Assembly: GCA_026874595.1 (NCBI GenBank)
Contig: CM049306.1
Location: 97,269,642-97,333,641 of the forward strand
Source of the DNA: Sipunculus nudus
Taxonomy: Eukaryota; Annelida; Sipuncula; Golfingiida; Sipunculidae
Direction of reading: 5' to 3'
Length of the DNA: 64,000 bases
A model generated the notes under the pieces. That model saw nothing but the letters and a program-made list of their open reading frames with translations, ran no database searches and was not told the origin of the DNA. The stretch's first letter is position 1, and each line of letters opens with the position of its first letter. The position numbers and the translations under genes are program-made. Below, piece after piece: positions 1-64,000 of this stretch.

Positions 1-3000
1 GTCACCATACCAAATGATATCTCTATGATTTGTGAAATCTCAGTCAAGCAGTCAAGGCAAAATTGCAAACTGTCCAAAATTACAAGATATCTGCCTGAAA
101 GCAGGCATCTGCATACTAGTCAGTTTTGTAGGGAATTTATGCCTGAAGTCCCTGTATAAAATGGAAAGAAATCAAGCTTTTACATTTTTGTCATGTGGAA
201 AATGTTCACAGGTAAATTTTGGGTTCTTGGGACCATGTTACCTTACTCATATATATCACAGAGATGCATACACACAGATACCACCATTTCAAACCACCAC
301 AGCAAGAACAACTTGTCGTAAAACAGATATATAAAATAAAGTGTTAATTGAAACAAATGATTTTATAATCCCACTTTATGTGGTATGTTTCATTACACCA
401 CCGCTACAACAGTTCATTAGCATTACACACCCCTGCCTCATGCCAATAACAGCCCAATGATAATTCAACTAGTTTTTGTCAGTCCATTATGATAAATATA
501 TGAGTATGGGATCATTTCTGCAAATAGAGTACAGAATGAACGTGTCACCAAAACTCAAGCTTTGAGACTTAGGCATACCAATAACATATTTGTGACATTT
601 AGGTACCAGTATGTAAAATAATTGGTCCTATAAATAATCATGTAATTAAGTATGAAACAAGTAAACCCTTAAACTGGTTGACAATATTTGCTCTGGTGGC
701 ATTCAGGAATACTGAATCTGCAAAGAAAGGTAAGCTCTTTGACCACTTTTAAAATCTACTGATATTGCTACATAAGCACAATTTTTATTATGGTTTCAGC
801 ATAAAAACAGCCTGTTCATAACATTAAAAATTTACATAAATGAACTTAAATAATCTATCTCTGACCCATGTGAGATAAAGTAGTCCTGAATAATAAAATA
901 CAGAAATAAACAATTTACTTATTAAAAACATATGGAAACAATGCACAGATGTGAAAGGAACATCCCTGTGAAAGTTTATTAAATTAAATTGACCATGCAC
1001 TAGTTACTTTAAGAAACAAATACAAAGTGCTTAGTCAAGTTAAAAACATGCAAGATGGACCAAAAAAATTAGTTTACCCATATACAATCTACACTTAAAT
1101 ACAAGCCAGCATTACTGTTTGTTCATCTTCCAGTTCAGGCATAGGAGTTACAAAATATCCCGTTTAAGTACATCTTGAATTGTACCTGTAACAAAGATAT
1201 GTTAGTGGCAGTGGGGCTGAGGTCATGTACATGATTACCACGTTGAACAACCTACCTGTACTGCAGAGGTGTCTCTTGTGGATGGTTCCTCTATGAGAGA
1301 GGTCTATTCTAGAAAAGATGATTCTCTAGCCATCACACTGTAGGATGTTATGTATCTATCTGTACCCCAATCAAATATCATATCACAATTACCAAGGTCA
1401 GTAAAGATTAGGGCAAGAATTGAGCACTCTTTATACCACAGTGGTGGATATGCATACTATTTTTGAAAGCCTGAACATTAAATGATAGCTTGGGAAACAG
1501 TACCATAAATAACCCTAAGCTCCTGTAAATCACATATATGGGCAAAAATATTCATTTCTGATGGAACAGGTGTGAAACATCAGTTTTTGATATGCAGTTA
1601 ATTTGCATACTTGCAGTGTTCCATGCAGAACAGCAGTGGAGGATCTTGATCCCACTTTAAGTCAGAATGATATAAATGACTGCACATTGTCAATCTGATG
1701 CTTAATCTAATCTAAACAAAGTACTGCTTGACTGCCTCCATCTCTGGCCTAAGCTAAGCTGGGCCATAATAAAACAAGCTGTAAATCTTTTACAGTTACC
1801 CAGGGTTATGTTCACTGTTTACACTGCAGTGCATGATATTTGGTTACAACAAAATAAGAGTGAACTTGTAAATCATTTCAGCTGCATATCAACAAAGGCA
1901 TGACATCATATGCAACTGACATGTGCATAAAGGTCATATATTCAATGTCTGTAAAATTTGGTGCTGAAAATTGTAGCTATTTGTGAGAAATTTGTGAGAA
2001 ACAACAAACATTAGTGTCTATGCAAACATGTAACATCTTCACATCTGAAAATAATTAAATGCATTAAAACCAATTTAACTTCTCTTGCTCTAAGAAATGG
2101 TTATCATATGAAAGCTTGTGTTAGCATCCAGTCAATTATCTGGTAAAAAGTTGAAACTGCTAATTTAGCTCGCAGAAAGTCAGTAAACACAGGTGGCCCC
2201 AAACACCTTACATTCACTGGGTGTTCACCTAAGATCAATAAGCTAATAAAATCTTGTGCTGATAGCTGCAATAATTTCGAGACATCTAGTCACGAACAGC
2301 AATAGGTTGACCACTGGTCATGGATCCTGTGTGAATTAACAGTGTGAATTAAGAGGTCTGCTTGAACTGAAATTTACCTTAATAAGATATTTACAGGATC
2401 AGATTGTTTCACTGATATTTCAATAAATATAACACAAGCATGTGCTTGTAGTTTGGTCTGCTCTAAATAATTGTATATGTATGTCTCCAACTATTTTTAA
2501 CCATACGACAAAACAATGTTTTGTAACAATCCATACCTAACAATCTTATGTTACCAGTTTAAACATAGCCAAGTGATCTGCCACTGAAAATGACCTGTAC
2601 AAAACTATAGCTCTGAACACAGAGGCTAATTGCTCAAACCCCTATTGTAACTAATATGAATTTTACATATTTCACATTTTCATATTTTTGCTTTCACTAA
2701 CATTAATTTCTTTGAAAATTTCTAGCTCTTATAGTCATATAGTATACACCTGAATATAAAGTAATTCTGACTACTTTCTTGACAATGAAGATGTACAGAT
2801 TAGCTATAAAATATGTAAATGATGCCAACATCTTGTCTGAAGTAACTTAATCATAAAACAAGATTTAGTCCCAAGTCCATAGTTATCCAGCCTCCATCAT
2901 AACATTTAAACCAACAGCTTCCATTCATCATTTTAAAACAATGATACATTTGTAAGGTCTATTTATCTATTTTATATACTACAACAGTGCCACCTACTTG

Positions 3001-3651
3001 CTCTTAACACATAGTGATAATCATGCATACTCCTACAGTGCACCTACTGGCTGAGGTTTCAACTACACAATGGCTTTATTTTCTGAATCTTTAACACTAT
3101 TCCCATTCTGTATATATATATAATTTTCTTATGTTTGAAGTAAGTTCTGTTCCAATTTAATATCAAATATTTCTGCTAAATCTTGTGACCACCATGTTTC
3201 CAATTTATTATATTAATCACATGCAGATGAATAAATTAGTATGTAAGCCATTTTGGGCTACAACATTGTACTACAGTTATACAATGGATTTTATAGATGT
3301 ATCAAACATTTTATACTGCCAGAGCACAGCATTGGCTCTGTGTGCTATTTCATGTGTTAATTAAATGATCATAGTAATCTACTAGTGTTTCTATCTTCCA
3401 TCATAAAAATAAATATAACCATTAACCGTAGCACAACTTAGATTCCCTTACTAAGTATCATAATGCAAATGAACATCCTGGTGGTGACATCTATCAGCCA
3501 GAATTAACAATAGGTGGCTGTAAAGTCAGTGGTCAGCTGACCAGTTCAGTGCCACTACCAGTCAATGTACATCTCAGTAATACATTAAAACACCACTGCA
3601 TCAGCGGGCCTTACACAGCAAGTAATGAGCAATTATGAATGAGTTATTGAA
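1..3651 (-). other. MON2: MON2 3' UTR and downstream flank
   Basis: No coding exon is recognisable here on either strand. The part next to the stop codon at 3652 must be MON2 3' UTR. How far it runs is not fixed by sequence alone, because several AATAAA signals occur on the minus strand. The remainder is AT-rich unique sequence with no repeat family that I recognise and no splice-bounded ORF. The 100-codon plus-strand ORF near 32-334 has no recognisable domain and is treated as chance. Confidence 0.6.
3075..3209 (-). terminator. MON2: Candidate MON2 polyadenylation signals
   Basis: On the minus strand AATAAA occurs at 3209-3204 and again at 3080-3075, about 445 and 575 nt after the MON2 stop codon. 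A GT-rich stretch (GGTGGTCA) follows the first. Either could set the transcript end. Further copies lie farther downstream, so this is a candidate only. Confidence 0.35.
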
Positions 3652-3812
3652 TTAAACACCATTTTGGCTGCTTGGCCTGGGCGGGGTCAGAAGGTCACCA
3701 TACTGGTGCAGTGCTTCCTTGAGGGCGCGACAAACCTGGGGTGATGATGATGTGGTACAATCCACCAGGGCAGGGTACAAGTCAACTAGCTGCTGCCAGA
3801 TATTGCCCTCCA
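3652..3812 (-). CDS. MON2: MON2 terminal coding exon
   Basis: Residues 585-637 of the fragment, then TAA at 3654-3652. The exon follows a good acceptor (tgttacag) and completes a split Val codon from the previous exon. It reads [19 protein letters not shown], then a Ser-rich bend, [19 protein letters not shown] and a short polar tail ending NGV. This matches the end of the Mon2 C-terminal domain, whose vertebrate members have the same W-Q-x-x-x-x-LYPxLV-x-C and ALKEAL pattern. No membrane segment is present. The tail length is normal for the family. Confidence 0.95.
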
Positions 3813-4070
3813 CTGTAACAGGTAAAGGAAGATTATAAAATCAAGTATCCTGGGTTCCAATAGAATATTACTGTTATTATTCAATTACTGGTATGTATAG
3901 ATTTGATTTAATGATCTGACACTATAGTCATTATAATAATTTATATTACAATGTATTATGTAACATCACTATATTCGATTCACATTGTATATTATAATAA
4001 GTTACCTTAAGGACTTAAAAACAATGCTTTTCTGTAAACAGATTAAGATGTAAAGTTTGACTTTACTTAC

Positions 4071-4153
4071 CATTTGCTTGAGGAGCTTTTTTCAGTGTTG
4101 TCAGGAGAGTGGTCACAGCCTTCATTACAAATGCCATCTCAGCCATCCTGGCT
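4071..4153 (-). CDS. MON2: MON2 exon (window exon 10)
   Basis: Residues 557-584 (plus the split codon 585), reading AEMAFVMKAVTTLLTTLKK and then APQANG. The donor is gtaagtaa. Two acceptors lie 6 nt apart on the minus strand: ...ttgtag before 4153 and ...agccag before 4147. The upstream one keeps Arg-Ala-Arg-Met after CPLP, which gives the same spacing to the FVxKAV motif as vertebrate MON2, so I chose 4153. Use of the other would delete two residues without a frameshift. The helix is part of the C-terminal HEAT-like region. Confidence 0.92.
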
Positions 4154-4956
4154 CTACAATTACAGCCAGAAGACAACAGCAATGAATGACACATCACACT
4201 AATACACTGTTGGATCGGTAACAATGGGAACAGGCAAGGGTAATCATGTCTGAAATGTCCACATTTAAATGGACAATGCAGGGCTGTTATAATATAACAG
4301 TGCTGAAGAAAGATGAAATACTTTAACTGTATCAGACTATGCCAAAATAAATTTGCCTATGATACCACAAAATTATACTAGATACAGGAAGAAAATGCAT
4401 AGTATCATACTGCAGCAGATCAAATGCTTTAATTGACTCAAACAGTAGCACAGCAAATGTTTCAATAAGTTAAAAACCATAAGGAAAACCAATGCTGTAC
4501 AAAAGTGGTTGGTTAAATGATTTAATAATATTAATCTGCATCAATGAGCATGTCTAAATAATTCACTGTTTAATGGATAAAAGACCCAGTATATTATAAT
4601 TCTGTGGCTGAACAAAAACTTCCACAGTATTAACCTGTAGGGCAAAGTCTAGACAATGATAGCTGAGATTCATCCTTATGAAACAAATAAGTGTTCCAGC
4701 AACAGGAGTATTTATGGCATTTCATGAAAAAGTATTGTGTTATACATAACTTTAAAAAAAAAACTTTATACATAACAACAGCCTGGGGAGCACAGAGAGT
4801 TGCAATGAATGACCTACAGTGACCAAAGTGGACTGCTTGACAATGTAAGGGAATACAACAAGAGCCTCTAAAAAAATTCAATAACTAGTTTATAACCTAA
4901 TTTTGCAGCTTTTATTTTCAAACTTCAGATTTTAACAGATTAAATCCTAATGTGTA
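4154..4956. other. Intron sequence, no recognised element
   Basis: The beginning of the 6.8-kb MON2 intron, up to the first dispersed repeat at 4957. It is AT-rich, with an A-run at 4752-4763. No coding exon or mobile element could be recognised on either strand. The short minus-strand ORF at 4630-4881 has no splice context and no family resemblance. Confidence 0.5.
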
Positions 4957-5071
4957 CATGCTGTGAAAATTAAATCCACAGTACTTACAAAAAAAAAAAA
5001 AAAAAACATGCTGTGGCTAAAGTTTGGCAAAAGTTAAGGTACCAATTTTTTATTTTTGCTAATATTTTAAA
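4957..5071 (+). repeat. F3 repeat, left fragment of split copy
   Basis: This stretch (ACATGCTGTGAAAA..., then TTAAGGTACCAATTTTTTAT and GCTAATATTTTAA) matches 51736-51840 closely. At 51840 the second copy continues straight into TTTAAAAGATTTTGATCT, but here the match stops. It resumes only at about 10122. The fragment is therefore the left half of an F3 element broken by the insert at 5072-10121. An 18-nt A-run at 4989-5006 is a local expansion. Confidence 0.75.
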
Positions 5072-5599
5072 ACAAGTGACCCATGGGTCATGACGCTCAG
5101 CTGACTGGGAAGAGATTTGCAAAAGGAAATTTTATCATCTGAATGGAAGTATATACCCATTCAACTGAAGCATCAAACAGATTAACCAACAGGCTGAGAT
5201 TGTGTCTGTATTAATATGTCTAAACAAGGCCTACAGGCCTAATGCAAACCTGTGCATTGGGAAATATACCAGGTTAATGCTTCAATGCTGGACCATTACT
5301 TTTCATGTATATGAACTATGCAAGTACTAAACATTTTGAATAAGAAACAATTACACAAACATCACTGCTGAAATTCTGGCATAGGTGCACACAACACTGG
5401 CACCACCAGTCTTGTATACAACGAAGCTATCACAGATATATACATACACCCAATTTCAGACTGATATATATAAACCCCTCCTGAGAAAAACGTGTGCAAA
5501 AGTCATGGTAGGTGGCGACACCTGTCTTGTGAGCGAGAAAGCCATCAAAGACACATAGAAAGGTCAAAATATTAGGCCAATACATCAAACTTACCTTGA

Positions 5600-6240
5600 G
5601 TCTGATGCATTGGGCTGACCAGGCTTAATTGAGAAAGGCTGTTGCCCCGAGTGAACTGTGACAAATTGCTTGCTCAGACTACTGCACTGAGTGAACTCAT
5701 GACCTGCACCTAGCCAGACTGAGTGAACTTTTGACCTGTACCTGGCTGCACTGAGTGAACTCTTGACCTGTTGCATAATCTGACACAGTTGGTAGTCGGC
5801 CAAAGCTATAAATAGAATGCAGCTACTGCACTGAGTAAACTCCTGACCCATACCTGGCTGCACTGAGTGAACTCTTGACCTGTTGCCTAATCTGATACAG
5901 TTGGCAGTCTGCCAAAGCTATAAATAGATCCAGACTGACCTCTAGCCTGTTGCCAAATCTGAAATAGTAGCCACACCATTGCATAAGCTCATGCAGGGGC
6001 CCTGCCCTGAGGGGCTTGACACCCATGAAGTGATCACATGGTGCCCATGAGGTGTTCACATGTCACCCATGAGGTGATCACATGCCATGTGCTTGGCTGC
6101 ACTGATTGAACTCTTGACCTATATCTGGCTGCACTGAATGAACTCTTGATCTGTTCCCAAATCTGAAACAGTTGGCAGTTTCTCAACCTATTTAAAGATA
6201 CAGATTCAATCTTGGCCTGTTTGTATATGTGTTTACACAT
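5600..6240. repeat. Minisatellite with CACTGAGTGAACTC core
   Basis: The core CTGCACTGAGTGAACTC plus TTGACCT recurs at about 5680, 5725, 5750, 5825, 5860, 6095 and 6130. Longer units of about 125 bp add ACAGTTGGCAGT and AAAGCTATAAATAGA. Between 6027 and 6084 a different unit of about 28 bp (CCATGAGGTGATCACATG) is repeated. Copies are diverged, so the array is old. ORFs here are by-products of the repetition. Confidence 0.75.
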
Positions 6241-6669
6241 ACTGAAAGACTTTGGTTAAAATTTCTTTTTTCAAGCCGACATATTCATAAACTTTTTATC
6301 AAAATATCTAGAATAATAAAAGATGCAGTACTTTCATTGTTAAAGGTCCAATAGTTCTGCCAAAAATCATTCTAGTAAACTTGAACAAAGGCCACCTAAG
6401 AATAATTTTTGTGCAATTTTACAGAAGATATAATTGAAATAATAATTTTGTAGAAGAACACTATTGCAGTCCTCAGTTTGAAAAAGACATAATAATAGCC
6501 ATAAGACCAACTTAAGCCTATCACGACTCAACCAAAAATCAACAAACTCAGTATATTCTGATATGATTGAAAGAACCATGTCCTAGGATAATTCTTTTAA
6601 AAATTTGAACAATTCAACTTGACAGTTTCATCATTAAGCTGAAAGAGGCTAAAATTTTAAGTTTTTTTG

Positions 6670-8925
6670 CCCATAAAAAACAGGTCAATGTACGTGGCAC
6701 CACTAAATCTACAACTTCAAATATGAGTCATGTGACCAACATTTGCACAATACCTGGTAATGCTAGCTTCTGTCATTTCTGAGAGTACTATGTCAGTATG
6801 CTTACTTGGCCAAATGACTGTTCAAATTTGTGTAACTCCACTAAAATTCATCAAATACAAACCATTTGAACAAACTTGAAAGGGCTTGCCTCTGGGATCA
6901 TTTATGCAAAATATTTTACAATTTGGCTGGACCGTCTACAAGAAGATGACTTTTAAAATATTGTCAGCTTTTTCCTTATAAAATCTAAGTAAATGCAGAT
7001 AGCAAAAAAATAAGCTGAATCCCACAAAATTTGATATGTGACAGATTATTGCATAAAATCTGGGAATGGTAGCTCCTGCTATTCCTGAGAAATTATGGAT
7101 TAATGTACAGATGACCAATGACCCCCGTACAAAAATAGGTCAATTCAGGTGGCGCCACCAATACCTCAATATCATATAAGACTCACGTGACCAACACTTG
7201 CAAAAAATTTGGTGATGATAGCTCTGGCTGTTTCTGAGACTGTCATTTTAGTATGTTTTTTTGGACAGATGACTAAGTTCTACTACCTGAACAAAATTGA
7301 GGGAGATGGTATAAAAGATTATTTCTGTGAAATATTGAACAATTTGGCTTGAGTGTTTCAGAGGAGAAGATTTTCAAATTTTTTTTTTAGCTTTTTCTCT
7401 ATAAAATTTAAGAATATTTTCAGATGGCTAATTTTTTGCATTAAATTTCATGGTGCTAGCTCCAATCATTTTCAAAATAGTATGGGTAAAAATAGAAGAC
7501 AAACCCCACCACACCATCGCATTAGTTCACAGGTTCACTAAAAATTAATACAGATGCATATTGAATGAAAAATTATAATCCAGATACATCTCACTGATGG
7601 CAAAATCTTGAATTAATTTGACTATGGATACCAATTATTTATAATCCATGTACAGCCGTCTTTATATACCCACAGAGAGCTGTATAGCTGTGATTGTAAA
7701 CATTGCCTGGCATGAGGAATATCTAAAAATCATAAATCTACATTTTTTAAAAGCTTTTAAAAACATTCTTGTCAATATTAACCATAGATAACCTGAAATC
7801 TAAATGTCTAGAGGCATGATGTAATAAATGCTGATAAACTGGTGCCGGTCTAGATGTATCTAGATGTATCTGTGTATCTGCTTCACACAGCTAACATATA
7901 TGGTAAAATGACTCAATTGAACCTTTATAATTCAGCCAAAATTCATTCTTTGGAACCATAAAAGACAATTATTATAAGAATTATTCAGGGGATTATTCTT
8001 GTAAAATATTAAACAAATTGGCCTCAGTAGGGTAAATCACAAAAAATTTTACAGGTTTATAACTCATATGGGAAAATATAGCAAAATGTCTAAGTTAAGC
8101 TTCCCATAACTCAGCCAAAAATCACTGAACCAAAACCATTTGAACAAACTTGAATTATCAACATCTAAGGATAATTAATGTGTGAGATTTAAGAATTTGG
8201 CCCAGTGGTTTTTGAGGAGAAGATCTTTGTAGCCACTTAGCTAAAATGTGCTGTTACAGCATATGACTAAATTCAGCTTCCCATAACTCAGCCAAAAGTC
8301 ACTGAACTTAAACCATTAGAACATATTTCAGAAAGCACTACCCTAGGATCATTTCTGTGCGATATTAAACTATTTGGCCATATGGTTTCAGAGAAGAAGT
8401 TTTTTGTAGCCGTCAGTATGATACGGGCACTGATGACCCCCGTACAAAAAAGGTCGATGCAGGTGGCGCTGCCAATACCTCAATTTCAGATATGTCTCAT
8501 GTGAACAACATTGGCATAAAATTTGGTGATGATAACTCCAGCCGTTTCTTAGACTGTAATTTTAGTATGCTTTTATGGACAGATGACTAAGTTCAACTTC
8601 CTGTAACTCGGCCAAAAATCACCGAACTTAAACCATTCGAACAAACTTGAGAAAGATTATTCCAGGAATCATTTCTGTGAAATATTGGACAATTTGGCTG
8701 AACAGTTTTGGAGAAGAAGATTTTTAAAGATTTTTAAGCTTTTTCCCTATAAAATCTAAGAAAATGCAGTTAGCCAAAAAATAAGCAAAATCCAATATAG
8801 TTTTTAGATGACTAATTTTTTGCATAAAATTTCGTGATGCTACCTCTTGCCGTTTTCAAGATAGTATGGGTTAACTTACAGACGACGGACGACGGATTGC
8901 ATAAGCTCACAGGTTCGCTAAAAAT
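6670..8925 (+). repeat. F4 core: three diverged ~450-bp units
   Basis: Three units start near 6670, 7130 and 8440. Each follows the order CCCCGTACAAAAA, AGGTCAAT, a GGTGGCGCCACC-type palindrome (exact at 7147-7159), ATGAGTCATGTGACCAACA, GGACAGATGACTAAGTTC, CTTTTTCCCTATAAAATCTAAG and a pyrimidine-rich end. Related half-units fill 7890-8430 (CAGCCAAAAATCACTGAAC repeated). The units carry only short chance ORFs. Confidence 0.65.
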
Positions 8926-10015
8926 AGAGAAAAAATGCGTAAACTTTAAAAAAAATTTCAGGTGGCTCCACCAGTCTGCAGAAACTAATAAAAAGACTTA
9001 ATGGTCAAAATCCATGCAAAGAAGCATGGTGGTCTCTGGATTAGTTGTTCAGATACTTCAGCTTTTGTATCAAATTTTTCATTATTCTGAGGGAGTCCTA
9101 TAGCAGAGAGTCCTATGGAGGATATGGGTAACAGAGACCTAATTTCAGGTTAGTTATTGAGATACTGGAGTTTTTGTATCAAATTTTTCATTATTCTAGG
9201 GGCTATTTGGAGCCATACAGCTTAATGGATATGGGAAACAACCTAATTTCTGGTTTCCATGGAGACTTTTCACAGGTCTCTCAGAGTGTCAAGAATGAAG
9301 ATTCTAGGTCCAGTCTTTACGATTTGTGCCCTGTTAACAGATGTCCACATTTTTATAGGCCTCAAAAATAGAGAAAAAATTCGTAAAAAATTGAAAAATA
9401 CAGGTGGTGCCACCAGTCTGCAGGAACTGATGGAACATCTCATGATCAATATGTATGCCAAAAATCATGACCATCAGTGATGTAGTTAATCAGATATTTA
9501 AGTTTTTGTATGATATTTTTCACTATTCCGGGGGTACTTTGGGGCACCATAGCTCAAAGGATATGGGTAACAGAGACCTAATTTCTGATTTCCATGGAGA
9601 CTTTTAATAGATCTCTCAGAATGTCAAGAATGAAGATTCTAGGTCCAGTCTTTACGATTTGTGCCCTGTTAACAGATGTCCACATTTTTAAAGGTCTCAA
9701 AAATATAGAAAAAAAATTCGTAAAAAATCGAAAAATACAGGTGGCGCCACCAGTCTGCAGGAACTGATGGAACATCTCATGATCAATATGTATGCCAAAA
9801 ATCATGACCATCAGTGATGTAGTTAATGAGATATTTAAGTTTTTGTATGAAATTTTTCACTATTCTGGGGGGTACTTTGGGGCCCCATAGCTCGAAGGAT
9901 ATGGGTAACAGAGACCTAATTTCTGGTTTCCAAGGAGATTTTTCATGGACCTCTCAGAATGTCAAGTTAAAAGTTTCTAGGTACAGCGGTTACGATTTGT
10001 GCCTGGTTAATGGAC
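8926..10015 (+). repeat. F1 core: ~335-bp tandem units
   Basis: Three to four units run head to tail. The landmark ACAGGTGGYGCCACCAGTCTGCAGGAACTG begins near 9401 and 9738 (337 bp apart), with a diverged first unit near 8958. Each unit also has GGATATGGGTAACAGAGACC and GATTCTAGGTCCAG. The last unit changes near 9960 to lead into the microsatellite, just as the last unit at 57510-57565 does. The same unit family forms the array at 54935-57565. Confidence 0.85.
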
Positions 10016-10121
10016 AGACAGACAGACAGATGGACGGCTCAACGGACAGACGGACAGACAGATGGATGACAGACAAAAAGTGATCGCTATAGCTCAGCAT
10101 GACTGAAAGTCAGCTGAGCTA
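10016..10121 (+). repeat. F1 3' end: GACA microsatellite and terminal hairpin
   Basis: A GACAGACAGAC/GGACGG microsatellite (10016-10076) is followed by a hairpin at 10090-10121. Its outer arms TAGCTCAG and CTGAGCTA pair perfectly, its inner arms TGACT and AGTCA pair around a three-base loop, and AAAAA follows. The same hairpin with different loop bases ends the elements at 10637, 52382 and 57632, and a slightly decayed copy is at 16639-16670. Confidence 0.8.
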
Positions 10122-10637
10122 AAAATTAAAAGATTTTGATCTTATTTTGGGTATACAATTTAATTTTGATTAATTTAAGTAATATTACTGGAAAAAAAGT
10201 CCTTAGCTTTAACATGTTTTGTGTTAAGTGATCATATATCTTTCCTGATTTTTTTACAAAATGCACTATGTTTGAGCCTATAACTTTTCAATATTATATA
10301 ATACAGACCTAATTTCTGGCATGTACATACGAACTATATAGAGGAATATTTATGTAAATATGAGGAAAACTAGATGAGTGGTTTTGATATTAGGCAGTCC
10401 TGAAGTGTGAAAATAGGTTTTTTATAAAAAATTGAGGTTTTTCCTTAATTGCTCAAAGGAATGATGTCACAATGACCCAGTTTTCAGCTTGGTAGGAAAC
10501 CTTGGGGACATCTAACATTATGCCGAATTTTGGAATCCTAGGTCTTACGGTTTCAAAACGTGCCACATCTACGGACGGACGGATGACGGACAATGGACCA
10601 CGACTATAGCTCAGATGACTTATAGTCAGCTGAGCTA
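10122..10637 (+). repeat. F3 repeat, right fragment of split copy
   Basis: This segment is closely similar to 51846-52382 over its whole length (AAAAGATTTTGATCT, AATATTACTGGAAAAAAAGT, GTTTTGATATTAGGCAGTCC, CTAGGTCTTACGGTTTCAAA). It ends in ACGGACGGACGGATGACGG and the shared hairpin at 10607-10637. Together with 4957-5071 it makes one F3 copy split by 5 kb. Confidence 0.85.
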
Positions 10638-10971
10638 AAAATCATTTTTATGTTGTCAGAATGCCAGTCTTATAAACATCAATGAAACAGCACATAACAA
10701 ATTTACTTTTAATATAACCGCCCAATCTACTTAACAGTAAAGCCAGTGATGATATGATGCAATTTGATAATTTTTCATATCGACAGTGTATGTAATAGGT
10801 AATGAAGGCATTTACTGGGTATATGAAGACAGAGTCTAAACTCTGGCACAGAGAAATGCACTCCTTCATTTCCTGATATAGATATTAAGTGTTCAAGCTT
10901 ATAACTCCTTATAACTCCTACCTTTACCATACATAGGCTGGGGTGTAATGTACCTCCAGGGAGCCACTTAC

Positions 10972-11176
10972 CTGGGGAGCGGACATTTTCCACTTAGACG
11001 TTCATCCTCCACATATTTGATGAGGACTTCCTTACAGCGCTGCAGGAGGGAGCTGACAGCCAGTTTGGTGATAGATCCCTCTTCTGTGGGGCATTTACTG
11101 AGGAAAGAAAACTGGAGAAGAGTCTCAAAGCAGGCCTTTGCAAATTCCTCTCGCAACTTGCGGCTAGAGTCTGTGT
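10972..11176 (-). CDS. MON2: MON2 exon (window exon 9)
   Basis: Residues 489-556 and part of 557. The acceptor is atttcctttgcag and the donor CCCCAG|gtaagtgg. The exon reads DTDSSRKLREEFAKACFETL, LQFSFLSKC and later VEDERLSGKCPLP. These are hallmark stretches of the MON2 C-terminal domain (LREEF-x-K-x-CFETLLQFSF and EDERLSGKCPLPR in animal homologues). It opens with two bases completing an Asp codon from the previous exon and closes in phase 2. The opposite-strand 139-codon ORF over this exon is a shadow. Confidence 0.97.
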
Positions 11177-12783
11177 CTGCAAAGGAAATAGTTCCAATTA
11201 TGCAATCCATTTGGTCCAATAAGGTGCTCAGTAAAGCCATGTTAGCCCCTGCAGTACGAAACATCCTCTGTTTTAAAGAATTCTCTGCACACTTAGCTAA
11301 ACCATTTGGGTTAATGATCATTCTCCTTGGGGCTTGGGCCAATGTGTTCAATAAGAACTTAACATAAACAGAGTTAGCTGAACCCATTTGTACTAATATA
11401 GTTATATTTAACACATTGCTTTCATCTACACTGACCAGTAATACTTAAATATCAACCAGCTGCTTGGGATGACTATGGGACAACAGAAAGTGTCTCATAC
11501 TGGATTTTAATTCACATATGAGAAAAAAAAATTTTTGCCCCCACATAAACAGCGATGAAACTCATATGTCTTTATTTAGATGCAAGGTATTTAACTTTTA
11601 AAAATGTTATGGTGACACAATATAGTTCTTCTCATACACATAAGGAATGCATATCTTTACCCAACCATACAACTCTTTTAATTTAAACAACTTCTGATCA
11701 CCTGCAATTTATATTTATGAAAATTTATATTTATACAACCCTGTGATCCACGATCTGTTAGATACACCATCTTTCTATGCCCAAATCTTTCATGGGAGTT
11801 TCGCAATATGGGTTATATACGCATTGAAGTCAAGCATATAGAAACTAAACAGTCACAGAGTGTTATATTATACAAAATACTGCAAATGTCATAATACATT
11901 AGGTAGGAAAAATTACATGTGTGTATAATTAACAATGGATCATTTTGGTAGCAGCCCAGTAAATCATGATATATATGTTTACAATCCTGGCACTGGGTAT
12001 TATCCATGGTACAAATCTAATGGAAATGCTTCTCTTACAAACTGTGGCCTGTCATTGGGTCATATTGTATATAATCACTCTATGTTTACTGGGGTAAGAC
12101 CATTATATGTCACAAGGGCTGTAAGAGGCTTTACAAGTGTAGGTGGTCAGTTATTACTAGAGAAATAAACAGGACAAAACAATGCGCAATGTGATCTCAT
12201 TCCTCAATAACACAGACCAAGTAGGTTAAATGAGATAGAGTGTTAACTCTGTGGTGCCCTGCCAGCCCTCAGATTCCAATGGATTGCTAAGTGAAATTAA
12301 GACATGATAAGCCCAATAACATATTTCTGTAACTATGAAAGGTTACACAAGCAGCATATGCACTGATAGTGATCCAACCTTCTTGCAGAATGTTCCTGAT
12401 TTGTGTAAAGGCAGGTGCTGTCTGTCACTGTGCAGACATTTTGTGCTGCTTGAAATTAGGTGGATCTGATTAAGTTAGGTAAAAAATGTTTCAAATATTC
12501 AGGTCAATTTTAGGATGCTTGCAGACACTTGCATGACTATCTGCCACAATATATACAGTGGAACCTCTCCTTACAGGCACCTCTGTAATAAGGGCACCTC
12601 CTATCCCATGGATAAAACCTTGCTATTTATGGCTGAGTCAACACTCAGCAACATATCTTCTTTAATGATATTAAGAGTTATAGACATTCAACTGGTAATA
12701 CATTATATATCTTCAAGACTACAAAGGCCAAATTTGTGGTAGGTAGGGGGTCAGTGACCACTACAGAAATAAATAGTACAAAC
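11177..12783. other. Intron, no gene; possible MITE end at 12553
   Basis: AT-rich unique intron sequence. At 12553 the sequence CAGTGGAACCTC, preceded by TA, resembles the start of pogo/mariner-type MITEs, and GGTCAGTGACCACTAC at 12751-12766 could be an eroded partner end. The arms match poorly, so I do not call an element. Nothing else was recognised. Confidence 0.45.
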
Positions 12784-12910
12784 CTATGAACAATGTGGTG
12801 GTGGCAGAGTGAATGGAGCCTTTGTTCAGTACACTCATTATCTTGACCACAAACTCCTGTGGGACTGTCTTTGTGTACGGCAAGATGTCATCCCTGATCA
12901 GGTGAATGAC
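12784..12910 (-). CDS. MON2: MON2 exon (window exon 8)
   Basis: Residues 447-488 plus the first base of codon 489. The acceptor is ttctactacag. The donor (CATAG|gtttgtac) is weaker than the others in the gene but retains GT. The exon reads VIHLIRDDILPYTKTVPQEF, then VVKIMSVLNKGSIHS, matching the MON2 motif L-I-x-x-[DE]-I-L-P-Y and ML-N-K-GSIHS. It enters in phase 0 and leaves in phase 1, as the next exon requires. Confidence 0.96.
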
Positions 12911-14708
12911 CTGTAGTAGAAATTAACAGAAATATATAGCATTACTATTATCATGTTATTAAATACAGTAAAAATGTACCACATAATGACATTTTTCAGA
13001 GTAAATACAACAGATAAAGTTAGTGGGATGGATATTTTTAAATTAAAATACGCCCAGGCCTTGACAAAAAACAATGCTGCAAATAGAGTTGGTCATGTTC
13101 TATGAGAGGTCAGCAAGACATATTTCACTGTAATATCTTTTCATTGAATGTACTTTCTTTCCTCTTACATAAAGGGCAGTTTGAAAAAACAATTTAAATT
13201 TTGATAGATTTCCTCCAAGATGACAATTAATTTCACATAGAGGCATTACATAATGGCTGCTCCTGGCGAAAGCTATTGCCAATTTTTGCTTGGTTACTGT
13301 GATTGTTTGGATCATAAGCCATATCAAAGTTTTGATTGAACTCACTTATGGACTTAAAAACTAAAGCATACAAAATGAAAGATATGATAACATATGTCAT
13401 AAGAATTTTCCTCTGTTCTAGCTGTCTTCTTTTTGAATATTCATTCTGACCTTTAGTTCAAGTAAATGTTACAGAGTGCAATTTCCTTATCATGTTTATA
13501 TACTCCTAGCTAGTTGGTGGTATAATAGATCAGGTGCTGCACTAGCTGCAACACTATGATACATTTGCATCCCTTTGGGATCATTATCTCAGCCCCTTGC
13601 CAAGATCTATACCACAAGAGAGTACTTTCTTCACAAAGGAGGAAAATATTTCTAGTCACAGGTAGCAGGCAAATGTAAAATTAATAACTTTTTGTCACCT
13701 TTTGTGATTGTCACCTTTAATGTTTCTGTCACCTTTTATGGCTGACAAAGCAGGAAGCAAAGCTACAGGAATGAACAGGCTGAGAAGACCATAAGGAACA
13801 AGAGCACTGCAGAGTTCAAAGTATGGCTGTCATATTTCTTGTGACCTCTGACCTCATTAATATTCCTTTTGCAGAGAATTTGTTTCAGGAGAGAATATCT
13901 ATAGGTAAAATTCATAATGAGTTTCATGAATATTGATTAGAATTTTGGTAAGTCATTGTAGTGCCACCAAAGTCTAGTGACCTCATTAAATACGCAAGGA
14001 TTTTGCCAGGAATCCAACTTAGGTGATATATTATAATATTTGATATTTCTGTTGACTTTCATTAAAATGCATCACATTCTTGGCAAGTTATTGTGGCGTC
14101 ACCAGAAGATATTGCCTATAATCTTCCTCAGGTGAGATAATCTAACGGTTAGCAGTTATGGTGAGTTCCATGATATCAATCAAAGCCCTGGTAAGATATC
14201 TTGGCAAAACTAAGAGTTAACATAGGATGGAATGACAAATGAACAGACCATGGGTGTACCATAATAAGTCTCATCTAAGACAGGAATACAAAATGTGTTA
14301 AGTCAGATGAGACTGATATTCTAAGAGAATTCACTCTATAAACCTACTACCTTCAACTTTACCTATCTGTACCGGGAAAGATCAGTTAAAAGTTGAGTAA
14401 GTTGGCCAGCATGCCTATCTGATGTTTATCAGGCCAGCACTGCCAGTGGCATCACAACACAATTGTGATGCAATACAAAATTATCTCTGGCCTTATCAAA
14501 TATGTAAGTGAATATGCAGATATGCTTTGTTAAAATGCATTATAAATTGTCAGTCAGTGCAACAAAGCATAATACTGGAACTGAAACATAGTGGATGTAC
14601 CAGTGATTCTGGGTAATTACAAAATGTACAAATTCAAATGACCATTTTCTAGCTGGATGGCAATTATGATTGCAGGTGAGTTTTAAAATTTAATACCTTT
14701 TTTATGTA
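12911..14708. other. Intron, no recognised element
   Basis: Unique AT-rich sequence. Around 13690-14230 short phrases such as GTCACCTTT and GGTGGCGTCACC-like pieces recur loosely (GTTATTGTGGCGTCACCAGAAG near 14089), which suggests a very old copy of one of the palindrome-bearing repeats. No ORF with splice context or domain was seen. Confidence 0.4.
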
Positions 14709-15194
14709 CACTGGTACCCTAGAATTATGACCACCTGGGCGGCTGACCAAAGTTATCTAGATCAAGTATTTGGGACCAAGAAAAGAGGTCATAATTATGG
14801 GTTGGTCACATGTGTTGGTGCTCAGCTGAAGTTGACCTTGAAGGTAAAAATCTAAATAATATCATATGGAGATAAAGTCTAAGAGTAAAAGGTAATATAG
14901 GCCATGGCTTGTTGACATGATTGGTTTGTATTGATGTGTAAGAAATTGTTGCAAATAATATTTTGTGACCAAAACATGCAATTCCTAATGATAAAATTGA
15001 AGCATGTGATCAGTTTGTGAACATAAGATGAATATCATTACCATGATCATTGGTTGACTTTTTGATAAATTGTTGACAGTCCAGTAGTTCACACATTTGT
15101 TAAATAGGATCTATTTTTTATAATAAATATTATTAGATATATGTATTTTTTTTTGGTCACAACTGTGGGGTGGTTGCAAGTTGAGGTTTCGCTG
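14709..15194. mobile_element. MITE with ~42-bp imperfect terminal inverted repeats
   Basis: The segment is flanked by TA at both ends (14707-14708 and 15195-15196). The left end reads CACTGGTACC...ACCACC...TGACC. The reverse complement of the right end reads CAGCGAAACC...ACCACC...TGACC, alignable over about 42 bp. The left arm also has AATTATGACC, paired with GGTCATAATT about 70 bp inside. TA flanks and CAGNGG-like ends fit a non-autonomous pogo or mariner-type element. No transposase is encoded in its 486 bp. Confidence 0.5.
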
Positions 15195-15333
15195 TACATC
15201 CTTTTAAAATAATAGAATTCTACCTTTAAAGATAGCTTTGAAAGTTTTATCACAAACTGCTTCTCTCAGACCAAAGAAGTATTCTTGGAATGAAAACTCT
15301 CCCTATTATCTGGGCAGCATTTTTATGTAAAAT

Positions 15334-15365
15334 GGGGGTGGGGGTGGGGGGGGGGGGGTGGGGGG
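15334..15365 (+). repeat. Poly-G tract beside a splice donor
   Basis: A nearly pure G run interrupted by four T (32 nt). On the MON2 transcript it is a C-run beginning about 40 nt after the donor of the exon at 15406. The DNA could form a G-quadruplex or i-motif. It is probably a microsatellite and may be unstable. Confidence 0.8.
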
Positions 15366-15405
15366 TTGATTATGAGTTACTTTTAGAGACTTCAGCTGGT
15401 CTTAC

Positions 15406-15466
15406 CTTGCAGTCTATTGCTTCATCACGCTGATAATCTTCTGCTGACAGCGTGGAGGGTGCAGTG
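15406..15466 (-). CDS. MON2: MON2 exon (window exon 7)
   Basis: A 61-nt exon for residues 426-446. It completes a split His and reads TAPSTLSAEDYQRDEAIDCK. It corresponds to the PP-x-NLS-x-x-EFQR-x-E-x-ID segment of vertebrate MON2. The acceptor is catttcag and the donor TGCAAG|gtaagacc, phase 2 in and phase 0 out. Although short, both neighbours join it in frame and the homology is clear. Confidence 0.93.
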
Positions 15467-15643
15467 CTGAAATGACATAATGTACACATTATTAAGCCTT
15501 GTGAATCCCGTTTTACAATTTTTAAAATACTCATTAAAAATATAAACATAGCACTGTGGATGAATGTGGTACAAGTAGGAAGCTTGGAAGCTGAAAAATC
15601 TTGATTTGTAAAGTTGCATGGTACAGCCACCAGGTCCTGTGTG

Positions 15644-15790
15644 TGTCATGGTGCACATATATAGGCGTTTAAACTTCCTTGCCAAAGGAGCTGGCTTTTC
15701 TTGGGAAGCAGTTAGAACGCCCGACTCCTGTGCTTGCCATGCAGGTTAGATTACACGATCGGCCGATCAGTCATTTCTCACCCTATGACA
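15644..15790 (+). repeat. TRIM 5' LTR
   Basis: 147 bp, TG...CA with a short TGTCA/TGACA inverted terminus. At the positions of the internal promoter boxes of the other LTR it has TTGGGAAGCAG and GGTTAGATTAC, which have lost several consensus bases, so this copy is the more decayed for that feature. Confidence 0.8.
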
Positions 15791-15792
15791 TT

Positions 15793-15810
15793 TGGCGCCC
15801 AATGTGTGAC
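15793..15810 (+). other. TRIM primer binding site (tRNA-Lys)
   Basis: TGGCGCCCAATGTGTGAC lies two bases inside the 5' LTR. It differs at three positions from the complement of the last 18 bases of animal tRNA-Lys(CTT) including CCA. Position and sequence both fit first-strand priming. Confidence 0.75.
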
Positions 15811-15884
15811 TTGGGAGTGGTGGTTTGTGTTCACAGATGTGACCCCCGGGATGTTTACCCTGCGTTCTGAGGACAAAACATCCT

Positions 15885-15899
15885 CAGGGAGGGGGTGAG
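15885..15899 (+). other. TRIM polypurine tract
   Basis: CAGGGAGGGGGTGAG directly abuts the TGTCA start of the 3' LTR. One T interrupts the purines, as is common in old copies. It is the expected plus-strand priming site. Confidence 0.6.
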
Positions 15900-16046
15900 T
15901 GTCATGGTGAACATATATAAGCATTCCAACTTCCTTGCCAAAGAAGCTTGCTTTTCTGGCAAAGCGGAGAGAATGTCGGCCTCCTGTGCTTGCGGTGCTG
16001 GTTTGATTCCACGATTGGCCCATCAGTCATTTCTCACCCTGTGACA
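15900..16046 (+). repeat. TRIM 3' LTR with tRNA-like pol III promoter
   Basis: 147 bp, same ends as the 5' LTR. It contains TGGCAAAGCGG (15957-15967), a full match to the tRNA A-box consensus TRGCNNAGYGG, and GGTTTGATTCC (16000-16010), one base off the B-box GGTTCRANNCC. Their start-to-start spacing is 43 nt, as in a tRNA gene. The LTR therefore looks partly tRNA-derived. Confidence 0.7.
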
Positions 16047-16309
16047 TGTGCTATTTTACGTTTTGCACAACTGGGGAATCTGTAATTTATTAATAGCCAT
16101 GGACATTAATCCATTACTTGTCCAATGGTCTGTGTTACAGCAATGTCTAATATCTAAACCCATGACATTTTCTCTATAAATTAAAGAAAAGGAAAACTAT
16201 ATTTATTTCTACTGTTAAATAAAACACTTCCATGACTGATAAACATACGAGGTTCCAGGACACTAGATGGAAGCATGGCTGAGAAAATGATGTGCCTGCT
16301 GTCATTTGA

Positions 16310-16670
16310 TTATCTCAAAAATAGAGAACAAAATAAGTGAACATTAGAAAAAATACAGGTGGTGCCACCAGTCTTATGAAGATTATGAAACTGTCCATGA
16401 ACAATTTATAAGGCAAGAATCAGGGCAATCATTGCATTAATTATTGAAAAACTGGAGCCTTTGTTTCACATTTTCAAGTATCCTGGGGTGTACAAACAAG
16501 CCCAGGAACACAGATAATATGTTTAAGGACCTCCCAGGATATTCAGTTAGACATTTTTTATGTCCAACTGTTATGCTTTGTGCCCTGCTAACAAACAGCT
16601 AGATGGACAGAAGGACGCCTGGCAAAGGGTGAACACGATAGCTCAGCATGACTGATAGTCAGCTGAACTA
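16310..16670 (+). repeat. F1-related relic with terminal hairpin
   Basis: A single diverged 335-bp-type unit (AAAAATAGAGAACAAAAT, then ACAGGTGGTGCCACCAGTCT at 16358-16377) runs into a short GATGGACAGAAGGACG tract. It ends in the hairpin TAGCTCAG...CTGAACTA at 16639-16670, with inner arms TGACT/AGTCA intact. It is probably a short F1 copy whose core has been reduced to one unit. Confidence 0.65.
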
Positions 16671-17014
16671 ATAAGAATACATACAAAATAAATCTACCTA
16701 TCAAGGGGGCACATGCTGGTTTTATAGACAAATCAAAATTAAAATATTGATGCAATATGACTGCAAGCATTAAATATACAGAGGCCATCTTCTGTTGATA
16801 ACATCATGGCCACAGATATGGGCAGACAATGTAAGATACACATACAAGTTCATAGGTTCATAAGTTTTTTTGTTGGCGCAGCAGTGCAATCACTGTACAC
16901 TAAGAAAATCAAGTTGTGTTATCCCTTGGAGGCTGGAGCTCGCACTGTTACATCTCAAGCTCAGGGTGAACCAGCCATCAATTTTCCATGGTAACAAGTG
17001 CAAGATGTAATCAT

Positions 17015-17245
17015 GACATAGTCGCCAGCATTTGCCAAGAACCGTGACCTTGACCTTGGACCGATCATGGCCAAAAAGAATAGGCTTGGACAGTTACCGA
17101 TTTTACACTTTTCCTGTAAGTTTCAGATCAATTGCTGCAAAACTGCGACCTGTAGAGTGCGGACAAACAGACCCACAAACAAACAGACACTACAATTAGC
17201 CTATAGTCACCAGACCTAGGCTGGCGACTATAATAAGTGTGTGAG
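17015..17245 (+). repeat. Short element ending in ACAAACAGAC tract and hairpin
   Basis: Starts near TAGTCGCCAGCATTTGCC and has TGACCTTGACCTTGGACC and CAAACAGAC...AAACAAACAGACACT. It ends in TATAGTCACCAG-ACCTAGG-CTGGCGACTATA, a 12-bp stem with one G-T-type mismatch. Start (TAGTCGCCAG) and end (CTGGCGACTA) are exact inverted repeats. The design resembles F1, but the sequence is unrelated. Confidence 0.6.
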
Positions 17246-17881
17246 ATAAACATTTTTTCACATTTCACAAACTCCACAACAAACAATGATGATAGGTATA
17301 ATGACTCATCTTATCATCAGAACTGGTAGGTCATCACACCAGCATGCTACCTACTTTCTCTGCTCTGATAAAGCACTGTTTTTACCTGGCACACATAGAT
17401 TTGATGTGTGAACCTGACAACCTTCTCAGGAGAAAATACCGAACTCAGAACACCCAATCTTCCAATCTAAGTATTATATTTCACTAAAATTTTATTTAAC
17501 TGGCATTTGAACACATATTTCAACAGCTACACCTTGCATATGACTAAATATTACTGAATACAGCTGTTTTCTCGAAAGGTCTGCAACTTTTATAATAAAG
17601 AATATTTCCACCATGTCTGTTTCTCTATTTGTTTGATTGTCAGTTGTTTGCAGTGCAAAATATATCTAAAAAAGCTATGGATTGGTTTCAATGATTTTTT
17701 GGGGCATGTGCACCTTAAAGATATGAAGCTAAATTTAGACTGGTCCCACTATGGATACAGTGTCATGCTATCTATTAACTTGTACATCTTTCCCATGGTA
17801 AGGCACTACCACTGATATCTGGTGGAGAAATTCCACACTGTATAGTTTCTAGTGGTAGGAATCGGTTGTTAAATCATATTA
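17246..17881. other. Intron, nothing recognised
   Basis: Unique AT-rich intron sequence. The 60-codon plus-strand ORF near 17633 has no recognisable domain and no matching splice sites. Confidence 0.4.
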
Positions 17882-18770
17882 AACTAGATATTTCTTGGCA
17901 CCGCAGGTGCCATAGTATCCCCAGATAATTAATCCCCCCCCTTTAAGAATAGGCCCCCCATCTTCAGCAACAATTAATATTGGACCACTCTCATAGAAAA
18001 AGTCACTCTCATTGAAAAGGTCATGACCCCAATTTCAATATACATCACCCCTAACCCATGTCTATGTATATGCATAATATGAAAGATATCTGTCCATTAG
18101 TTTTTGACTTATAATGCTCACAGTACTGTAAAGTGGCAATGATGGGGTATTAAACGGCACAAAAACAAGTAAAAGAATAACAGGTGTCGCTACCTGTTTC
18201 CAGTACATGACAACACTATCCAAGATCTTCGATCAAGTTGATTTTTGGACCATTCCATGCATCCCTTATTGAAATATTAATGATTTTGTGTAATTTTCAC
18301 CATATATGGCAATATTCAAGGTCAAGGCCACTCTCATAGGAAAGGTTATGACCCCAATTTATATATACATCATCCCATAACCCATGTCTATGTATATGCA
18401 TAATATGAAAAATCTGTCCATTTGTTTTTGACTTATAATGCTCACAGTACTGTTAAGTGGCAATGATTGGGGTATTAAACGTCACGAAAACAAGTAAAAG
18501 AATAACAGGTGGCGCCATCAGTATCCGGTACATGACAATACTATCCAAGATCTTTGGTCAAGTTGATTTTTGGACCAATCCATGCATCCCTTATTGAGAT
18601 ATTAATGATTTTGTGTGATTTTCACCATATATGGTACTATTCAAGGTCAAAGCCACTCTCATAGGAAAGGTCATGACCATATTTTTTGAGTTTTCGCGCC
18701 AACAAGATTTATATGCGGCGGCGGGACTGGTATGAAAACATAGTGTCCCCCGACTTTGTTTTGGGATACA
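17882..18770 (+). mobile_element. F5 element, copy 1
   Basis: The head reads AACTAGATATTTC and the hairpin TGGCACC-GCA-GGTGCCA, then CATAGTATCCCC. Two core units of about 329 bp follow, with landmarks AGGTGTCGCTACCTGTTTCC near 18181 and AGGTGGCGCCATCAG near 18510. Each has CCACTCTCATAG, AAGGTCATGACC and TATGTATATGCATAATATGAAAG. The tail has GCGGCGGCGGG, then CATAGTGTCCCCCGACTTTG and TTTTGGGA. CATAGTRTCCCC thus occurs near both ends. Copies 2 and 3 are at 45440-46190 and 62007-62815. No protein is encoded. Confidence 0.75.
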
Positions 18771-21167
18771 ATGATTGAAAGATAGAAAATCACTGATAAT
18801 GGATTTGTTTTAAATTATTTTATGTATCCTCTATGTTACCCTGAAATCTGCTGTGTAGAATTATACCTAAAATATTAACTGTATAAATTTTGTCTGACTT
18901 TTACATCATGTTGAAAATCAAGGTAATGGCAGGGTGGTTGTTACTTATGTTTCACAAGGTTAAGCCTTAATGCTGTTTGTGGTTTTGTGCCCTGTATTTC
19001 TTATATCTCTGACAGAATAAGAATATTTTATCAGGATAACATGAAGTCTTTTGATCTCCATACATAATTGCTTGTCACTGATTATGCAAAAATGCATTTG
19101 ATTTTATTGATCACTAGCTGATAAACCCAGTATACCGGGCTTTTTACCAGGGTTTGCGAGATATATTTACAGAGATATTGAATGTTGGCTCATTTTTTTT
19201 TATAAAAGTTAAAAGAAAATATAGATTTTTAGTGGGGTACTCTAGGAATACGATGTGTACAAATATTTTTTTACTGTTATTTTGTGGCGCTGTGCTTGTG
19301 GCAAAAATCACACCCCGGTATGTTTACCTTGAAGAACTGGTCAGTGATGGTTTACATAGCAAACTGGAATGAGACGCGAAGGCATACAGTGTTTCGTTGA
19401 TATTTGACTGGTTTCTATCGTTAGACGTATAAAGAATAGGTTGATGTGAGGAACACATGAAAGTTTAATTATATTTACGTTGCAAGGAAACTGTCCCTTA
19501 AGAAGGAAACAGAAATATGCATACATCGTAAGTAGCAGGAGCGGACCCAGCGGGACTCCATGCCGTGGGTTAGGATCCCATTTTCAGCAACCACAACCTT
19601 TTTCACATCGTATCAGACAAATTTTGAGGCCTGAAACCCCCGCCACCACCCCAGCCCTATTCCTGAAATTGGGACCTTGAAATAGGTTATGTCATTAATC
19701 CTCTTGGGCTGAACTCTCCATTTCATAAAGCAAGAAACATGTGTTTTTCACTTTTACTGACCACACACGTGGGTCAAATCCTTCATTGAAAGCAAGCGTT
19801 ATTCATATGAACAATAGTCCTTAGTGTTAGAGATTAAGTGACCACTATGAACGTGTTCAGGTAATTGCTGAAGGCATTTCAGCTGTGCTAGGTAGAATAA
19901 CGGAAAAATCACTCAAAATTATATGTATATTAAAAATTATTTATTTTCATATCGCCTATGTCACTGCGGGGATATACTGACCTATAAAATGATGTTTGGC
20001 ACAATGTTGTACACAACGCAGTTTTAGAGAACATTGCGAACAAACATGAACCAAATTCCTTTTATAAGTATTAGATGAAGGAAAAGGACCAATCATTGAT
20101 GTTAACCGTTAATTGACACACCTCAAATAGTTTCCTAATTATAATGACCGCTTAAAGTTATCATATAAACATCACAAACCACCAAACTTGTACTTAGATA
20201 TATTTGATAAAATATCATGAATTAGAGCTGATAGAACACTCTAATTAGGCACAATGAATGAATTTATGTAATAGAACTGCATATATATTGTTAAAGAGCT
20301 TTTTTGACAGTGTTTCAAGGTCCATACTTAAATCAGATTACAAAATTCCTTGACATTTCCAGGATTTAATTTGCATTTTCCAGGAAAAAATATTTAACAT
20401 GATAGAGTGGTAAATTTAACAATTTCAGGCAATTTTTTATCATTGCAAATTGTAACTCTTCTTGTACAACTGTGACAAAAGAGACAGGAATACAAGATGA
20501 TACTCCATCAACAAGAGTTACTGGTAGGTTAAAAACAAAGACATGATCACGCAAAATTAAAAATTTGGAAGAATGACAATACAGGAGATAGCAGATCCAC
20601 TGAAAAAAAAAACAAACATTTTTGGTTTGCTTACTTTTACCTAATTAATACATATTCAACTATGGTCATACCAGATTCCAAGAACACTTTCACTAAATTA
20701 TAGGACACATGCTCAAAAATGGTTTTTCCAGGATTATATTATGGAATGGTCATTTTCTAGGAAATCAAGGATGTGTATGAATACTGAAATTGGGCCATAT
20801 CTGGATAAAGTGTATAATCCCTGAAATTAGGCCAAATCTGGATATTGTATGTTCTTGACAGACTGTAGGTTATGAACTTGAAATTATGTCCATGGGACTG
20901 AACATGTGGCCTGTTTTGTCATAGTGTCTTTTTACAACAAGTGCCCATTAATACAGGTTAAATTTTAATCAATACCTATACAGCGTGCATTAATTAAAAA
21001 AAAAAATACTGAATTGACTCTTTTTCAAAATCATTGATAATCATTTTGGGAGGATATGTGTTTAAAATAGACGAATTCCCGTGGGTTATCTGGCCTGGAA
21101 TAGATCACAAAGAAGGGGAAAATCACAAGCTACACAAGAAATGATAATTTGACAAAAATCTACTCAC
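18771..21167. other. Intron, no gene recognised
   Basis: Mostly unique AT-rich sequence. Near 19108-19145 CACTAGCTGATAAACCCAGT and ATACCGGGC resembles repeat-end phrases seen in animal genomes, but I could not delimit an element. 19600-19640 is locally C-rich. No domain-bearing ORF was found. Confidence 0.4.
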
Positions 21168-21234
21168 TGATGAGGGAAGAGGAAGTCCTCAAGAGCAGCG
21201 CCAAGTTCATTCCACATGCCTTTGAACGATGAAC
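21168..21234 (-). CDS. MON2: MON2 exon (window exon 6)
   Basis: A 67-nt exon for residues 404-425 and part of 426. With the G carried over it reads GSSFKGMWNELGAALEDFLF, then PH. This matches the FDSMWPELANTFEDFLF segment of vertebrate MON2. The acceptor is ttccttttgaag and the donor CATCA|gtgagtag. Phase 1 in and phase 2 out, both matched by the neighbours. Confidence 0.94.
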
Positions 21235-22789
21235 CTTCAAAAGGAAACAAAATCTGTTACACAAAATCAACTGATTGATGAATACGAGTTCTCTACAAGT
21301 GACTGGACTATCAGAAGCCACTATAAATCAACAGAGGGTGGCTTTTTTTTCCATTTCTCTACTGAACTAAAACCTCACAAAGGACTCTGATTTTTAAGTT
21401 ATCTGTATTTTACAACCAGTTTTAAAAATGGTGTTTTCAGTTTCTTTAACACTACCATATAATTTAAGTATATGATTTTGAAATGATTATTAGGAATTAT
21501 TGAAACAATACAAAAGTTGCAACAACATTACTGAAAAGGGTGGGGTGAGGGTGAAGAGTTCAGACAGCATTGGTTAAGGCACCAACCTGTAGGTGGCACC
21601 ACTTGCAAAACAACCCTCCCCCAGTGTGCATTCACATGCTCTTGTAATGCAATGTAACTGTGTAATGGGAATTGTAATGTAATGTAAAAAAACATCAAAT
21701 GATTAATGTAGCAGAAAGGCCATGCCCTTGAAAGGATACACTGCATGACTGCTTAAGGTTTGAATTTGTTTGTGGTAGCCATAATGTTTCTGGATATATT
21801 AATCCATGTTAATATGTTGGAATAGAAAACAGTATACATATCCAAATGACAAATTTTCTAAATTCCACAATATAGGTCACAAAGTTTGTGCCTCGAGTTA
21901 TTACAGAGGTTCAGACAAGAACAGGTAATAGTCAGTGAAATAATATTCTTTATGTTATTCACGCTTCTGTCCACAATCCACCCTGGGATGGTACAGAGCT
22001 AAAAAACTGTGATGATGCATGTATGGTTTTTTTTTCAGAATCGTGTAAGTAAGGAATATTTTATATATGTTTTTTAACTCTTGTTAATGTACCTGATGGA
22101 ACAAAAAAATAAAATCTTAAGTGTTTCACTGCATAAGATCAATAAAAAATGAGGAGCTGCATTGCAAGTGGTTAAAAAAAAACCAAGAAATGTAGGTATC
22201 AGGTTACTTAATTTTAGCATGACAAAACATTTTTTTTTTGTATTTGTGAAAGATCTCTCCAAGCAGGCTTCTTGCTGTCATGATAAAACTGACAAGAATG
22301 GAATTTGTGTAGTTGTTAATTTCTCTGAAAGGCAGCTCTAACTGGTTAGATCCAGGTTGAGTATGGTGTCTTTACTCAATATTTATTCCATGAAATATAT
22401 AGATCAAGGCTGCCAGTTGGGTGATTTCATGGCCAATTTCTCAAATTGTGCTATTTTAAACTCCCATAGACGGTCAAAAATTTGTTTTACTGTATATGAA
22501 AAATTGGCCAAATTTTGGCCAAATCACACAGTTTCCAGGAATATCCAAATAATCCTGTAATTCTCATTCATATTCAAGTTGCTGTTTAGGGTTGAGACAA
22601 AAGGTCAGCAACAGAAAGGTCAAAGGCACTGTGTATTTTTTTTTTTATTTTGCATCATAAATTTCACAGGGTATTGTGATACTAACACAATTTTCGATTA
22701 TGACCTTTAAATTGCTATGCATTAAATATTCAATATGATACAGAATGGACTTGGATATGTTGGTGTGTAGTGTGCTCTCTGATACTGAC
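21235..22789. other. Intron, nothing recognised
   Basis: Unique sequence with small T and A runs (21343-21351, 22170-22178, 22229-22238). No recognisable exon, repeat family or RNA gene. Confidence 0.4.
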
Positions 22790-22907
22790 CATTCTGCCGT
22801 GCTACTGGTAGTCCAACATTTAAAATAACAAGCAGGGAGTTGATGACTAGAATCCATGTGGACTGTGATGGGCAGCCGTACTTCAAACTGAGCGGGGAAC
22901 GGAATGT
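22790..22907 (-). CDS. MON2: MON2 exon (window exon 5)
   Basis: Residues 365-403 and the first base of 404. It reads [20 protein letters not shown], then [19 protein letters not shown]. Vertebrate MON2 has the matching T-L-R-x-PLSLKY-x-CPS-x-STW and V-L-x-x-GLPVAR pattern. The acceptor is ttgttatttcag. The donor GAATG|gtcagtatc is slightly weak. The exon sits at the 3' side of the 23.4-kb intron that houses the bZIP gene. A frame-shifted ORF over the same bases is a shadow. Confidence 0.97.
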
Positions 22908-23109
22908 CTGAAATAACAAAAATTAACATTGTCAGGTACAGCAGTGCTACTGATAACCATGTAAGTACTTATCTGAAACATCTTTGTAAAAATGTTCAGA
23001 TTTTCAACTTTACTGATCTTCTAAATTTATTGATGGACCTTGTTTATAAAATTAATCAAAAGAACTTATTCTAGTATAACTATAATATTATGAAACCTGA
23101 CTGGCCCTT

Positions 23110-23915
23110 GAATTTGGTCTGTAAAAGAGGTGATCTTATTACAGAGGTGGTAGAGTTGTGACCATACTTAGTTAAACCATAATAGAGAGATGACCATTAC
23201 TAAGTGACCATAATAGAGAGATATACATTTATAAGGAGAGTGTATGTGGTAGAGAGATGCTCATAATAAAGAGGTGTAAATAAGCATAATGTTTGTAATA
23301 AAGATGTGTCTATAATAGACAGGTGTATATAAACAGTGTCTGTAGTAGAGCAGTGTTTATAAGGATAATGTGTTAAGAAGAGAGATGCCAATAAAAAATA
23401 GGTGTATAGAATTAAATAGGGTGTCTGTAGTAGATCAGTGTCTGTAATAGAAAGGTGTTCATAAAGAGTGTGTTTGTAGCAGAGATGTGTTCATAATCCA
23501 TGTCTGCAATTGTGAGATGTACATAGGAAGAATGTATATGGTAGAGACGTGTTCATAATACAAGGGAGTATATAAGAAAAGTGTATGTAATAGAGAGGTG
23601 TCTGTAATAGAGAAGTGTTCACAAGGAAAGTGTATATAGTAAGGGTATGTTCATAATAGAGGGGTTTATATAAGGACAGTGTCTGCAAATAAAGAGGGGT
23701 CTGTAATAAAGAGGTGCACAGGATGAAAGTGTGTTTGGTAGAGAGGTGGCCATAATAGAGTGGTTTATATAAAGGGTGTGGGTAGTAAAAATGGTATCTG
23801 TTATTGAGAGGTTTATAAAGTAATGTCAGTAGTATAAAACACATATATGTGATAGAAAGTTGGCTTTACATAAGGAGAGCATCTGAAGCAGAGTAGTGTC
23901 TGTAATGGAGAGATT
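23110..23915. repeat. Degenerate AATAGAGAGGTG minisatellite
   Basis: Variants of GTAATAGAGAGGTGT and TCATAATAGAG alternate with ATAAGGAAAGTGT-like phrases over about 800 bp, roughly one every 20-50 bp. Copies are diverged and of unequal length. Long ORFs on the minus strand (Tyr/Thr/Leu-rich) come from the repetition and are not genes. Confidence 0.75.
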
Positions 23916-24769
23916 CCTAAATTCCTGATAACTGTAAAATCATCCAAAAAAAAGACAATCACCCCAAGCAGATTTATATCATCTTGACCAAGCTTGTGCT
24001 TGACTCCTCTGTATGGAGTTTATAAAGGATCTGGTGACAATTCTGAAAGAATATGACGGTGGTCTGTGCACTGGAGGAATGACCCGAAAAGTTGACCCTT
24101 GGATAATACTTAAACAAATATTGCATATAATATGTATAAATAGAGAGCTGAGCTTCATATTGTAACATTAAATGTAATAAACCTAAGGGCTGAGTATTGT
24201 AACTGAAATTACCATAAATACCTCTCATCTTTGAAGATTACGGCTAAATAAAACTGGCACTTTGATTAAAAGTTAACTGGAAAATTCTTCCTGACATCTG
24301 TTTGTGCAGAGAATATTTTATTGTGAAAATTAATCCTTTATATTATACTAGGTATTGTTAGGGCAGATGACAGATCAAAAGAGGGCCATCTGATGATGTG
24401 GCTTTGGTTATCAATACCAGTCTCACTGGTGAAGAACGTGCAAGGATCATATCAAGCTTTGAATGAAAACTTTACCAAGACTTATTTAAATACCAAAATC
24501 CAGAGTAAAATCCTGGGCTGGCTGCTGGTACTAATTAGTAATACATTTTTAATGAAGCTTTCAGCCAGGGTTTTAAATTACAACTCCATGTGTTCCAGGA
24601 CAGTGAATGTACCATTTAGACTTATTGAACAAAAGGTGTTACTGTGAGAAACTAACATGCATACAAACTCACATCCATTACACAAATAGTAAAATACACA
24701 CATCTCTAAACTTAAACCACACCTTGTGAACTACACTTACACAAGTATATAGATTATTTTTTAATTGTG

Positions 24770-24910
24770 AAAAGAGAGAGAGAGAGTGAGAGAGAGAATG
24801 AGAAAGAAAAAGAATGAGAAAGAGAAAGAAAGACAGAGACAGAGAAAAGAAAAAGAAGAACAAAGGAAGAAAAGAAATGAGAGACAGGAGAACAGATAAA
24901 AAGAGAAATA
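24770..24910. repeat. GA-rich microsatellite
   Basis: An imperfect purine tract of GAGA, AGAAAGA and AGACAGAGA. Strand asymmetry is strong (purines on plus). The 87-codon minus-strand ORF, with Leu/Ser/Phe runs, is its translation. Confidence 0.9.
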
Positions 24911-27364
24911 GTGATAAATGGGGACCACTCCTTGCAGGCACCTTAAATTTCTAGTTCAGATATTTTCTCCTCCTTGAGTGTTAAGCTGAATGAAAAAAAA
25001 CCCCACTAGATTAAACACTCACTCATATGACCCAAGGACTCAAATTTCAGTAAGCAAAAAGTAAGTTCTTTCTGAGCCTTTTAGAATATCCACTTGGGTG
25101 TTTAATTAAGATGCTTTCAATGGCTCATATAGCTGCAGGGCTGTAATCTGATGCTTCACCACTAGGTAGAGCCACCTGTAGCAAGGTTGTTTCTGGAGGA
25201 CCACAATATATTAGATGGGCCAAGGTGGCAATGTTAGGTAATGGGCAGGTGTTATGCAATATTAGTGACCAGTTAGGTTACCTATTGTCTGGAGTAGTTT
25301 CATGGAGTGGACCAACCTGTTGACAACACAGAACACGCAAGGCTCTTAATTCTTCTACTCTAACTTCTTTAGGCAATTAAGACAAAGTTGTTAGCAGAAA
25401 ATGACTTCCATGATGGATATATATAGCCTGGCGTCTGATCTCAATTTTAGGATATGATAAATGGCAGCTGCAATTACTAGTCATCTGAGTGATGAACACC
25501 GATTTAGAAATTAACTAATTACAGTGATTAAATAATAATAATTGATGACTTTGTAACCTGCAGATGGGTGATTAAGTTTTAAATCTTTTATGGAACATTA
25601 TTTCGCCAAATGTTAATCATTATTCCATATAGCTACTAATCAATTTTATATTACTGTCCCACTCCATGATGGGTATTCCCCAGCATCCCCTACAGCAGGT
25701 ATCAGTCTTGTCAACTGTAAAAGAGTTCATGACCTCTGCATTCCATCCCTGTGATGTTAATGCAATCATTCATGCATATTCAACATTATGTCACATGATG
25801 TAAGCCTCTTTCCCATGAGGCCTCATCCCCACATAACAAAGCATAAAGCCAGGAAACACCAAAGCTCTGTTTACACAGCCTGCACCTGATCAAGCCACTC
25901 TGTGAAAATACCTTCACTTTGATGGGACTCATTAAAACAGGATATCACATGAAATAAAATTGTTAATATGCTGAAATAAATGAAATTTAGTTAGCATAAA
26001 GGCAAACAGACTTTATTTTCAACAGTTTGATTTGAACCAACTTATATTCTGTAACAAATCCAGTCTGACAGTGTTTATTCACAGTCACTAGAATCCTTAT
26101 ATGTGGGTATGACTTAATCACAAAATTGATTAAATAACAAGAAAAAGAAAAAAATTACCATTAAAGAAGAGTATGGCTGACTAAGTGAAGACAAGGGGTG
26201 TATGGCCACATATGAGGTGCACATTCATCACATATTGTCTCTAACAGTAACAAGCATATATTTATCCTTAGTTTTATTGGTTTCTTGCTGTTTTGACCTA
26301 AACTAAGGATTCAAGTGACTGTGGTTTATATCTCCCAATTCAACTACAATAATCTTCATCATATATATAAGCATATGTATAATATATAAGCCTTGTTACA
26401 ACATGTTTCAGGTTTCTCTTCTAAATGCTCTTACTTGAACAAAGCCATGTGTGACAAATGGCTTTGTAATGCTCAAGAAACTGTTGTGCTATTGTCAGTT
26501 GGGGGGACATTTGTCCTTTAATTACACTAATGCAATCTGATCTTGAGAACTTAATAAGACTGAAGGATTCTAATCATTCTTATTTGCTCTCGCAGGATGG
26601 CAATGTGACAAAGAGTTCATGACCTGTCTCAGCGCGCCAGGACCTTGGTCTTCAGGCTTGGTAGACTCTCAGAATGTGTTAGCGTGCCTTATGCAGGATT
26701 AGGTAATCAGTGGCCTGCATGACTGGGTTTTGTCTGGGGGAGAGAAGCTATGTCCCTTACACAAGGGTCATATGGAGTTTATTTCATTGTGTAACCTTCG
26801 CTCAGAGCATCATAACCTCCACTCAGACTATCATAATTTGATGTACATGAAGTCTTACTGAACACAATTCAGCTGTTTTCGCATTTATCTGAGTAACTGA
26901 TCACTGAAGATTGGTCATTCAAGTAAGAATTTCTATAAAAGGCACCATTCACCTGCCAAGCTTGTCTGTAAATATTTTTACTCCCTACTCTGGCCAGTGT
27001 CCTGTCACACTTAAAATAAGCTATACACACAGAATGTAGACCAGATGGCCGAAACCCAGAATGGCGAAACAAATTTTCACATACCCAAAATGCCAAAGCC
27101 CATCTTGCCGAAAAAGAAAATAATTAATAGCAAATAATGTGATTATTGCACAGTAAAGTTATAAGTACGTTATCTGTTAAGATATTTTAACAAAATTTGA
27201 TACCATCCTCTACAAGTCATCTTACTTACTAACAGAACTCGTCCAGATAGACACAAAACAAAGTGTTCTCAAACTCATTACATTAACATGACACAGTCTA
27301 CAATGCCCTATCTTTTTAAGATGGTCTTAATGCCTTTTTCCTACATGTTATAGCAAATAAGATG

Positions 27365-27790
27365 TCTCAATGTAACTAGCCTTTTGTGGATAGCTGATTA
27401 ATGGGTATAGATATGTAAGCGGCCTTCTGTAAATGTAAGGCCACAGAGTACAGACATGTAACCTGATTTTGTAGATAGCTGGCTACACAGTTTATAAAAA
27501 GTTTACTATATAGATGGATGGTATAAAGACATAAATAAGCTACTCTCTGTAGTACAAGGCCACAGAAGGCACAAATGTAACCAGCTTTTCTATAGGACAA
27601 ATATCTACAGGGCACAGAGATATGAGAGGCATCTGTACGTAGCTGCCCTTAAGGCTACAGACCTGTTCTTGGCCTTCTGCAGACAGATGAGCAAAGACCA
27701 TACATAAGTAACAGAGACTCAGTAGATAACACCTAAATGCAACTTTCAGTAGTTGACTTGTAGTCATACATATAACCAAGCCTCTATTAG
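27365..27790. repeat. Loose repeat with GGCCACAGA phrases
   Basis: Phrases such as GTAAGGCCACAGAGTACAGA, AAGGCCACAGAAGGCACAAA and ATGTAACCAGCTTTT recur at irregular spacing of 50-120 bp. It is probably a very decayed tandem repeat. The minus-strand ORFs of 79 codons reflect it. Confidence 0.4.
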
Positions 27791-29846
27791 TATGTTTAAG
27801 GACTATTATTACATGGCCTTATATTTAGACAAGTGGTCAGAGGTCACTTTGGTTCTATAAGATTAAACATCATAATTTCAAACACACATTTCTGTCCAGG
27901 ACACTGTGACCCAGGTCATTTTGGTTTTGCTTTTTTATGGAAAAGGATGTTACAACCAGGGCTATGATATAGGGTTTCACCATACACAGATTAATCAAAA
28001 ACAAATTATCTAGAGCATTCTTCTATTATATAGCATGAACCTTTTTTATTTCATTTATTTTATATCTCAGCATATCAATACAGGACCAATTGGTATTTGA
28101 TTTCATGGTAATTTTATGGCAATTCATTTAGCTCAAAATGAGTTTTTATGGCAGTTAATTACTACACAGAATCATCATAAATTTCATATAAAATAAATAT
28201 AATGAACCAGCTAAAACTGAAAAAAATGTTCCTTGATTAAACTGTGATTCAAGCTGATGAAAAAGAAGTGTTCATGTTGTGTCCTATTAGCTAAACAGTT
28301 GGGCAAGCATTGCCTTTAATGCAACATTTCTGTGACATATCTTATCCATACCTCTTATTAACATTTTATGAAAACAACCAAACCTAATTATAATGGAGAA
28401 TCAATTATTAACTGTCTTTTTTCTCAAATAATTTTGTAACACATATTACCTGTAGCCTTGATCATAAGGCTTGTCCACATACAGCTGAGATTAAAAAGAT
28501 TTGCATTTTCCCTATATCAGTGTCATATATCACCCAATCTTAACCTAAATATGTAAAAATGAGAAAAATGTGATACATCTGGTGCCATGATTAATCATAT
28601 CAAAATCTGGTACACATATGAGACTTTGGTAAAACATGCCGTTAAATGAGGAAACAACTGAATACATTTAACTACAATGTCTTATCTCTTATCCCTCTTT
28701 CTTATCGAAGTTACCCAAATCACCCCTGATGTAGTCTTAGAGTCATGTTTTAGCCATATCTTACAATTGTAACAAAAATTTGGAAGACAAATAAAAATTT
28801 CCATGTTCAATTATGACAAGGCTATTAATCTGTAAAGTAACTTGTTTTAGATAGTTATTCTGAGAGAGATGACACAGACAATGGGTGATATCCAGTTATG
28901 AAGATACAGCAAATAGCAAGGCCAAAACCTTCTTGGCTGAAGTGACCTAAGCTGAAATGTCTGTGTCTGGAATGTCCATATTCAACGTTTTCATGTCTAA
29001 CTCTGATCATGGCCCATTCTGGAGAGATATTATGGAGTTACATGAACACAAATAGGCTTACCAAAAATAGCCATTCCTGCAGTGATAGATGAAATGGTAA
29101 ATGTTGGGTTTTTTATCTGATTATTGGAGATGTCATTCTCATCCAACTTCACACTTTTCCTCTTGTTTTTTCTAGGCATGTTCATTCTTACAGTTTTTCG
29201 CAGTTCCCTGGCGAGGATACACCCAGAATGAGCCATAGATGTTGTCATGAGGATATTAATTATACATTTTCCTGTCTCCCATCACCAGTACCCATTAACT
29301 CCTGGGTGAACAGGGTGCAATGTGTGGTTATGACCTTGGCCAGGGGTATACCACAAAAAACAGGAATCAAAACCCCCAACTTTTTATCATAAGTTGAGAG
29401 TCCTGACAAACACAATATGCTCAACAAATTGTCAAGCATAGGATACTGATAATCTAGCATAAGATGCTGAAAGTAGATGCTAACTGCGAGCCTCAAGTTA
29501 CTACTCCCTGAACATGAAGACACCTGCACCATACACGCAGTAATAGCCATTGGTGGTTTATAGCAAGCCACCTACAGACAAGATGTTAAATATTAATGTC
29601 ACCGAAGGTCCACAGAAAGACAGCTGGACAGACAAGAACTCAAGACTGTCACACTTAAAAGTGGTGTAGTCTTACTAGTATTATCCACTTACACAAGCAT
29701 TTAACTACATAGCAATATAGAGGACAGACTTCACAATGAATCTACAATACATCCTGGAATAATCTCTTAAACAATATCCTAAATATCTGTGACAGTTCCT
29801 ATACTGCTTGTGACAGGGAAATATACTGATCACTAGATCTGTACAT

Positions 29847-29945
29847 AATATATAATATATAATATATATATTTTGTATATATATATATATAAATATATAT
29901 ATTAAAATATATATTATTTATATAAAATATATAATATATATTATT

Positions 29946-30002
<57 letters not shown>

Positions 30003-30053
30003 AAGAGACAGGGAGAGAGAGAGAGAGAAAAAGAGATAAAGAAAGAAAGAGAG
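29847..30053. repeat. (AT)n followed by (GA)n microsatellite
   Basis: About 140 bp of AT-only sequence, with a pure (AT) run at roughly 29950-29990, passes directly into about 60 bp of GAGA/GAAAGA. Compound microsatellites like this are often unstable and prone to assembly error. Confidence 0.9.
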
Positions 30054-31288
30054 ATGTTATGATTCAGTGAATAGTACTGTAAGGAAGGATATTCACCCAT
30101 TAGTTAGGAAGCTTTTCTCCCCTCACTTAAAATCAATGCATGGGGTCCTGTGTTTGTATAAAGAATAAAGCAAATGGAGCAGCACAAATGAAGCGCCTCC
30201 CTTCATACTCTTACATAACCTTATGAGCAACTGAACACCCCTGAATGAGTGACTTTTCTAAGTGATCCAATTAAAAACTGATGGAACCCTCAGAAGACTT
30301 AACAGTGGGAAGATCTATATCTTCAACAGAAAAGCCCCTGGTGAAAGCTGATGGTGGACATGAATCAAAGCCAGTTCAACTATACCATGGAGGATTGTGA
30401 AAGTCGAAAATGCCTTTAAAGCTCTGATGAGAAGACTCAGCCCACTGGTTCCCTGTGGTAGAATAACTTGGATAAGTAAATGATGGCACCTCACACAGAG
30501 ACAGGGATAATAGGCCAAGCTCGCTGCCAATGAGACTCACGAGTACTGGAAGAGCTTTTGAACATACACATGAATTATCAGTTCAGTCAATAAGGAAACT
30601 TTAAGTGCATGCAATATACGACGACCGACCTCAAAGGATATCTCAGTTAAAAGACTGAACAATAAATAAAATCTTCCTCTTATTATACTGCACTGAATTC
30701 TACACTTTTAATTCGCTTATTGTGATTCTGAGCACAGACTTTGCCCCAGACGGTTGCTCACAGACCAGATATTATGAAGTAATTTTCTGCAGTAAAAAAC
30801 TTTAAAAAGACGGCAAACTACTGGTAGTATTAAAGTGGGAGAATCCTGTTAAAGTGACAATGGAAAGGCAATACTTTATAGATGGAGGCTTTAATATCAT
30901 AAATAATAAAATACAGAAGGAACCCCAAAAATGTTGACTTCCTAAACTGAACAGCTGATGAATCCAAATGACTTCCTGAGCCTCCTGCTGCCTCCACAAA
31001 CACACCCAGCCTCCTGATAATGATGTCAGTCTGATGATATCAACTCTGTCAATTAGACAGCTGGATGTGTCTTGGTTTTAATCTTTGGTAATGTCAGTAA
31101 AAAATATATATATGTAAATGTTGACCTGACTTATCTGAAGTCTGGATGTAATATCCTACATGTATGGATACTTGGAAAATTTTTGTCTAATTACAGAGTC
31201 CAACATGTTTGTGTCCAAATCAGTCTTCCTTCAAAATTTTTTTACTGAATCTCTCAGTTGAAGAGAATGAAATATAATCTAATAATGA

Positions 31289-31318
31289 TATATATATATA
31301 TATATATGTATATATATG
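31289..31318. repeat. (TA)n microsatellite
   Basis: A TATATA run interrupted once by GT. No further function is suggested. Confidence 0.85.
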
Positions 31319-32649
31319 AAATATATAATGGTTCTGTGATGGACGTATGAGCTTGTTTATCTACAAGCTGTTAGTAAACACAGCACATTCATCCATGTTT
31401 ATAACACACAGAAAAGGAACATGTAACCTCATATGATGGATTGCATGTATACTGAGTTGAAAGGTCACTAGTTGAAAAAAAACCCTTTGCAAAACACTAG
31501 TTTGTCTGATTTGCTACCAGTGGTCCATGTTGAATGTGTTTGACAGGCCCCCCACCTGTTATAAACACATGGATATAAACAAAACAAATAGCTTGTGTGT
31601 AGTGAGATCAGTTCTTTCTGGCCTATACTTGAATTAAGGTTCAATGGATTATCATTAGATAATAGATGTCAGACATTGCAAAAGGCCCCCTTTAAAGTCA
31701 AACAGCCTAATAAAAGCCCACTGTTACACTCATTGACAGTTAACAAACAGTCCAGATTTCAGGCCACATTATCTCTAGAAAAAACCATTAATTGGAAGAA
31801 AACACCTCACACTGACATAAAAATTGAAGGCATTATTCCTACTATCACACCCTTTTCATGTTATCAAGCCCCAACAGGACACTGTTTCCTGGGAGCAGGG
31901 AACTGTGGTTCCACATTGATTGACCACTTGGAAGTCTTGTGTACAAGTGTACACAAATGAACAGGTACACCGGAGCCAGCATGGGGCACCCAACCCCATA
32001 CTTGGTAAAACAAACCCAAATCTGATGTGAGTAGTTTACTTATCAGAGGGAGTCCATGGGAGAGCACAATTTGATTTGTGAGGCCTTGTATTTGGTGTAC
32101 TGGTACCCAGCATGCTAGTCCCCACTAATCATACAGAGAAGGTGTCTGGGTTGGTGTGCCCCTGAACCCCCCCATCTCCCCAGGATATCTAGGATTGCAT
32201 CAAGTTGGGTAATGGAGTTGGTAACTCCAGCAGAGTCAGTAATTACTATAGTCTGTGACCTGGAATATTCCAACATCAAGAAATGAACACAATTTCCTTC
32301 TTTTAGCTTTATTTTACAGACAGCTCACTATGGCAGAAATAATGTCTAAATTTTTGCAGTTCTTCTTATCAAATAAGAGTTTTTATGCTTCTCTGTATGC
32401 AATGATCAGGTTGTCACGTACAGATATTTTTTGTCTGAAAATGTAATACATTCTTTATTCCTTTGACCAAAAGCTGGGTGCGAGATTGTTTGCATAATCT
32501 TGCTTAAAGCAGTTTCAGGCTGATTAGTTGGCCATTTCTTTTTAAAACAGGTTCACAGTTCTATGAAAGTGATAATTTTCTCTAATACATGGGTTCATAG
32601 AGGGCAGTGACAGAAGTTAGACAAAATATGTGTCACTGAACAAACTTGT

Positions 32650-32748
32650 GAGAGAGAGAGAGAGAGAGAGAGCAAGAGAGAGAGAGAAAGAAAAAGAAAG
32701 AGAGAGAGAAAAAAAGAAAAAGAGAGAGAGAAAGAAAAAGAGAGAGGG
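32650..32748. repeat. (GA)n microsatellite
   Basis: A purine-only tract of about 100 bp, GAGAGA with GAAAAAG interruptions. The opposite-strand ORF is an artefact of it. Confidence 0.9.
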
Positions 32749-35700
32749 TGCCCAGAGAATATTAAGGGAAAGGACACTAGTTTTCAGTAAAGAAGTATAT
32801 TATAAATAAAAGAGCATGATGGCTGATATCATTATTGATGGCTCCACAACTGCATCCCTGTGATTGCCAATTATGACATATGGATAAAGGGAAACAGGTC
32901 CAGTACTTTATAATCAGAATCAGTTTTTAGAACATAAATTTTTATGATGCTGCACATTCATGAAGTTAAATGAAGTCCATATGAATCTGATCATAATAAA
33001 ATTTTGTCTGTGTGAAAGTCAATATCAAACACTCAAGTCATAAAACAACCTTTAGGGAGACAAAAACATGTCTAAAACATATGTAAATCAGTCCATAATA
33101 CAAAACAATAAAACTTATAAGGCATTTATCTTATCAAGGATCTTATGAATAACATGTGTTTAAAGAAAAAAACAAAGTAGGTATTACAACAGATTAATAC
33201 TTAAAATAGCCTTGTCTTTAATAGGCAGTACTCAAGAAATCAAAATGATCAGCAAATTATATATAAGAAATGTTAACTCAAATAATATCTGACTTGCTTC
33301 ATACAACTTAATGAAGTCCTGTGCTTGGCAAAAGGGAATCAAAGTTTTACATTTTTATAAAAAAAAAATAATTATAATGTCAAACTTTTAAAATATAAAT
33401 ACCAGATTTAATGGATTTTTGGCTATTTATTGATATAAATCTTTATTTTTTTAAAGACATATACATTTGAGGATACAGAGTCCAGTTAGAGGGTAGGACC
33501 CTTGTCTAAGACCCTCTCACCTCTTTACTACATTGCACAACCGCTGACTGTTTGACATGTGGTGGTGTTAGCTCATATGATATAAGTCAACATCACATTA
33601 CTCAATCTTTTTATGTAGACTTAGAAGCAGCGTCAGCAGGGATGGGTGATTGTCACTGTTTAGCTTAGAAGAGAGAGGGATGCCTTTAACACACGCCCAA
33701 TCCGGGAGTCACAAAAGGATTAATAAACATATGCCCCCTGATATTACATAGCGTTACCTAATTCACTCCTGCGTAGAATAGGGTTAAAGCTAATTTCTCC
33801 AGAAAGGTGAATGAGGGGTCAGCCTCAAGAGAGCTTCCCTTCCGTTTTCAAATTTATACAAAAGCTACCTGGTTCACAATCCATTCTGCTTTGGTCCTGA
33901 CTGGATGAGTATTGGGGTATCATCTCCTGGATTACCTGACCAGTACCATTTATCTAAAAGTGGCACTAACATTTTATGGACTGAATGATTTTAAGGATTA
34001 AATCTGGAATATAATGTGTGAGTATAATTGAGATTTATTAATTATGAATAGTAAGACATGTGACATCATTTATATTTAAATTCAGAAACAAAAATATTGG
34101 TCAGCATTAAGTGAATTGTATATATGCACTATTTTAAATTAAAATCCAGACATTAAAATTTTATATGATTTTTTAATCCTACCTTATAGATATCACATGG
34201 ATGTCACTTCAGTCTACATTAAATTTTCTTATCCTTATACGTACAGAAGATACATGAAGTAAAACCTATTTTCTATTGGGTTCCTATCTCATTTGTTAAG
34301 GTTAAAAAAAATTAAAATATACAGTTATGGCTCAATAAGAAACATGCTAAAACTCTCTTTAGTCTAAAGTTTAGATTTAAAAAATGCATGCATTAATTCC
34401 CTGTGGATAGTATATATATATGTATATAAATATATATATTTTGTTTTTTGATATATACTTAAGAATCTCATGGGTCCAATTACAATCCATCACTTAATGA
34501 AAATTTAATTTCTCCTGTTCCGGTATGGACAGAGTACAGCTAATAAAATCAAAGAATGATCTTTCTAAAGGTCAATGAAAAGTCCAGATGCTGACACCTG
34601 CTTCCCCATGCTGTTAGGGATAAAATATACCAACAGACCTGGTAATTATGTATTCATGTTTTACATACACTGGGATCTTTTTGCCTACTCAGCTGATCTG
34701 CAGTCTTCCAGTACTGGATAAAAAGAAACATGTTGTTTCTTCTAACTAAGGACAATGACACCAGCAAACACTTATAAAACAAGTGCACATTTTATGTCCT
34801 GACAGAAGAGTTATTTTGTCATGTAGTGGGAATACACCATGGTCTCTATGTTTTTGTCGAAATCATGCTGCCATACACCATAAAACAATGTACAGTAAGA
34901 ACTTGTTGAGGGGACCAATAAAAACCTCTGACACATCTGAGGTTTAAACTGACTCCAGCAGGGGTTTTTTTTTGTAATAATTTAAATATACTTGAGACAA
35001 ACTTTATGTTTATTACTTAGCTACAAGCAGGGAATCTCACTGAAGAAAGTTCAACACAGGCAGAGTATTTGAGAAGCAGGGAATTTGAGGAGCAGGGAAA
35101 TAAATAAGCAGGATTAAAATAAAAAAACTCTCTGACAAAAATTCTGTGAAGGAAAACTAACTAAAACAAAAATTTCACAAACCATTAAATCTAAAAACTG
35201 ACATCAACAGAAATTTACATAGTACAAATCCTCAGCTAAAAGCTGTTCACAAGACAGCAGTAGAGTAACAGAAATTAGACCTGCAAAAAATAGTACTCTA
35301 TAAAGTTATTTATTGGCTGATTCATATGTTTTCTCCTTGATAATAAGAATGAAGTCCTTGAGGTAACCGCCAGGCTGTTAACCCCCGTCTTGTGGAATCC
35401 TGCTAAGTAGTGTGACAAACATGTCAGCTCTGATGTCCACAGAGCCCAAGGACTGTTTGTGACTGGTTATCACACTTTTACTTGTTAATAAGTGTATACT
35501 TGGCTGGAAATTAACAACTCAATCTAAGACAAATATTCAAAATGATGAGAATTTTATCCTACATACCACTTTTAGAATGAGATTTTCTTAATAAGGTATG
35601 AGTCAGTGGGTGATCAAGGAATATTTTTTGGGGGAGCTAAAATGTGTTACTGGATTCTAAAATGTGGGAATAGGGTAAGGCAGGGTGGGGTTAGTGGGAA

Positions 35701-36295
35701 GGACTTAGAGTAGATTAGAATGAAATCCATGTTTTTTAGTACAATTTAACATTATACTCATGGAATGTATATATAATATTTATAAGCTTTCAACTATACA
35801 ATTAACTATACACCAGGATGCAAACTCATTAATAATAAATAAAGTTATAATAATGAATATTTTTATTATTATGAATAACAATTTATTTTAATGATATTGC
35901 ATACATGCACAAATGTAGTACTTAATGCAAATTTTTTCAAAGTCATGTATTTCCCTTGAATTTTGTAACCCATATAATCATTTCCTAGAATACTTTGAAG
36001 TTATGTTAACACTTTTTTCATGGCTGTGGACCTTAACATTTTTATAGTAATTAAGACACGTTATCAGAGCGCTCATGAAATTGGCAGTAAAAAAGGAATC
36101 TTACATGATCAAAAATCATATTACAACCAAATAAATATGTTGCGAACTCAAAAAGGGCAGGTATTTGAGCATTTGGCTGTGTTAGTAGGTGAGTGTCCAC
36201 CAGTCAGACTCTGAGAATTATCCTACTGACCTACACATGCCTGACCAGCACAGCTACTGCTTAATGTTTTTTTTTTGCCAAAGAGGCCAGCACCT

Positions 36296-36308
36296 GGGGG
36301 GGGGGGGG
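36296..36308 (+). repeat. Poly-G run
   Basis: Thirteen consecutive G in unique intron sequence, followed by CACCGGATCAGCC. Confidence 0.85.
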
Positions 36309-38479
36309 CACCGGATCAGCCACTGGTGTGAGTTTTATAGGTTGGACATATTGAATGAAATTCTTTACATATTAAATAATTTTAGGAGATGCTGAATGAT
36401 TTCAATAATAACTAATCAAAATTTGTGTTAATTGTCATTTACATGGAAAACCTTACCAAGACAAATGTTTCTAAAGAACCCCAAACATCAGATAACTTCA
36501 TAATTTACACGGGAATGTCAAAATGAAACACAGAGAAATTCTGGTACATCAAGAAAAGAGAAGACATGATTTCAATCATGATTTTTATTCTTTACAATAT
36601 TTACCTTCACAAAAATGTGATATTGATAAGATTGATTTTTCTTAAGCTGATTTAAAATTTTTGCTATGTTTATGTATCAGTACATGATGGGATATATCTG
36701 TGACATTTGAAGATGAGACATCTGTTTATCAGTGGATATTGCATGGTCAAAAACCTATAGACAGCAGGTCATAATCCAGATAGGGATCAGGCAATAAACT
36801 TCAGGCAATAAACTGTTCTGGGGATCAAAGAGGATCAGGGATCAAGTGTTATCCTGACAACCAGGGTGACTAACTGCAAGACAAGACTCTCTTCACAGAA
36901 ATATAAGTAAAACATAATGATGAAATCTGTTACAGAGCATTCCACTTGATACAAATCACCAATCACTGACAAGGAGGTTTAAATACAAAGCCGATATTGA
37001 TACCTGGAAATGAAGATGTTTGATATTGATCACCTGTAAGGAATCATGTTATCTACATTTTTAAGTGAAGCCATAGGTTTTCCACATGGAGTTTATGATG
37101 GATTTGGGCATTCCACTGATCAAAGAACACTTAGTGAAAATCATACTGTGTGGTAATGATTGTCACATTATCACCCTTCATCCTGGTGGTTTTTGAGTGC
37201 AGCTACTTGTTAAAGACCGAAACATTCCGAGTATCAATCTATATTAACATCAGTCCATCCAGTGTAGCTTCCATTCAATAATCGCCTTACAGGATATGTC
37301 AATGGAAATTATGATATATGACTTCTGATCTTGAAAATAGATTGTCACATTAGGAAACAAGAGGGCTGGCCTTGCATGCATTTTTTGCACCCATATATGG
37401 TATTTTTCCCCCTGTTTTTTTTTTTAACGTTGGCCATAGTCTTTGGCAGGTAACACTGGTTAAAAGACAAAATGTTCAACAGAAAAATTTCACATGTCAT
37501 GGTAGCTTAGAAGGTCTATTTCTTCTTTCCCTTTGCAACAAAGGATAAACAGACAATCTGGTGATATAAAAAATCATATTACAACCAAAAACAGCCGATC
37601 TTTACAAAAGTGTAGTTTTTGTGCATAAGAGCTTTCTTGTGAATTCACAATAAAGTCACATTTGTCAAATTTAGTAAAATCTAGTAAGATTTCTGAAGCT
37701 GAGATATGAAAATTTATATACACTTATAATATATACAGAGAACTGCCTGTGTCAATACTAAAGATACAGGTCTCTGAAAATTTAGTTAAATTGTTATCAA
37801 GTTAACTCCACTTGTTTCAACTTGGTACATATTGGAGTGGTCATCAGTCAACTTGGATTTGGCAAATGAGGCTCAAGTAGACATTTGAATCAGCCATCAG
37901 CAGAATAAATGAACAAATTATAATGATAAAATTTAATTTAATTTTAAACAGGAAAGATGTTACTGAATCAGGAAATTAACATTTTAATTGCATTTCACCA
38001 AAATTATTCATCCCATCTCATCTCATCCCATCTCATGCACATAAAAGCTTAGACCACACAATTTTACAAAAACCACATGTGGTATGAGTTTAAAGAATTC
38101 AATTTTTGCTGTACTTTAAAACGAGGTAACAGAAGTGAATAACAGTTAACAAGAGTAGAAGGAACTGCATGAATAATGAAGGAAAGTATTCTTAAATTAT
38201 GATAATTAACAGGGGTAAGGAGTGAAGGGTTCTGGGGGATAAAAGACTAATGAGAGAATAACCAAGTGACTGATTAGTGATTAAATATGATAAGCTAATC
38301 TTCTTCTCTTTTGAAAGGGATTAATCATTATTAAAACCTTCCCAGTCTTATCACTGGGCTATGTAACATGATGTAAAATCTCAATATTGGCTGTGATGAA
38401 GCAGCGACCACCTGCTGGAGGTACATACATTGATTATATACTAATGAATACTGACATCTCAGGATGCTCAACTGAAGCT

Positions 38480-38900
38480 CCACATGCATGGATGCTTAAT
38501 TAGCAATTATATGCATGTCAAATTGACCATAAATGAAGCCAATTAAAGTCAGGTCTACATACCACATAGACAATTATATATTTCATTATTGCAATTTTTT
38601 TCTTTACATGAACAGGATTGTAATATATATGATATTAAGTCACTGGTTCTTCAGGTTATCCAAATGATAGCAGATGTCAGTTTAATTTAAATATTATAAG
38701 ATTTCTCCAAATTACTCATACATTGCTCAATCAAATCATAGGCCATCCAGGGATGTGGATGGGGAAGGGGGGGGAGGGGTATTCATGAGCCTGCTGGGGT
38801 CATTTGCATATTAATTGGGGGTCAGAATGATCAGTTTCCTGGGAAGCTGAGGGGGGCCCCAACCATTAAGCCATGTTACATAACCATGTTAACATACCAC
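38480..38900 (+). promoter_or_regulatory. Candidate enhancer island with homeodomain and POU sites
   Basis: GCTTAATTAGCAATTATATG (about 38495) packs several TAAT cores. CATAAATGA and CCAATTAAAG follow. At about 38809 TCATTTGCATATTAATTGG contains a perfect POU octamer ATTTGCAT fused to a TAAT core, set between G-rich blocks. The island lies 4-5 kb upstream of the bZIP coding exon. That it regulates the gene is inference; conservation was not testable here. Confidence 0.3.
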
Positions 38901-41479
38901 TTTGGGCCACCCTGACTGGCATGTAATACATATTCATCCCACTTACTGTTACTAAGGGTTGGCTTGGCTTTGTGCAAACTTGCATCACCCCCAGTCATTC
39001 TGACACACAACCTCAGAGTGACCATTCCTGCAGCTGACCAGGGTCCTTCACCTCAAGTCAATTTATTAACCAAAGTAAAATATATCAAATATTATCCTGC
39101 ATAAAAACCTTACAGAGAAGATGGCATTCATAAGGTAAGTTTGAAAAAATATAATCATTAAAAATGTAAGTTTTACAGTAAGATTAATAGTATGACCTGT
39201 GCTTCTTGCCTGTCAGCTTACATACTGCAAGTTTTTGGTGGTTTGTGCTTCTAAATGTTTATGTTTATTGTCATATGAAACAGGAAGGCATCCTTCAGTA
39301 TAGGCTTAAAATTATGTTAATTTGTTCGAGTTTGAGATCTAAAATGTCTTTCATGAAATTAGGCGATTTGTTAGTTCAACAATAACAGTTGAATATCAAC
39401 TCTGTGCAGTACATATCTGAACTATTCACTATATTTCCATTTATCCCCCAAAAGAAGCAGAGACATAATAACCTTTCTATCATGTGCCAGGATTGTAGAA
39501 GTTTTTTTTTACATTATTAGTTCTTTATTATAAAGTTATATTTGTCCAGTACGTTTTAATCATTATATCAGTAACCCAAAAATAAAATATCATTAATCAG
39601 CTAATGTATACTAAAAGCAGTCCAAAAACAGATCAAATATTTTTAGTCAACTATGCATAAACAGCTTTATTGGTTTTAGACCATTTCTTCTCAGTTTAGA
39701 AGCCAAATCCTTTGTTTAAGAGTACACTTCTGAGGTTAATTTCATGATTGGGTGTGAGAAAGCCAGGGAAGATAGGTACCATAAATATGTAAGATTACAT
39801 AATCTTATCAGGTCCACTGTCAGGCTGATTACCACCAGGACCTTGGAGCTTTAATCTTCTCTGTAGATTATCACCCCCTGTCACCTGTAGGGCAAATTAT
39901 AAGGAACAACCAGGTCAGTACAGGCCAAAGTATACACCCACAAACTGTTCTCTGTAGTAAAAATGAACATTTCCTCAACAAGGACTTTTTTAACAGAGAA
40001 TAACGCACTGATCAATACTATGATCTTTACAGAAGAAATAATTCAAATAACACCTCTAGATAACCTCGTTCTGCGTTTTGGTTTTCTGGGATCCTCTTTA
40101 AATTGCTGCTTTTGTAGATAAATTTGCAGAACTGAAGTAAAATTATTGTGGTCTACTGCAGCCTGAGGACAGAGTACAGCCAATCATTACCCTACATATT
40201 TATCATAAAGCTGTGCAACAGAATATTGTTCAGCAGCAACTGAAGTAAAAGTGAACTCTTGAAACAATTTTTGGAAAGTAATGATTTCCAATGCATCAAA
40301 TACTTAATGAAATTGCTTTTTTATGGTTGGTAGCAGGAATGTTGATGGGGTGGGTATCAAGACACTTTTTTTATAAATTTATAAAAAAATAGTTTTTTCC
40401 CCCCAGAGTTTGTGTGCCCCACTGAGAGATCTAATAAAGCAGAGATTTGGTCAATATGCAGGGCATGCAAATGTGACATGCGGAGTGTGGATAAAAACTG
40501 ACTAAATAAAGAAGGCATGTTTCCATATGCGCCTATCTAGCAAAAAAAAATCACCACATGTAATTTTTGCCTGTGGTGCATGGTATTCTAGAGTCACACA
40601 GAATATATACATACTGCTGTGCTGGTAAATATGTAATCTCTCAACATGCATTCTGTATTCTGTGCATATGCAATCTTAGCTAAACTTCTTATGGCTGCTG
40701 ATCATATATTTTACTATTTTGGGGGATAAAAACTGAACAAAGTCACACCAACAAAGTAAATACTGAAAATATGCTTGTTCCAATATCCCTGTCCATTTGT
40801 TATTTAATACACTAAAAACATCATAATCATATTACCCAAATGAATTTGCTCATGACACATACAAGCATCAATGTTTGACCCTTAAGTCAAAAGGAACACA
40901 TGTACGCCCATGTTCATATTATCATTATATTTTGCAACTATTTAAAGACGTAAACATGTTGTAAATATACATGTTAATGTACTTTCTTCATACTTACTTG
41001 CATGAATAATCTAAGTGCTGAACTCTCCTGTTATAGCTGCTAGCTTTTATATGCTCAGAAATAGATGTGAAAGAAATTTGACCAAAACCAACCGACTTAA
41101 GTGCTTGAATGGAATTTAGCTCATTGATTGCTATTATTTTACATTTGACAAGTAAATTTAGCTTTAGTTCATTTCATTATCTAAATGAAAACAGCATATA
41201 TATTTTGAGTCATTTTCACTGATGCATGTCTATGAAGTGATTTTGTAAAATGTTAAACTATGGAGTCAATTTGAATCCTTCCCTGATATCTGAAGATCCA
41301 GCAAAATATTTGAAAAAGTCTTACCATAAAATCACTTATGTGGAAATTGACATCTATAAGTGAGATTTAATGGCTGAGAGCTAATTGTGGCCAAGGGCAA
41401 ATATGTAGGAATGGAAATGTGAAATGGCTAAAACATGGACTTTAGGGCTGGGAAAGTTACCTATTAATTAAGTGGTACG

Positions 41480-41730
41480 AAAGTGACAACATCCCCGGGT
41501 GGGAGCTTCTATAACGGCAGTCCCTTTCAATTACGTTCACGCCCCTGTCACTTCAATGTGGCATGATGGTCAACCCAGACTGGCCCGCTACAAAAAAACC
41601 ACTGCTGGGGACCGTAATGTGATTGTCCCTACCCACTGTAGGGTTAAAGACCTTCAGTTAATTGGCCGGGTTGTCTGTGATGAACTTAACATCTCGTCCA
41701 TCCCTCTCACTATAACTAAATGAGCAAGCA
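41480..41730 (+). promoter_or_regulatory. GC- and CpG-richer island 5' of the bZIP gene
   Basis: About 250 bp stands out from the AT-rich intron, with many CpG dinucleotides (CCCGGG, AACGGC, TTACGTTCACGCC, CCCGCT, GACCGT, GGCCGGG). It could be the promoter or first non-coding exon of the bZIP gene 1.4 kb downstream, or an enhancer. The 74-codon ORF through it has no recognisable domain. Confidence 0.35.
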
Positions 41731-43156
41731 AGGACAGACACCCACAGAGAAAGAGTACTTTTGTCTTTGAATACTTAATACCTTGTGATGAGTATCGTAC
41801 CAAAATAAAGATATTTTATACTCAATATTAGGTGATGAAGAAGTAAGATACTATCCTAGGGTTGGGTAATGCCTATGCTTTCATATTGCAACATATTGAC
41901 AAATCTGGAAGAATATTACATTTCATACTGTAAAAATTTCACTGTGTTTTTTCACAAGAAATAAATTTGTTTTCCGGCACAAATTATACATGTTTCATAT
42001 TTTAATATAATGTAGAATATAAAATATATAATAAGAACTGAGTGACAGCACATAGTGTATGGACAGATTGGTATGTTTCAGAGAGCAAAGGTGCCATCCA
42101 TTTTATCTCCACAAAGAAAAATAATTTAAAAAATTAATAAATAAAACAAAATTAAGATAGTTGTTAAAAACTGCAAAAAGATAGATTTTCAGTTCTAGAT
42201 TAGGTTTAGTTGAGTTAAAACAAATTCCAAATTAACTTATTTTTAGTACAATAAAATCACTTTCAGTTACCTTTAACAAAACAGCAGAAAATCAATACAT
42301 CATAATGATTTAACAATACTCAATATGTACCTAGTTTAGTCACAATAAAAACATATATTGATTTTCTTTACTGTGATAATACTATCTTATTGAGGAACTA
42401 ACAGGTGTACATGTTATAACTGCTATATCAAAGATCTGCTCTTATGCCTGAAGTGAGTTTATGTATATCTGTTACCTTTACTATATTGAAACAATAAATG
42501 CATGGGACTATATCTAGCAGACATCTCATTCAGACATACTGATATCAGTCAGACCAATCATCGCTAATCAACACTATAAATAATTCAATAAATATGTAAT
42601 TCAAATACAGATAAGTAAAAAACATTTTGTTCTACAGATTCACCAAAATCATTTTTTTTATATCAATATTTTTGGGGAAAAATCATGACCAGATCCTTGG
42701 TAATCCTGCTAATTCTCATGAGATTGTTTAAAGGTATGGTAAAAACACTAAATTTCATGTTGATCATACACTCCATTCGTAGGCCTATTCTTTTGTATTT
42801 TCTAGGAAAGCTGACAGAATTTCACGTATTATGTTACAATAAGAAAAAAGAAAGATAAACATTTGCCTGCTTGCACCATATTTATGTTCTCATAGTCTGC
42901 AGAATTATAAATGTTTTTGTTGTTGCCTAAATACAACTTAATATATGCAATGTTTTCATAAAATAATTCCAGTCTGATATGAAATGTATTCAACATACAC
43001 CAACAGGTTATCATAAACCTCCTGTAGATGTAGTATCTTTTTTTCTCACACAGCTAAAGCATCACACAACAATGAACTGGATTCTCCCAAGTTACAAATG
43101 AATTCCATGATGCCTAATTTTATTTAAATTGTAAAATATTTTTCTTATTTTTTCAG

Positions 43157-43215
43157 TTTATTCTCAGTAGCAGCATCAGTGGTTTACATCAGTGGTCAAT
43201 ACATCACCTTCCAGG
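43157..43215 (+). other. bZIP gene 5' UTR part of coding exon
   Basis: A strong acceptor, a pyrimidine tract ending TTTTTTCAG at 43156, opens the exon. In-frame TAG at 43168-43170 lies between it and the first ATG, so the reading frame cannot extend upstream and this part is 5' UTR. One or more upstream non-coding exons must exist but were not located. Confidence 0.6.
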
Positions 43216-43899
43216 ATGCTGAGCATTATTCCGTTTGATCACGGTCAGCGTGAGAGTACTGATCGGCCATTTAAGACATATACAAGACCACCAGCAAGTG
43301 CTTCTTCATCTTCCTTATATAGACCTTTCCAAACACCTAGTTTAGTTGGCCATCTTGGTTTGCAAGGAAACAGTATGGATGTCCGTCCCCCACCACACAT
43401 GCACAATGCTGCAAACAACCTGATGGACATTTCACAACATGGACAAATGCGTGCATCTGGTTACGGTGCAAAACACGACATGACGGCTAATTTTTGTGGC
43501 TTTTTACCATCCATGACATACAGTAATGGGGATCTGCGATCCAGTGCGAGCATGACGGCACAGTCTGATTCTTTTATTCCGTCATCACCGTCAGTCGGAT
43601 CTAGTGACGATATTCCAGATAACAACAAGTTGAAAACTGATGACAATGAGGAGTTAAAAGTTCCGCCTAAAAAGAGACCTCACTGTGTGCCAGAAGAAAT
43701 GAAGGATGCTGCTTACTGGGACAAAAGGAAAAAGAACAATGAATCAGCAAAACGATCTCGAGATGCACGACGGATGAAAGAAGAACAAATTGCCATGCGG
43801 GTTGTTTACCTTGAACAAGAAAACCTGCAACTGCGTACTGAGGTCTCATTACTCAAAAGTGAAATTGAAAAGCTCAGGTGTATGTTATATAATTCATAA
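43216..43899 (+). CDS. PAR/NFIL3/CES-2-like bZIP transcription factor
   Basis: A 227-residue nuclear DNA-binding protein in one coding exon. Residues 1-150 are Ser/Pro/His-rich and disordered-looking, with [10 protein letters not shown] near the start. From about residue 150 comes [17 protein letters not shown], the extended segment seen just before the basic region in HLF/TEF/DBP and relatives. The basic region is [14 protein letters not shown], with the invariant Asn at 174 and Arg at 182. A zipper follows with heptad Leu at 199, 206, 213 and 220, and the protein ends LRCMLYNS. Such factors dimerise on TTAYGTAA-type sites. The start is the first ATG after an in-frame stop; GTG at 43192 is not needed. 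It lies on the opposite strand within a MON2 intron. It could be a CES-2, Giant-like or PAR orthologue; the family is certain, the subfamily is not. Confidence 0.95.
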
Positions 43900-44856
43900 T
43901 CATAAGTAATATTTAAAAACTATGCATATAACACTGACTGAGATTGCAAATGTTGGTTTTCTGTGGCGGAGTTGGTTGAAGACTAGTAATGGTTGATGAT
44001 ATCTTTCAGTAACTCCAAAGGAGATTTATTTATGAACATTATAGGCCAGCCTTGTTATTTTCAAGATCCATTCCTCATATAGAAAAAGACAATTGGACAG
44101 AAGTAATACTGTCAATAAGATGGATATTGTTATAGTGTATAGAAATTACTGACAGTGAGACTGATATAGGTGTGGAGATGTAAGCTTCTGTACAAAGCTT
44201 GATTGTACAACTTTGTATAGGAACCCATAACTATGCAATCAGATTGTATTCATTGTACTCCACTTTTGCCAAATATTGACACAGGTGCCAACAGCAGGAA
44301 TGAGTGAGCTTTCTCCTCTGAACACCTAAGTCTTCTATTGTGAACACCTAAACCCTCTGATAAAGACACTATTGAAAACAATTTGATTGTGAGTGAAGAT
44401 GCAACCCTCAGATAGGACGGGTAGAGTTGGCATCAATATTTGTACCACTCAGCCACACCTGAGGGTACAGGTAACTTCCCTATTAAGCAGGACTGATGCC
44501 GAGGTTGTGCACCTATAGAGATGTAGAGGTGTTTGTTGTAGGAGCATCTAAAGTGTCATTGTTATATAACACATGATGAGGTGGCAGGGACAGGTGTTAC
44601 CTGCATGGCATGGGGTTATTGTTACATCCGCCTGTGACACACTAAAAAAGGCTTGCCCGGATACCTGTCCATGAACATGGATTGTGTATAACCTGTAAAT
44701 AGTGCATACTTTCCCAGCTAGGTAGTTACCAGCTTGTGGTAACTGTTGTAGCACACCTGCTGTGCGGACTTAACTACCTTGTGAACTAAATCCAGTTATA
44801 AGATATGTTGTGAAGCCATTTAATACAAACTGTTCTATTGTTAACTGACTCATTAA

Positions 44857-44909
44857 AATAAAGGTGTCAGGCTTACACAGATTTTGACTTCTGTTAGCCT
44901 TTCAATAAA
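44857..44909 (+). terminator. Candidate bZIP polyadenylation signals
   Basis: AATAAA occurs at 44857-44862 and 44904-44909, 960-1010 nt after the stop. A third is at 45292-45297. The first two would end the transcript before the F5 repeat and well before the next MON2 exon. Confidence 0.45.
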
Positions 44910-45439
44910 ATACATAAAAACCTTGCCAGTTATATGGTAATTTGCATGCGTAAGCAAAATAACTTGTCAGCATTAAGACAATTGACATATTAATATTTAT
45001 AATATTTAAGTAACATGGCAGCAAAACATTTTATGTAATAATATTTGATTTATTATTATATATAGACTAAACATGTCATATTAACTTGGCTAACATTGTA
45101 GATCAAATTATGTTAATATGTTAACAGCATATCAATTTTGGCTATATGAAGTGTCTTATATTATAGATTGATGATGGAATGTCAATAATGTTGATCTCTA
45201 CACCTACTGCACATGTACAGGTGCATGATCTGGGTGCAAATTTTTCACCCACTCAATGTACATAATTTACTCATGAATGTCATCATTGTATAATAAAGCA
45301 TGTATGCATCCCAATTTTTTTCCACATAGGAGTGTGATGTTATTTCATTTGATTAATAATCAAATCCGGCAAACAATTGATTACCAAAATGGTAACGAAA
45401 GGAATTGCAAATCCCAAGCCCATTTCACTGATTTTGAGG

Positions 45440-46190
45440 CATATATATATATATAAACCCCTCTTTGACATATATTTTTGGTAAAGAAACTGAAATCTTC
45501 AGCAACAATTAATATCAGACCACTCTCATAGAAAAGGTCACTCTCATAGAAAAGGTCATGACCCCACTGTCCAAGATCTTCGGTCAAGTTGATTTTTGGA
45601 CCAATCAATGCATCCCTTATTGAGATACTAATGATTTTGTGTGATTTTCACCATATATGGCAATATTCAAGGTCAAGGCCACTCTCATAGAAAAAGTCAT
45701 GACCCCAATTTACATTAACATTATCCCATAACTCATATCTATGTATATGCATAATATAAAAGAAATCTGTCCATTAGTTTTTGACTTATGATGCTCACAG
45801 TACTGTCAAGTGTCAATTTTGGGGGTATTAAAAGGCACGAAAACAAGTAAACAATAATAGGTGGCACCAGCAGTTTCTGGAACATGACAACCCTATCCAT
45901 GATCTTCAATCAACTTGATTTTGGGATCAATCCATGCAAGATTTCTTGAGATATTAAAGAATTTGTGTGATTTTCCCAAAAATTGGACCTATTCAAGGTC
46001 AAGGACACTCCTAATCAAGGTCATGACCTCATTTTAAAGAGGCGCCGTCCTCTCACCCATATCTATACATATTCCAAGTTTGGTAAAGATCCGTGAAATA
46101 TTTTTTGAGTTATCGTGCCAACAAGATTTATATGCGGCGGCAGTGGCGGTGGCAGCAGGAACAGTATGAAAACTTGTATCCCAGACTTTG
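45440..46190 (+). mobile_element. F5 element, copy 2 (head missing)
   Basis: Starts in a TA microsatellite and lacks the AACTAGA head. From TCTTCAGCAACAATTAATAT (about 45497) it follows copies 1 and 3. The palindrome site is degraded to AGGTGGCACCAGCAG (about 45861). The tail TTATATGCGGCGGC...GGCAGCAGGAACAGTATG is better preserved than in copy 1. It ends less than 80 bp before the MON2 exon at 46265. Confidence 0.7.
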
Positions 46191-46264
46191 AGTAATTATG
46201 TTCAACTCACAGAAATCTTGACTATCCAAGTACATACACACATACATACACTGATGTAACTTAC

Positions 46265-46393
46265 CTTAATTATGTGCTGTAAAACATATTCTTTAATGAC
46301 AGCTGGGTGTTTTGCGGTCGCTTTGTAAAGCTCAACAACTAAATCTACCACACTCTCCGCAAAGGGCACAAAGTTCATGGCCACCCAGTCAGC
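46265..46393 (-). CDS. MON2: MON2 exon (window exon 4)
   Basis: Residues 322-364: ADWVAMNFVPFAESVVDLVV, then ELYKATAKHPAVIKEYVLQH and IIK. The match to vertebrate MON2 (M-N-x-VPFGE, V-V-D-LY-x-x-TA-x-H, V-I-x-E-x-VLQ-x-IIK) is clear. The acceptor is gttcacag and the donor ATTAAG|gtaagtta. It is 43 whole codons, phase 0 on both sides, as is the preceding exon. Confidence 0.96.
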
Positions 46394-49325
46394 CTGTGAA
46401 CACACAGAAAATGGTAGAATGATGCTGAAATATTTGAGAAGTTATAAATTTTAGAAACATGATTACATACTTTTCTTTGCCATTTCCAAAATCTTAATTA
46501 GTTGGATTACCATGCTTTTTTTGTTACATTGCAAATTCATAACATTCTTTGCTCTAAGTACCAGTACACCAACACTAACTGTGCCAACCGTCTATTCCAC
46601 TAAGGGGTTCTAATCATTTTTTGGTAATAATTATGAAATGCATACATTTCTGTTCAATATGTGACAACAACAAAATGGTGTGACCATTCTGGTATAGAGA
46701 AAGAAACAGAAGGTTTAAAAATTTGTTGACAAAGTATTTTACCATATTTTGGGTACCAAATGTCACCAAATATCCGACAAAATGGAGTCATATAAGATAT
46801 GCTTTGACTACTAAGCTTCAGTAGTAGTTATATAAACTAATTATTTTACTCAAATTTGTTATTAGATATAAAGAAGATATTATATGAGGTACCTAAATGA
46901 CACTCACTGACAGTTAATTTTCAATGAAAGCTTTTACAAAGGGGTTAATTATTATCAGGTCAGAGCATATTATACTAACAACAGAGGGAAATCAAGGTTT
47001 AAAATCACAAACTGACATAAATCAAGGAATAAACATATTAAGTCCTGAATTTAAACAGTCGTTATTGAAAAAATATAAACATAAAACAGAATGGAATATA
47101 ATCATAAGCAGGTAAAAGTGGCGTTTTATTCTGTCTGGTTGTCTGATCAATGTAGAATCACAATAACAACATAACGGTATGCAGAGTACATATACCTCCA
47201 CTGAGGGAAGAAATTCCTAATAAATCCTTCCCTTTATCTATATCCATAAAAAATGTTTAATGGGGTCTGCCTACCTCTAAAATTGTAGTGCCATAACCAA
47301 CTGATAGATGGCAGCAAGTGAGAGTCAAAACCAGCTGATAGGTGGCAGCAAGTGGTTTTCATCTAGTTTTAATGTTAATAGGATCCATCCCTTTACCTTG
47401 GTCCATGCCCAAACTTAATGGAGTCCTCCCTCAACTATGTCCCAGCCTTTCACAATGTTCGATGGATAAAACAAATCCAACAAACAAACCAAACAACTGA
47501 CAAACAGACATTGGTGAAACTATAGCCTCCTTGGTGAAGGTAATAAAGATGATATGGACTTCTGCTGAATGAGGAAACACTTATCTCCAAGTCTGATTCA
47601 AGAAAAGGCTTTCTGCTTCAAGGTTAATTACCGGTACATATGCAATTTAATTTCCTTGTCCACTGTGAATAAAGTGCATGACAGACAACCCTAAATATGC
47701 CATTATTGAAAGTAGTATGTATTTTTACTCAATCATTTATTTTTTTAAATTGATTTAAGATTTACTTTAAACAACAAGGCATTATAAATTAAATGCATGC
47801 AAGAACTATACTATAATCATGTCTTAAATGATGGTGATACTTTTGTCTTAAACAAAGAGAAACTGTGAGCCCGTGATAAACTGTCAATGCAAAAAACAAG
47901 GACAATTACAAAAATTTGTTGCATTGGCCAATTTGAATTCTGAGCAACAGTCTTAAGAAAGAATAAACGACCATTATATTTGTGTAAAACAATTTCTCTT
48001 GGATTGAAAATGGATTTTCCAGGATTGCCATTAGCAAGAATTAAAGGGGTAAAGTGACAGTGACGCATCTGTAGCTGGAGGTGGAGGAGATTGTTAGCAA
48101 ACTAATGGTGGCCAATTATAGAAAATACATTTACAAAACACAAAATTTATTCACTAATGTGACAACCACACACAAAATCCAACAGTCAAAAGGTCACTAC
48201 CAGTGACATGTAACTTGCCAAACATTAATCAGCCCGTCAAAAGATTATAGTAAAATGTTCTCCTTATCTAAGCAATTCTACATAAGTTCCCCATGCACGA
48301 GAGAGATAAACAGAAGTAAAATTTATATTCCTGGCAGAGTTTTTGTAATTCAGCTGATTGAAAAGATTTTTTAAAATATTACTCATACTGTAATTTCATA
48401 AAGAAATAGTTCTCATATTGGGTTATACCATGAAGAACAAACTGGGCCATATTTCCCAGCTGTTGTGTTACTTCCATAAAAGGAAGTATTTTACTATCAC
48501 CTCCCTACAGGGGAAGGTGAGGGTGAAGCATCTGGGTCAATATGTCTGTCATCTGTTGATATATATATATATGGATTTCCCCCACAGTTAATATAAAACA
48601 ACACAGCCATTTTGTTTACAGTACCAGAATGGGTGAAAGGACAGTCGAACTTAAAATTAAAAGACACTGCCAGTCCTCGTGGGAGTGTGATAGTAAAGGT
48701 TAAAACTATCGTTGCACCTAGCTGCCTACTTTAAATTTGCTTTATGTCAATTTACATGTGATCCCCTAGCATGTTAACAGAGTGGCTGAGGCGGCATATC
48801 ACTAGCCTTGCTTAGGGTCAAAGAGCCAGAAGCTATTTTATTGGATGTCACTGGAAGGGGGGGGGGGTTCACTTAAAACAGAGGAGTGTTATACTCCAAA
48901 TAATGGAATATCTGACAGTATGTATGTGTCTGTCTGTATGTAAATATGTATATCCAGCTGGACTACAGCACATTACCACTTGAAAACATTTACAAAAGGG
49001 AAGTCCCTACAATATCAAATTACTGATTTGAATCCATAATAAAGATTCCAGAATTCACAGGATTAAAATACATATTAAATGGTAGTTCACTCTTTATTCC
49101 CTAGATAGCAGCATTTGAGATGTCAGTAGTCTCTTATGGTCTTGTTACCTTGTGGGTTGGCAGAGCAGTATGGCCAACTATGAAAACAGCAGCTGATCTG
49201 AATGCAAGTATAGGCAGATATAAAGGATAAAATGTTTTCATATATCCATTTACATGGGCCTGAATGTTCTCCTTGGCTGAGGCACTTTGCTCTCTACTGA
49301 GTGCCCTCTAAAGTGTTACACTTAC
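46394..49325. other. Intron with one possible old repeat
   Basis: Mostly unique sequence. 47190-47550 has phrases (CTGATAGRTGGCAGCAAGTG twice, 55 bp apart, and CAAACAAACCAAACAACTGACAAACAGAC, then AACTATAGCC) suggesting an old microsatellite-plus-tail element, but its edges are unclear. A G-run sits at 48857-48867. No exon is recognised. Confidence 0.45.
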
Positions 49326-49469
49326 CTGAACCATTTTAGCACTCCCGACGACCTTGGCCTCCACTTTTCCAAACCTTGGAGGTTTAACTGCATATCCCAC
49401 AAATGTCAGGAGCTGATCAAATAGATCTGCATACATCGTCGGTGAGCTCTCTGCCCCATTCAGTATCTC
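49326..49469 (-). CDS. MON2: MON2 exon (window exon 3)
   Basis: Residues 274-321, 48 whole codons: EILNGAESSPTMYADLFDQL, then LTFVGYAVKPPRFGKVEAKV and VGSAKMVQ. It corresponds to the PDLF-x-Q-x-L-x-F region of MON2 followed by the PP-x-x-GK[VL]E motif. The acceptor is tatctgtacag and the donor GTTCAG|gtaagtg. Phase 0 at both ends fits the exons at 57762 and 46265. Confidence 0.95.
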
Positions 49470-49780
49470 CTGTACAGATAAATTAGCTTTTAACATTCAC
49501 AGGTATGGTACAAGTAAATATGAATATGATGATGCAGATTTTAAAATATCACCCCATAAATGCTTATCAAGATTGTTTGAGTGATTAGTCTGGTTCAAAT
49601 TTGTTCTGGATCCAACCACCCTATCAAGCATGGGCAGATCCAGGATTTAGGAATAGGAGGGGTGTCCAACCCAGGAGGACTAAATAAAACACCTTAAAGA
49701 AGGTCCCCAGGTCAGGAAAAAGGGGTCCAGGCTGATATCTTATGTCTGAAACCCTTAAAAAGGTAACATCAGATGAAAAC

Positions 49781-52382
49781 AAGGGACCTATGGGTCACGA
49801 CGCTCAGCTGTTATATATGATAAAAAAATATTTTTTAGAAATGAGGCACATGCTGGTTTTGTGTGGTAATAAATATAAGCTGTATTATGATTTGTATGTA
49901 TGATTTTGATAGTATCTTTGGAGACAGGGAAGAGGATTGATTTCATTTATTTTATTAACAAATGGAGTGCTATTGTCACACAGATTTTGACTTGGCCATA
50001 TAACTTATAAGCAGAACATATAATATAAGAGTTTAACTATTTATTAAAAAAATTACAAATATTGTCCCAAATATAATTTTTATTAAAAATAATAAGAGAA
50101 TCATATGATTTTTTAAAATGAAATATAACTGATATGATAATTAAAATAATATTAAAGAATATATTCATGAATGCATTCATGAATACATTTTGAAAGTATT
50201 TGCACAAGTATTCATATACTTTCATTTTTACCTGAATTCCCATTCTTTATGCAAGAAATTTTATAATGGAGTACATAATCATATTCGTATTTAAATACAA
50301 TTACAAAGTACTTGCACCATGTCTGGTATTTATTCAGTTTTCACCAAACAATGATTTTGAGAATCCAGAATATACAAAATTCACACATTTCAATAATGAT
50401 CATAAGTACCTGGTTTTATGGCTTTTATTTATATTAAAAAATAACTGTAAAAAATTCATTTTGAACTAATTTCACATCAATGTACACACTAGACACAGTA
50501 GGAATCTAGATTAATATTATCAACTGAATCTTTGTCTATCATTAATTTCCTTCATATAATCCCTAATGATTAGTAATGAATAATATGATTTACTTCTTTA
50601 TCATTAAAAATGAACTGAAAAATGCCATAGGTGACTGCATGGTGTTATTTGGAATATGTGACATTCTACCCATCGATACAAGATTCTTATATCATCAGTA
50701 ACTGCAAGTTAATTTCCTGTTATTATAAACTAACAAATTCCTTTTCTATTTTTCTTTAATTTGTTATTAAAAACCAAGAAAAATTTATTAATTTATTGTT
50801 TATTGTTATGTTGTTGATTAAAACAACTAGATGAGTTGGGTTGGACACCTGGATCAACTGTGGCTGGCCATAAGCTGCCTGGATTCTCGCCTCAAGCGTG
50901 CATAATTTGATGAAAGGTCAACAAGGTCAACATACAGGTGACTCAAGAGGGGCTGGAGAGAGCCAAAGTCTGACAGGGTCTCATAAAAAAAATTAATTAA
51001 AGCTACAATATTTGGCCAATTTCTTTCAGCTTTCTAAACTAAAAAGCTGAAATCATTATGTGTGCATGATATGAAAATTATATCAACAGTGCTCTCAGGA
51101 AACAAACGTGCCATGGTCACAGTTGGGCAAAATTTAAGGTACTAATTTTATATTTATACTAATAACTTATAAAATTTGAAAAATTCAGAACTAATTTTTG
51201 GTATTCAATTGAATCTTGATTAAATAATGTTACATCCCTGACAATAAAATCTCTAGCTTCAGCAATGCCCTTGTTAAGGGAGTAAATATATTTCTTGATT
51301 TTTTACAAAGTGCATTATGTTTGGGCCCATAACTTAAAAAAAATACGCAATACTGACATCATTTCTGGCATGTGCATAGCAAATGTATAGAAAAATATGT
51401 ATATTATATATGATCAAAGTCAGATCTGTGGTTTTGATATTAGGCAGTCTTAAAGTGTAACAATGAGTTTTTAATGGAAAAATGAAGTTTTTCATTGATA
51501 TCTCGAAGGAATTAAGTCCTAGTGACCAAATTCTTGGCATGGTAGGGGATTTTGGAGAAATCTAACTGTATGCCAAATTTAAGGAACTTAGAGCTGAAGC
51601 TCGGGAGCTGAGCTCTAGCAAACTGCATAACACTAGCAATATGTGACATGGTGCTTGAAAACTTGAATAAAATCTACAGTTTTTGATCAACTGGTTTCAA
51701 ATTTTTGGTGTTAACAGTTGAAATGCTAACAAAAACATGCTGTGAAAATAAATCCACAGCAGTAACAGCAAAAAAACGTGCCATGGTAAAAGTTGGGCAA
51801 CATTTAAGGTACCAATTTTTTATTTTTGCTAATATTTTAAAAAAATTTAAAAGATTTTGATCTAATTTTGGGTGTACAATTTAATTTTGATTAATAAAAG
51901 TAATATTACTGGAAAAAAAGTGCTTAGCTTTAACAAGTTTTGTGTTAAGTGATAAAATTTCTTTCCTGATTATTTACAAAATGCATTATGTTTGGGCCCA
52001 TAACTTTTTTAAATTATATAATACAGACCTAATTTCTGGCATGTACATAGGAATTATATAGAGGATTATTTATAGGAAATATGAGGAAAAACAGATGAGT
52101 GGTTTTGATATTAGGCAGTCCTGAAGTGTGAAAATAGGTTTTTAATAAAAAACTGAGGTTTTTCCTTAATTTCTCAAAGGAATGAAGTCGCAAAGACCCA
52201 GTTTTCAGCTTGGTAGGAGATCTTGGGGACATCTAACATTATGCTGAATTTTGGATTCCTAGGTCTTACGGTTTCAAAACGTGCCACATCTACGGACGGA
52301 CGGACGGACGGACGGACAGACGGATGGACGACGGACAATGGACCACGACTATAGCTCAGATGACTTATAGTCAGCTGAGCTA
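49781..52382 (+). mobile_element. F3 element, second copy
   Basis: The tail (52352-52382) is the hairpin TAGCTCAG...CTGAGCTA preceded by an ACGG microsatellite (52292-52330). Two related units of about 677 bp precede it (about 51060-51735 and 51736-52290), sharing ACGTGCCATGGT, TTAAGGTAC, GTTTGGGCCCATAACTT, TTTCTGGCATGTRCATA and GATATTAGGCAGTC. At 49781 AAGGGACCTATGGGTCACGA plus CGCTCAGCTG resembles the F1 head, so the element may begin there, although 49815-51050 is not recognisably part of it. The 51736-52382 part matches the split copy at 4957-5071 plus 10122-10637. Confidence 0.6.
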
Positions 52383-52407
52383 AAAATGGGGGTCCAGACA
52401 CCCTGGA

Positions 52408-52432
52408 CCCCCCCCCCCCCCCCCCCCCCCCC
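52408..52432 (+). repeat. Poly-C run of 25
   Basis: Twenty-five consecutive C immediately after the F3 tail, flanked by GGGGGTCCAGACACCCTGGA, which is itself a small inverted repeat. The length is probably polymorphic and may be uncertain in the assembly. Confidence 0.9.
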
Positions 52433-53320
52433 GGGATCTGCTTCTGTCAAGTAAGACCAACAGAAGTATTTGTAATCCTGATGTAGAGTGGAAGAAAAAA
52501 ATGGAATTTCTGTTATTCATAATACCACAGTATCCCAGAACTGCTAAGCAGGTGGCGCCAGAAGTGTTATCCAAGATATAAACCTATTCAAGATCAATGG
52601 GTAAAACACATTTTATAACATTTGATGAGGTCACGGTCGGGAAACAAAATTTAAATTTTATGAAAACATGATTATAAATGGCAGCAAAAAAGGTTTGTTC
52701 AATGGAAAAACCTACCAAACTAACTGAGCGTACAAAATTGCACAACTACCAAAATCTCAGATATCTAAATTAATAAAAGAACTGGCTAAACTGCAAAAAT
52801 AACCTTAACACATTAAACAAGGGCATCTGGTGGCAAGTCAGACAAACCAGAATTTTGCAAAGGGCACTTTCCAATAGTGACCTTTCAACTTCGGCTTATA
52901 TGTAACCACCCATCAATTTAGTTTACATAGCTTTTCTGTTTGTCAACATTGGTGCACGTACGATGTTTACCGACAACCTGTAGATAAACCAGTTCATACT
53001 TCTGTCTCTACCACCATCACTTCCACCATTACCAGAACTTTTCCAATAGGTAATTACCTACAGTTCATTAATATATATGCAAGTCAGAAATCATATATGT
53101 TCTACAGAAAAGGTTGACAAATAGCTGGTTTAAAAAAAAAAACAAGTGACCCATGGGTCATGACGCTCAGCTGACTGGGAAGAGATTCACAAAAGGAAAT
53201 TTTATCATCAGAATGGTAGATACCCATTCAACTGAAGCATCAAACAGATTTACCAACAGGCCAAGATTTAGTCTGTATTTATATATCTGAAAAATAGAGA
53301 AAAAATGTGTAAATTTTAAA

Positions 53321-54932
53321 AACTAGAATACGGGTAGCCGACAAGTGACTACGTGTATCTGCCAAAAAATCAGAGTGAAGTGAGGCATGGATTGAGTGGC
53401 AAGGGGAAACAGAGTGAGGTATGTTGCATATTAGCATGGATGTCTGCAGCCTAAATGTGTATGTAGGTTGTGCAACCTACCACAAATCCAGAAAGCTGTC
53501 CAAGTTGTATACATATGCAAAATTTTAGGCAGAAAAGTCAAACCACTACATGGATTATTTGATTTTAGCCCAATGCAGACAAACAGACAGACGCTGTGCA
53601 AAAATGGTTGCAGTTTTGTGTATGATAAAGACCTATGTGAGATCTAAACACAAGCACAATTTTGGCCCAATTGGTCAAATGGTTCCTGAGATATTAGCTT
53701 GGATGTGTGCAGCGTTAACTAGAATGTAGGTGGCGCCACCTGTCATAAAATCAAGAAAGCTATCCAGGATGTATAAACCTGCAAAATTTTAGGCAGTTAT
53801 GTCAAACCACTACAGAGAAATGAGTGATTTTAGGCCACGGCAGACCAACAGACAGACGCTGTGCAAAATGTGCAAAAATGGTTGCAGGTGGCCCCTCCGG
53901 TTTTGTGTATGATAAAGACCTATGTGAGATCTATACACATGCAAAATTTTGGCCCAATCGTTCAAACGGTTCCCGAGATATGAGCTTGGATGTCTGCAGC
54001 ATAAACTAGAATAAAGGTGGCGCCACCTGTCATAAAATCAAGAAAGCTATCCAGGATGTATAAAACTGCAAAATTTTAGGCAGATATGTCAAACCACTGC
54101 CAAGATGTGAGTGACTTTATTGCACGGCAGACAAACAGACAGACGCTGAGCAAAAATGGTTGCAGGTGGTGCCACCAGTTTTGTGTATGATAAAGAGCTA
54201 TGTTAGATCTATACACATGCAAAATTTTGGCCCAATCGGTCAAACGGTTCCCGAGATATGAGCTTGGATGTCATCAGCGTGAACATGAATGTAGGTGGTG
54301 CCACCTGTCATAAAATCAAGAAAGCTATCCAGGATGTATAAAACTGCAAAATTTTAGGCAGATATGTCAAACCACTGCCGAGATATGAGTGACATTATTG
54401 CACGGCAGACAAACAGACAGACGCTGTGAAAAAATGGTTGCAGATGGCGCCACCAGTTTAGTGTATGATAAAGATCTATGTTAGATCTATATACATGCAA
54501 AATTTTGGCCCGATCGGTCAAACGGTTCCCGAAATATGAGCTTGGATGTCATCAGCGTGAATGAGAATGTAGGTGGTGCCACCTGTCATAAAATCAAGAA
54601 AGCTATCCAGGATGTATACGCATGCCGAATTTCAGGTGAATTAGTCAATTCACTGCAGAGATATGAGTGACATTATTGCACGGCAGACAAACAGACAGAC
54701 GCTGTGCAAAAATGGTTGCAGGTGGCGCCACCAGTTTAGCGTATGATAAAGATCTATCCAAGGGCTACATTAGTATAAATTTTATTTCCTGATCAGTCAA
54801 ACGGTTCCCGAGATATGAGCTTGGAAAGCTGATAAAATCAAGTCCCAGAGGAGCTCTCTGGAAAGAAGGCGGCAAAGGCGGAGGAACCCGGTCAAAAACA
54901 TAGTATCCACAAAACTTCGTTTTGGCGGGTAC
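53321..54932 (+). mobile_element. F2 element inserted in F1
   Basis: It splits a 335-bp-type unit of F1: ...AAAATGTGTAAATTTTAAA before it and AAAAATACAGGTGGCTCCACC after it, whereas 8925-8975 shows the joined state. It starts AACTAGAATACGGGTAGCC. Five units of 278 bp follow, with landmarks GATAAAGAYCTATGT at about 53623, 53910, 54188, 54466 and 54744. It ends CATAGTATCC, ACAAAACTTCG and TTTTGGCGGGTAC. The AACTAGA start and CATAGTATCC...TTTTGG end are shared with F5. Each unit carries two palindrome sites (AGGTGGCGCCACC). Confidence 0.7.
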
Positions 54933-54934
54933 AA

Positions 54935-57565
54935 AAATACAGGTGGCTCCACCAGTCTGCAGAAACTAATAAAAACACTTACAAACATCAATATCCATGC
55001 AAAGAATCATGGTGATCTCCCCATTAGTTGTTCATATACTTCAGCTTTTGTAGCAAATTGTCCATTATTCTGAGGGATACTTCGGAGTCCTATAGCTTGA
55101 AGGATATGGGTAACAGAGACCTAATTTTAAGTTTCCACAGGCACTTTTCATGGGCCTTCTTGCATGACAAGAATGAAGATTCTAGGTCCAGTTGTTGCGA
55201 TTTGTACCCTGTTGACAGATAACCACATCTTTAAAGGTATCAAAAAAAGAGAAAAAAAATCGTAAAAATTTGAAAAAAATAGAGGTGGCGCACCCAGTCT
55301 GCAGAAACTGATGGAACAGGTCATGATCAATATGTATGCCGAAAATCATGACCATCAGTGTTGTAGTTATTGAGATACTGCAGTTTTTGTATCAAATTTT
55401 CCATTATTCTGGGGGGTAATTTGGAGCCATACAGCTTAAAGAATATGGGTAACAGAGACCTAATTTCAGGTTTCCATGGAGACTTTTCATGGGTCTCCCT
55501 GTGTGTCAAGAATGAAGATTCTAGGTCCAGTTTTAATGATTTGTGCCCTGTTAACAGATGTTCATAACTTGAAAGATCTCAAACAAGAGAAAAAATTCGT
55601 AAAAAAACCCGAACAAATACAGGTGGTGCCACAAGTCTGCAGAAACTGATGAAACACTCCATGATCAATATCCATGAAAACAATTATGATGATCTCTGCA
55701 TTAGTTGTTCAGATACTTCAGCTTTTGTATCAAATTTTCCATTATTCTGAGCTGTACTTTGGAGTGCCATAGCTCAAAGGATATGGGTAACAGAGACCTA
55801 ATTTCAGGTGTCCATGGAGACTTATCATGGGTCTCCCTGTGTGTCAACAATGAAGATTCTAGGTCCAGTCCTTACGATTTGTTCCCTGTTGACAGATAAC
55901 TACATCCTGAAAGGTCTCGAAAATAGAGAAAAAAAAATTGTGAAAATTTGAAAAAATACAGGTGGCACAACCAGTCTGCAGGTACTGATGAAACACCTCT
56001 TGATCAATATGTATGCCAAAAATCATGACCATCAGTGTTGTAGTTATTGAGATGTTGCAGTTTGTTTTTATCAAATTTTCCATTATTCTGGGGGGGTTAT
56101 TGGGAGCCCCCCCATAGCTCAAAGGATATGGGTAACAGAGACCTTATTTCAGGTTTCCATGCAGACTTTTTATGGACCTCTCAGTGTGTCAAGAATGAAG
56201 ATTCTAGGTCCAGTCTTTATGATTTGTGCCCTGTTAACAGCTGTTCACATTTTTAAATTCGTAAAAAATCGAAAAATTCAGGTTGCGCCACCAGTCTGCA
56301 GGAAGTGATGGAACATCTCATGATCAATACGTATGCCAAAAATCATGACCATCAGTCAAGTAGTTAATGAGATATTGAAGTTTTTGTATGAAATTTTTGA
56401 CTTTTCTGGGGGGTACTTTGGGGCCCCATAGCTCGAAGGATATGGGTAACAGAGATCTAATTTATGGTTTCTAGGGAGACTTTTAATAGGTTTCTCAGTG
56501 TGTCGAGAATGAAGATTCTAGGTCCAGCGGTTAGGATTTGTGCCACTTTAACAGATGTTCACATTTTTTAAGGTCTCAAAAATAGAGAAAAAAATTTGTA
56601 AAAAATCAAAAAATACAGGTGGCGCCACCAGTCTGCAGGAAGTGATGGAACATCTCATGATCAATATGTATGCCAAAAATCATGACCATCAGTCAAGAAG
56701 TTAATGAGATATTGAAGTTTTTGTATGAAATTTTTGACTTTTCTGGGGGGTACTTTGGGGCCCCATAGCTCGAAGGATATGGGTAACAGAGATCTAATTT
56801 ATGGTTTCTAGGGAGACTTTTAATAGGTTTCTCAGTGTGTCGAGAATGAAGATTCTAGGTCTAGCGGTTAGGATTTGTGCCACTTTAACAGATGTTCACA
56901 TTTTTAAAGGTCTCAAAAATAGAGAAAAAAATGTGTAAAAAATCGAAAAATACAGGTGGTGCCACCAGTCTGCAGGAAGTGATGGAACATCTCATGATCA
57001 ATATGTATGCCAAAAATCATGACCATCAGTCAAGTAGTTAATGAGATATTGAAGTTTTTGTATGAAATTTTTGACTTTTCTGGGGGGTACTTTGGGGCCC
57101 CATAGCTCGAAGGATATGGGTAACAGAGACCTAATTTCTGGTTTCCAAGGAGATTTTTCATGGACCTCTCAGTGTATCAAGAATTAAGATTCTAGGTCTA
57201 GGCTTTACGATTTGTGCCTTGTTAACAGATGTTCACATTTTTAAAGGTCTCAAAAATAGAGAAAAAAATTTGTAAAAAATAGAAAAATACAGGTGGCGCC
57301 ACCAGTCTGCAGGAAGTGATGGAACATTTCATGATCAATATGTATGCCAAAAATCATGACCATCAGTCAAGTAGTTAATGAGATATTGAAGTTTTTGTAT
57401 GAAATTTTTGACTCTTCTGGGGGGTACTTTGGGGCCCCATAGCTCGAAGGATATGGGTAACAGAGACCTAATTTCTGGTTTCCAAGGAGATTTTTCATGG
57501 ACCTCTCAGAATCCCAAGTTACAAGGTTCTAGGTTCAGCGGTTATGATTTGTGCCTGGTTAACGG
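54935..57565 (+). repeat. 335-340-bp tandem array, F1 core
   Basis: The landmark AGGTGGCGCCACCAGTCTGC or variants starts near 54942, 55282, 55621, 55961, 56280, 56617, 56955 and 57291, a spacing of about 320-340. Units from 56280 rightward are nearly identical to each other, while those to the left are clearly diverged. A final partial unit with altered sequence (GGTTCAGCGGTTATGATTTG) joins the microsatellite. Short overlapping ORFs here are by-products. Confidence 0.9.
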
Positions 57566-57761
57566 ACGGACAGACGGACGACGGACAAAGAGTGATTGCT
57601 ATAGCTCAGATGACTTTCAGTCAGCTGAGCTAAAAAACAAGGTGAAACATAGTTCCTGAGACAACAGAACTAGCAGCTCACTGAAAGGTGTATCATTGTT
57701 GAAACAAGTGACTGCCCGGAGCTTCTGAAATGTGAGTGTTGTAAGCGTAAGTCATCTTTAC

Positions 57762-58375
57762 CTTATGCAGTGCTTTAACGGCTGTCAAGATGGCCTCCTG
57801 GAGTGATGTCAGGTTATTATCCTGCGGCATTATGAAGGGTGAGGAATCCGTGTGGACTGGTACCGCTAGCGCTCGCTGAAGGACAAGCGACAACTTCTGG
57901 AGATCCGCTGCCACAAAGCGGCTCTTGATGTGTTCGTACAAGGCCGGGAATATCTGTATAAGAGCCGTCAAAAATGGCTGGGAAGGAATGTATGCACTTG
58001 CTGGTTTGGCCATGTCTGGAGGGGTCGTGACCTTTGTGCCTATACTGAGCCACACTTTCCAGGCATTTGACCACAAAGCCATATCTTCAACAGGAGTGTC
58101 ACTTTGATCACCAGGGGGTGCCACCTCTGTTGTTCCTTGTGTCGTCTGCAGCTCTCTCTGCTGATCTGTTCGCTGTATTTTTTCCTCTACAGGAGGGATC
58201 AGTTCTTTGGGGTTCCTGTTGCCAAATAATTGGACCCACTCATCCTTGGAATCTTTTTTTATCTGTAAGATTTCTTGGAAGCTCTTGAGTGCTGCCAAGG
58301 ACACCTCAGCAACCCCACACAGGGCTGCTGCCTCAATGTACTCCAAAAACAGAGCCCAGGCTCGTGGAAAATCAT
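57762..58375 (-). CDS. MON2: MON2 exon (window exon 2), 614 bp
   Basis: Residues 69-273. The acceptor is tgtccttgtag and the donor CATAAG|gtaaagat. With the G carried over it opens DDFPRAWALFLEYIEAAALC, then VSLAALKSFQEILQI, a conserved MON2 stretch. A variable Gln/Pro/Thr-rich linker (about residues 110-160) leads to LWSNAWKVWLSIG, SQPFLTALIQIFPALYEHIK and LQEAILTAVKALHK. It is the longest exon in the window and is probably a fusion of exons separate in vertebrates. The frame is open from end to end. Plus-strand ORFs over it are shadows. Confidence 0.97.
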
Positions 58376-59827
58376 CTACAAGGACAGTGACAGAGATTTT
58401 TAGATATTTACAATATCTAAATATTCACAAAGAATTTCATGAAATCCACTAGATTTTTGTTCAGTTATCATGGCACAGCCAAAGGCTGGCATATATCTGA
58501 TCTCATTGAAAAAGCATGAATTTAGCTTGAGTTGAACTTGGATGAGACACTTTATTGGTAAGTATAGTGAGTTTTGTGGAATTTCCATCAAAGGCCTTGT
58601 AAGTTATCACAGGGACACAAAATGTTACTGGAATGACAGTCAAAGGGTAAACATGTACCATAATATGTCCTGGCTAACACAGGCATATCAAGGAGTTTAT
58701 AACAAATGGATTCCCAACTCGTGAAGCTCTGCCAGGACTGGTGTGTCAGTCATGCCCTAATTGCAATTAAGACATGATCAGTCCATTACCCAAGTTGAGT
58801 GCCTATTGTACCGTAGTATTAGGCACAGGTGCTGCACGGCCTTTGATATGGCGAGGCTGCTAGATCTTACTGACACAGTCCGCTGATGCTCGTCAGGCTG
58901 AGAGTGATATATTCAGTAACTGAGCAGTGAATCGCTGGAATAACATTGACCAGAAATATGAATGCACATTTTGTTTTCTTTAGTTAAGAAATATGTGCAA
59001 TAGGTATATTTAGACAGGTCTCATGTTGAGTAATCACTGGAGCGATTTTGGGACAGATGCAGTCACTCTGCATCAGTATCTGCCATGATACATGACAGAA
59101 CATTACCACTGGGAAATGTATACCCTTTTTCCTTGAATAATTTATTGGATTTTTATTAGTTCATATCAGTCTACACACTTCTGAAAAAAATTAATAATTA
59201 GACTTGTTTCATTCTATTTCGTGGATAACAAAATTCTATTCGCCCATGTACAGATGAATTTCATTTTCATTGAAAACTGTTAGCCCTAGCCTGCTTCAGC
59301 ACTGATGGCATTGTTCTTGTATTATCGCCCATGTTTACCGCTGCCCAGCAATAGCTCAGGCATCTTTAGCAATGACAGCTTCATACACGTTTGCATGCTA
59401 CACGATGTATATATGAAAAGGTATATTGTATATCATGTAAACTTTTGATTGTTCCAATTTTTAAATTAAATACAAAATATTAATTTGAGGAGAAACTAAC
59501 GCGTTAGTTCCCTCTTGGGGTCTCCAGAAACTAATGGGCGATTCTGAAGTCACACCAAAGGGGGGATTCTCATGCTGTATCAATTAGTGCCTGGCTTATC
59601 AGCGGCTTCTCTCTGTGCCTTTGAGCAGCAAGTTTATGACCCTGTCAGCAACATTCAACATGGCCAGATGCCAAAGCTGGTACTCCATTTGTTAAAAACC
59701 CCTTTGCCATGAACAAAGAATTAAACAAAGTGTATCAAATGCATGTTAAATTTGGTGTTAGGGGTTTTTGGTGTTGTATTCAACACACTTGTAGTGTGAA
59801 AACAGTTAAAGACAAGTAGAACCTTAC
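58376..59827. other. Intron, nothing recognised
   Basis: Unique sequence without a known repeat family or domain-bearing ORF. 59498-59560 contains AACGCGTTAGTTCCCTC and AACTAATGGGCG, an imperfect local repeat only. Confidence 0.45.
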
Positions 59828-60032
59828 CTAAAGCCTGTAGGACTTTGCGTTTTGTGTTAAATACCCGAGCTACCCCTGCCATGGTCAAGACGCTGGTCTC
59901 TGCCCATTGTTTCTGTGCTGTGTCACGGGAGTGGTGTATCAGTATGTTACCACCCCCACCTTGTACCTCTTCTCTAGTACTGGAGGCTTTATTAGACAGC
60001 TCCTTTACTTTCTCCAGAAGAGGAAACAGGAC
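59828..60032 (-). CDS. MON2: MON2 exon (window exon 1, most upstream visible)
   Basis: Residues 1-68 and the first base of 69. It reads [18 protein letters not shown], a short Gly-rich insert [45 protein letters not shown]. Animal MON2 has the same [LV]-x-[21 protein letters not shown] and L-x-GVARVFN signatures. The acceptor is tatttcag (after 60032) and the donor TTTAG|gtaaggt. It enters in phase 0. The next upstream exon was not found before 64000, so the gene continues off the window. Confidence 0.97.
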
Positions 60033-60099
60033 CTGAAATAAATACCTTGAAATAAAGTCACTGATTTCAACTTAGACATCCAAACTTTATGGAAGGTTA

Positions 60100-61330
60100 C
60101 AGTGGAGTCTCGTTATAGCGAACATGTTTGTTCCATGGGAATTAGCTCCGTAAATCGAATTTCCATTGTAATGAAATTTCGGAGTATGCCGTTTATGTTG
60201 CATGGCAGAAAACTGATAAAAGTACACACGCACACATGTGAACATTCATCCAAAAAGAAGAAAAAGTTCAAATCAAATAAAATGTGTTTATTACATAATG
60301 AACATATACACAAAGCAAAATTTTGCTTTAATGTACATGATCTGTTGACAAATTCTCTAGTGAAAAAAATCTGTAATGCTAGCCTAGTTACACTCGAATG
60401 GTGAATCCAGTACTGTGGCGGCATGCCAAAGATTCTTCAGTATGTAAGCCCTATCCGCGGTGTGGTTTCTGTTTGAAGAACCTGATCGTGGCCTGCTGAC
60501 AATCTCTGGCATCAGCCCTATTTACAGGTTCAACCGGCGAATTATTCACGTCTCTATCTCTTCCTCCTCCTCCTGGACCACTGTTGCTCAAATGATTGAC
60601 AGAATACTTGCATTGTCCAACTTGGCTTCGGTTTCTGCAGCTGAATCGACCGTGGCTTACTGCTTTGTTCCCAGTGACGTTTCCATAAAAAGACTACTGA
60701 TATCTGCCTCCAGTACCTGGATGAAGCAAGTGTCGTTCTCTTTGGGCGACCCTTGATTTTCTGTTGTGGCGCCTGGCAAAATGAGCATTTCGTCACTGAT
60801 GGCAGCCCCATGTGTTTGCTTGTCAGTCACCCATATGAAGAGTGCCTTCTCAAGTTCTCCATGCTTCCCCCTGCGAAATCGGATCACCTGGCTTGAATCG
60901 CTGGCGACACCTGACCACTTGTCTGCTGCGCTCAGAAAATCTGGGAGACTGTTGAGAAGTGAACATGGGTGCGCTCAACTGAGACAGATAGTAGTGAACA
61001 GCGGTGACATAACCACTAGACTATGGCCTGGGTGTGAAAACCTGCCCTGTCATGTATTAACTGGCCTGTTATTGTCTGCTGGGTTTAACAAAGATCAAAC
61101 GACTGGGGAAACTTGGACCTGACCGCAGCCACTCGAGTTCGTTATAATGATTCTGAGTATATCAGCAAAGTTAATTTTGTTTCATGTAAGTCCGTTCGGA
61201 TCCGGAATACAAGTTTTCCGTTATATTGAAGCCAATTTTAACTTTCACTCGTTCATTCCCTAGAGATTTGTCCATAACTCGAGTCTTCTGTTGTAATGAA
61301 CCCCGTTATAACAGGACTTTTCCGTAGTTG
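60100..61330 (-). mobile_element. pogo/Tigger-like DNA transposon relic
   Basis: TA flanks both ends (60098-60099 and 61331-61332). The left end is CAGTGGAGTCTCGTTATAGC. The right end, reverse-complemented, starts CAACTACGGA and continues AAGTCCTGTTATAACGGGG, so GTCYYGTTATARCG is shared. On the minus strand 60887-60657, extended upstream, reads LPDFLSAADKWSGVASDSS and GKHGELEKALFIWVTDKQTH, then GAAISDEMLI. This resembles the CENP-B-type helix-turn-helix of Tigger/pogo transposases (E-L-E-K-A-L-x-x-W). An acidic EEEEIET stretch follows in another frame. The catalytic DDE core is absent, so it is an internally deleted, frameshifted copy. Confidence 0.55.
60657..60890 (-). pseudogene. Fragment of Tigger/pogo-type transposase DNA-binding domain
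   Basis: About 76 open codons within the transposon relic. The part GELEKALFIWVTDKQTHGAA and ISDEM fits the second helix-turn-helix of CENP-B-like transposases, where L-E-x-A-L-x-x-W and P-[IV]-S are typical. The normal protein is several hundred residues; here the remainder is missing or out of frame. Function as a transposase is excluded. Confidence 0.45.
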
Positions 61331-61494
61331 TATCACTGTGCTCACCTACAGTACCCTGTAATTTACATGCAAAACTATTGCTGTTAATTGTACAGCTTAA
61401 TCATTTTAATCATCAAATAATATTTTAATGCCAGAATCTAATTCCATATGGGAGAAACACAAGATTTAATTTAAATTAATCACTTGTTCCTGTC

Positions 61495-61880
61495 ACTGTT
61501 CGAGAACTTGGATGAAACAACTTTAGTATCAAATTTGGGCAAAGAATATGCAGTGCTTCAAAAGTTATCAAATTCATAAGAACAGGTAGAAATAATGAGC
61601 AATATTTCAGCTGATTTGAATTTGCAGATCCAGGTGAAGGTCACAAGTTTTACAGCTTATCAGAGAACTTGGTTAAAATAATTTGTGTATCAAATTAGAG
61701 GAAAAAATATGTGATCATTCTAAAGTTATGGAGTTTTAAAAAGATTTTATTTAGTCTGATTTGACCCTGAAGGTGAAGGTCAAGGTCACCAGTTTTAACT
61801 CATCAATGATAATATAAGGAACAATTCAAATTCTAAATTTCAAGAAAAATATATTTTGCTGTTCCAAAGTTTTCATGTTC
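61495..61880 (+). repeat. Two to three diverged ~163-bp units
   Basis: GAGAACTTGGATGAAACAAC and GTATCAAATTTGGGCAAAGA near 61502 return at 61665 as GAGAACTTGGTTAAAATAAT and GTATCAAATTAGAGGAAAAA. Both are followed by a phrase with AAAGTTAT and GGTGAAGGTCA. A third, poorer unit starts near 61815. It is a small, old tandem duplication. Confidence 0.65.
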
Positions 61881-62006
61881 ACAATAATGACACATAAAAC
61901 GACTACAGACAATGAAACCACAAGGGACAACAGACTATATATTTCTATACATCTCACCCCATGGGATAGGAGAAATAATAATAAAAATTATAATAATAAT
62001 AATTCT

Positions 62007-62815
62007 AACTAGATATTTCTTGGCACTGCAGGTGCCATAGTATCCCCAGACAATTAATCCCCCCCCCCTTTAAGAATAGCCCCCCCCCCCATCTTCAGCA
62101 ACAATTAATATCAGACCACACTCAAAGAAAAGGTCACTCTCAAGGTCATGACCCTTAATTTCTATATACATCATCCCTTAACCCATGTGTATGTATATGC
62201 ATAATATGAAAGAAATCTGTCCATTAGTTTTTGACTTGTAATGCTCACAGTACTGTTAAGTGGCAATGATGGGGTATTAAACGGCACAAAAACAAGTAAA
62301 AGAATAACAGGTGGCGCCACCTGTTTCCGGTACATGATAATACTATCCAAGATCTTCGGTCAAGTTGATTTTTGTTCCAATAACTGCATCCCTTATTGAG
62401 ATATTAATGATTTTGTGTAATTTTCACCATATATGGTAATATTTTAAGGTCAAGGCCACTCTAATAGGAAAGGTCATGACCCCAATTTATATATACATCA
62501 TCCCATAACACATGTATATGTATATGCATAATATGAAAGAACTCTGTCCATTAGTTTTTTACTTATAATGCTGACAGTATTGTTAAGTGGCAATGATGGG
62601 TATATTAAACGGCATGAAAACAAATAAAAGAATAACAGGTGGCGCCACCTGTTTCTGGTACATGACATTTCTAGCCAAGATCTTCGGTCAATTTGATTTT
62701 TGGACCAATAACTGCATCCCTTATTGAGATATTAATGATTTGTGTGATTTTCACCATATATGGCAATATTCAAGCCATATCATCCCATAACCCATATCTA
62801 TGTACGGGTATTTCT
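62007..62815 (+). mobile_element. F5 element, copy 3 (tail missing)
   Basis: The head AACTAGATATTTC, hairpin TGGCACTGCAGGTGCCA and CATAGTATCCCC match copy 1. Two 328-bp units follow with exact palindromes ACAGGTGGCGCCACCTGT starting near 62307 and 62635. The third unit breaks off near 62815 and the GCGGCGGC tail is lacking. An expanded C-run lies in the head. Confidence 0.75.
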
Positions 62816-64000
62816 ACAGAAAACGTCGCATTTCAAGGGGTTTCTTGGTTATTTATTTTTTAATCTATATTTTGATATAACAAAACTTTATTTGTAGAAA
62901 ACTATCTTTAGATTTGTAGAATAATGCAAGTAGTGCACTTTTCAGTTTCCTTTTTTTTTTAATAGTCCAGGTAAGGGGAAAATATGAACCTTTTTCTCTA
63001 CACCGTTACACGAAGTAAAATCTCACTTGCACATTTCAGAAATTGTTTTCACTAAATTTTTTTGTGATTTTCGATAAAATTAAAATTAATAGCCTTTGAT
63101 AAAATCAAAACATAAATTACAGTTATGAATTTAACAAAAAAGTGTTTTATAAAAAGAACATATTTTCTTTTTTTAATTTTACTTTTGAAAACAAAAATTA
63201 TCTTTGTTCCTATTTTTGCTTCAAGAGGGGTGCATTTGCAGGGATTTACCGGACAAAGTAATTTGGATTTAATACCAAGTTCTTGACACCGTTACCTTGC
63301 TCTCGACACCGTTATTTTTCATGCAGGTAACGGTTTCGAGTGGTAATGGTGCTGAGATTTTTTCATCTATACGTCAGATCCAGTACAAAAAATTACTTCC
63401 ATACCGTCCTTATGAGGGCAGCACGTGTTATCAATACATGAACAACAAGAGGAAGCCATTTTCGAGGAGTTATATGTGACGGTTAATTTTTCGCAGGTGT
63501 AACGGTGTCGAGTCCAAATAAATATACAGTGATTTTTTTAACCCTTTAATGATTACCAGACAACACTAATATGACAGTTTCTCAATTTAATTATGGTTTA
63601 TGAGTACAAAATTTCCTGAACTTTAATAAACGCTGCTCCCTGCATCAGCAAAGTGGTTTCTGTTCACGCGCTGCGAGGTCAAAAGGTCAGGTAACGGTGA
63701 CGAGTATTTTTTGGGGGACATACCTTTTATATCAAAATTTTGGTAATTAAAACAAAACGGTCGGGAAAAATCAAGCAAGAATATCATCTTTATAAACTTT
63801 CACCGCTGTGACAACGTGGGAAACAAAATTTATATAAATGGAACAGTGATTACAGAATAATGCTGATGTGAATTTAAGATCCGAGAGAAAGGGACAACAG
63901 ATTTAAGGGTATTGTCACATTTACAGCTTTTTTTCTGTATGTATTTCTGCCCCGATTAAAAGTATTTTTATCTCATAATAATGGTTATATCTTTAGCAAC
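62816..64000. other. Intron with clustered GACACCGTTAC motif
   Basis: No repeat family above continues here. At least five copies of a 9-13-nt motif (CTCGACACCGTTA or its complement TAACGGTGTCGAG, with variants) lie at 63000, 63284, 63302, 63327, 63499 and 63691. The 60-codon ORF at 63297-63479 has no recognised domain. No MON2 exon was found, so the upstream part of the gene starts beyond the window. Confidence 0.5.

Follow-up and report, generated by a model that had tools for sequence, protein, structure and literature searches.

TRIMs whose LTRs resemble tRNAs have been described in fungi, in animals and in a plant, and were named Helenus (TRIMp3) by Kojima (2024; PMC10886601). Animal Helenus elements show 4-bp duplications and Gypsy-like primer sites, and from the similarity of these primer sites Kojima inferred that the animal elements are mobilised by Gypsy; transcription of Helenus by pol III was also inferred and is unvalidated (PMC10886601). 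The initial annotation of the locus studied here had proposed an animal TRIM with a tRNA-type LTR as a parallel to the plant TRIM Cassandra. Such a TRIM is indeed present, but the kind of element is not new because it is the one that Kojima 2024 named Helenus (PMC10886601). We read the element in the 64,000-nucleotide stretch that was analysed (the window) as a degenerate, old copy of a TRIM of the Helenus type, about 417 bp long when complete, whose LTR would carry a tRNA-like internal pol III promoter, and we put the probability of this reading at roughly 0.85.

The two 147-bp repeats, their TG...CA ends (TGTCA at the start and TGACA at the end of each LTR), the purine tract, the TGTG target duplication and the total length of 403 bp, all of which had been noted beforehand, were borne out, with coordinates exact to the base (Table 1). 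The LTRs are identical at 122 of 147 positions; the 25 differences comprise 11 transitions and 14 transversions (K2P 0.193, BLAST E 9e-40). The purine tract GGGAGGGGG adjoins the 3' LTR on its 5' side, and a TATA-like stretch, ATATATAA or ATATAA, occupies LTR positions 13-20.

Table 1. Features of the window element, with positions counted from the first nucleotide of the window.
Feature	Position	Strand	Remarks
Target site duplication, left copy	15640..15643		TGTG
5' LTR	15644..15790	+	147 bp; TGTCA...TGACA; boxes A and B decayed (best 5 mismatches)
Interior	15791..15899	+	Non-coding; 109 bp, shorter than the roughly 126 bp of many other copies
Primer-binding site	15793..15810	+	tRNA-Lys type; matches TGGCGCCCAACGTGGGGC, the site intact in six other copies, at 15 of 18 bases
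Purine tract region	15888..15899	+	GGGAGGGGGTGAG; immediately 5' of the 3' LTR
3' LTR	15900..16046	+	147 bp; 83% identity with the 5' LTR
TTTT run	15951..15954	+	Just 5' of box A, at about LTR position 53; possible pol III terminator (a guess)
Box A	15957..15967	+	TGGCAAAGCGG; in the 3' LTR
Box B	16000..16010	+	GGTTTGATTCC; in the 3' LTR; one mismatch to GGTTCGANTCC
Target site duplication, right copy	16047..16050		TGTG

Two exon-like frames matching Mon2_C (10968-11444 and 57693-58424) flank the element on the opposite strand. Because it falls between them, the element probably lies within an intron of MON2. A bZIP-domain frame of 242 codons from stop to stop (43171-43899, plus strand), perhaps a nested gene, is also located between the opposite-strand MON2-like exons; we take the MON2 and bZIP sequences of the window to be invertebrate-like. 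The window further contains a satellite-like repeat with a 337-bp unit at two sites (9151-10010 and 55046-57563) and another repeat, with units of about 325 bp, at three (17999-18678, 45557-46035 and 62142-62770). Its overall CpG observed/expected ratio is 0.28, which is low if the host is an invertebrate.

Searching the host assembly (1.43 Gb, 153 contigs) with a 411-bp query yielded at least 45 matches, a lower bound because 40 of 159 candidates were scored. A 23-bp LTR-end pattern with up to two mismatches was found at 76 places (reversed control, 0), a few of which are LTRs with a different body (e.g. L067). The loci that were read yielded a catalogue of 93 LTR hits or fragments, from which we kept the 52 that were at least 100 bp long with both ends readable and dropped the other 41. 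These 52 resolved into 15 solo LTRs, 15 5' LTRs, 18 3' LTRs and four of tandem type, which have a purine tract before them and a primer site after them (two rows were moved by hand). The search and count of solo against full elements recommended by the initial annotation revealed a family, with 16 same-strand, TRIM-length LTR pairs spaced 239-273 bp apart (K2P 0.021 to 0.27). Full copies (n=14) measure 385-417 bp and have no coding capacity. Two of the TRIM copies, L005 (C6:22773078) and L006 (C6:22669652), lie about 103 kb apart and have flanks and sequence in common, probably as the result of a segmental duplication.

A primer-site-like motif follows 24 of the catalogued LTRs, and in six of the 24 it is exactly TGGCGCCCAACGTGGGGC, 18 bases complementary to the CCA end of tRNA-Lys. 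The tRNA-Lys gene end matching this site is GGTTCGAGCCCCACGTTGGGCG; the host has 13 exact copies of it and seven with one mismatch, 19 of the 20 on C12 near 36 Mb. The proposed tRNA-Lys primer site is thus upheld, at 18 of 18 positions in the six copies.

Informative 4-bp duplications were TGTG in the window, TTTA/TTTA at C5:47349510, TATG at the C12 hybrid described below and TAAA in a sister family on C14; for some LTRs, whether solo or paired, the two flanks differ (e.g. TGTG/TATA). Defining an alternating tract as one in which at least 16 of 19 steps alternate between purine and pyrimidine, we found that 44 of 61 outer LTR edges lie in such tracts, mostly (TA)n or (CA)n, against a background of 51 in 4416 20-mers taken from loci of 2900 bp or more and 21 in 3199 within the window. 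Two edges added later, from the window and C12, are not alternating, which brings the count to 44 of 63; the window copy has no alternating tract beyond its TGTG. For copies within (TA)n a 4-bp duplication is uninformative.

At four loci, Gypsy sequence runs into a TRIM 3' LTR. One of them, C12:53761858-53770371, is an 8.5-kb unit bounded on either side by a TRIM LTR, the two agreeing at 141 of 145 positions; it carries a Gypsy-type primer site and shows a TATG duplication. Its interior contains separate, interrupted frames matching gag (PNMA-like, weak), reverse transcriptase, RNase H and integrase, and its 5' LTR is identical to LTRs of the TRIMs at C6:22669652 and C6:22773078. The Gypsy gag DNA recurs at 88% identity or more over at least 566 bp at seven loci. 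At three of the seven (on C6, C16 and C15), the sequence before the primer site is the end of a different LTR, which is free of boxes (best 7 mismatches). Because these three close gag copies have a different LTR, we dropped an autonomous Gypsy sharing the TRIM LTR in favour of hybrids, and the data suggest that the Gypsy with the box-free LTR is the partner of the TRIM. At one locus (G000, C1:20499670-20505890), many tandem copies of the final part of the Gypsy gag (query 1019-1155) form an array resembling a gag-born satellite.

The junctions differ among the four hybrids. At C12, the tail of the box-free Gypsy LTR immediately precedes the TRIM end, of which about 42 nt are present; at C15, integrase sequence is followed by about 17 nt of TRIM end and then the TRIM LTR; at C9b, the protease region joins about 10 nt of TRIM end; and at C9a, the Gypsy match extends to within 4 nt of the LTR, the join falling on a common AGGGGG. 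A template switch from TRIM RNA to Gypsy RNA within one particle would explain the ends of the C12 unit. More than one event must be assumed, the number of independent ones being uncertain, because the C12 unit also contains another Gypsy LTR tail as well as a piece of gag in inverted orientation, C15 has a Gypsy LTR on its 5' side and TRIM units on its 3' side, and C9a is rearranged, with gag and protease pieces as inverted duplications with arms of 74-383 nt (L033, C9:74140100-74145000). These same features favour an alternative in which the hybrids arose by DNA recombination or rearrangement rather than by template switching in a shared particle, so that they would not identify a helper. 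Against it stand the TRIM LTRs at both ends of the C12 unit, its Gypsy-type primer site and its 4-bp duplication, as expected for one unit inserted by an integrase, and the fact that the four breakpoints differ, yet all fall within 42 nt of the TRIM LTR. We regard recombination as a real, if somewhat doubtful, possibility, and hypothesise, in line with the template-switch reading, that Gypsy acts as helper for the TRIM. Near position 1438 of the C12 hybrid (L031), the second Gypsy LTR tail is followed by a primer-site-like stretch that we take to be of Leu type, so a further element may have contributed.

The tRNA-like boxes were scored against the patterns TRGYNNARNGG (box A) and GGTTCGANTCC (box B). 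In the window 3' LTR, box A has no mismatch and box B one, with starts 43 nt apart; a total of one mismatch at a spacing of 38-50 nt was reached by none of 5000 dinucleotide shuffles of this LTR, the best of which had three. The five mismatches of the window 5' LTR were equalled by 339 of 5000 shuffles, and its boxes are therefore not distinguishable from chance. The full box A and near-perfect box B that the initial annotation placed in the LTR thus hold for the 3' but not for the decayed 5' repeat. Among the 14 full copies, which include the likely duplicated pair L005 and L006, both boxes are perfect in seven 5' LTRs and four 3' LTRs; several copies younger than that of the window combine perfect boxes with the 43-nt spacing. 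As an exact pair, TGGCGAAGCGG and then GGTTCGATTCC, the boxes were located 26 times in the host, and in 24 cases their starts are 43 nt apart (control, 0). As for the tRNA character of the LTR, boxes and spacing were found but a recognised tRNA was not: neither Rfam nor ARAGORN called one in the window element or in the family loci, and we rejected a tRNA gene or recognisable tRNA fold on these grounds.

The module extends beyond this family. A looser pattern of it was found at 1388 places in the host (control, 0), of which we sampled six, non-randomly, the first places listed being all on C1. All six are LTRs of one related family with the ends TGTTAC...GTAACA, including one TRIM pair (L095) and at least one solo LTR, L093, flanked by TTAG on either side; others have downstream a primer-like sequence that is presumably of Pro type. 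A third family, at C14:8323021, has two identical 144-bp LTRs, the TAAA duplication and a primer site that we assume to be of Leu type. Across the three families, 18 of 22 box positions are conserved, compared with 62 of 123 and 61 of 123 positions elsewhere (p 0.009 and 0.005), a result that is supportive rather than decisive because the copies were found by LTR similarity, which favours conserved stretches. It replaces a comparison with L091 (19 of 22 versus 61 of 123, p 0.002), set aside as circular since L091 had been found with a pattern containing the boxes. Inside the family itself, conservation of the boxes does not exceed that of the remaining LTR. The LTR folds into a long hairpin over box A, with z-scores of -2.8, -2.5 (for a stretch offset from its LTR), -0.95 and -1.2 (window); covariation in the hairpin is suggestive only, its five measures being reached by 39 to 84 of 500 shuffles.

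From these LTR boxes, we infer transcription of the TRIM family by pol III. An alternative is an ordinary short pol II LTR in which box A and box B are unused relics of a tRNA or SINE captured long ago. The TATA-like stretch, the unrecognised tRNA fold and the lack of special box conservation inside the family all count in its favour. So does the large sister family, where five of the six sampled LTRs have TTTT some 26 nt downstream of the first base of box B; a pol III transcript would then terminate within the 5' LTR, which speaks against full-length pol III transcripts from this sister family. We nevertheless consider a pol II LTR unlikely, given that the box positions and the 43-nt spacing are kept across three families of otherwise diverged LTRs and that an AWTAAA poly(A) signal is absent from all 14 full elements. 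Outside the T-run near LTR positions 51-57, TTTT is missing from 12 of the 14 elements; this depletion is not significant, since 37% of shuffles of the one element tested lack it too. That the TTTT before box A serves as a pol III terminator giving a short R region, as in Cassandra, is accordingly a guess, also because the LTR of the C14 family has no TTTT and five of the six large-sister LTRs have theirs after box B.

A tandem pair of SINEs, in which each unit would have tRNA-like boxes, is highly improbable: the initial annotation had named single A-tailed inserts lacking a primer-site and purine-tract interior as the pattern that would favour it, and the genome copies instead run LTR-interior-LTR with primer site, purine tract, LTR-type ends and 4-bp duplications, and occur as solo LTRs, and A-tails were seen neither next to the 52 resolved LTRs nor in the six sampled superfamily modules. 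Because of this organisation, the reading as a TRIM with tRNA-like boxes in its LTR is supported and that as a SINE pair is not; a SINE as a single insert, with an A-rich or LINE-like tail and neither primer site nor purine tract, is likewise contradicted by the copies.

In the cycle that we propose for the TRIM, pol III transcription would start in the 5' LTR, run across the interior and continue into the 3' LTR, and a Gypsy with its own box-free LTR would package the RNA. tRNA-Lys at the primer site would prime reverse transcription, the purine tract would prime the second strand, and the Gypsy integrase would insert the DNA, mostly into alternating purine-pyrimidine tracts and with 4-bp duplications. 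More tentatively still, and with the odds somewhat against it, the tRNA-like LTR module (hairpin, box A, box B and fixed spacing) may be a shared promoter cassette, retained while LTR ends and primer tRNA (Lys, Leu-like, Pro-like) changed, whose pol III transcripts are packaged by, and recombine with, a Gypsy of unrelated LTR. If so, the hybrids would physically record which autonomous element mobilises a pol III-driven TRIM.

Among other known systems, Cassandra as described in PMC10886601 also has a pol III promoter inside its LTR; unlike the tRNA-like promoter here, it derives from 5S rRNA, for which Rfam gave no match in the window element or in 16 loci with family copies. The biv-TRIM of bivalves is likewise an animal TRIM with solo repeats and tandem arrays, but in the part of its description available to us it has no clear primer site, repeats of 202-218 bp and no tRNA-like promoter (PMC6934838). 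Complex LTR insertions comparable to the hybrids occur in Triticeae, where the title of the report ascribes them to template switching; they differ in being from plants, and the portion of that report consulted does not mention a pol III TRIM (PMC1950507).

The closest match is Helenus. Like it, the present family consists of short (<1000 bp), non-coding elements with two LTRs, a primer site, here of Lys type, a purine tract, solo LTRs and tRNA-like box A and box B in the LTR; like animal Helenus, it makes 4-bp target duplications, as seen in the window and on C5. Most Helenus elements have a box A beginning TRGCY, unlike the TGGCG or TGGCA found here, where base 5 is G or A rather than a pyrimidine. 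By these structural features, compared with the published description of Helenus, the window element is best classed as a further member. Neither Gypsy hybrids nor insertion into TA/CA tracts, both seen here, are mentioned for Helenus in the main text of PMC10886601, and searches of open-licence PubMed Central turned up no publication describing hybrids between Helenus and Gypsy, or TRIMs of this sort that target microsatellites. The strong target-site bias and the many sister LTRs offer material for testing selection on the promoter module. The hybrid sequences tie a candidate Gypsy partner to the TRIM and are the most useful addition to the picture of Helenus.
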